Shown: positions 1 through 34,100 of the stretch, piece by piece
How the letters are laid out: each line of letters begins with the position of its first letter
How positions within the stretch are numbered: position 1 is the first letter of the stretch
Origin: Ruminococcus sp.
GTDB taxonomy: Bacteria; Bacillota; Clostridia; Oscillospirales; Ruminococcaceae
Direction of reading: 5' to 3'
DNA: 34,100 nucleotides
Assembly: GCA_014799805.1 (NCBI GenBank)
Contig: JAAVHJ010000029.1
Span: 1-34,100 of the forward strand
Made by a program: the position numbers and the translations under genes
The notes under the pieces: model-generated
The model's database searches: none
Seen by the model: the letters and a program-made list of their open reading frames with translations, nothing else
What the model was told of the DNA's origin: nothing

Positions 1-21
1 AAAATATTGCTATCTGTTCCA

Positions 22-94
22 TAGAAAAAACCGCCTTTCTGTTCTTTGAGTTTGTCATTACTCTCATTATAACAGATTCTGGCGGTTTTTTCTA
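22..94 (-). terminator. terminator-like hairpin downstream of the LRR gene
   Basis: A 14-bp inverted repeat pairs 22-35 with 81-94. An inner 6-bp stem pairs 38-43 (TCTGTT) with 71-76 (AACAGA). Read on the minus strand, GGCGG is followed by a run of six T. It lies about 90 bases beyond the stop of the minus-strand LRR gene and is the only clear transcription stop there. The long loop is unusual for a simple terminator. The plus-strand half also ends in T-rich sequence, so it may act in both directions. Confidence 0.6.
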
Positions 95-185
95 TCTTTT
101 TTTCTTCGAACTCACGTTTTTCAAGGTAGAATATTCCATGGGAATCAGATTGAAAAATTCCTAGATAGCATAAACAACCAAAATT

Positions 186-1964
186 TTAAGTCTTAAATTT
201 TTCAAGAAATGCAAGATATTCTGGATACTTGTCCTGTATCGCATAACAGAATTTTTCAGCTTGTCGCATATGATTTTTTAAATAGTTCTGATAAATTGCT
301 ATACTAGAATCACATGGTCTTTGTGTACTTCTCAGCATATCAATTGCAATCAAAACTCTTTGCCGTGTGTGAATAAAAGCATGTTTTAAAAAAATAGTTT
401 CTATTAATTTGCTATCGAAAAATAATTTAAAATATGATTTTCCAATAGGTACGAATGCTTTTAATAAATCTTTGTGAATAGATTCGCCGACTAATTCCGC
501 AGAGGGAATATATTTTATGATAATTTCTTGATGTTCCAGCCATGAAATTTTATGCAAACCAGAACATAACCCAGAAAAAATTGCACCTGTTGCTTGAAAT
601 TCGCCTAATTCAATTTCTGGTATGTCAAAAATACGGATTGCATTTTCATGAATGCAAAGAGTAGCATACCTACTAGAAGTGTTTTCAATTTTCAATGTTT
701 TGTATTTAGAAAGACAAATTTCACCAACATAAATATCTCTTATTGTTGTTGTATCAATTGTTAATGTGATTAGATTATCATTTATCTTTTGATATTTAAA
801 ATTTTCTATTGGTTGTTCTTTCGTTCCATTATATCCAAATACACCCGCTGGGAGACGATATGAAAATTTATTTTCGGGCAAATCGATATAGATATGATTT
901 TCAGGAACGCCGTTTTTATCATATCGAATCCAAAAAGCACCCCTGCAAATATTTACAGAACGGCATTTGTGCAAGTCTAGTGAATAGGAGAGCTTAGAAT
1001 AAAAACCCAAATAAGAACCCAAAACAGATTTTTTTTGTAAACTAATAGATTTATTTTTTAGGAACGAAAAATCTCTGGTTTTATTTCCAACAAGAAGAAT
1101 CTGTATGTTGTTATCATAGTTATTATATGGAAATTTTCTACCTAAAATTAGTGCATAATTATCTTGCAATGGTGTAAATTGAAATGCAAGCCCATTACTA
1201 ATAACTAAATAACGATAAGAAGTTCCAAAACCGTTTAAACCAGAAGCCCTAAATGCATAATCCTCTAATTTCCAAACATAAGGCGGAAACTGAATATAAT
1301 TTAATTTTTTGCAAGATTCCATTGCAGACTTACCAATATAAATTAAAGTTTTAGGCAAATGTATTTCTGATAATTCTTGACACCCCAAAAAACATGATTC
1401 AGGAATGCTTTGTAAACCGTCTGCAAAAATACAAGTTTGCAATTGACTTTCACGAAAAGCATTTTTGCCAATTTTTCTAATCGTTGACGGAATTTGTATG
1501 TTTTTAATAATTTTATTTTGATAAAAAGCATTTTGTCCAATTTCATTGACTTTTAGATTATCAATAAAAGCAGGGATTACTAAATTTTCACTAGAGCCGT
1601 GATAATTTGTAATTCTAATGCTTTTTGATTTTTTTCTAAATGAAAATCCTTGTTGTATCGCTTGTTTAGAAGTAATACGCAATGCAGGAATTTCAATGCT
1701 TTGAAATTCTGTCAAATCAGGCATATAAACAAGTTCTTTTGGAAGAATATCTTTTTTTGGTGAAATTGGTTCTTGTTTCTTTTCTTGTTTCTTTAGAACA
1801 GAATTTATTTCTTGTGGGGTTGGTTCTTGTGGATTTTTCTGTTTTTTCAGAAAAGAATCTATTTTTTGTGGTGTTATTTGTTCTTGTTTTTCTAATTTAT
1901 CTGACAATACTTTTGCAGAGGCAACACCTAAACTGCCTAATAGTATTTTCCATAATGGATTCAT
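186..1964 (-). CDS. BspA-like leucine-rich-repeat protein
   Basis: This 592-aa protein has a short hydrophobic N-terminus (WKILLGSLGVASAKVL) and then a Lys/Gln/Pro-rich spacer of imperfect repeats (ITPQKIDSFLKKQ, PTPQEINSVLKKQ). From about residue 130 it has LRR_5/BspA-type repeats of the form 'NEIGQNAFYQN', 'RKIGKNAFRES', 'LIYIGKSAMESC'. The C-terminal half is not recognisable. BspA-type repeats usually mediate surface or protein-protein contacts; no enzyme motif is visible. The start is the ATG at 1964, because AAGAGGTG sits 6 bases upstream; the GTG at 1973 overlaps that ribosome site. The gene starts 22 bases after the SDR stop, so the two are probably one operon. There is no classical signal peptide, so surface location is uncertain. 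Confidence 0.75.
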   Translation of the reverse strand: MNPLWKILLGSLGVASAKVLSDKLEKQEQITPQKIDSFLKKQKNPQEPTPQEINSVLKKQEKKQEPISPKKDILPKELVYMPDLTEFQSIEIPALRITSKQAIQQGFSFRKKSKSIRITNYHGSSENLVIPAFIDNLKVNEIGQNAFYQNKIIKNIQIPSTIRKIGKNAFRESQLQTCIFADGLQSIPESCFLGCQELSEIHLPKTLIYIGKSAMESCKKLNYIQFPPYVWKLEDYAFRASGLNGFGTSYRYLVISNGLAFQFTPLQDNYALILGRKFPYNNYDNNIQILLVGNKTRDFSFLKNKSISLQKKSVLGSYLGFYSKLSYSLDLHKCRSVNICRGAFWIRYDKNGVPENHIYIDLPENKFSYRLPAGVFGYNGTKEQPIENFKYQKINDNLITLTIDTTTIRDIYVGEICLSKYKTLKIENTSSRYATLCIHENAIRIFDIPEIELGEFQATGAIFSGLCSGLHKISWLEHQEIIIKYIPSAELVGESIHKDLLKAFVPIGKSYFKLFFDSKLIETIFLKHAFIHTRQRVLIAIDMLRSTQRPCDSSIAIYQNYLKNHMRQAEKFCYAIQDKYPEYLAFLEKFKT

Positions 1965-1986
1965 AAAAATCACCTCTTAAATTTAA

Positions 1987-3012
1987 TTAATAATTAATAA
2001 TTTTATAATCTTTGTAAAACATGCCATAATCTTTAATTTTTTCAGTTGTGAACATGTTTTTTAGAATCGGATATAAAATTCTCATTGCACCATCTTCAAA
2101 TGTCAGATACGGCTTAAAATCTTTGCTAATCTGATACGCAGGCGGAAATTGATTAGATACCCAGCCAGGGTCACAAGAATAGACATAAATTTTATCATGG
2201 ATAAAATCCGAAGCAATCGAATGTGTCATCATATTAAGAGACGCTTTTGCCATATTGGTATGCACATGTCTTGCAAGTTTCTGTTTGGTATGAAAACGCC
2301 CTTCAACAGAACTGACATTAATGACAAATTTTCTGTTAGTATTATCATAAGCAAGACAATAACGTAAGCCATTTGTTAATAAAAATGGAGCTGTTACGTT
2401 AATTAATTGCACTTCTAATAATTCTTGTGCTGAAATTTCTTCAGGTTTGCGAACCCAAGAATTAAAATTCGGCTGTTCGCCATAGTCTAAAATTTGATGT
2501 TCAGGGACAAGGGAAAATAATTGTGTTTGCTTGTCTGTGAGTTGCAAAAGATTCTGACTATAAGAAATTTTTAAATTTTGTTCTTGCAATTCTAATTGTG
2601 CATAATAATCTGATGATTTTTTCACTGTCTGTGCAGCATTATTAATTAAGATATCAAGTTTATTATGACAAATCAAGGCAATCTGTGCAATTAAATCTTG
2701 TATTTTATCAACACGGATTAAATCAAAGCCGATAATAAAAAGCCTGTCTTGAAATTCTATAAAATCAGATTCTTGCTGATAATTTTGATAAGCTGATTTC
2801 GGATAACGTGTGATAACAATTACACTTGCACCCGTTCTAAGTAATTTTAAAGCCGTTGCATAGCCAATTTTAATCCTTCCGCCAGTTACAACTGCAAATT
2901 TTCCTGTTAAATCACAGGTTAATTTCCGCATGGTTTGATTCAATGCTTGACATTCTGGACAAATGCCATATGTTTCCATGTTGCGTTGTCGGCACATAAG
3001 ACAAATTTTCAT
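1987..3012 (-). CDS. SDR-family oxidoreductase with N-terminal zinc ribbon
   Basis: This 341-aa protein starts with a CxxC...CxxC knuckle (C4, C7, C18, C21), then a Rossmann fold of the short-chain dehydrogenase family: nucleotide loop TGGRIKIG at 43-50, NNAAQT near 124-129 and NVSS near 232-235. The usual YxxxK catalytic pair reads TNMAK (T252, K256), so the general-acid Tyr is replaced by Thr. The cofactor loop is also unusual (no TGxxxGIG). An NAD(P)-dependent role is expected from the family, but the substrate cannot be told. About 60 residues between the NNA motif and the later helices are longer than in classical SDRs. AAGGAGG lies just before the ATG. It heads an operon with the downstream LRR gene. 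Confidence 0.8.
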   Translation of the reverse strand: MKICLMCRQRNMETYGICPECQALNQTMRKLTCDLTGKFAVVTGGRIKIGYATALKLLRTGASVIVITRYPKSAYQNYQQESDFIEFQDRLFIIGFDLIRVDKIQDLIAQIALICHNKLDILINNAAQTVKKSSDYYAQLELQEQNLKISYSQNLLQLTDKQTQLFSLVPEHQILDYGEQPNFNSWVRKPEEISAQELLEVQLINVTAPFLLTNGLRYCLAYDNTNRKFVINVSSVEGRFHTKQKLARHVHTNMAKASLNMMTHSIASDFIHDKIYVYSCDPGWVSNQFPPAYQISKDFKPYLTFEDGAMRILYPILKNMFTTEKIKDYGMFYKDYKIINY

Positions 3013-3024
3013 AAAAAAACCTCC

Positions 3025-3053
3025 TTGACAAATTTTAAAAAATATGCTATACT
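3025..3053 (+). promoter_or_regulatory. consensus promoter of the tRNA-like cluster, copy 1
   Basis: TTGACA (3025-3030) and TATACT (3048-3053) are separated by 17 bases, with TG one base before the -10 (extended -10). It points into the first tRNA-like module and lies back to back with the SDR ribosome site. Its sequence is repeated almost exactly at 3417-3445. Confidence 0.8.
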
Positions 3054-3065
3054 GAATATCACCAG

Positions 3066-3119
3066 TAGTTTATATAAAATATCGTTCCGCCCGACGAAGA
3101 AACGGCTTGCCGTCTGGTC
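3066..3119 (+). repeat. module linker 1 (TAGTTTAT motif plus ACGG-CTTG-CCGT hairpin)
   Basis: The motif TAGTTTATATAAAATA (3066-3081) is followed by a hairpin whose stem pairs 3102-3105 (ACGG) with 3110-3113 (CCGT) around a CTTG loop. It lies directly before tRNA-like 1. It is about 85 percent identical to the linker at 3458-3514, with paired changes in the stem. Confidence 0.6.
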
Positions 3120-3194
3120 ATTCGTAATATTTCAAGGGTAGAATATTGCCTCTGCTAAAGGTAAAAGATTATGGTTCGAGTCCATATGCGAATG
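3120..3194 (+). ncRNA. tRNA-like element 1
   Basis: This folds as a cloverleaf. The acceptor ATTCGTA/TGCGAAT is 7 bp (one G-T), extendable to 8 bp with C3119-G3194. The D stem is ATTT/GAAT with GGG in the loop. The T arm is TATGG-TTCGAGT-CCATA. The anticodon arm can be drawn in two ways: a 5-bp stem TTGCC/GGTAA with a 9-base loop TCTGCTAAA, or a shifted stem with a 7-base loop giving anticodon GCT. GCT would mean serine, but the long variable arm of tRNA-Ser is absent. CCA is not encoded. It is a tRNA relative but probably not an ordinary decoding tRNA. Confidence 0.55.
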
Positions 3195-3203
3195 TAACGC
3201 CGA

Positions 3204-3259
3204 TAGTTTATTTAAAACAGCTCTCCCCAAGGAGCAGAAATGATTTTATTCATTCGGCT
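3204..3259 (+). repeat. module linker 2 (TAGTTTAT motif plus GCTC...GAGC hairpin)
   Basis: The motif TAGTTTATTTAAAACA (3204-3219) is followed by a 5-bp hairpin pairing 3220-3224 with 3231-3235. The distance from motif start to the next tRNA-like element is 56 bases, against 54 and 57 in the other two modules. CATTCG at 3251-3256 repeats the bases at the 5' edge of tRNA-like 1 (3119-3124). Confidence 0.5.
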
Positions 3260-3330
3260 ATCCATGTAGCTTAACGGTAGAACGCTATCTCTGCAAGATA
3301 GTAACGGCGGTTCAACTCCGCCCATGGATT
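3260..3330 (+). ncRNA. tRNA-like element 2
   Basis: This is a cloverleaf with a perfect 7-bp acceptor (ATCCATG/CATGGAT), D arm GCTT...GAAC with one C-A mismatch and GG in the loop, anticodon stem CTATC/GATAG, and T arm GGCGG-TTCAACT-CCGCC. The anticodon loop is TCTGCAA. Bases 34-36 would read TGC (Ala), but position 33 is C, not the near-universal U. The D arm resembles Firmicute tRNA-Gly. The discriminator would be T, and CCA is not encoded. A tRNA origin is clear; decoding function is doubtful. Confidence 0.6.
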
Positions 3331-3397
3331 TTTAACTGAAAAAATATGACTGTACTTGCAATGATTTTAGAATCAAAGTAAGTTTTTTTCTAAAATA
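3331..3397 (-). pseudogene. decayed copy of the 3' end of the SpoU methylase gene
   Basis: The bases after tRNA-like 2 match those after tRNA-like 3, which there are the 3' end of the methylase gene. The first part (to about 3360) aligns with 3585-3615. The rest aligns with 3673-3691 and then with about 3719-3738. The first missing segment runs exactly between two GCACTTGCA copies in the intact gene (3607-3615 and 3673-3681), as expected for deletion between short direct repeats. It has no start and encodes nothing alone. It shows that the tRNA-like module and the gene tail were duplicated or acquired together. Confidence 0.65.
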
Positions 3398-3416
3398 ATA
3401 GTCTACAAAAAATTCC

Positions 3417-3445
3417 TTGACAAATTTTAAAAAATATGCTATACT
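3417..3445 (+). promoter_or_regulatory. consensus promoter of the tRNA-like cluster, copy 2
   Basis: TTGACA (3417-3422) and TATACT (3440-3445) are 17 bases apart, with TG one base before the -10. From about 3415 to 3445 the sequence is identical to copy 1 at 3023-3053. It drives the third tRNA-like module. Confidence 0.8.
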
Positions 3446-3457
3446 AGATATTGCCAG

Positions 3458-3514
3458 TAGTTTATATAAAACATCATCGTTCCTCAAGACGAAGAAACAG
3501 CTTGCTGTCTGGTA
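3458..3514 (+). repeat. module linker 3 (TAGTTTAT motif plus ACAG-CTTG-CTGT hairpin)
   Basis: The motif TAGTTTATATAAAACA (3458-3473) is followed by a hairpin pairing 3497-3500 (ACAG) with 3505-3508 (CTGT) around CTTG. Compared with linker 1, one G-C stem pair is A-T, and both sides changed. This is what a conserved RNA stem would show. Confidence 0.6.
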
Positions 3515-3584
3515 TCCCATGTAGCATAACGGTAAGGCACTATCTCTTCATGATAGCAATGGCGGTTCAACTCCGCCCATGGGT
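3515..3584 (+). ncRNA. tRNA-like element 3
   Basis: This is a cloverleaf with 6 bp of acceptor (CCCATG/CATGGG) flanked by a T-T mismatch, D arm GCAT...AGGC with one mismatch and GG in the loop, anticodon stem CTATC/GATAG, and T arm GGCGG-TTCAACT-CCGCC identical to element 2. The loop is TCTTCAT, so bases 34-36 would read TTC (Glu), but position 33 is again C. CCA is not encoded. Its last 18 bases are antisense to the end of the SpoU methylase gene. Confidence 0.58.
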
Positions 3585-4376
3585 TTTCAACTGCCAAAAT
3601 GCAACTGCACTTGCAGCAGCAACATTCAGGGAATCAATGCCCTGTTTCATAGGAATTTTCGCAATATAATCCGCACTTGCAATGGTTTCTGGTGTCAGTC
3701 CGTCCCCCTCTGAACCCAAAATCAAAGCAAGTTTTTTTTCTGTCATTAAATTTTTATCCTCAATGCTAATTGCTTGATTATCCAATGCCAATGCAACGGT
3801 TTTAAAATTTAAATTTTTTAAAACTTGATAATTATAATTTTCAAGAATCGTCCAAGGAATTTGAAACACTGTTCCCATGCTAACTCTGATAGAACGTCTA
3901 TATAATGGATTTGCACAATTAGGCGTTACTAGCACAGCGTCTATAAACATTGCAGATGCAGAACGAAAAATCGCTCCAATATTTGTTGGATTGACAATAT
4001 TTTCTAATACAGCAATTCTAGTGGCATGTTCGCAAATTTCAGAAACACTTGGCAAAGGTTTTCTTCTCATGGCACATAATGCTCCTCTGACAAGCTGAAA
4101 ACCTGTTAATTTTGTTAATAATTCTGCATTGGCTGTGTAAACTGGAATATTTATAGTTTTAAAATAGCTTAAAAAATCCTGTGTAAGATGTTTTGTTTCC
4201 AGTAATACAGAAATTGGCTCATAACCAGCTTGTAAAGCACGAATAATCACAGTTGGACTTTCAGCAATAAAAATACCTGTTTCTGGTTCGTAATAATGCA
4301 ATAACTGCGTTTCAGATAAGCCAGCATATATTGCAAGTTCTGGTGTATTAAAATCTTGAATAGAAATAATATGCAT
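3567..4376 (-). CDS. SpoU/TrmH-family RNA 2'-O-methyltransferase
   Basis: This 269-aa protein has an N-terminal substrate-binding region (about 1-105, with 'IFIAESPTVIIRALQAGYEP') and a C-terminal SPOUT domain carrying the three family motifs: ENIVNPTNIGAIFRSA, LGSEGDGLTPETI and IDSLNVAAASAVAF. The family transfers methyl from SAM to a ribose 2'-OH in rRNA or tRNA; the target here cannot be decided. AAGGAGAA lies 12 bases before the ATG. The last six codons (HGRS plus stop, and part of Thr) lie inside tRNA-like element 3 read in antisense, so this C-terminus may not be ancestral. A decayed second copy of the gene's end is at 3331-3397. Confidence 0.85.
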   Translation of the reverse strand: MHIISIQDFNTPELAIYAGLSETQLLHYYEPETGIFIAESPTVIIRALQAGYEPISVLLETKHLTQDFLSYFKTINIPVYTANAELLTKLTGFQLVRGALCAMRRKPLPSVSEICEHATRIAVLENIVNPTNIGAIFRSASAMFIDAVLVTPNCANPLYRRSIRVSMGTVFQIPWTILENYNYQVLKNLNFKTVALALDNQAISIEDKNLMTEKKLALILGSEGDGLTPETIASADYIAKIPMKQGIDSLNVAAASAVAFWQLKTHGRS

Positions 4377-4410
4377 AATATTTATATTCTCCTTAATTTT
4401 AATTAATATA

Positions 4411-4449
4411 AAAACTGCTACATAGTATATTTTCAGATGTAGCAGTTTT
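4411..4449 (-). terminator. intrinsic terminator after the membrane-protein gene
   Basis: A 13-bp stem pairs 4411-4423 (AAAACTGCTACAT) with 4437-4449, followed on the minus strand by TTTTTATATT. It separates the upstream membrane-protein gene from the SpoU methylase gene. The A/T flanks on both sides could let it work in both directions. Confidence 0.8.
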
Positions 4450-4479
4450 TTAATTTTACCTGATTTAATTTAATTTAAT

Positions 4480-5580
4480 TTACATTAAACCGAGTTCTTG
4501 TTTAGAAATATCAAAATATTCTTCCAGAATGGCAATATAATATCTGAAAACGACTTTGCCATTATAATACATCACATCACCTTCTTCTGGAATGCCTAAT
4601 TTAGCAAGTTCTTCATCTGTAAGAGAAGACAACGTCACAGTTTTGAAATTTTCTATTGTAATACCAAGTGTATCTCTTGCTTTTTCGCTCATAGAATCCA
4701 GTTTTAACTCTTGCTTGTCCGTTTTTAAAATAGCTTTTGCTTCTTCATTCAAAGCAATGACTGTTTTATGATATTCTTCTTGGGAGATTGTCATATCTTT
4801 TCCATTATTAAACGTTACATGATAAGCATTACGTCCTAATAAATCCATTTGTTTATCACTTAGTGTAATTTCAATTTCTTCAGAAATCGCATTTAATTGT
4901 TCTGTGATTTCCTCACGGCGTTCTGTTTTCCACTCAATCTCGCAATTTTCTTGCAAAGGACGTTCTATGGAAACATCATGTGATAATCCTCTGATTTTAA
5001 AATGAAATACATTGAAATATTCTTTGTCAAGTGTATTACTTTCTACAGAAACTTTCGTACTGCCATTGGAGCTGTCCGTTGTATCTGCGACTTCATAGCG
5101 ATATAAGCCAGAAGGCGAAGTGCCACTATCTACAATTGTTGTTACTGTTGCAGGTGCAAATAAAGAAGTCACCAGAAAATAAACTAATGCACCAAGTAAG
5201 TATACAAGTAAAAACATTGTACCCCATATTGTTTTTGCTGTTTCTCCAAATCCAGATAGAAAAAAAATCATTAATGCCATAATTGCAAGCGGAACAAGTA
5301 CTCCCCATTGTCCAAAATATATCATAATTGGAAATACCATTGTTGGAAGTATCAGCAGACTTGCAAGTTTAGTAAGAAGTTGTTTTCGGGTGTACAGCAT
5401 TGTTGTTAATGCCATAACAGAACTACCTGTTGCAATCATACAAGCCGTGCCTTGTTCTAACAAATCCAGCTTATAAAAAACAGACAGATATGCAAAATAA
5501 ACTATTACTACACAGTAACATGGACTTAATAACGAAACAACTCTTTTTGTCCATTTATTCGCAAAAAATTTACCAATCAT
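4480..5580 (-). CDS. five-helix membrane protein of unknown function
   Basis: This 366-aa protein has about five hydrophobic helices in the first 145 residues (roughly 12-34, 41-62, 67-90, 92-112, 118-142). A hydrophilic, Glu-rich C-terminal part of about 220 residues follows. The soluble part holds a Thr/Ser-rich stretch and two regions resembling each other around 'LSDKQMDLLGRNAYHV' and 'LTDEELAKLGIPEEGDV', each a short helix plus a Leu-Gly turn. I do not recognise the family and no catalytic motif is visible. It has its own promoter (5662-5690), a ribosome site (AAAGGG) and a terminator, so it is a single-gene unit. Confidence 0.75.
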   Translation of the reverse strand: MIGKFFANKWTKRVVSLLSPCYCVVIVYFAYLSVFYKLDLLEQGTACMIATGSSVMALTTMLYTRKQLLTKLASLLILPTMVFPIMIYFGQWGVLVPLAIMALMIFFLSGFGETAKTIWGTMFLLVYLLGALVYFLVTSLFAPATVTTIVDSGTSPSGLYRYEVADTTDSSNGSTKVSVESNTLDKEYFNVFHFKIRGLSHDVSIERPLQENCEIEWKTERREEITEQLNAISEEIEITLSDKQMDLLGRNAYHVTFNNGKDMTISQEEYHKTVIALNEEAKAILKTDKQELKLDSMSEKARDTLGITIENFKTVTLSSLTDEELAKLGIPEEGDVMYYNGKVVFRYYIAILEEYFDISKQELGLM

Positions 5581-5661
5581 TTACATTGCCCTTTCTTTTG
5601 TGATGTAATTATAATTTTATAATTTGCTGATAGTATTTAAAAAATACATATGCTCTTTGCT

Positions 5662-5690
5662 ATTATACCATTTTTCACCGAAAATGGCAA
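5662..5690 (-). promoter_or_regulatory. promoter of the membrane-protein gene with inverted repeat in the spacer
   Basis: On the minus strand, TTGCCA (5690-5685) and TATAAT (5667-5662) are 17 bases apart. The interval 5668-5687 contains an inverted repeat, CCATTTTTC-acc-GAAAATGG with one unmatched T, filling the space between -35 and -10. This is a typical place for a repressor operator. Confidence 0.75.
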
Positions 5691-5732
5691 GTAGTTTCTG
5701 AAAAATATTTTTAATTTTTTTCAAAAAAGCAC

Positions 5733-5761
5733 TTGACAAATATATTAAACTGTGCTATAAT
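5733..5761 (+). promoter_or_regulatory. trp operon promoter
   Basis: TTGACA (5733-5738) and TATAAT (5756-5761) have a 17-base spacer and TG one base before the -10. This is a full consensus match. It transcribes the T-box leader and the trp genes. Confidence 0.9.
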
Positions 5762-5767
5762 AATCTC

Positions 5768-6098
5768 AGATTTTAGTTTTTTCATATTTAAAAATCCTTT
5801 GAGCAAAGGTAAGTAGTTCCAAAAAACAGTGTTCAGAGAGCTGGTAGTTGGTGAAAATCCCAGTACACATGCTTTGGAATGAATGGATTTGTTAGGAGCA
5901 AAAGCAAAATTAGTTGATTTTATGCATTTATTAATTAAGAGTAGTTTGCGCCGTATTCCCTACGTTATAAGGGTAGGATATGCTAGTATCTGATATATCT
6001 AAAAAAGGAGCAGTTTGAAAATTTTCTGACTGCTTGAATTTGGGTGGCACAACGAGTCAATCGTCCCATGTCGTGGGGAAGATTGGCTTTTTATTTTT
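5768..6098 (+). promoter_or_regulatory. T-box leader, tryptophan-specific
   Basis: The leader has the T-box landmarks in order. The Stem I signature CAGAGAGCTGGTAGTTGGTG is at 5834-5853. The specifier region GAATGGATTTG has UGG (Trp) at 5884-5886. The T-box bulge TGGGTGGCACAACG starts at 6041. In its UGGN element N is C, which would pair with the G discriminator base of tRNA-Trp. T-boxes bind uncharged tRNA and then form an antiterminator instead of the terminator at 6055-6097. Here this couples trp operon transcription to tRNA-Trp charging. Confidence 0.93.
6055..6097 (+). terminator. T-box-controlled terminator
   Basis: AGTCAATC-g-TCCC pairs with GGGGA-a-GATTGGCT and is followed by TTTTATTTTT. 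The 5' arm begins just after the T-box bulge sequence, so terminator and antiterminator exclude each other. The trpE ribosome site AAGGAGGAAAA follows directly. Confidence 0.9.
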
Positions 6099-6114
6099 GT
6101 AAGGAGGAAAATTT

Positions 6115-7581
6115 ATGTTATTTCCATCATTGGAAGAAGTAAAACAACTTGCTTTAAGTTATACAACAATTCCTGTGTTTTTTACGTTTCCAGCAGACCA
6201 TAGAACACCAATTAGTATTTATATAGCTTTATCAGCCAAAGAAGAAAATTCATTTCTGCTAGAAAGTGTCACAGACGGCACACAATGGGATAGATACTCT
6301 TTTATTGGATTTCACCCAGTGCAAGAAATTTACACACAGGGTACACAAATGCATATCATAACTAAAAATTTGCATGAAACTATCACAGAATCAAATCCCT
6401 TTCAGAAATTGCAATTATTACTAGATACAAGAACTTCACCAAAATTTGAAAATATGCCCTATTTTACAGGTGGTATGATTGGCTATTTTGCTTATGATGC
6501 TGTGCGTTATACAGAAAAAAAACTCGTGAATATTCCAGACGATGATATTCATATGCCAGATATTCATGTATTTAATTATGATGAATTAGTTGCATATGAC
6601 CATTTGAATAGCAATGCAATTGTCATGATTAATTTACATGCAGAAGGCAATTTAGAAGAACAATATCATCATGCAGAAATTCGTTCTGCTGAAATTGCCA
6701 TGAAAATTGATAATTGCCACTGTAGAGGACAATTTCGAGATGATGAGCCAGCAATACAAGTAACATCCAATGTCACTAAAGAACAATATCTGTCAATTGT
6801 AGAACAAGCCAAAAAAAATATCCGTGCAGGTGATATTTTCCAAGTGGTATTATCACAGCGTTTCGAAATTGAAAATCCGTCTGATAGTTTTGAAGTTTAC
6901 AGACGACTTCGTGCAACGAATCCATCGCCTTATTTATATTATTTCAAGACAAAAAATTATGAAATTTCAGGAGCATCTCCAGAACTGCTTGTCAAAGTCA
7001 CAGATGGTATTGCTAGTACAAAGCCAATTGCTGGCACTCGTCCCAGAGGAAAAAATTCTGAACAAGATAAAGCATTTGAAATTTCTTTGCTTGCAGATGA
7101 AAAAGAAAAAGCAGAACATACAATGCTTGTTGATTTAGGCAGAAATGACTTAGGCAAAGTCAGTGAATTTGGCACTGTCGAAGTTTCAAATTTTATGCAT
7201 GTAGAACGCTATTCTAAAGTCATGCATTTAGTTTCAGATGTAAAAGGCAAATTGCGTGAAAATTATAAGCCAATGGATGCTTTACGTTCTGTACTGCCAG
7301 CAGGAACGCTATCTGGAGCTCCCAAAGTAAGAGCAATGGAAATTATAGACGAACTGGAAAATAAAAAACGTGGTCTATATGGCGGAACAGTGGGCTATTT
7401 TGGCTATAACGGCGATATGAACACTTGCATTGCGATTCGTACAGTGTTATTCCGTGATGGGAAAGCATATGTACAAGCTGGTGCAGGCATTGTAGCAGAT
7501 TCTGACCCTGAAAAAGAATTTGCAGAAACGACACATAAGGCATCTGCCATGATAAATGCTGTCAAGGAGGCTAGAAAATGA
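6115..7581 (+). CDS. trpE: anthranilate synthase component I
   Basis: TrpE (488 aa) makes anthranilate from chorismate, using ammonia supplied by TrpG. The chorismate-binding motifs are intact: GDIFQVVLSQRF, GASPELLV, TRPRG, LVDLGRNDLG, SGAPKVRAMEIIDELE, GGTVGYFG and QAGAGIVADSDPEKEF. Near the N-terminus LLESVTDG matches the LLES element that binds feedback tryptophan. AAGGAGG lies upstream of the ATG. The stop overlaps trpGD in an ATGA, so the two subunits are translationally coupled. It is the first gene of the T-box-controlled operon, and its length is normal. Confidence 0.97.
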   Translation: MLFPSLEEVKQLALSYTTIPVFFTFPADHRTPISIYIALSAKEENSFLLESVTDGTQWDRYSFIGFHPVQEIYTQGTQMHIITKNLHETITESNPFQKLQLLLDTRTSPKFENMPYFTGGMIGYFAYDAVRYTEKKLVNIPDDDIHMPDIHVFNYDELVAYDHLNSNAIVMINLHAEGNLEEQYHHAEIRSAEIAMKIDNCHCRGQFRDDEPAIQVTSNVTKEQYLSIVEQAKKNIRAGDIFQVVLSQRFEIENPSDSFEVYRRLRATNPSPYLYYFKTKNYEISGASPELLVKVTDGIASTKPIAGTRPRGKNSEQDKAFEISLLADEKEKAEHTMLVDLGRNDLGKVSEFGTVEVSNFMHVERYSKVMHLVSDVKGKLRENYKPMDALRSVLPAGTLSGAPKVRAMEIIDELENKKRGLYGGTVGYFGYNGDMNTCIAIRTVLFRDGKAYVQAGAGIVADSDPEKEFAETTHKASAMINAVKEARK

Positions 7582-9200
7582 TTTTAGTAATAGATAATTA
7601 TGATTCGTTTACATATAATCTTTGTCAATATATCGGCGAAATGTATACAAATATTCTTGTAAAACGTAATGATGAAATTACTTGTGATGAAATTGCACAG
7701 CTCCAGCCTAAGGCGATTATTATTTCTCCTGGTCCTGGTTATCCAGATAGTGCAGGGATTTCTATGGAAACAATTCAGAAATTTTCTGGAAAGATTCCGA
7801 TTTTAGGCGTTTGTCTGGGACATCAATCTATTGTACAGGCTTTTGGTGGTGAAATTATTCCTGCCCGTCAGTTAATGCATGGAAAATCCAGTAATATTAA
7901 ATTTGAAGAAAAACATCCGTTATTTCAACATGTAACTTGTCCATTTACAGCTGGACGTTATCATTCTTTGATAGCAAACGAAGAAAAATTGCCTGATTGC
8001 CTGTATGTAACAGCTCTTGATGAAAACGGGCAGATTATGGCAGTTTCGCACAAAACACATAAAACTTATGGATTGCAATTTCATCCAGAATCTGTATTGA
8101 CTACAAATGGAAAACAGCTTTTAAAAAATTTCTTAGTAATTGCAGGATTACTAGAAGATAATTCCAAGGAGGAAATGCACATGGATTTAAAACCATATTA
8201 TAGCAAACTCATGTTAAAACAAGATTTGACAATGCAAAAAGCCGAACATTGCATGGATATTCTTATGAGTGGCGAAGCAACAGATTTGCAAATTACAGCT
8301 GTTTTAACAGCATTGGCTACCAAAGGTGAGACTATCGACGAAATTGCAGGTTTTGCAAAAGGTATGCGAGAAAAAGCATATATTGTGCCAGATTCGTCTG
8401 ATAGCATTGAAATTGTCGGCACAGGTGGTGATCAATGTGCATCTTTTAATATTTCTACAACTTCGGCATTTGTTGCGGCAGCTTGTGGTGCAAAAGTCGC
8501 AAAACATGGCAACAGAAGTGTTTCCAGCAAAAGCGGTGCAGCAGATGTGTTAGAAGCACTTGGTGCAAAAATTACTTCTACACCAGAACAGGCAAAGGCT
8601 TGTCTTGATACAACAGGGATTTCATTCTTGTTTGCACAAAGCTATCATGCAAGTATGAAATACGTTGCACCTGTGAGAAAACAACTCGGTGTTAGAACAA
8701 TATTTAATATTTTAGGTCCTTTGACAAATCCCGCAAGAACAGATTATATTGTTTTGGGTGTCTATGAAAAAGCTTTAACAGAAATTATGGCAAAAGTTTT
8801 GCAACAAATCGGCATGAAACGTGCTATGGTTGTATTTGGCAATGATGTCATGGACGAAATTTCTGTTTCTGATTCTACAACTGTGACTGAAATTAATGGC
8901 TCAGAAATCAAAACTTATGAAATCACACCAGAAGAATTCGGCTTAAAACGTTATGAAAAATCTGAGATTGTTGGCGGTACACCTGTTGAAAATGCACAAA
9001 TTACCAGAGGCATTCTTGACGGAAGTATCACAGGTGCAAAACGTGATATTGTATTGCTAAATGCAGGAGCTGTATTATATACTTATGGCATTGCAGAAAC
9101 AATCAAAGACGGCATTGCAAAAGCATCTGAAGCAATTAATAATGGCTCTGCATTAGAAAAATTGAATGCATTTGTCAAGTTCACAAACGAAATGGAGTAA
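7578..9200 (+). CDS. trpGD: fused anthranilate synthase amidotransferase and anthranilate phosphoribosyltransferase
   Basis: This 540-aa fusion has an N-terminal class I glutamine amidotransferase (1-195) with Cys79 in GVCLGHQ and His169/Glu171 in FHPES. Residues 202-540 are a complete TrpD with VGTGGDQCASFNIST, KHGNRSVSSKSGAADVLEALG and GPLTNPA. TrpG feeds ammonia to TrpE; TrpD adds phosphoribose to anthranilate. Such fusions are known, for example in enterobacteria. What stands out is the junction: it encodes SKEEMHMDL because the DNA holds AAGGAGG and an ATG at normal spacing, so free TrpD may also be made. The fusion looks recent, through loss of the trpG stop. Confidence 0.96.
   Translation: MILVIDNYDSFTYNLCQYIGEMYTNILVKRNDEITCDEIAQLQPKAIIISPGPGYPDSAGISMETIQKFSGKIPILGVCLGHQSIVQAFGGEIIPARQLMHGKSSNIKFEEKHPLFQHVTCPFTAGRYHSLIANEEKLPDCLYVTALDENGQIMAVSHKTHKTYGLQFHPESVLTTNGKQLLKNFLVIAGLLEDNSKEEMHMDLKPYYSKLMLKQDLTMQKAEHCMDILMSGEATDLQITAVLTALATKGETIDEIAGFAKGMREKAYIVPDSSDSIEIVGTGGDQCASFNISTTSAFVAAACGAKVAKHGNRSVSSKSGAADVLEALGAKITSTPEQAKACLDTTGISFLFAQSYHASMKYVAPVRKQLGVRTIFNILGPLTNPARTDYIVLGVYEKALTEIMAKVLQQIGMKRAMVVFGNDVMDEISVSDSTTVTEINGSEIKTYEITPEEFGLKRYEKSEIVGGTPVENAQITRGILDGSITGAKRDIVLLNAGAVLYTYGIAETIKDGIAKASEAINNGSALEKLNAFVKFTNEME
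8166..8183 (+). promoter_or_regulatory. internal ribosome-binding site and ATG at the TrpG/TrpD junction
   Basis: AAGGAGG (8166-8172) stands 8 bases before the in-frame ATG at 8181, which is Met202 and the natural first residue of TrpD (MDLKPYYSK). It matches the strength and spacing of the other operon ribosome sites. Confidence 0.7.
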
Positions 9201-9207
9201 TTTTTTT

Positions 9208-9987
9208 ATGATTTTAGATGAAATCTGCCAGCAAAGAGAAATTCAGCTACAGGCTGAAAAAAAACGTTGTTCTCTAACAGAAATGCGAACACTTGCAGAA
9301 CAGGCGGAACAAAAACCGAGTTTTATACAAGTATTACGCAAAAAAGGTTTATCTTGTATTTGCGAAGTTAAAAAAGCATCTCCGTCAAAAGGCTTAATCC
9401 GTCCAAATTTTCAGCCTGTTGCATTGGCAAAAGAATATGAATTAGCAGGTGCAGATTGTATTTCTTGTTTGACAGAAGAATATTATTTTCAAGGCAGTAG
9501 CGAATATTTGAAAAATATTGCTGAAACTGTTAAAATTCCAGTATTAAGAAAAGATTTTATTATTGATGAATATCAAATTTATGAAGCAAAAGTACTGGGA
9601 GCGTCAGCAATATTATTAATTGTGAGTGTATTAGAATTTTCACGCATGAAAAATTATTTTGAGTTGGCACATAGTTTAAATTTAGATTGTCTTGTTGAAG
9701 TACACACTGCACAGGAAATAGAAACCGTTCAGCAATTAAATCCAAAATTATTAGGCGTAAATAATCGTAATTTAAAAAATTTTGAAGTAGATTTATCTAC
9801 AACAGAAAAATTAAGTTCTCTCAGACAAGCAGGACAATTATTTGTCTCTGAAAGTGGAATTAAAAACAATGCTGATATGCTGACTGTTCAAAAAAATGGA
9901 GCTGATGCTGTATTAATTGGTGAAACACTTATGCGAAGTGATAATATTACAAAAACGCTTCATGCATTGCGTGAGGGTACAGCATGA
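9208..9987 (+). CDS. trpC: indole-3-glycerol-phosphate synthase
   Basis: TrpC (259 aa, TIM barrel) closes the indole ring of CdRP to give indole-glycerol phosphate. Visible motifs are CEVKKASPSKGLI (catalytic Lys in the first strand), LRKDFIIDEYQIYEA, LVEVHT, LGVNNRNLKNFEVDL and VSESGIK. The start is the ATG at 9208 with GGAG 10 bases upstream. The earlier in-frame ATG at 9166 lies inside trpD, has no ribosome site and would add residues unlike the family. It follows trpGD by 7 bases and overlaps trpF in an ATGA. Confidence 0.96.
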   Translation: MILDEICQQREIQLQAEKKRCSLTEMRTLAEQAEQKPSFIQVLRKKGLSCICEVKKASPSKGLIRPNFQPVALAKEYELAGADCISCLTEEYYFQGSSEYLKNIAETVKIPVLRKDFIIDEYQIYEAKVLGASAILLIVSVLEFSRMKNYFELAHSLNLDCLVEVHTAQEIETVQQLNPKLLGVNNRNLKNFEVDLSTTEKLSSLRQAGQLFVSESGIKNNADMLTVQKNGADAVLIGETLMRSDNITKTLHALREGTA

Positions 9988-10613
9988 GTACTAAATTAAA
10001 AATATGCGGGATTCGCCGTCTGGAAGATGTGAATTATTTAAATCAATATGCACCAGATTATGCAGGATTTATTTTATCAAAGCCGTTTTGGCGTTATGTT
10101 TCACCTGAACAAATGCAAGTATTACATGAAAATTTAAATCCAGAAATTCAACGTGTTGGTGTGTTTGTGAATCCAGAGTTAGAAGAAATTTCAGCTTATG
10201 CAAAATTTTTAGATGTGATTCAGTTGCATGGCGAAGAATCAGAAAATTTAATGCTGAATATCAAAAAGCAAACAGGACTTGAAATCTGGAAAGCTGTCCG
10301 TGTACAGAATGCAGAAGAAATTCAGAAAGCAGATAACTTGCCTGTTGATAAATTAGTACTTGACAGTTTTTCAGCCATTTCGCATGGCGGAACGGGAACA
10401 ATTGCAAATTGGAATTTAATTTCTGAAAATAAGCCGAAAAAATTATTTTTCTTAGCTGGTGGCATTTCTGAAACGAATCTTGCAGAAGCAATTCATTTTG
10501 TTCAGCCTTATGGCATTGATGTTTCTAGCAGTGTCGAAACTGAAAAATGTAAAGATTTACATAAAATTAGTAAACTAGTACAGAATATAAGAGGGATTTG
10601 CAATGCAGAATAA
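9984..10613 (+). CDS. trpF: phosphoribosylanthranilate isomerase
   Basis: TrpF (209 aa, TIM barrel) isomerises PRA to CdRP. Motifs seen are KICGIRRLEDV with the catalytic Cys, GVFVN, IQLHGEES, LDSFSAISHGGTGT with the catalytic Asp, FLAGGISETN and IDVSSSVE. The ATG overlaps the trpC stop by four bases, which indicates coupling. Length and all catalytic positions are normal. It overlaps the following cupin gene by 11 bases. Confidence 0.95.
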   Translation: MSTKLKICGIRRLEDVNYLNQYAPDYAGFILSKPFWRYVSPEQMQVLHENLNPEIQRVGVFVNPELEEISAYAKFLDVIQLHGEESENLMLNIKKQTGLEIWKAVRVQNAEEIQKADNLPVDKLVLDSFSAISHGGTGTIANWNLISENKPKKLFFLAGGISETNLAEAIHFVQPYGIDVSSSVETEKCKDLHKISKLVQNIRGICNAE

Positions 10614-10920
10614 CAAACTTTTTACACCGCCAGAACATGTGCATTTTTTAGCACAGAAATTATATGACAAAGGCAATCTGTTAGATTGTTCGATTGCGTA
10701 TTTGCAACAGAACGGCGGAGGACCTTTGCAAAATCATACACATGCACATAATCATTTGTTTATTGTTACAGAGGGTGAAGCAGAAATTAAACTTGATGAT
10801 AAAAGCATAATTCTTAGAAAAAATGAAAGTTATCTGGTAAACGGGACAATTCCGCATTCTGTTTGGAATCATGCAGAACAAGTAACAGTTATGATTGGCA
10901 TTAATATCATGCCTGAATAA
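10603..10920 (+). CDS. small cupin-domain protein within the trp operon
   Basis: This 105-aa protein is a single cupin barrel: [22 protein letters not shown] (H-rich motif 1 with a following Glu) and [10 protein letters not shown] (motif 2 with His). These residues are the usual metal ligands. Small cupins of this type bind small molecules or act as isomerases or dioxygenases; no specific reaction can be assigned. The start overlaps the trpF stop, GAGGG lies upstream, and trpB follows after 34 bases, so it is transcribed and translated with the pathway. A role in tryptophan or indole metabolism is inferred from position only. Confidence 0.85.
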
Positions 10921-10954
10921 ATTAAATAAAATAAAAAGAGAAAGAAGGATTTTT

Positions 10955-12142
10955 ATGGGTAAAATTGGAAGATTTGGCAAATTTGGCGGACAATATGTCC
11001 CTGAAACTGTGATGAATGCAGTTTCAGAATTACAGGAAGCTTATGATAAATATAAAAATGACCCTGTATTTTTAGCAGAATTATATGATTTATATAAAAA
11101 TTATGCATTCCGTCCGTCATTGTTATATTATGCTGAAAAAATGACAAAAGATTTAGGCGGTGCGAAAATTTATATTAAACGTGAAGATTTGAATCATACA
11201 GGCTCTCACAAGATTAATAATGCATTGGGACAGGTTTTGCTTGCGAAACATATGGGAAAAAAACGTGTGATTGCAGAAACTGGTGCAGGACAACATGGTG
11301 TTGCAACAGCTACTATTTGTGCATATTTTAATATGGAATGTGAAGTCTATATGGGACGTGAAGATATGGAACGTCAGGCTCTAAACGTGTACAGAATGGA
11401 GCTGTTGGGTGCAAAAGTAACTGGTGTTGATTCTGGTACAGCAACACTAAAAGATGCAATTAATGAAGCAATGCGTGATTGGGCAACAAATATTGCAACG
11501 ACTTTTTATTGTATTGGTTCTGTCATGGGTCCGCACCCATATCCAACAATGGTACGTGATTTTCAGAAAATTATTGGCGAAGAAGCCAAAAAGCAAATTG
11601 TGCAAGCAGAAGGAAAATTACCTGATTGTGTTGTTGCCTGTGTTGGCGGTGGTTCTAATGCAATGGGAATTTTCTATGATTTTATTCCTGATACAAGTGT
11701 TAGACTGGTTGGAGCTGAAGCTGGCGGTCGTGGTATTAATACACCAGAACATGCGGCGACTTTGTCTAAAGGTGATTTAGGGATTTTTCATGGTATGAAA
11801 TCTGTATTTTTACAAAATGAAGAAGGACAAATTGCACCTGTATATTCTATTTCAGCAGGTTTAGATTATCCAGGTATTGGCCCTGAACATTCCTATTTGC
11901 ATGAAACAGGTCGTGCAGATTATATTAGCATTACAGATGAAGAAGCTGTGCAGGCATTTGAATATCTTTCTAAAACAGAGGGTATTATTCCTGCTGTGGA
12001 ATCTGCACATGCTGTTGCAGCTGCAATGAAAATTGCACCTACTATGAAACCAGACCAAATTATGATTATTAATCTTTCTGGACGTGGTGACAAAGACGTT
12101 CAGCAAATTGCAAGATACAGAGGAGTGAATTTAAGTGAATAA
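10955..12142 (+). CDS. trpB: tryptophan synthase beta chain
   Basis: TrpB (395 aa) condenses indole and serine with PLP. Motifs are [19 protein letters not shown] with the PLP Lys86, [22 protein letters not shown] (phosphate loop), [16 protein letters not shown] and [10 protein letters not shown]. The start is the ATG at 10955, preceded by AGAAGGA. The upstream in-frame ATG at 10895 lies inside the cupin gene and would add a non-family extension. The 3' end overlaps trpA by 8 bases. Confidence 0.97.
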
Positions 12143-12935
12143 TAGAATTGATGAAAAATTTAAGCAATTGAAAGCTGAAAATAAAAAAGCCTTAATTACT
12201 TATATTGCTGCTGGTGATGGTGGCTTTGATTTGACAGAACAAGCTATTTTAGCAATGGAACAAAACGGTGCTGATATTATCGAAATTGGTGTGCCATTTT
12301 CAGACCCGATTGCAGAGGGCAAAGTCATTCAAGAAGCTAGTTTACGTGCAATCAAAGATTATCATACGACTTTAAAAGGCGTATTTGAACTGGTAAAAAA
12401 ATTAAGAACACAAACTAATATGCCGTTATTATTAATGCTATATGCAAATACGATTTTCAGAACAGGAACAGATTATTTCTTTGAGAAATGTCATGAAGTT
12501 GGCATTGATGGTGTCATTGTACCAGATTTGCCTTTTGAAGAACATGACGAATTTCAAGAAGCATCAGAGAAAAATAACATTTATAATATTAGTCTTGTAA
12601 CGCCAGCATCTACAGGTAGAATTGCAAAAATTGCTCCAAAAGCACAAGGTTTTTTGTATTGCGTTTCTTCTGTTGGTGTAACAGGTATGAGAAATCATTT
12701 TGATACGGATTTTAATGCTTTTTTTGGTGAAGTGAAAAATTCTGCAAAGATTCCTTATTGTGTAGGTTTTGGCATTCGTGACGGAGAAACCGCTCGTAAA
12801 ATGAGTGCTTATTGTGACGGTGTTATTGTTGGCAGTGCCATTGTAAATAAAATCGGTGAATTTGGACAAAATGCTATCCCTGAAATTGTAGCACTTTGTC
12901 AAGAGCTTAGAAAAGGACTGGATGAAATATCATGA
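12135..12935 (+). CDS. trpA: tryptophan synthase alpha chain
   Basis: TrpA (266 aa) cleaves indole-glycerol phosphate to indole, which is channelled to TrpB. It starts with GTG, with AGGAG 9 bases upstream and inside the end of trpB. The motif [15 protein letters not shown] gives catalytic Glu50; the position matching Asp60 of the E. coli enzyme is Glu61. A Glu here also occurs, to my knowledge, in other clostridial TrpA proteins. GFGIRDGE and GSAIVNKI form the phosphate site. The stop overlaps the next gene in an ATGA. Confidence 0.96.
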
Positions 12936-13330
12936 TAAATAATAAAATAATAGATTCTCTCATGAAAGGTGACCAAGATTTTTTTACAACTCTTGACACT
13001 TCAACAGAAGAGGGAAAAAAACAACTTTCAGTTTTTTCATCCAACAAATCTTACAAGAAAATTTCCGATTATATTGGTAAACAAATCACTTTTAATGCAG
13101 TTTACATGAAGAAAATAGAAATCAAAGGTTCTGTAGCAATTCAAACAGCTATACAAACACCTAATGGCGAAATATTCAAGTCAACATCTGAAGGAATTGC
13201 AAAATCTGTATTAGTGGCTATAGATTGTTTTGGCTATCCTGATAAATGGGAAGAAGAAATATGGTTTGAAATTCGTGAAGTTAATACAAGACAAAATAGA
13301 AATTATTTTAAATTGCAATTAGTTGATTAA
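12932..13330 (+). CDS. 132-aa protein of unknown function coupled to trpA
   Basis: The ATG overlaps the trpA stop (ATGA), so it is translated as the last gene of the trp operon. The protein is mainly beta-strand-like with a short helix: 'KKISDYIGKQITFNAVYM', 'GSVAIQTAIQTPNGEIF', 'STSEGIAKSVLVAIDCFGYP', 'WEEEIWFEIREV', 'RNYFKLQLVD'. The pattern of a strand, then SxSEGIAKSV, FGxP and W-x-strand recalls small phage single-stranded-DNA-binding proteins. That is only a resemblance from memory. It matches no tryptophan enzyme and has no signal peptide or membrane helix. Confidence 0.75.
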   Translation: MINNKIIDSLMKGDQDFFTTLDTSTEEGKKQLSVFSSNKSYKKISDYIGKQITFNAVYMKKIEIKGSVAIQTAIQTPNGEIFKSTSEGIAKSVLVAIDCFGYPDKWEEEIWFEIREVNTRQNRNYFKLQLVD

Positions 13331-13430
13331 TTGTTAATTAAATATTGAAAGAAAATAGTTGGAGTAATGAATTTGCTAATGATATTTTAAAAATACATGT
13401 TTTCCACTAGAATAATAATTTAGGATTTAA

Positions 13431-13454
13431 GACAAGCAGAATGAATTGCTTGTC
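13431..13454. repeat. perfect 8-bp inverted repeat downstream of the trp operon
   Basis: GACAAGCA (13431-13438) and TGCTTGTC (13447-13454) flank an 8-base loop. No T-run follows on either side, so it is a weak terminator at best. It could be a 3'-end-stabilising hairpin or an operator. The rest of 13331-13532 shows nothing else I can support. Confidence 0.4.
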
Positions 13455-13532
13455 AAAGCATTCATATATTATCTAAATTTAAACCAAATTTTGCATGAAT
13501 TTTCATGGAAACACTGATTTTTAGAAAAACCC

Positions 13533-13561
13533 TTGACAAATCGCTATAAATAGTTTATAAT
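13533..13561 (+). promoter_or_regulatory. HU gene promoter
   Basis: TTGACA (13533-13538) and TATAAT (13556-13561) with a 17-base spacer give a full consensus match. It is also the nearest recognisable promoter upstream of cas3. Confidence 0.9.
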
Positions 13562-13595
13562 GGGATTATATTAAGAAAAACGGAGGAGTGCTATT

Positions 13596-13871
13596 ATGAA
13601 GAAAGCAGACTTGGTTCAAGCAGTTGCCCAGAAAACTGGCAAATCTAAGAAAGATGCAGGCATTTTTGTTGATGCTGTATTTGAAAGTATTAAAGATGCA
13701 TTAGTTGCGGGTGACAAAGTAACTTTGACAGGATTTGGTGTATTTGAAGTGCGTGAACGTGCAGCAAAACAATGTATGAATCCTCGCACACATGAAATGC
13801 AAACTGTTGAAGCTTGTAAAGCTCCAGCTTTTAAAGCAGGTAAAAACCTAAAAGAAGCTGTCAACAAGTAA
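13596..13871 (+). CDS. HU-family DNA-binding protein
   Basis: This 91-aa protein is a standard-length HU/IHF: an N-terminal dimerisation helix pair (MKKADLVQAVAQKTG), the GFGVFEVRERAAKQCMNP arm and the PAFKAGKNLKEAVN C-terminal helix. HU bends DNA without strict sequence choice. The beta-arm tip is slightly unusual: the common RNPxTGE reads MNPRTHE. GGAGG lies before the ATG. A strong promoter and terminator make it a single-gene unit. It is only 94 bases upstream of cas3, where a DNA-bending protein could matter for spacer integration, but it may simply be the housekeeping HU. Confidence 0.95.
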   Translation: MKKADLVQAVAQKTGKSKKDAGIFVDAVFESIKDALVAGDKVTLTGFGVFEVRERAAKQCMNPRTHEMQTVEACKAPAFKAGKNLKEAVNK

Positions 13872-13890
13872 TTTTTATTTGATTTCAGCA

Positions 13891-13930
13891 AAAATCCCTC
13901 ATCTTCTTTTTAGATGGGGGATTTTTGATT
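13891..13930 (+). terminator. intrinsic terminator after the HU gene
   Basis: A 14-bp stem pairs 13891-13904 (AAAATCCCTCATCT) with 13912-13925, followed by a T-rich tail. It separates HU from cas3. No promoter is visible in the roughly 35 bases left before cas3, so some read-through may feed cas3. Confidence 0.85.
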
Positions 13931-13964
13931 TTATGACTAAAATAAAAATAAAAGGAGAAAGAAC

Positions 13965-16613
13965 ATGAAAAAAATAAATTATATTGCTGGAAAAAGCAAT
14001 TATAACAACAATGCACAATGGCTCCCATTGAAAACACATGTATTAGATACAGCAGGAATAATTAAGAAATTATATGATAATTGGCTTGCAAATTCTGTAG
14101 TAGAATTTATTGCAAACCAGCTTGCATTAAGCTATGATAGAGAAAAAGCAATAGAACGTGGTCGTGATTTTTGCGAATTAGTTGCTTTGTTACATGATAT
14201 TGGAAAATTAACCCCTGCATTTCAAAGTAAGATTTTCAAAAATATTCAAGGCTATGCAGATAGTCTTTCTGATATGGGAATTATAATTTCAACTATGGGA
14301 GAAGTTTCAAAATCTCATCATGCGATTGCAGGACAAGTAATTCTAGAAGAATATCATTTTCCAAAAGAAATTAGTATTATTATTGGCTCTCATCATGGAA
14401 AAAGTCAGCAAAGTATAAATCAATTAAGTTTATATCGGGCAAATTATTTTGGTAAAAATGGAAAACAAGAGAAAGAATGGAGACAGCTTTGGGAAGAATG
14501 GATTCATGAAGCACTTGAAAAAACTAATTTTACAATAGAGAATTTGCCAAAGCCTAATATACCAGTGCAAATGATTCTGACTGGATTGTTAATCATGGCG
14601 GATTGGATTGCAAGTAATACAAATTATTTCCCGTATATAGATGCATTAAAAATTTTAAGTGATGAACAAGAAATAAAAAACAGAATCACACAAGCATGGG
14701 ATAAATTACATTTTTCTGAAAAATGGGAAGTTTCAGGAATATATGATTTTCAAGAATTATTCAAAAATCATTTTGGATTTTCATCAAAATCATTTCAAAA
14801 TGCTGTCATGAAAATTGTTGCTGAACATAATCAATCTGGAATTTATATTCTGGAGGCTCCTATGGGAGTTGGAAAAACAGAAACAGCTCTTGCCATTGCA
14901 GAAATATTAGCTGGAAAGTCTGGTGTAAGTGGTGTGTATTTCGGATTGCCTACACAGGCAACTGCAAATGGCATTTTTGGCAGAATTCATGAATGGACAA
15001 CAAAATTAGAAAATGATGAAACACATACGATTAGGCTTGCACATGGTATGACAGATTTAAATGACGAATATCAGAATTTATTACAGGGTTCTGCCATATA
15101 TTCTGAAGATGCTGACGATGAAACTATTATCGTGCATGAATGGTTTGAGAGACGTAAAAATGCATTATTAGCAGATTTTGTGATTGCTACAGTAGACCAA
15201 TTTTTACTTGCTTCTCTGAAACAAAAACATGTTATGCTTCGACATTTGGGACTTGCTGGAAAAGTTGTAATTATTGATGAATGTCATGCTTATGATGCTT
15301 ATATGAATATTTATCTTGACCATACGTTGACTTGGATGAGGGCTTATCATGTGCCTGTTATTATTCTTTCTGCAACACTTCCTCCACAAAGAAGAAATGC
15401 ATTAATAAAAGCTTATCATAAATCTGCTATATTTTCTGATTCTTGTGATAATTTACAATATCCTGCTTTAACTTATATTAATCATGATACGAATACTGTG
15501 ATACATGAAAAATTAGAAAATAATGTCGTAAGTAAAACAGTCTCTGTTGTAAAATTGCAAGAAATTGATTTAATTGCTAAAATTTCAGAAAAGCTTTCAG
15601 ATGGTGGCTGTATGGCAGTAATTGTAAATACTGTGAATTATGCACAAGAATTAAGTAGTAAATTTTCAGAAGCAGAAGCATTACAAGATTTTGAAATTAT
15701 TTGTTTTCATAGTCGGTTTATTGCAACAGACAGAGCAAATATTGAAAAAGAGCTGCTTAAGAGAGTTGGTAAAGATTCCAAACCAGAACAAAGAAATAAA
15801 TTAATTATCGTCGGCACACAAGTATTAGAGCAATCATTGGATATTGATTTCGATTACATGATAACAGAACTTTGTCCAATGGATTTATTGCTTCAAAGGT
15901 CTGGCAGATTGCATCGCCATGAGAAAAAACGTCCTCAAAAATTAGCTTATCCAGAACTTGCTATTTTGTATTCTGAAGAAAGAAAAAATTATATTTATCA
16001 TGATTGGATTCTGTGGAGAACAGAAAATTATCTTCCAGATAAGCTTATGATTCCAGAATGTATTCCAGAGCTTGTTAGCAAAGTTTATGCGGAACCAGAA
16101 ACTATAGAAGAATCTGAAAATGAAAGGTATAAAAATTATCAGTATGAAATAGAACAAAAACAATATCATGCTAAAAAATATTGTATTAAATCCAATTTAT
16201 TGAAAAGTAAACGAAAAAATACGCTTGCTTATTTTTTGGATAATACTGCGGAAAATTCCGCCGAAGCCGAAGCTTGTGTAAGAGATACAGATGAAACAAT
16301 TGAAGTACTTGTACTTCGGAAAATTTCAGAAAATCAATATAGTTTGCTATCAGGAGCTGTTATATTTGATACGACTTTAACACCAAATGAAGATGAAGCG
16401 AAAATAATTGCAAAAGGACGCTTAAAACTTCCTCAATATTTCAGTAAAGATTTTTATGCTACATTAAAAGCATTAGATATGATTCCAAAAAATTGGAAAT
16501 GTTCCAAATGGTTGAAAGGAGAATTATTGTTATTACTAGATGAAGAAAATAAAACAGAATTACTTGGAAAAATATTATATTATAGTAAAGAACATGGATT
16601 AAAAATGAAGTAA
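13965..16613 (+). CDS. cas3: CRISPR-associated nuclease-helicase Cas3 (type I-E)
   Basis: Cas3 (882 aa) is recruited by Cascade and degrades target DNA. The N-terminal HD nuclease shows H25, H77-D78 in LLHDIGK, H118-H119 and H143-H144. The SF2 helicase shows Walker A APMGVGKTETA (K304), DECH at 438-441 in motif II, LSATLPP in motif III and QRSGRLHRH in motif VI. All catalytic residues are present, so the protein should be active. AAAGGAG lies before the ATG. There is a 124-base gap and a new promoter before cse1, so cas3 is a separate transcription unit from Cascade. Confidence 0.96.
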   Translation: MKKINYIAGKSNYNNNAQWLPLKTHVLDTAGIIKKLYDNWLANSVVEFIANQLALSYDREKAIERGRDFCELVALLHDIGKLTPAFQSKIFKNIQGYADSLSDMGIIISTMGEVSKSHHAIAGQVILEEYHFPKEISIIIGSHHGKSQQSINQLSLYRANYFGKNGKQEKEWRQLWEEWIHEALEKTNFTIENLPKPNIPVQMILTGLLIMADWIASNTNYFPYIDALKILSDEQEIKNRITQAWDKLHFSEKWEVSGIYDFQELFKNHFGFSSKSFQNAVMKIVAEHNQSGIYILEAPMGVGKTETALAIAEILAGKSGVSGVYFGLPTQATANGIFGRIHEWTTKLENDETHTIRLAHGMTDLNDEYQNLLQGSAIYSEDADDETIIVHEWFERRKNALLADFVIATVDQFLLASLKQKHVMLRHLGLAGKVVIIDECHAYDAYMNIYLDHTLTWMRAYHVPVIILSATLPPQRRNALIKAYHKSAIFSDSCDNLQYPALTYINHDTNTVIHEKLENNVVSKTVSVVKLQEIDLIAKISEKLSDGGCMAVIVNTVNYAQELSSKFSEAEALQDFEIICFHSRFIATDRANIEKELLKRVGKDSKPEQRNKLIIVGTQVLEQSLDIDFDYMITELCPMDLLLQRSGRLHRHEKKRPQKLAYPELAILYSEERKNYIYHDWILWRTENYLPDKLMIPECIPELVSKVYAEPETIEESENERYKNYQYEIEQKQYHAKKYCIKSNLLKSKRKNTLAYFLDNTAENSAEAEACVRDTDETIEVLVLRKISENQYSLLSGAVIFDTTLTPNEDEAKIIAKGRLKLPQYFSKDFYATLKALDMIPKNWKCSKWLKGELLLLLDEENKTELLGKILYYSKEHGLKMK

Positions 16614-16656
16614 AAATGATGCATAAAAAAATCACTTTTGCAATTATTTTTGGGTG

Positions 16657-16685
16657 TTGACAAAAAAGAAAGAATATGGTATGAT
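16657..16685 (+). promoter_or_regulatory. Cascade operon promoter
   Basis: TTGACA (16657-16662) and TATGAT (16680-16685) have a 17-base spacer. It lies 53 bases before the cse1 ATG and would transcribe cse1-cse2-cas7-cas5-cas6e apart from cas3. Confidence 0.8.
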
Positions 16686-16737
16686 AAATAACAACTAAAA
16701 AAGCCAAAAAGCCATTAATAAAGAATAGAGGTGAATT

Positions 16738-18432
16738 ATGAAACAAGAATTTAATTTAATTGACGAATCTTGGATTTGTGTCAGAACAGCTGATTGTCAA
16801 ATAAAAGAAGTTAGTCTCAAAGAAGTTATGTTACATGCACATGAGTATATCGAACTTTCAGGAGAAACAAAATCACAGGATTTTGCAATTTTACGATTGC
16901 TTCTTGCTATCATGTACACTGTATTTTCAAGATATGATATCCATGGTGATGAAATTACTATTGATGAACTCAAGGAAAATTCAGATCTTGTTGTGGATAA
17001 TTGGGAAGAAATCTGGAATTCTGGGCAGTTACCTTCTGAACCAATAAAGCGTTATTTTCATGAATGGCACGAAAGATTTTGGTTATTTCATGAAAAATAT
17101 CCATTTTATCAGTCGAATGCTGTCAAAGATAAGGGAACATTTTATAATACTGGTAAAATGATTGGTACACTTTTTGAAAGTGGTAATAAGAAAAGACTAT
17201 TTTCTGCAAGAATGGGACAAGGCAGAATACTGTCATATGCAGAATCAGCAAGATGGCTTTTGCATACTAATTGCTTTGATGATATTGCCTCTAAAAATAA
17301 AAAAAGGAAAGTACCAAAAAGAACATGGGTAGGGCAATTGTCATTAATTGCTCTAAAAGGGAAAAATCTTTTTGAAACCATGATGTTAAATTATCATGCA
17401 GATGTTGATATAAAAGAAGGCGTATTGACAAGCACACCTTCATGGGAATCAGACGGAAAAAATTTAATTGATGTTTCAAATCTTGAAAATAACTGTGTGA
17501 AAATTTCAGTTCCCGATAATCAATCGGCTTTACTTTCTCTTAGGTCAAGGCAGATTTATCTCTGTAGAGAAAATAATTTTGTGAAAGGCTATTATATTTC
17601 TGGTGGAGATTATTTCGAAGATGTTGAAGTATTTTCTGAACAAATGACACTCTGGAAAAGTTACGAAGATAAAAAAATATTGAAATTTAAACCAAAATTA
17701 TATGATACTTCAAAAAAAACATGGCAAGAATTCGGCAGTATTGCAGTACTTGCTGATAAAAATGAAAAATCTGGAGCTGATAAGAAATTCAGAAAAGCGG
17801 GTGTTATAGAATGGCTTTGTGAGCTTTTGCATAATCAAAATATTTTAGATGAAAATTATATGGCTAAAATAGATACAGCAGCTGTTATTTATGATTATGG
17901 ACAGGCTACATCATTGCCAGTAATTGATACTATTAGCGATTCGCTCGTATTTCATTCTAAGCTGTTATTAGAAGTTGGTCATGTTTGGAGAGAGCGTATT
18001 ATTCAGGAAATTGAAAAGTGTGACAAAGTGGCAATGGCTGTTTATTCTCTTTACAAAGATTTACAAAAAGCAAGCGGTAGAAAAGATAAAGATGCCAAAG
18101 AGTCGCAATCAGGTGAAATTGATGCTAAAATGCAATTTTATGATAAAATCGACTATCCATTTCGTTTATGGCTTGCTGGACTTGACCCAATGACAATGAA
18201 ATTAGACGATTGTGTCACAGAGTTAGAAACAAAATTATTAAAAATTGCATTTGATTTTGGAGATGAACTCACGGCACAATCAGGCAGTAATACTATTTTT
18301 GGACGTTATAGCAAGCCAGAGAAAGAAAAAAAAGTAACAGAAATTACTTCTTCTGCACAAGCATTGAATCTATTCAGAAGTAAAATTAAAAAGATTTTTG
18401 AATCGGCAGGTGAAAAAAATGAGCAAGAGTAA
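16738..18432 (+). CDS. cse1: Cascade large subunit Cse1/Cas8e
   Basis: Cse1 (564 aa) recognises the PAM and recruits Cas3 in type I-E Cascade. The N-terminus FNLIDESWICVR and the segments RLLLAIMYTVF, RMGQGRILSYAESARWLLHTN and WVGQLSLIALKGKNLFETMMLNY are typical of the CasA/Cse1 family. The C-terminal helical bundle is present. The ribosome site is AGAGGTG. The 3' end overlaps cse2 by 14 bases. Length is normal. Confidence 0.94.
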   Translation: MKQEFNLIDESWICVRTADCQIKEVSLKEVMLHAHEYIELSGETKSQDFAILRLLLAIMYTVFSRYDIHGDEITIDELKENSDLVVDNWEEIWNSGQLPSEPIKRYFHEWHERFWLFHEKYPFYQSNAVKDKGTFYNTGKMIGTLFESGNKKRLFSARMGQGRILSYAESARWLLHTNCFDDIASKNKKRKVPKRTWVGQLSLIALKGKNLFETMMLNYHADVDIKEGVLTSTPSWESDGKNLIDVSNLENNCVKISVPDNQSALLSLRSRQIYLCRENNFVKGYYISGGDYFEDVEVFSEQMTLWKSYEDKKILKFKPKLYDTSKKTWQEFGSIAVLADKNEKSGADKKFRKAGVIEWLCELLHNQNILDENYMAKIDTAAVIYDYGQATSLPVIDTISDSLVFHSKLLLEVGHVWRERIIQEIEKCDKVAMAVYSLYKDLQKASGRKDKDAKESQSGEIDAKMQFYDKIDYPFRLWLAGLDPMTMKLDDCVTELETKLLKIAFDFGDELTAQSGSNTIFGRYSKPEKEKKVTEITSSAQALNLFRSKIKKIFESAGEKNEQE

Positions 18433-19039
18433 ACAAATTTATAGTTATACAGCGTCTAAGCTGGAATATCTAAAAAGTATTGCAGGCACTGGGGCTGGTA
18501 AAAAAATGATGGCAAATCTTCGGCATGGTGTTGGAAAAAAAACAGGAGAACTCCCTGAACTATGGGGAATTGTATTTCATCAAATCCCAGATGAACTTGT
18601 TGGTACAAATGAAGCTTCTTATGCAGAAAATGCAATTTATACGGCTTTAACATTGTATGCATTGCACCAGCAGGGCAAAGATATAAAAGAAAATAATATG
18701 AACCAAAAATATCCTGATGACAATCAAGAAAAATCCAATGAAACCAAAAAATATATGTCCCTTGGTCGTGCGGCAGCAAAGTTAATTAAACATGAAGATG
18801 ATACAGAACGCATTTTGAATCGCTTACATTTAGTGGTAACAGCTGTGTCTCCAGAGGATTTGGCATATCATTTAAGAGGAATTATACAACTTTTGAGACA
18901 AGAAAGCATTTCATTAGATTATGCAAAACTAGCTGTTGATTTATATCAATTTTATTATGAAGATGCTGCGGAAACTGTCAAATTAAGATGGGGACGGGAT
19001 TTTTGGAATGAACGTTATCATCAAGCGAATAAAAATTAA
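18419..19039 (+). CDS. cse2: Cascade small subunit Cse2
   Basis: Cse2 (206 aa) is the helical small subunit that stabilises the target strands along Cascade. Family features are LRHGVGKKTGELPELWGIVF, ENAIYTALTLYALHQQG and a C-terminal YHLRGIIQLLRQESISLDYAKLAVDLYQF split over several helices. The start is the ATG at 18419 with AGGTG upstream; the in-frame TTG at 18398 has no ribosome site. It overlaps the end of cse1 by 14 bases, indicating coupling. Confidence 0.92.
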   Translation: MSKSKQIYSYTASKLEYLKSIAGTGAGKKMMANLRHGVGKKTGELPELWGIVFHQIPDELVGTNEASYAENAIYTALTLYALHQQGKDIKENNMNQKYPDDNQEKSNETKKYMSLGRAAAKLIKHEDDTERILNRLHLVVTAVSPEDLAYHLRGIIQLLRQESISLDYAKLAVDLYQFYYEDAAETVKLRWGRDFWNERYHQANKN

Positions 19040-19066
19040 AATTAAAATTAAAAAGGAGAATCTGGA

Positions 19067-20137
19067 ATGAACAAGAAAAGATTATATATTGATTTTCATG
19101 TTATTCAAACAGTACCGCCAAGTTGTGTTAACCGTGATGACACAGGCAGACCAAAAACTGCAGTTTATGGCGGTGTCAATCGTGCAAGGGTTTCCAGTCA
19201 GTCATGGAAACATGCTATCAGAAATATGTTTACTGATATTTTCAATGATGAACAACTTGGATTTCGTACAATGCATGCAACAGATTTAATTGCAAAGCAT
19301 TTAATACAGAATGGTATTGAAAAAGGAAAAGCTGACAAAATGGCTGTTGAGGCTCTCTCTAATGCTGGCATTAGCACGAAAACTGACAAGAAAAAAGAAA
19401 ACGCAACAACAAAAGCATTATTTTTTATCAGTCGTGTTCAGATAAAAAAATTGGCTGAATTAGTAATTGCTGGTGTGAAAGATAAAAAAGAATACAAAAA
19501 AGTATTACAGAACTATCAGTCTATTGATATTGCTTTGTTTGGCAGAATGGTTGCAGATGATGTTGATTTGAATGTTGACGCTTCTTCACAGGTTGCACAT
19601 AGTATTTCTACACATGCCGTACAGAGTGAATATGATTATTTTACTGCTGTAGATGATTATTCTACAGCCGATAATGCTGGTGCAGGACATCTTGGAACAA
19701 CGGAATTTAATTCTGCAACGTTGTATCGCTATGCAACTGTTAATGTAGCAGAATTGTTTCAGACAATCGGAACAGATACAGCGGATGCTGTAAAAGGATT
19801 TGCGGAAGCATTTATTTGTTCCATGCCAACTGGAAAACAGAATTCTTATGCAAATAGAACTTTGCCTGATTTGGTTTATGTGACAATTCGCACGAATCAG
19901 CCTGTCAATCTTTCAGGAGCATTTGAAAAGCCTGTCAGAAGTAAAGAAGGTTATACAGAAGAATCTGTGAAAAAATTATTTGCACATGCACAAAAAGTAT
20001 ATGATAATTACTGTGAAACACCTGTACATAGTTTTGTAATTGGTTCTGATTCTGTTCTTGGTGCTGAAAAAGTAAATCTTCCTGCACTCTTAGAACAATT
20101 GCATGATTATATTTCTGATTTTGATGAGGTGGTCTAA
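19067..20137 (+). CDS. cas7: Cascade backbone subunit Cas7 (Cse4/CasC)
   Basis: Cas7 (356 aa) forms the helical backbone that holds the crRNA. The start YIDFHVIQTVPPSCVNRDD, followed by GGVNRARVSSQSWKHAIR, is the Cse4 signature; SIDIALFGRMVADD and SMPTGKQNSYANRTLPD also fit. AAAGGAGAA precedes the ATG. The TAATG overlap with cas5 shows coupling. Confidence 0.95.
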   Translation: MNKKRLYIDFHVIQTVPPSCVNRDDTGRPKTAVYGGVNRARVSSQSWKHAIRNMFTDIFNDEQLGFRTMHATDLIAKHLIQNGIEKGKADKMAVEALSNAGISTKTDKKKENATTKALFFISRVQIKKLAELVIAGVKDKKEYKKVLQNYQSIDIALFGRMVADDVDLNVDASSQVAHSISTHAVQSEYDYFTAVDDYSTADNAGAGHLGTTEFNSATLYRYATVNVAELFQTIGTDTADAVKGFAEAFICSMPTGKQNSYANRTLPDLVYVTIRTNQPVNLSGAFEKPVRSKEGYTEESVKKLFAHAQKVYDNYCETPVHSFVIGSDSVLGAEKVNLPALLEQLHDYISDFDEVV

Positions 20138-20808
20138 TGGCAACTTTGCTATTACGTCTTTCAGCTCCTCTTCAGTCATGGGGAGCTGAATCGAAATTTG
20201 AAGTTCGCAGAACTATGAATTTTCCAACAAAAAGTGGTGTGCTTGGTTTAATAGCTGCCGCATTGGGATATTCCAGAGAACATTCTCTTGAAAAATTAAA
20301 TACACTGAAATTTGGTGTCAGAATTGACCATGAGGGTAAATTGCTTCGTGATTTTCATACAGCAAAGACAAAAAAAGATGCTTATGTCACAAAACGTTTT
20401 TATCTTGCAGATGCTATTTTTCTTGCAGGTTTGGAAAGCCAAGATATCACATTCTTGAATGAAATTAAAAACGCTTTGAAAAATCCAGCTTTCCCATTGT
20501 TTTTAGGCAGACGTTCCTGCCCGCCTACAATGCCTTTGCTTTTAGGAATCCGTGATACAGATTTATTGACTTCACTCCAAACAGAGCCTTGGCTGCTGGA
20601 TGAATCCAAACAGAATCAATTCAGAACTGCTAAACTTCGTATTATCACAGATAGTGATATTCCAACAGAAGTCATTCGTGATGTGCCTGTTTCATTCAGT
20701 AAATTAAACCGAAAATTTAATTTTCGAAATGTGGCAGAAGAATATATAAATGCAGATATTATCACAGTGCAAAAAATAATCGCAACTGCACATGATCCAT
20801 TTGCATAA
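20137..20808 (+). CDS. cas5: Cascade subunit Cas5 (CasD)
   Basis: Cas5e (223 aa) caps the 5' handle of the crRNA. The N-terminus LLLRLSAPLQSWGAESKFEVR, then PTKSGVLGLIAAALGYSRE, is the classic Cas5 RAMP start, and FLGRRSCPPTMPLLLGI lies in the middle. It starts within the cas7 stop (TAATG) and is followed by cas6e after 14 bases. Confidence 0.95.
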   Translation: MATLLLRLSAPLQSWGAESKFEVRRTMNFPTKSGVLGLIAAALGYSREHSLEKLNTLKFGVRIDHEGKLLRDFHTAKTKKDAYVTKRFYLADAIFLAGLESQDITFLNEIKNALKNPAFPLFLGRRSCPPTMPLLLGIRDTDLLTSLQTEPWLLDESKQNQFRTAKLRIITDSDIPTEVIRDVPVSFSKLNRKFNFRNVAEEYINADIITVQKIIATAHDPFA

Positions 20809-20822
20809 TTGAGGTGAAATAT

Positions 20823-21440
20823 ATGTTTTTATCAAGAATTCCCCTTGATATTTCTAATAGAAATACGCTGAAAGCGCTTAGTTCCCCAAGTAAATTTCAT
20901 GGTGCATTGGAAAATTGTTTTACAGGCGAAAGAAAAAGAAATCTATGGCGACTTGATAATTTAAATGGTAAATTATATTTTTTAGTTCTAACAGAAACTG
21001 CTCCAGATTTTTCTTCTTTCTGTCAACAATTCAGCCAAGATGAAATATGGGAAACAAAATTTTATGATAATTTTCTTCAAAAAATAGAAAATAATAGCAA
21101 ATGGCGTTTTCGTATTACAGCAAATCCTACTGTGAGTATTTGCTCTAATATAAAAGAAAAACGTGGTAAAGTATATCCTCATATCACAACTGAATATCAA
21201 AAAAAATGGTTGATTGAGAAATCCAAAAATTTTGGCTTTTGTCTTGTTTCTGATGCATTTGATGTCGTTCAGAATAAATGGTATCGTTTCTATAAATCAA
21301 ATAATCATTATATTTCCTTGCTTGCTGTGACTTATGAAGGATTTCTGACAGTGAACGATGCAGAATTATTTCGAAATAATCTAATTCATGGAATTGGCAA
21401 AGGAAAAGCCTATGGTATGGGATTAATGACAATTATGTAA
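20823..21440 (+). CDS. cas6e: crRNA endonuclease Cas6e (Cse3/CasE)
   Basis: Cas6e (205 aa) cuts the pre-crRNA at the base of the repeat hairpin. His26 (SKFHGALE) is at the position of the catalytic His of the Thermus enzyme. The C-terminal Gly-rich loop GIGKGKAYGMGLMTI is intact. The start is the ATG at 20823 with GAGGTG 7 bases upstream; the GTG at 20814 is part of that ribosome site. Its substrate, the CCCCGC/GCGGGG repeat hairpin, is in the array at 23443-24081. Confidence 0.95.
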   Translation: MFLSRIPLDISNRNTLKALSSPSKFHGALENCFTGERKRNLWRLDNLNGKLYFLVLTETAPDFSSFCQQFSQDEIWETKFYDNFLQKIENNSKWRFRITANPTVSICSNIKEKRGKVYPHITTEYQKKWLIEKSKNFGFCLVSDAFDVVQNKWYRFYKSNNHYISLLAVTYEGFLTVNDAELFRNNLIHGIGKGKAYGMGLMTIM

Positions 21441-21455
21441 TTAAAATAATAAGCA

Positions 21456-21484
21456 TTGACAAATAAAAATTTTTATGTTAAAAT
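21456..21484 (+). promoter_or_regulatory. possible cas1-cas2 promoter
   Basis: TTGACA (21456-21461) and TAAAAT (21479-21484) are 17 bases apart. Transcription would start about 10 bases before the cas1 ATG, leaving just the AAGGAG ribosome site. It could let the adaptation genes be expressed apart from Cascade. Confidence 0.55.
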
Positions 21485-21500
21485 AATGAAAGGAGAATTT

Positions 21501-22445
21501 ATGGCAGAAATTTCAGGTATGATAAAACCAGAATTGCCAGCACTTCCTAAAATTACTAGCAGAATGACTTTTTTGTATTTGGAACATTGTAAAATTAATC
21601 GTCAAGATAGTGCAATTACTGTGTTAGATGAAAAAGGTATTCTGCATATTCCATCAGGTGTAATTTCTGTACTTCTGCTTGGTCCAGGTACAGAAATTAC
21701 ACATAGAGCAATGGAGCTGATTGGCGATTCTGGAATTAGTATTTGTTGGATTGGTGAAAAAGGCGTTCGTTATTATGTAAGCGGTTGTCCGCTTACCAAA
21801 AGTTCCCGTTTGATGCAAAAGCAAGCAGAGTTAGTTTCAGACCAAAGAAAAAATTTAAATGTCGCTCGAAAAATGTATGGGATGCGTTTCCCAAATGAAG
21901 ATGTTTCTAATCTTACAATGCAACAACTCCGTGGAAGAGAAGGAACCCGTATTAAAAAAATTTATAAACAATGTTCTAAAAAATGGGGTGTTCATTGGGA
22001 CGGTAGACAATATGATCCAGAAAATTTTACTGCTTCTGATTCTGTGAATCAAGCTCTTTCTGCTTCACATGCTTGTCTATATGGGCTGGTACATTCTGTT
22101 ATTTGTGCCATTGGGTGTTCTCCTGCATTGGGATTTGTTCATGTGGGAAATATAAATTCTTTTGTGTATGATATTGCTGATCTCTATAAAGCTGAAATTA
22201 CAATTCCCATTTCTTTTGAAATTGCTTCACAAGAACCAGAAGATTTGCCGAGAGTTGTTCGGCGTAGAATGAGAGATGAAATGGTTAAATTGCATCTTCT
22301 TAAAAGAATAGTAGAAGATATTAAGTTTATTTTAATGCCTGATGAACCTCTTGAAGATGAAAATGAACCCGTTATGTGCCTTTGGGATGGTGAAAATCGT
22401 ACTGTTGATTTCGCAAGACAGTATGGTACAGGTGATGACTTATGA
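21501..22445 (+). CDS. cas1: CRISPR integrase Cas1 (type I-E)
   Basis: Cas1 (314 aa) is the integrase that inserts new spacers with Cas2. The start LPALPKITSRMTFLYLEHCK is typical of Cas1e. Metal-site residues are E147 (REGTRIKK), H214 (LGFVHVGN), D224 and D227 (FVYDIADLYK), each six positions beyond the E. coli numbering. The start is the ATG at 21501 with AAGGAG; an upstream in-frame TTG at 21456 is the promoter -35 and is rejected. It overlaps cas2 in an ATGA. Confidence 0.96.
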   Translation: MAEISGMIKPELPALPKITSRMTFLYLEHCKINRQDSAITVLDEKGILHIPSGVISVLLLGPGTEITHRAMELIGDSGISICWIGEKGVRYYVSGCPLTKSSRLMQKQAELVSDQRKNLNVARKMYGMRFPNEDVSNLTMQQLRGREGTRIKKIYKQCSKKWGVHWDGRQYDPENFTASDSVNQALSASHACLYGLVHSVICAIGCSPALGFVHVGNINSFVYDIADLYKAEITIPISFEIASQEPEDLPRVVRRRMRDEMVKLHLLKRIVEDIKFILMPDEPLEDENEPVMCLWDGENRTVDFARQYGTGDDL

Positions 22446-23305
22446 TGGTAGTTATTACATTAAACAATTGCCCACAAAAGCTAAGAGGTGATCTCTCTAA
22501 ATGGCTGATTGAAATTAATACTGGTGTATTTGTTGGAGATCTAAATGCCAGAGTTCGTGATGCTGTTTGGGACAGAATTTGTGAACATATTAAAAATGGC
22601 AGTGCATCTATGGTATTTAGTATAAATAGTGAACAAAAACTGGATTTCCGTATTCATAATTCAGACTGGGAACCTGTCGATTTTGATGGCATTCAATTGG
22701 TTCGCCGTAATCTGAATGTTTCTAATCGAAAAAATCAAATGTCTAATGTTGAAGTATCTCACATTAACCGTTCTAAACAAAGAAAAGCAACTTCTCCTTT
22801 AGATATTGAAAATTATGTTGTGATTGATATTGAAACGACTGGTTTGCATGAATCAGATAGGATTATTGAAATTGGTGCAATTCGTGTCTTAAACAGCAAA
22901 GTTGATGCTTCATTTTCTACATTAATCCAATGCGATGTGACAATACCTAATGAAATCCAAAAATTAACAGGAATTACAAATGAAGATTTGTTAGAGAAAG
23001 GCATTCCTATAAAAGATGCATTAGAAAAATTTCTTGCATTTTGTGAAAATTATGAATTAGTAGGACATAATATTCGATTTGATATGCAATTTTTAACAAG
23101 AGAGTGTGTTCAAAATGGGTTTCCATTGATAAAAAATAAACAAATTGATACAAAGAAAATTTCCAAAGGAAAGGTAGATAGTGACTTTGGATATGGATTG
23201 TCTGCATTAGCTACTGAATTAGGGATTGTATATGAGAAACGCCATAGAGCTTTGGAGGATTGTAAGTTAACTTATCAAATTTTTGAAAAATTAAAGAAAA
23301 TGTAG
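22442..23305 (+). CDS. cas2: Cas2-DnaQ fusion (type I-E adaptation)
   Basis: This 287-aa protein has a Cas2e domain (about 1-95, MVVITLNNCPQKLRGDLSKW), a basic linker (96-122) and a DEDDh 3'-5' exonuclease of the DnaQ family (123-287). The exonuclease residues are complete: D129 and E131 (VIDIETTG), H209/D214 (HNIRFD), and H268/D273 (HRALED). Cas2 bridges two Cas1 dimers. In known Cas2-DnaQ fusions, as in Streptococcus thermophilus type I-E, the exonuclease domain is thought to trim prespacer 3' ends. The gene overlaps cas1 (ATGA) and ends 12 bases before a degenerate CRISPR repeat. Confidence 0.95.
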   Translation: MMVVITLNNCPQKLRGDLSKWLIEINTGVFVGDLNARVRDAVWDRICEHIKNGSASMVFSINSEQKLDFRIHNSDWEPVDFDGIQLVRRNLNVSNRKNQMSNVEVSHINRSKQRKATSPLDIENYVVIDIETTGLHESDRIIEIGAIRVLNSKVDASFSTLIQCDVTIPNEIQKLTGITNEDLLEKGIPIKDALEKFLAFCENYELVGHNIRFDMQFLTRECVQNGFPLIKNKQIDTKKISKGKVDSDFGYGLSALATELGIVYEKRHRALEDCKLTYQIFEKLKKM

Positions 23306-23317
23306 GAGACTTATAAT

Positions 23318-23345
23318 CTTTTTCCCGCATGTGCGGAGGTGATCC
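23318..23345 (+). repeat. degenerate CRISPR repeat upstream of the leader
   Basis: These 28 bases match the array repeat with 3 differences: position 6 C to T, 15 C to T and 20 G to A. The hairpin core CCGC-ATGT-GCGG survives. It lies 12 bases after the cas2 stop and 97 bases before the first perfect repeat, so it is outside the array's spacer spacing and on the leader side, where degeneration is unusual. Confidence 0.85.
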
Positions 23346-23347
23346 TC

Positions 23348-23398
23348 TAGGATTGTAAGCTGACCTACTAGGTCTTTGAAAAGTTAAAGAAAATTTGA
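23348..23398 (+). pseudogene. ghost of a second cas2-dnaQ 3' end
   Basis: In the cas2 frame this reads stop-DCKLTY-stop-VFEKLKKI-stop, against DCKLTYQIFEKLKKM-stop at the end of the intact gene. Four changed codons are synonymous (TTA/CTG, ACT/ACC, TAT/TAC, AAA/AAG), two are conservative (I/V, M/I), one is Q to stop, and the terminator codon changed TAG to TGA. This pattern says the piece came from a diverged, once-functional homologue and is not random drift of a local duplicate. It now lies inside the leader. Confidence 0.75.
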
Positions 23399-23442
23399 GA
23401 TGTGGTTTTTTGTAAACCGCTATTTTCCATAACTTTTTTAGT

Positions 23443-24081
23443 CTTTTCCCCGCATGCGCGGGGGTGATCCCAGCACAGCCTGCACGCTATGCCGTTCGAA
23501 ATTCTTTTCCCCGCATGCGCGGGGGTGATCCTGGATTCCAAACGCTTTTCTAAAGGCATCCATAACTTTTCCCCGCATGCGCGGGGGTGATCCCAGAAGT
23601 TGTAACCCAGCTGGATGTAACCTTAGCTTTTCCCCGCATGCGCGGGGGTGATCCCTAAAGCATCTAGTACAAAAAAAGTAACTAAAACTTTTCCCCGCAT
23701 GCGCGGGGGTGATCCATTCTTCCCATTTCGTTAAATGCGAAAACAATACTTTTCCCCGCATGCGCGGGGGTGATCCTACTTTTGCTGGCGGTTCTAAGAT
23801 AACTAATAACTTTTCCCCGCATGCGCGGGGGTGATCCTCGGGGGTTAGATAGTAATGCACTCGCTCGCTTCTTTTCCCCGCATGCGCGGGGGTGATCCTC
23901 AACCAGGAACTCACAGAGGAAGAAGAAAGAGCTTTTCCCCGCATGCGCGGGGGTGATCCTTTTCAACATACTTTTTGCAGTATAAAAAGAACCTTTTCCC
24001 CGCATGCGCGGGGGTGATCCACAATAATCAGCAGTTGTCAAGTATCGTGTCACCTTTTCCCCGCATGCGCGGGGGTGATCC
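23443..24081 (+). CRISPR. type I-E CRISPR array, 11 repeats and 10 spacers
   Basis: Eleven identical 28-bp repeats start at 23443, 23504, 23566, 23627, 23688, 23749, 23810, 23871, 23932, 23993 and 24054. Each begins CTTTTCCCCGCATGCG and ends GGGTGATCC, with a 6-bp stem CCCCGC/GCGGGG around ATGC. Spacers are 33 bases, except spacer 2 with 34. All ten differ, and I found no match to other parts of the window by eye. The leader side is upstream, next to cas2. The last repeat is also perfect, without the usual terminal decay. This is the repeat type expected for Cas6e. Confidence 0.98.
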
Positions 24082-24283
24082 TGATATAGAAAGCAGGAAC
24101 TTTGCAATGTAGAATATCTAAAAAATAAGAAAGGAGAAAGTTACTATAAACCACACAATATTATAAAAATTGAGAGAAAACTTTTAAAAATTATCCATAG
24201 ATTAACAAATGTTCATTTGATACGAAATGAAACATAAAGGTTTATCTTAATATTGTTTTATCGGTTTTCAGTAATAGTGATAT
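24082..24283. other. AT-rich intergenic region with an inverted repeat
   Basis: After the last repeat there are 33 bases (24082-24114) that could be a final spacer whose repeat was lost. No gene is seen. An inverted repeat TTCATTT (24212-24218)/AAATGAA (24225-24231) lies about 50 bases before the TtcA-like gene and could be an operator. I could not assign a convincing promoter. Confidence 0.4.
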
Positions 24284-25156
24284 ATGGAAATTCCAAATTC
24301 TATCGAAGAAACAATTGTCAGGAAATTTAACAAATCCATTTGGATAAAATTTCTGAAAGGTATTAAAGAATATGATTTAATTCAAGAGGGAGATAAAATT
24401 GCTGTTTGTATTTCTGGTGGCAAAGATTCCATGCTTATGGCAAAATGTATGCAAAGAATGCAACGTTATAGCAAATTCCCTTTTGAAGTAGTATTTTTAG
24501 TCATGAATCCTGGTTATAATGAAAGAAATAAGCAAAAAATTATTGAAAATTCAGAATTATTAGGCATTCCGATTGAAATATTTGATGCAAAAATTTTTGA
24601 TTATGTGGTAACTGTCAATCAAAATCCATGTTATCTTTGTGCAAGAATGCGGAGAGGACATTTATATAAAACAGCACAAGATTTAGGCTGTAATAAAATT
24701 GCATTAGGGCATCATTTTGATGATGTGATTGAGACAATTTTAATGGGTATGTTATACGGCTCACAGATTCAAACGATGATGCCAAAAATTCATAGCGAAA
24801 ATTTTAAAAATATGCAATTAATTCGTCCCATGTATCTTGTCAGAGAATCGGATATTATTGCGTGGCAAGAGCATAATAAACTGGAATTTATTCAATGCGC
24901 CTGTCGGTTTACAGAAAATTATGTAATTGATAAAAATGGAGGAAATAGTTCAAAACGTCAAGAAATTAAAGAATTATTGCAACAGCTCCGAAAAATTAGC
25001 CCTGCCATTGATAAAAATATTTTTCGTAGTGTTGAAAATGTAAATTTAAAAACAATCATTTCTTATCATATTGGTGATGAATATCATCATTTCTTAGATG
25101 ATTATGATAAGGCAATCACCAATCACGGCACAAAATCTGGTGAAGGTCGGTCTTAA
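24284..25156 (+). CDS. TtcA-like tRNA 2-thiocytidine biosynthesis protein (PP-loop ATPase)
   Basis: This 290-aa protein belongs to the TtcA/TilS PP-loop family. SGGKDS at 44-49 is the ATP pyrophosphatase loop. C116 and C119 (NPCYLCARMRRGHLY) together with C205/C207 (QCACRF) are placed like the iron-sulphur cysteines of TtcA. GHHFDDVIET is a second family motif. TtcA thiolates C32 of tRNA. No good ribosome site precedes the ATG (only AGTGAT), so the start is less certain. A tRNA-modifying TcdA homologue follows after 19 bases, suggesting a two-gene tRNA-modification unit. Confidence 0.85.
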   Translation: MEIPNSIEETIVRKFNKSIWIKFLKGIKEYDLIQEGDKIAVCISGGKDSMLMAKCMQRMQRYSKFPFEVVFLVMNPGYNERNKQKIIENSELLGIPIEIFDAKIFDYVVTVNQNPCYLCARMRRGHLYKTAQDLGCNKIALGHHFDDVIETILMGMLYGSQIQTMMPKIHSENFKNMQLIRPMYLVRESDIIAWQEHNKLEFIQCACRFTENYVIDKNGGNSSKRQEIKELLQQLRKISPAIDKNIFRSVENVNLKTIISYHIGDEYHHFLDDYDKAITNHGTKSGEGRS

Positions 25157-25175
25157 TGAAAACGGAGGAATTTTT

Positions 25176-25892
25176 ATGCTGAATCAATTTTCAAGAACAG
25201 AGCTTTTATTTGGCGAAAATGCGGTAAAATATTTAAAACAATGCCGTGTTGCCGTATTTGGTATTGGTGGTGTTGGGGGTTATGCTGTAGAAGCATTGGC
25301 AAGAACTGGAATAGGAACACTTGATATTATTGACAATGACAAAATTAATCTGACGAATCTTAATCGGCAGATTTATGCATTACATAGTACAATCGGACAA
25401 TATAAAACCGACATTGCAGAAGCAAGAATTCATGATATTTGTCCAGATATTCAGGTAAATAAATATCAATGCTTTTATTTACCAGAAACAGCAGATACGT
25501 TTGATTTTTCAAATTATGATTATATTATTGATGCCATTGATACAATAACTGGCAAAATTGAAATTATTATGCGTGCCAACCAAGCCAATATTCCAGTGAT
25601 TTCCTGTATGGGTGCAGGAAATAAGCTTGACCCGACAGCTTTTAAAATTGCTGATATTTATCAGACGAAAACTTGTCCTCTTGCAAGAACCATGCGTCAT
25701 GAATTAAAAAAGCGTAATATCAAAAAACTAAAAGTTGTCTATTCTGAAGAACAGCCTGTTAAAATGACAAATAATTTAGAAAAATCTGACATTCGTAGAA
25801 GTATTCCAGCATCGAATGCTTTTGTGCCGTCTGTTGCAGGATTAATTCTTGCAAGTGAAGTTATCAAAGATTTAATAAAATTAGTATCATAA
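25176..25892 (+). CDS. tcdA: TcdA-like tRNA threonylcarbamoyladenosine dehydratase (E1/ThiF family)
   Basis: This 238-aa protein has the ThiF/MoeB/E1 fold. GIGGVGGYAVEALARTG at 29-45 binds ATP; IDNDKINLTNLNRQI is the second adenylation motif; YIIDAIDT and SCMGAGNKLDP follow. TcdA adenylates t6A37 of tRNA to form the cyclic ct6A. No CxxC zinc pairs typical of MoeB are present, which favours TcdA. The start is the ATG at 25176 with CGGAGGAA; the longer reading from 25098 overlaps the upstream gene without a ribosome site. Confidence 0.88.
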   Translation: MLNQFSRTELLFGENAVKYLKQCRVAVFGIGGVGGYAVEALARTGIGTLDIIDNDKINLTNLNRQIYALHSTIGQYKTDIAEARIHDICPDIQVNKYQCFYLPETADTFDFSNYDYIIDAIDTITGKIEIIMRANQANIPVISCMGAGNKLDPTAFKIADIYQTKTCPLARTMRHELKKRNIKKLKVVYSEEQPVKMTNNLEKSDIRRSIPASNAFVPSVAGLILASEVIKDLIKLVS

Positions 25893-25925
25893 AAAATCCT
25901 GCTGGAATTTATCCAGCAGGATTTT
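25893..25925. terminator. bidirectional terminator between convergent genes
   Basis: A 14-bp perfect stem pairs 25893-25906 (AAAATCCTGCTGGA) with 25912-25925 around a 5-base loop. The A-run on the left and TTTT on the right suit both the tcdA-like gene (plus) and the EAL gene (minus). It starts at the base after the tcdA stop. Confidence 0.9.
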
Positions 25926-25929
25926 ACTG

Positions 25930-28224
25930 TTATTTTAAAATTTTATTTAAATAATATGTTTCAAAATCTGCAACAGGCATAGGCTTTGCAAAATAATAAC
26001 CTTGAAAAATATCACAACCGTAGGCTTTCAGAAAATTTACTTGTTCTTGTGTTTCTACACCCTCTGTGATGACTTCCATTTTTAAAGCTTTTGCAAGTGC
26101 AATAATCATGCGAAGAATTAATTTGCTTCGTTCTGAATTTTCTGTTTTGCTTAAAAATCCCATGTCAATTTTCAAAATATCTGCTTTTAAATCTTTGAGT
26201 GTATTTAACGAAGAATAACCACTTCCGAAATCGTCTATTTCTACTAAAAATCCATAGTTTCTTAGTTTATCAATTAGAGGCAGTTGTGCTTGCGGATTAT
26301 TCATGACAGCTGTTTCTGTAATTTCTAAATGCAAATTTCTAGGATTTAAATGATAATGTTCTACTAAACCCGTTAATATTTTATAAACATCTAGCAAATA
26401 AAAATCTTTTTGAGAAATATTTACAGATAAATATGCCTCTGTTAAGCCTGCATGTTTCCATTTTTGCAATTGCATACAAGCTGTTTCCCACATGTACGCA
26501 TCTAAACGGCTAATAAATCCAGCTTGTTCAAAAATTTCAATAAATTTAATCGGCGGAATCATACCAGATTCAGGGTGAATCCAACGCACAAGTGTTTCAC
26601 CGCCTCTGATTTTGCCATCTATCGCAGAAATCTGAGGCTGAATATAAGCTTGAAATTGTCTGGTTCTGATTGCTTCTTCAAATTCACTGATTATTTTTTG
26701 TTCGTTAATAAAACTATCACGCAAATTTTTCTGATAATAAGCAACAATATTTTGATAGCTATTTTTAATTGTTTTAATTGCAAGATTTGCTCTGTCACAC
26801 ATGACAGAAATGCCAAGATTTCTATCTTCTACCCTGTAAACTCCAATATGAATATGAATTTTAAAAATACTATTTTCATTTAGTTCTGTTAATTTCGCCA
26901 TACGAACTATTTTTTTTAAAATTTTTTCTTCATGAAATTCTGTTTTGGGAACACAAATTGCAAATTTATCAGCAGCTAATCTACCATAGACCCAATTTTC
27001 ACTAGCCAAAGAATGCAGAACACCAGAAATTCGCATTAATAATTTATCGCCTGCCTGTACGCCGAAAATATCATTGACAAGCTTAAAATTTTTTACATCT
27101 GTACATAAAATATAATATTCTTGATTTGGATTTTCTAACATTTTTTCTTTGGCAATTTCATAAAAATATTCTTTGTTATAAATCCCAGTTAAGGCATCAT
27201 GTGTTGCACGATAGTTTTCCATTGCAAAACGTTCTGTTTCTTCTGTGCAATCCTGAATCATAAAAAAACATCCTAAATATTTTGCATTTACGTCAAAAAT
27301 TTTTTGGAATTGAATTCTGTAATAACACATTCTGCCATCAATACGGCGTTTCGCATTCCAGAAATAATTTTCTGCACCAGAGGGAATATTTTTTGAAAAC
27401 CAAATTTGCACTTGCTGAACAATTTCATCGTCACAATAAATTTTAGCAGGTTTATTCGCATGAATGCATTTATTATCAATATCTAAGCAAATAATGCCAT
27501 CTTGCATATTAGAAATTGTAAAATAAAGCAATCTGTCTATTAAGCCTCTTGGGATATAAATCATGGAAAAATAAAAAATACAAAGTGCAATCACAGCATA
27601 ACATAACAATGAATAATCAATGGCTATATTTAATTGCAAATACAACGAATGAAATATTACTAAAATACAGTTTAAAATTAAAATTACTGCATATTTTAAT
27701 TGATAAATTTTAGGTGACTCCCAGATTTTCTTGATTAAATCATATAAAATAATTATTATAATTATATATAATAATAAAATATGATAATAATAGAAATAGC
27801 TTTTAGTACTCATATGATAGAATGCATAGCCTGACTTGTCATAAATCTTATCGCATTGGAATAAAATCGGCTTAAAACAATTTACAAGCATTAAAATGCC
27901 GTCAATATCTGCCATAATTGTGAGTGTAATTTGCAATTTATTATGATATTGACGCATATTGGTATATCTTCGCACAAATGACATCATGCCTAATACAACA
28001 GAATCTATTACAAAATGATAGATACCAAATAGAATACATGCTATTTGAGCAGAACTTGCTAACATTGCCGTTGCATTCAGAAATAATGCAAGCCCTGCTG
28101 AACCTAATAGCATTCTGATTGGCGGTTCAATGCTAATATGCCTAGGTTTTTTGAAACTATAAATTAAACAGCCAATTATAAAAACAGCAGATACATAAAT
28201 TAAGGGAATAAATACCCATTTCAT
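25930..28224 (-). CDS. membrane protein with degenerate GGDEF and intact EAL domain (c-di-GMP phosphodiesterase)
   Basis: This 764-aa protein has about seven N-terminal membrane helices (1-225), a PAS-like region (about 235-335), GGDEF (about 340-500) and EAL (about 515-764). The GGDEF signature reads AADKF (417-421), so diguanylate cyclase activity is unlikely. The EAL residues are intact: E543 (GETLVRW), N602 (VNISQ), E634 (EITET), D664-D665 (DDFGSG), K685 (LKIDM), E721/E724 (TEGVE) and Q741. It should hydrolyse c-di-GMP, perhaps with the GGDEF part as a sensory domain. It starts 24 bases after the pectate lyase stop, so both are probably co-transcribed. The ribosome site is weak. Confidence 0.9.
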   Translation of the reverse strand: MKWVFIPLIYVSAVFIIGCLIYSFKKPRHISIEPPIRMLLGSAGLALFLNATAMLASSAQIACILFGIYHFVIDSVVLGMMSFVRRYTNMRQYHNKLQITLTIMADIDGILMLVNCFKPILFQCDKIYDKSGYAFYHMSTKSYFYYYHILLLYIIIIIILYDLIKKIWESPKIYQLKYAVILILNCILVIFHSLYLQLNIAIDYSLLCYAVIALCIFYFSMIYIPRGLIDRLLYFTISNMQDGIICLDIDNKCIHANKPAKIYCDDEIVQQVQIWFSKNIPSGAENYFWNAKRRIDGRMCYYRIQFQKIFDVNAKYLGCFFMIQDCTEETERFAMENYRATHDALTGIYNKEYFYEIAKEKMLENPNQEYYILCTDVKNFKLVNDIFGVQAGDKLLMRISGVLHSLASENWVYGRLAADKFAICVPKTEFHEEKILKKIVRMAKLTELNENSIFKIHIHIGVYRVEDRNLGISVMCDRANLAIKTIKNSYQNIVAYYQKNLRDSFINEQKIISEFEEAIRTRQFQAYIQPQISAIDGKIRGGETLVRWIHPESGMIPPIKFIEIFEQAGFISRLDAYMWETACMQLQKWKHAGLTEAYLSVNISQKDFYLLDVYKILTGLVEHYHLNPRNLHLEITETAVMNNPQAQLPLIDKLRNYGFLVEIDDFGSGYSSLNTLKDLKADILKIDMGFLSKTENSERSKLILRMIIALAKALKMEVITEGVETQEQVNFLKAYGCDIFQGYYFAKPMPVADFETYYLNKILK

Positions 28225-28248
28225 AACATCACTTCAAATCATTTTAAA

Positions 28249-31080
28249 TTATTTTGCAAGCAATGTTTTTTTCAACAGAATCAAATCATAAATATTCACA
28301 ATGCCATCTTGATTCATATCTGCAATTTGAAATTGCTCTTTTGTGAAATTCTGCTGTAACATTAAATATTTATGCAATGCAACTAAATCTAAAACAGCTA
28401 CTTGCCCATTATTATCAATATCACCTTTTAACAGTGTTGGTTTTGGCGGTTCTGTTGGTGCAGTTGTTTCTATAGGCTTAGTTGGTTCTGTTGGCTGAGT
28501 TGTTACAATTGGTTCTGTTTTTACATTCCATTTTTGACAAGCATTGCCATTCGCTTCCCATTGCTGAATATTTGCACCATTTTCAAGGCTTGCACTAGCA
28601 ACTTCTACAAGTGCAGTATCTTTTGATGCATGTGTCATAATGCTATAGGACCCATCAAGATTTTTTGTAAATCTAAACAACATAGCACTGTCTTTATTAG
28701 AATATTTCACAATATCAATATTACTGCCGTTTTTACTGCCCTCTGCTTTTAATACATAGTTTGAATCCTGTGCAGAGCAGATATAATAATAATTTCCTGA
28801 ACCAAAAGATTTTAATACCCATTTCTGATTCTCATAATCATTAATAGCCCATTGCTGAATATTAGTATTCTCTTCTGTTTTGCCGTCAGCAATTTCTAAA
28901 GCAAGACCACTGTTTAAATTCGTAAACGTATACATAACGCTAGTATCCATTGCAACACCTGGGTCAGCAACAGATTCTAAAATCCAGTCCTGACAATTCA
29001 CGCCATTTATTTCCCATTGCTGAGCATTTGCACCAGATTCTTTACTTGCATCTGCAATTTCTAATGCTGATTTTTCGCCAGAAACTCTTGTACGAATTTT
29101 ATAAGAACCATCTGCATTTTGTGTCAGCATAAATTGCTGATTCGTACCGCCATTATACTGGTAAATATCAACGTTTGTACCGTTATCTGTTTTTTTGCCT
29201 GCAATATCTAACACAAATTTAGCTCCATCATCAATTGCAGAAACAATATAATAATAGCCGTCTCCAGCACTATATAATTTCCAAATATTATGTATTTCTG
29301 AACCGTCTGAACCCCATTGCTGCACATTTGCACCATTTTTAGCCTCTGCACTTGCAACTTCCAGATATAAACCAGAATTTACATTTTTAAATCTATAAGT
29401 TGCACCCTCTGTAAAGCTTGCAGGTGTATAACTATCTACAACAGGTTCTTCATTTGCAGATTCGTAATAACCAGCACTCGGCACGCCACTCTTAGCAAAT
29501 CTTAAATACATCCAGTTATTATTATTAGTCTGACTGCCACTATAATTAGAACAATATTTTTTTGCCTCGTCTGCTGTAATCGTCACATAATCATAATTTG
29601 TTGATGGTCTCCATGTAGAATTCAATGCAGAGCCCTCAATTGTCGTACGTTTGCAATTTACAAACTTTGAACCTGTTTCTGCATAAGCACCTACAAATGT
29701 AATTTCATTCCAGTCACAAATTACATTGCCACCGTTTTCATAATAGCAATTTTCAGCAAAAATATCACAGCCACTATGAACCGTATATGCCATACTAAAT
29801 TCATTTACATAGTTATTAAGTGAATGATAATAGCCCCAACGCATTAATCCTGGACCTCTGGTTAATGTCTGATAAAATTTATTGCTTGCTAATGTCATTC
29901 TAGGATAATTATCATATTTATTTTTGACATCTTGCGTGTCGTCAGGATAGCCTAAAATGACACCATATTCATGCAATCCAAAAGAACTATCAGAAACAGT
30001 ACAGTAATCTGCATCATAGCAACAGGCAATAAATTTGTCCCAATCTGGTTCTCCTGTAGAAGCTTTGTTATAATCTGCATGCCCTGTAAAAGTTACATGG
30101 TCTACCCAAAGATTTTCACCAGAACCAAAATAAACTACAATGGAATCATTACCATTAGAGTCTGCATCATGCTGTAAGTCAAAATTTTTGATAACAACAT
30201 TATCACCTACACCATTTTTTGTTGCTGTGCAAAACTGAACATTATATAGTGTATGATTTGAATAACTACCAACAATTGTTTTATTACTATGCACATAAAT
30301 TCTACCATCAGGGCAATAATAATGATTTTGTGAATCTTTTTGTAAATTAGTTATTTTAATATCATCCGTTACAACGATAGTATAAGGTGTATCAGAAGTA
30401 GCATATTTTTTCAAATCATCAAAATTAGAAACTTCCACTGTCTCGCCGAATAAACCGCCAATGTCACCTGCTTTGATATTGCCTGTATTATCATCAGAAC
30501 AATAACCAGCAAAGCCTTGTAATCCGTCTGCATTTAATAACCAAAGTTGAGAATCAGCCTCAGTATATTTTTCTAATGTCAAACCATTTGCACCCTGTGT
30601 CAAAGCTAATCCTGTATCAGAATAATTGACAATTTTATAATATAAATCATTTCCTAAATGGTCTTGTTTGACTGGAATAACATACCAATGCTGTGTTTTG
30701 TCAGACTCATAACCATACATCACAACTTCTGTTCCAGAATTGACTTGATAACCTTTCGGTGTGAGCAAACGCCCTGATTCTGCATTGCATAGCTTAAAAT
30801 ACGTACCATTTGCATCAGCTCCCACTCTGTCAAACCTCCATGAGGGAGCGAGATTATTGCCTAATTTCTGCACAGCTACGGCAGAATTATCTTTTGTGTT
30901 AGTTTCAGTTACTACTTTAGAATTATCTTTTGTCGCAATATTCATGAGCTGTACAGGATAATCTGCTGAAACTGCCTTTGCTGTTAATGAAATATCTTTT
31001 GGCAATACGGAACACAATGTCATAGCAAACACTGTCATTGCACTTAATATTTTACTAAACAGCGGATTTTGATTTTGCAT
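28249..31080 (-). CDS. secreted pectate lyase (PL1-like) with ricin-type lectin modules and C-terminal dockerin
   Basis: This 943-aa protein has, in order: a signal peptide (about 1-39), a ricin-like trefoil (about 40-185), a PL1-type beta-helix (about 215-530) with NLWVDHVTFTGHAD and RGPGLMRWGYYHS (likely catalytic Arg), two further ricin-type repeats (about 565-700 and 715-855, each with several QQW motifs), a Thr/Pro linker and a dockerin (885-943). The dockerin has two Ca-binding repeats, GDIDNNGQVAVLDL and ADMNQDGIVNIYDL. It should cut polygalacturonate and dock onto a cellulosome scaffold. AAGGAGG precedes the ATG. The downstream EAL gene is in the same probable operon. Confidence 0.93.
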   Translation of the reverse strand: MQNQNPLFSKILSAMTVFAMTLCSVLPKDISLTAKAVSADYPVQLMNIATKDNSKVVTETNTKDNSAVAVQKLGNNLAPSWRFDRVGADANGTYFKLCNAESGRLLTPKGYQVNSGTEVVMYGYESDKTQHWYVIPVKQDHLGNDLYYKIVNYSDTGLALTQGANGLTLEKYTEADSQLWLLNADGLQGFAGYCSDDNTGNIKAGDIGGLFGETVEVSNFDDLKKYATSDTPYTIVVTDDIKITNLQKDSQNHYYCPDGRIYVHSNKTIVGSYSNHTLYNVQFCTATKNGVGDNVVIKNFDLQHDADSNGNDSIVVYFGSGENLWVDHVTFTGHADYNKASTGEPDWDKFIACCYDADYCTVSDSSFGLHEYGVILGYPDDTQDVKNKYDNYPRMTLASNKFYQTLTRGPGLMRWGYYHSLNNYVNEFSMAYTVHSGCDIFAENCYYENGGNVICDWNEITFVGAYAETGSKFVNCKRTTIEGSALNSTWRPSTNYDYVTITADEAKKYCSNYSGSQTNNNNWMYLRFAKSGVPSAGYYESANEEPVVDSYTPASFTEGATYRFKNVNSGLYLEVASAEAKNGANVQQWGSDGSEIHNIWKLYSAGDGYYYIVSAIDDGAKFVLDIAGKKTDNGTNVDIYQYNGGTNQQFMLTQNADGSYKIRTRVSGEKSALEIADASKESGANAQQWEINGVNCQDWILESVADPGVAMDTSVMYTFTNLNSGLALEIADGKTEENTNIQQWAINDYENQKWVLKSFGSGNYYYICSAQDSNYVLKAEGSKNGSNIDIVKYSNKDSAMLFRFTKNLDGSYSIMTHASKDTALVEVASASLENGANIQQWEANGNACQKWNVKTEPIVTTQPTEPTKPIETTAPTEPPKPTLLKGDIDNNGQVAVLDLVALHKYLMLQQNFTKEQFQIADMNQDGIVNIYDLILLKKTLLAK

Positions 31081-31190
31081 AAAAATTCCTCCTTGTGATA
31101 AATTTTTTGCAGTTGAAAAAAATTTTTTTGATTCTCCTTTCTAAAATTTATTGCATGAATCACTGCTAAATCATGAATAAATTATTTCTT

Positions 31191-31246
31191 GTATCACACT
31201 TTGATACTTATACATTGATTATAGCAAAATTTAGTCTTAAAAACAA
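31191..31246 (-). promoter_or_regulatory. promoter of the pectate lyase operon with start-site inverted repeat
   Basis: On the minus strand, TATAAT (31223-31218) with TG one base upstream forms an extended -10. A weak -35, TTGTTT (31246-31241), lies 17 bases away. An inverted repeat GTATCA (31191-31196)/TGATAC (31202-31207) lies just downstream, near the expected start site, as an operator might. The leader before the ATG is about 130 bases. Confidence 0.6.
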
Positions 31247-31323
31247 GATTGTTTTTGAAATTTATAGGATTGCACAAATATTTCATAAAATATTCATCAT
31301 TCTGCACAAGACTAAAATCATTC

Positions 31324-31352
31324 TTGACATGAAATTTTACTTATGCTATAAT
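31324..31352 (+). promoter_or_regulatory. promoter of the 301-aa protein gene
   Basis: TTGACA (31324-31329) and TATAAT (31347-31352) are 17 bases apart, with TG one base before the -10. It is a full consensus match, 35 bases before the ATG. Confidence 0.88.
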
Positions 31353-31386
31353 TAATTTATAATACTTGAAAAAAAGAGGAAAAAAT

Positions 31387-32292
31387 ATGGCGAATATTTT
31401 ATTTGAAAATTTTGTTAATATGCAAGTGTTAGAACAAAAATATATGCTTCTGGAATATAAACTAATTAATTTTTTGATTGGCTATGATAGTAAAATTTAT
31501 TTTCTCTATGAAACGAAAAAGCAAACTAAATTTTATTACTCTGTACTAGAATTAGAAATTAACTGGAATTCGGGTATATTACTACAGGAAAAATTTTATT
31601 CTCTGGGAAAATTCAGTATGCAATTTCATTTTATTCAGCCTTTGCATGATAAATTATTGCTTGTCAGCTCCACAAGTCGTTATTCCGTCAAAACAGGAGA
31701 ACAAAAAAATGCCATTCTTCTTGACAGCACAGAAAATATTTATCAGCGGTTTTGTTTAGGAGATTGCATTAATGATTGTCTTGTATTATCAGATGGTCGT
31801 ATCATGACTGGTTACTTTGTAGAAGGCATGATAGGCGGTCATCATGGTTGGGATAACCCTGTTGGAAAAACAGGTGTGCTTATTTGGAATGATTCAGGAC
31901 AAATTATCTGGAATGCTGAAAAATATGGCATACTGGAATATTATGCCATGAATATTGATAATCAAGAAAATCTTTGGTTTTATTACTATCCTGATTTTTA
32001 CTTAATTCAAACAGATGGTATTACTGACCATATTTATGAACCACATATTGCAGAAGCAGAAAATTTTTTCTTCACAAAAGACACAAGGCATATTATTTTC
32101 TTAAAAAATCAATACCAGCATTTAAAATTTTCTTATGCAAGCCTGAACTATCAGAAAATTGGAACGCATCAGAAATTATATTTACAATACCCGAAAAAAA
32201 CAAATATACCCTGGAGATATGCGTTTAGAAATGCTAATATTGCGATTCTTCACCAGCAACAGCTTTTTGCAAAAGAAATTATTTCTATATAA
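31387..32292 (+). CDS. 301-aa protein of unknown function
   Basis: I do not recognise this protein. It is rich in aromatic residues and predicted beta-strands with repeating patterns such as 'DGRIMTGYFVEGM', 'TGVLIWNDSGQIIW' and 'ENLWFYYYPDFYLIQTDG', which suggests a beta-propeller. GGHHGWDNP in the middle is the most distinctive motif. There is no signal peptide or membrane helix. The start is the ATG at 31387 with GAGG upstream; the in-frame TTG at 31366 has no ribosome site. Own promoter and terminator make it monocistronic. Confidence 0.8.
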   Translation: MANILFENFVNMQVLEQKYMLLEYKLINFLIGYDSKIYFLYETKKQTKFYYSVLELEINWNSGILLQEKFYSLGKFSMQFHFIQPLHDKLLLVSSTSRYSVKTGEQKNAILLDSTENIYQRFCLGDCINDCLVLSDGRIMTGYFVEGMIGGHHGWDNPVGKTGVLIWNDSGQIIWNAEKYGILEYYAMNIDNQENLWFYYYPDFYLIQTDGITDHIYEPHIAEAENFFFTKDTRHIIFLKNQYQHLKFSYASLNYQKIGTHQKLYLQYPKKTNIPWRYAFRNANIAILHQQQLFAKEIISI

Positions 32293-32303
32293 ATTATAAT
32301 ATA

Positions 32304-32335
32304 AAAAACTGCCATGTTTCCACATGACAGTTTTT
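32304..32335 (+). terminator. terminator of the 301-aa protein gene
   Basis: AAAAACTG-c-CATGT pairs with ACATG-a-CAGTTTTT, with one internal mismatch, and ends in a T-run. It lies 12 bases after the stop codon. Confidence 0.85.
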
Positions 32336-32345
32336 AGACAAAATA

Positions 32346-32379
32346 AAAATACACCTGCTTAATCAAGCAAGTGTATTTT
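32346..32379 (-). terminator. terminator of the tRNA pair
   Basis: The 15-base arms 32346-32360 and 32365-32379 pair with one mismatch. On the minus strand TTTTTATTTT follows. It lies 6 bases after the tRNA-Pro 3' end. Confidence 0.88.
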
Positions 32380-32385
32380 CTTGAA

Positions 32386-32459
32386 TCGAGATGACAGGAC
32401 TCGAACCTGCGGCATCTTGGTCCCAAACCAAGCACTCTACCAAACTGAGTTACATCTCG
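32386..32459 (-). tRNA. tRNA-Pro (anticodon TGG)
   Basis: A canonical 74-base cloverleaf. The acceptor is CGAGATG/CATCTCG with discriminator A, the D arm ACTC...GAGT, the anticodon loop TTTGGGA with U33 present, and the T arm GCAGG-TTCGAGT-CCTGT. CCA is not encoded. It is co-transcribed with tRNA-Arg, 7 bases apart. Its normal loop contrasts with the tRNA-like elements at 3120-3584. Confidence 0.95.
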
Positions 32460-32466
32460 CTATCAG

Positions 32467-32540
32467 TGTGCCTGACAGAACTCGAATCTGCGCTCTGAGG
32501 AGTCGGAGTCCTCTGTTTTATCCAACTAAACTACAGGCAC
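32467..32540 (-). tRNA. tRNA-Arg (anticodon CCG)
   Basis: A canonical 74-base cloverleaf. The acceptor is GTGCCTG/CAGGCAC with discriminator A, the D arm GTTT...AAAC, the anticodon stem GAGGA/TCCTC with loop CTCCGAC, and the T arm GCAGA-TTCGAGT-TCTGT. CCA is not encoded. It is the first gene of the tRNA pair. Confidence 0.95.
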
Positions 32541-32575
32541 ATTTCTTTTTTATGTCTCTCTCAGACTGCTTTATT

Positions 32576-32604
32576 ATTATAGCACAGGTTTCTAAAAATT
32601 GCAA
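32576..32604 (-). promoter_or_regulatory. promoter of the tRNA-Arg/tRNA-Pro unit
   Basis: On the minus strand, TTGCAA (32604-32599) and TATAAT (32581-32576) have 17 bases between them and TG one base before the -10. It lies about 35 bases before the tRNA-Arg 5' end. Confidence 0.75.
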
Positions 32605-32623
32605 TGAAATTTTAATTAAATTT

Positions 32624-32917
32624 TTATGAAATTTTTATGAATTTTAGAAAAAACAGCCACCCATGCAATTGCTTATCTGTTAAAATATATGCGAGATAAT
32701 AAATCATATCATTTTCAGAAATTTTTTTAACATTAAATTTCTGATGCAATACTTGAATTTGCGTGTTTTCTTCCTGCACAGAAACACTTGCCATGCGTAA
32801 TTGGTTAGAATGCATTTTATTATAGCCATTTTGATAGACCCGCATAGCTCCTAGTATTGCAAAACTTAAAATACAATGTATGATAAATCCTGTTAAAATT
32901 TTTTTTAATTTCTGCAT
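32624..32917 (-). CDS. small membrane-anchored protein of unknown function downstream of spoIIP
   Basis: This 97-aa protein has a basic start and one hydrophobic helix (about 8-26, LTGFIIHCILSFAILGAM), then a polar domain with no known motif. Its ribosome site GAGGAG overlaps the last codons of spoIIP and the ATG comes 4 bases after that stop, so it is translationally coupled to spoIIP. A sporulation role is inferred only from this position. Confidence 0.7.
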   Translation of the reverse strand: MQKLKKILTGFIIHCILSFAILGAMRVYQNGYNKMHSNQLRMASVSVQEENTQIQVLHQKFNVKKISENDMIYYLAYILTDKQLHGWLFFLKFIKIS

Positions 32918-32921
32918 AATA

Positions 32922-34052
32922 TTACTCCTCTAATTGTTGTAAAGCTCTTGCAAGAGAACTGCCAATTAATTCTCCAGCATATTCTACTTGCTCCAATGTA
33001 TTTCCATGTGAACCAACTTCAATTAAAATGCTTCCAGTTGTTAAATCTTGATTATATTTTCGATAATCAAATAAAATCGGTCTTGTGAAACCTGCATAAT
33101 CTGATTCCATTTGTTGCTGTAATAAGCAAGCGAATCTGAAATTTTTTAAATAATTTGGCATATTCATAGTTCCGTCATCGCAACCAGAAATAATCATTAC
33201 TTGACTTGCTTTTTTGCCATTCACTTCCACAACAGGCTGTTTAATCACACCGTCACCGCCAACAGCGTCTCTATGAATATCTAATACAATTTTAATAGAC
33301 GGATACTGTATCAAAGCATTTTTAACTGTTTCTGCACTTCGTTCATAAGAACCAGTATAAGACGGATAATCATGAACAGTTGTATCATGTATAACCCCAA
33401 TTCCAGCTGATTCTAACTGTTCCGCAATAGCATCACCTACCATAATCATATTTTTAGAGCTGTCCGTTGTACGATAATTAAAATTAGAATCATAATATTC
33501 ACGTTCATAGGGTTCAAAGCTTTCCGTCGTATGTGTATGCATAATTAATACTTGTGGTGAACCATCTATTTTGATTTTAAATTCAGGTAATAATTGACTT
33601 TCTTCATAAAGAATCTGATTTGATAAAGCCGTTTTATTCTGCACCTGTCCAGCGGTTACAAGCTGAAAAAATTTCGTTCCAGAATAAAATCCATAATGCA
33701 TTTGTTCCACAATACCACCTGTTAAATTCCATTCTTCTGGATAAGGCTTTTCGCCTGCATCTACAATTTTTTCTGTTTTCTGTTCTGAAAAAACAGCCTG
33801 TGTTTCTGGTTCTGTTTCAGATTCTAAGTCTTCTGAAATACCAAAACCTTCAGATAAATAAAAATCAGGTTGTAATAAATCGGGAATATATTCTGATTTA
33901 TCTTGATTTAATTCAAGATTTAATTTTTCAGATGTCGCATTTGTTAGAACTGGCACATACTGTATTAAACAGCCTGCCCCTGCTGTTAATAATAATGCCA
34001 ATGTTCCAAAAACTGTGCATTTTTGCAAAATATTATATTTTTTTCTTCGCAT
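32922..34052 (-). CDS. spoIIP: stage II sporulation protein P
   Basis: SpoIIP (376 aa) is a peptidoglycan amidase/endopeptidase that, with SpoIID and SpoIIM, drives engulfment of the forespore. It has an N-terminal membrane helix (about 12-35), an acidic low-complexity linker (about 45-100) and the catalytic domain with MHTHTTESF (H172, H174), LDIHRDAVG (H260) and IEVGSHGNTLEQVEYAGELIG split near the end. The start is the ATG at 34052, 7 bases after GGAGG; the ATG at 34058 almost touches that site. Its presence means the host can form endospores or descends from spore formers. Confidence 0.94.
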   Translation of the reverse strand: MRRKKYNILQKCTVFGTLALLLTAGAGCLIQYVPVLTNATSEKLNLELNQDKSEYIPDLLQPDFYLSEGFGISEDLESETEPETQAVFSEQKTEKIVDAGEKPYPEEWNLTGGIVEQMHYGFYSGTKFFQLVTAGQVQNKTALSNQILYEESQLLPEFKIKIDGSPQVLIMHTHTTESFEPYEREYYDSNFNYRTTDSSKNMIMVGDAIAEQLESAGIGVIHDTTVHDYPSYTGSYERSAETVKNALIQYPSIKIVLDIHRDAVGGDGVIKQPVVEVNGKKASQVMIISGCDDGTMNMPNYLKNFRFACLLQQQMESDYAGFTRPILFDYRKYNQDLTTGSILIEVGSHGNTLEQVEYAGELIGSSLARALQQLEE

Positions 34053-34100
34053 TGTCATACCTCCAGTATGTGCCTTTCTGATACAATATATGCAAAAAAA

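What the first reader, a model, noticed from the sequence alone, without database searches (positions are those of the whole stretch)
3025..3584. Three tRNA-like modules with a conserved, non-decoding anticodon loop
Seen: three cloverleaf folds (3120-3193, 3260-3329, 3515-3584), each preceded by the same TAGTTTAT-type motif and a hairpin. The motif-to-fold distance is nearly constant (54, 56 and 57 bases). In the simplest foldings all three anticodon loops begin TCT: TCTGCTAAA, TCTGCAA, TCTTCAT. Position 33 is then C instead of the near-universal U of decoding tRNAs. T arms and acceptor stems are well paired, so these are not random decay. The host's true tRNAs at 32386-32540 have a normal U33. 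Inference: a family of structured RNAs that copy tRNA shape for another purpose, for example a decoy for anticodon nucleases, a T-box or modification-enzyme ligand, or a selfish tRNA-derived repeat.
Basis: partly seen in the sequence, partly recalled or inferred. Interest (0 to 1): 0.78.

Follow-up and report, generated by a model that had tools for sequence, protein, structure and literature searches.

The report
Paired tRNA-mimic RNAs with protein partner
Beside two unusual protein genes, this bacterium and some of its relatives carry small RNA genes that come in pairs, both halves shaped like transfer RNAs but probably not used for reading genes; what they do is unknown, and the best guess is that they form a particle with the neighbouring proteins.

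Summary
The three folds are real, but the first takes a normal U33 loop; only the second and third have C33. The "motif plus hairpin" before each fold is itself a degenerate cloverleaf: across 34 leaders 94.0% of cells pair and 15 of 18 pairs change on both sides (slid controls at most 54.5% and 10). Each module is a tandem pair: A (no T-loop) plus B (with T-loop). Relatives carry up to nine modules, inherited with two genes that sit beside them here: an SDR-fold protein with four conserved cysteines and no catalytic tyrosine (19 of 19), and a leucine-rich-repeat protein X. In the genus, 17 of 17 genomes with strong model hits have SDR or X, against 1 of 21 others. One Deinococcus plasmid has a tRNA-like gene directly before its SDR homologue. 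At one array position the anticodon arm differs between species within a kept frame. I read this as a non-decoding RNA-protein system; that, and its function, are inferred.

The parts
3025..3053 (+). promoter of units 1 and 2 (TTGACA-17-TATACT, TG before the second hexamer)
   Evidence: 11 of 12. Similar stretches elsewhere in the genome (which scored 14 of 153 candidates): 3 of the 13 outside the window lie at most 40 nt upstream of a tRNA on the same strand
3061..3118 (+). leader A1: degenerate cloverleaf without T-loop
   Evidence: model R1, 66.6 bits, E 4.6e-15 (a member of the model's own alignment); parse
3119..3195 (+). B1: tRNA-like, anticodon loop CTGCTAA (Ser GCU type, U33), short variable region
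3199..3258 (+). leader A2: degenerate cloverleaf
   Evidence: R1, 70.7 bits (a member of the model's alignment); its minimum-energy fold is the four-arm cloverleaf
3260..3330 (+). B2: tRNA-like, loop TCTGCAA (Ala UGC type, C33)
3417..3445 (+). second copy of the promoter, for unit 3
3453..3513 (+). leader A3, a copy of A1
   Evidence: R1, 62.0 bits (a member of the model's alignment); identity 0.85 to A1, 0.74 to A2
3514..3586 (+). B3: tRNA-like, loop TCTTCAT (Glu UUC type, C33), a copy of B2
   Evidence: identity 0.85 to B2, 0.62 to B1
1987..3012 (-). SDR: N-terminal putative zinc finger (C4, C7, C18, C21; no Pfam zinc-finger match) plus short-chain dehydrogenase fold with T252 in place of the catalytic Tyr; divergent, start codon 12 nt from the array promoter
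186..1973 (-). X: BspA-type leucine-rich-repeat protein with a conserved C-terminal part, downstream of SDR

Best explanation
A dedicated, non-decoding RNA-protein system. SHOWN by sequence: each unit is a tandem pair of tRNA-like folds, A (shortened acceptor stem, D arm, anticodon-like arm, no T-loop) followed directly by B (tRNA-like, usually with T-loop). Units have sigma-70-type promoters, multiply and recombine, and are inherited together with an SDR-fold protein that has four conserved cysteines and no catalytic tyrosine, and/or with LRR protein X. SHOWN for one array position only: the frame (leader, D and T arms) is kept while the anticodon arm differs between species. INFERRED: SDR and/or X bind the tRNA-like frame, working like the tRNA-holding dehydrogenase subunit of human mitochondrial RNase P. 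INFERRED with less confidence: the bound RNA presents anticodon arms as bait or decoy to something that cuts or reads anticodon loops.
For: Leader covariation: 94.0% of cells paired (shuffles 78.1), 15 of 18 pairs with double changes (34 of the 38 non-redundant leaders). B covariation: 90.6%, 19 of 21 pairs. A followed by B in arrays and solitary units. Co-inheritance in 38 genus genomes: SDR in 14 of 17 with pairs vs 1 of 21 without, X 14 of 17 vs 0 of 21, either 17 of 17 vs 1 of 21. In 396 family genomes R1 hits in 10, SDR in 9, 7 in common, Fisher 1.5e-11, not corrected for kinship; of the two SDR genomes without an R1 hit there, both have tRNA calls beside the SDR, with leaders recognised by R1 in L196 and only by eye in L197. 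Deinococcus plasmid: tRNA-like gene directly before the SDR homologue. SDR: T252 and the four Cys in 19 of 19. Non-decoding signs: C33 in 28 of 71, Ser types of 72-77 nt against 92 nt in the host. Arm change: at position 4 (5 units, types UUC, CUC, CUC, UGC, GUC) anticodon arm 0.65 identical, acceptor 0.86, D 0.94, T 1.00. [quoted passage not shown]
Against: No expression, binding or charging data. At three other positions the arm is as conserved as the frame: 0.86, 0.92, and 0.80 at position 3 (0.89 without hybrid L070_2405), so arm exchange is not general. 42 of 71 loops keep U33 and 65 of 81 keep TTC at the T-loop start. B2 is the only Ala(TGC) gene seen among the 47 tRNA matches of this 88%-complete assembly, so a decoding role for it is not excluded; Ile is missing too, and both often lie in rRNA operons that MAGs miss (recalled). 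Pairs without SDR: G002, G009, G024 (1e-40), G165 and G344 (1e-50). G014 has SDR with no unit beside it; G287 likewise, its one weak hit being elsewhere. Three actinobacterial SDR records have no tRNA call within 11-13 kb. AAA_13 (the PrrC/RloC nuclease family, recalled) does not track pairs: 2 of 17 vs 4 of 21. Single-sequence folding of the window's pieces is weak.
Confidence: 0.45

Rival explanations
1. Accessory decoding tRNAs: B parts are extra tRNAs used in translation, and A is only a structured 5' leader that aids processing.
For: ARAGORN and Rfam accept many B parts; 42 of 71 loops have U33 and 65 of 81 have TTC at T54-56; the promoter resembles those before some host tRNAs; B2 is the only Ala(TGC) gene seen in the assembly.
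Against: C33 in 28 of 71 versus 0 of 32 host tRNAs; Ser types without long variable arm; host has its own Ser GCT, Glu TTC and CTC, Trp CCA, Gly TCC/GCC, Asp GTC, Arg ACG; leader fold kept across genera; inheritance with SDR or X.
Confidence: 0.14
2. Regulatory pseudo-tRNAs acting as T-box ligands or anti-ligands, as reported for Bacillus cereus tRNA-Other.
For: A T-box leader lies at 5790-6071 before trpE; homologues of the window's trpE lie near the units in L106, L109 and L200; Trp(CCA) types occur in other arrays. tRNA-Other has a Trp anticodon and a reported T-box role (PMC3399842, passages).
Against: The window's own array has no Trp type; loci in other genera (L193, L195, L196) show no match to the window's trp proteins in the 12-14 kb fetched (other genes there were not domain-searched); Ser, Glu and Ala types dominate; the leader and the SDR/X link stay unexplained.
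Confidence: 0.1
3. Amino-acid donors: charged B RNAs feed a non-ribosomal pathway in which the SDR is an enzyme.
For: Restricted set of anticodons (GCT 18, CTC 13, CGC 7, GTC 5, GCC 5 of 71); an SDR-fold protein is the commonest neighbour; non-translational tRNAs are known in peptidoglycan synthesis (PMC3399842, passages).
Against: Catalytic Tyr absent in 19 of 19 SDR sequences; among the neighbours clustered only SDR and X recur widely (the rest were not domain-searched).
Confidence: 0.12
4. A variant of the Ro/Y-RNA particle (Y RNAs mimic tRNA).
For: TROVE-domain hits occur in 8 of 38 genus genomes, 7 of them with pairs (Fisher 0.009, not corrected for kinship).
Against: 10 of 17 pair genomes, the window's own included, have no TROVE hit at 1e-5; the hits lie on other contigs than the units, and six of the eight genomes have only weak ones (E 1e-7 to 7e-6); no Rfam Y RNA match at the gathering cut-off in the window or at E up to 5 in five loci.
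Confidence: 0.06
5. Selfish or decaying tRNA-derived repeats without function.
For: Duplication and recombination are evident; G014 has three scattered units; some units look eroded (L206 B has an aberrant T-loop; second units of L083 and L104 lack part of the D-loop).
Against: Covariation in both A and B; units beside SDR in several genera; no scatter in the window's genome.
Confidence: 0.05

Closest known systems
Pseudo-tRNA tRNA-Other of Bacillus cereus (PMC3399842, passages)
   Same: tRNA-like RNA with a reported role outside translation; Trp anticodon.
   Different: Described as a single pseudo-tRNA; the passages seen mention no tandem partner fold, array, SDR or LRR partner.
Bacterial Y RNAs of the YrlA type with Ro60/Rsr (PMC7790460, passages)
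   Same: Small RNA with a tRNA-like domain encoded beside its protein partner; its tRNA-like domain is suggested as a possible competitor of an anticodon nuclease.
   Different: Partner is a TROVE protein; here the neighbours are SDR and X, there is no Rfam Y RNA match in the loci searched, and no TROVE hit in the window's genome.
Human mitochondrial RNase P subunits SDR5C1 and TRMT10C (PMC10602865, abstract)
   Same: A short-chain dehydrogenase whose presence, not its activity, matters for handling tRNAs of eroded structure.
   Different: Human subcomplex with a methyltransferase; its SDR is an active enzyme with no zinc finger (recalled). Likeness of working, not membership.
Phage tRNAs that evade tRNA-targeting defences (PMC11555353, search listing only)
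   Same: Extra tRNA genes tied to attack on tRNAs.
   Different: Phage-borne. Here the units are chromosomal; the SDR has no match in 50,697 phage records at 1e-10 and none in viral contigs by peptide pattern.

Membership tests
Decoding tRNA | U33 in the anticodon loop | tested here: not met
   Not met by the family as a whole: 28 of 71 distinct B parts with a 7-nt loop have C33 and 1 has A33, against 0 of 32 host tRNAs. In the window B2 and B3 fail, B1 passes.
Decoding tRNA | long variable arm in bacterial tRNA-Ser | tested here: not met
   ARAGORN Ser(GCT) calls in arrays are 72-77 nt against 92 nt in the host. My parser gives a variable region of 3-6 nt for 18 of 18 GCT types, but it allowed only 3-8 nt.
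Decoding tRNA | cloverleaf with T-loop | tested here: inconclusive
   B parts: 65 of 81 begin the T-loop with TTC, 16 do not. Leaders A have no T-loop in the parses.
Decoding tRNA | aminoacylation and polysome association | not testable with these tools
   needs RNA from cells
Bacterial Y RNA / Ro RNP | TROVE (Ro) protein in the genome | tested here: not met
   no hit at 1e-5 in the window's genome (88% complete) nor in 10 of 17 pair genomes; met in 7 of 17
Bacterial Y RNA / Ro RNP | match to an Rfam Y RNA family | tested here: not met
   none listed in the window or in five loci at E up to 5
Catalytic short-chain dehydrogenase | Tyr-x-x-x-Lys catalytic pair | tested here: not met
   T252-N-M-A-K256 in 19 of 19; T252 aligns with the Tyr four before the Lys in 1spx
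Catalytic short-chain dehydrogenase | Rossmann SDR fold | tested here: met
   Pfam adh_short; Foldseek best E 1.7e-12 to an SDR structure, model of mean pLDDT 70.8
Known anti-phage defence protein | match to a PADLOC model | tested here: not met
   0 families at 0.01 for SDR and X
T-box ligand pseudo-tRNA | change of T-box gene expression on deletion | not testable with these tools
   needs a mutant

The most novel reading that the evidence does not exclude
A bait-display system: a double tRNA-like frame, held by a non-catalytic SDR-fold protein with a zinc finger and read out by a leucine-rich-repeat protein, presents a changing set of anticodon arms. It would intercept, or sense attack by, enzymes that cut or modify tRNA anticodon loops. 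A Deinococcus plasmid with tRNA-like stretches before its SDR homologue, in another layout, would be a distant form of it.
Probability: 0.17. Interest if true: 0.93.

Novelty: categorically new. Interest (0 to 1): 0.8.

Why it matters
tRNA mimics are known, but tandem pairs of them, in expandable arrays and co-inherited with a dehydrogenase-fold protein that has lost its catalytic tyrosine, appear in nothing that my ten literature searches listed (open-licence PubMed Central only, listings and a few passages seen), and the leaders match no Rfam 15 family at the gathering cut-off. If the reading is right, it is a bacterial counterpart to the mitochondrial case in which a dehydrogenase helps to hold tRNAs, and the arrays are a natural set of variants from which the target might be inferred. 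It also warns that tRNA finders such as ARAGORN call many of these ordinary tRNA genes.

Tried and rejected
C33 as a family rule: rejected. Simple promoter or hairpin repeat: rejected, because the 'motif' is the D arm of a cloverleaf (GTTT/AAAY, changing on both sides to GCTT/AAGY and GTGT/GCAY). Phage origin: no SDR match in phages or by peptide pattern in viral contigs; the ten viral stretches were not examined. AAA_13 nucleases as the partner: no association. Ro protein as the general partner: partial overlap only. Wider spread: at 1e-30 the only genome with the SDR in the class sample (391) and in the phylum sample (398) was the window's own. Deinococcus: another layout (tRNA-like stretch, then a hairpin whose apex is like an anticodon arm); no R1 hit; the minimum-energy folds of the two tRNA-like stretches are not cloverleaves (z -1.1, -1.3); one plasmid only, so homology is open. 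Fold search of X: at E 0.001 or better only LRR proteins.

Corrected on recheck: one search made the anticodon stem at position 3 look variable (0.56) only because my parser shifted register between units; with the whole arm aligned it is 0.80, or 0.89 without the hybrid L070_2405. So exchange is shown at one of four positions, plus a group of 15 paralogous units in 7 genomes (arm 0.63, D 0.73, T 0.85) that was itself selected by acceptor sequence.

Selection before counts: of 81 stretches I took 21 (by organism title or multiple matches) plus the window; 13 of the other 60 got ARAGORN only, 47 were not looked at. Of 38 non-redundant leaders 34 went into A1; L076_3756, L096_7014, L100_1831 and L104_1188 were left out, at least one for a faulty parse. 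The structure counted on A1 came from these same sequences. Of 93 modules 85 B parts passed, 81 distinct; the 8 dropped are six Ser units with an irregular acceptor and U33, one unit cut by a contig end (L069_1276) and L107_2028. In one search, 25 of 38 genomes had a match at 0.01; I counted the 17 with E below 1e-7 and took the 8 with E 0.006-0.01 for ordinary tRNAs, since one ordinary tRNA (window Arg) scores 24 bits; those 8 were not inspected. That searches drew the same 396 genomes is inferred from their listed handles. In L218 the X-like frame after the unit was recognised by eye from its first codons.
Full report
OBSERVATION. The window holds three tRNA-like folds at 3119-3195, 3260-3330 and 3514-3586 (ARAGORN). 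The Rfam tRNA model scores them 29.1, 52.6 and 46.7 bits, cut-off 29. TAGTTTAT begins at 3066, 3204 and 3458, which gives the claimed distances of 54, 56 and 57 bases. The claim that all three have C33 is wrong for the first fold: with the closing T-A pair formed its loop is CTGCTAA with U33. B2 (TCTGCAA) and B3 (TCTTCAT) have C33. The 32 distinct host tRNAs in the 30 loci examined all have U33; 13 of 32 have CCA near the 3' end, so lack of CCA in the array says nothing. Folded alone, the six pieces have energy z-scores of -0.22 to -2.61; only A2 and B3 have a cloverleaf-like minimum.

THE LEADER IS ALSO tRNA-LIKE. A parse of 84 modules shows, before each fold, a 5-bp closing stem, two bases (TA), a 4-bp arm GTTT/AAAY, one base or a few, a 5-bp arm with a loop of 4-10 nt, about four bases (mostly AGAA), a hairpin without a T-loop, and the second strand of the closing stem (the second units of the long arrays fit poorly). 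In other genera the 4-bp arm changes on both sides together (GCTT/AAGC, GTGT/GCAC) and the second arm can have a 7-nt loop. On a plain MAFFT alignment of 34 leaders 94.0% of cells form standard pairs (shuffles 78.1%, 0 of 500 as high), 15 of 18 pairs have changes on both sides and the covariation score is 0.555; the number of further pair types (34) is not above the shuffles (31.8, 78 of 500 as high). Sliding the partners by 1-3 columns gives at most 54.5%, 10 pairs and 0.143. The structure came from these sequences, which favours it somewhat. Model R1 built from it scores an ordinary tRNA of the window at 24 bits (32470-32538), in keeping with a tRNA relationship. The unit is therefore a tandem pair: A without T-loop, B usually with one. 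B parts covary too: 90.6% paired, 19 of 21 pairs with double changes over 49 non-redundant sequences, against at most 51.0% and 16 when slid.

ARRAYS AND THEIR ORIGIN. A strict pattern (motif, spacer, T-loop) hits 11 of 38 genomes of the genus, clustered at one locus (two contigs in G020), with none for the reversed control. A scan of the species-genome collection gave 81 stretches; those with several matches are all titled Ruminococcus or Oscillospiraceae. G008 has nine R1 matches in one array. The window's third unit is a hybrid: promoter and leader like unit 1 (0.92, 0.85), B like unit 2 (0.85), with part of the 3' end of the SpoU-type gene copied along. Sister genome G003 has only two units. 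New units thus arise by duplication and recombination.

PARTNER GENES. The gene divergent from the array, starting 12 nt from its promoter, encodes the SDR; the next gene is X, a BspA-type LRR protein. In 38 genus genomes R1 gives strong hits (E below 1e-7) in 17, SDR (1e-40) is in 15 and X (1e-30) in 14. SDR is in 14 of 17 genomes with pairs against 1 of 21 without, X in 14 of 17 against 0 of 21, either in 17 of 17 against 1 of 21. The exception, G016, has a contig that ends at the SDR start. In 396 family genomes R1 hits 10 (1e-4) and SDR 9 (1e-50), 7 in common. The SDR genomes G155 and G301 have tRNA calls beside the SDR; R1 recognises leaders in the first (L196) and not convincingly in the second (L197, 14 bits), where I see one by eye. 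G287's only hit, a weak one, is elsewhere. Units also sit directly before X in L079, L081, L112 and L211 and apparently in L218; G014 has SDR with three solitary units elsewhere. Fisher values (down to 1.5e-11) are not corrected for kinship, and many genomes are incomplete. Against a strict rule: G002, G009, G024, G165 and G344 have a pair but no SDR at the thresholds used; X was not searched in the family sample.

THE SDR. In 19 sequences (51-77% identity to the window's within the family; 38-41% for Deinococcus, Tsukamurella and two Streptomyces) the four N-terminal cysteines, T-G-G-R and H-x-H-T-N-M-A-K are invariant. Alignment to 1spx puts T252 at the place of the catalytic Tyr. The zinc finger is inferred from the cysteines; Pfam reports only the SDR domain. 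A model (mean pLDDT 70.8) matches SDR structures. Outside the family I found it in no other genome of the class (391) and phylum (398) samples, in no phage record and on four plasmids of 72,556. On one, of Deinococcus sp. KNUC1210, an ARAGORN tRNA-Ala (5678-5751; Rfam 52.4 bits) stands directly upstream of the SDR (annotated start 5809), with a second tRNA-like stretch before it. Each is followed by a hairpin whose apex looks like an anticodon arm (CTGCTAA, CTCCAAC; z -5.4 and -3.7), while the two tRNA-like stretches themselves do not fold to a cloverleaf alone. The other three records show no tRNA call nearby. This hints at a wider system but rests on one plasmid.

NON-DECODING SIGNS. Of 81 distinct B parts 71 have a 7-nt loop: 42 U33, 28 C33, 1 A33; six dropped Ser units have U33 too. 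Array Ser types called by ARAGORN are 72-77 nt while the host's Ser(GCT) is 92 nt. The host has its own Ser GCT, Glu TTC and CTC, Trp, Gly, Asp and Arg ACG, but among its 47 tRNA matches I saw no Ala (other than B2) and no Ile; the assembly is 88% complete.

THE ANTICODON ARM. At array position 4 (five units from five genomes, chosen by the first eight leader bases) the arm is 0.65 identical, against acceptor 0.86, D 0.94, T 1.00 and leader 0.91, with types UUC, CUC, UGC and GUC. At three other positions the arm is as conserved as the frame (0.86, 0.80, 0.92). Arm exchange is thus real but local. Array-to-array differences in unit content add variety in the set of arms.

MECHANISM. Shown: paired tRNA-like RNAs, inheritance with SDR or X, SDR without catalytic Tyr. 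Inferred: SDR and/or X bind the frame; precedent is the SDR5C1-TRMT10C subcomplex, where the proteins but not their activities are needed (PMC10602865, abstract). Inferred with less confidence: the anticodon arms act as bait; [quoted passage not shown] AAA_13 proteins do not track the arrays, so the target, if any, is another.

COMPARISON. Not a Y RNA by the tests possible here (no Rfam match, no TROVE hit in the window's genome and in 10 of 17 pair genomes), although 7 of the 8 TROVE genomes have pairs (Fisher 0.009). Somewhat like pseudo-tRNA tRNA-Other, with its Trp anticodon and T-box role (PMC3399842, passages); the T-box before trpE near the array keeps that rival alive. PADLOC has no match for SDR or X. 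My ten paper searches listed nothing that describes this arrangement; only open-licence papers are held.

VERDICT. Real, conserved and well beyond chance; function unproven. I rate it categorically new as an arrangement, tRNA mimicry itself being a known theme.

Noticed in passing
window 5790-6071 and 6115 onward: T-box leader before trpE and further genes on the same strand; homologues of the window's trpE also lie near the units in L106, L109 and L200.
   Followed up: partly
window 13965-16613: Cas3 with HD domain (882 aa), with further unexamined ORFs on the same strand after it.
   Followed up: no
window 28249-31080: Pectate lyase with ricin-type lectin repeats and a dockerin domain, as in cellulosome-forming ruminococci (recalled).
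   Followed up: no
window 3330-3400 and 3567-4376 (-): A piece of the 3' end of the SpoU-type RNA methyltransferase gene appears duplicated together with the third unit; the gene's 3' end overlaps B3.
   Followed up: partly
G008:C78, G014:C3, G041:C83, G042:C47, G043:C115, G044:C31, G045:C146, G048:C87: TROVE matches, weak in six of the eight, in frames of 493-599 aa; 7 of these 8 genomes carry pairs. Cause unknown.
   Followed up: partly
L221 (G287:C62): Here the leader A, not B, carries the arm CCGCC-CTGCTAA-GGCGG that is otherwise found in Ser-type B parts.
   Followed up: no
ends of the arrays in L070, L077, L078, L104, L122: A last TAGTTT motif stands directly before a hairpin followed by T-rich sequence at the array end.
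   Followed up: no
G000:C64 (6.4 kb contig; loci L241, L242): Two low-scoring extra tRNA calls, Glu(TTC) and Leu(TAA), about 3.8 kb apart on one small contig.
   Followed up: no
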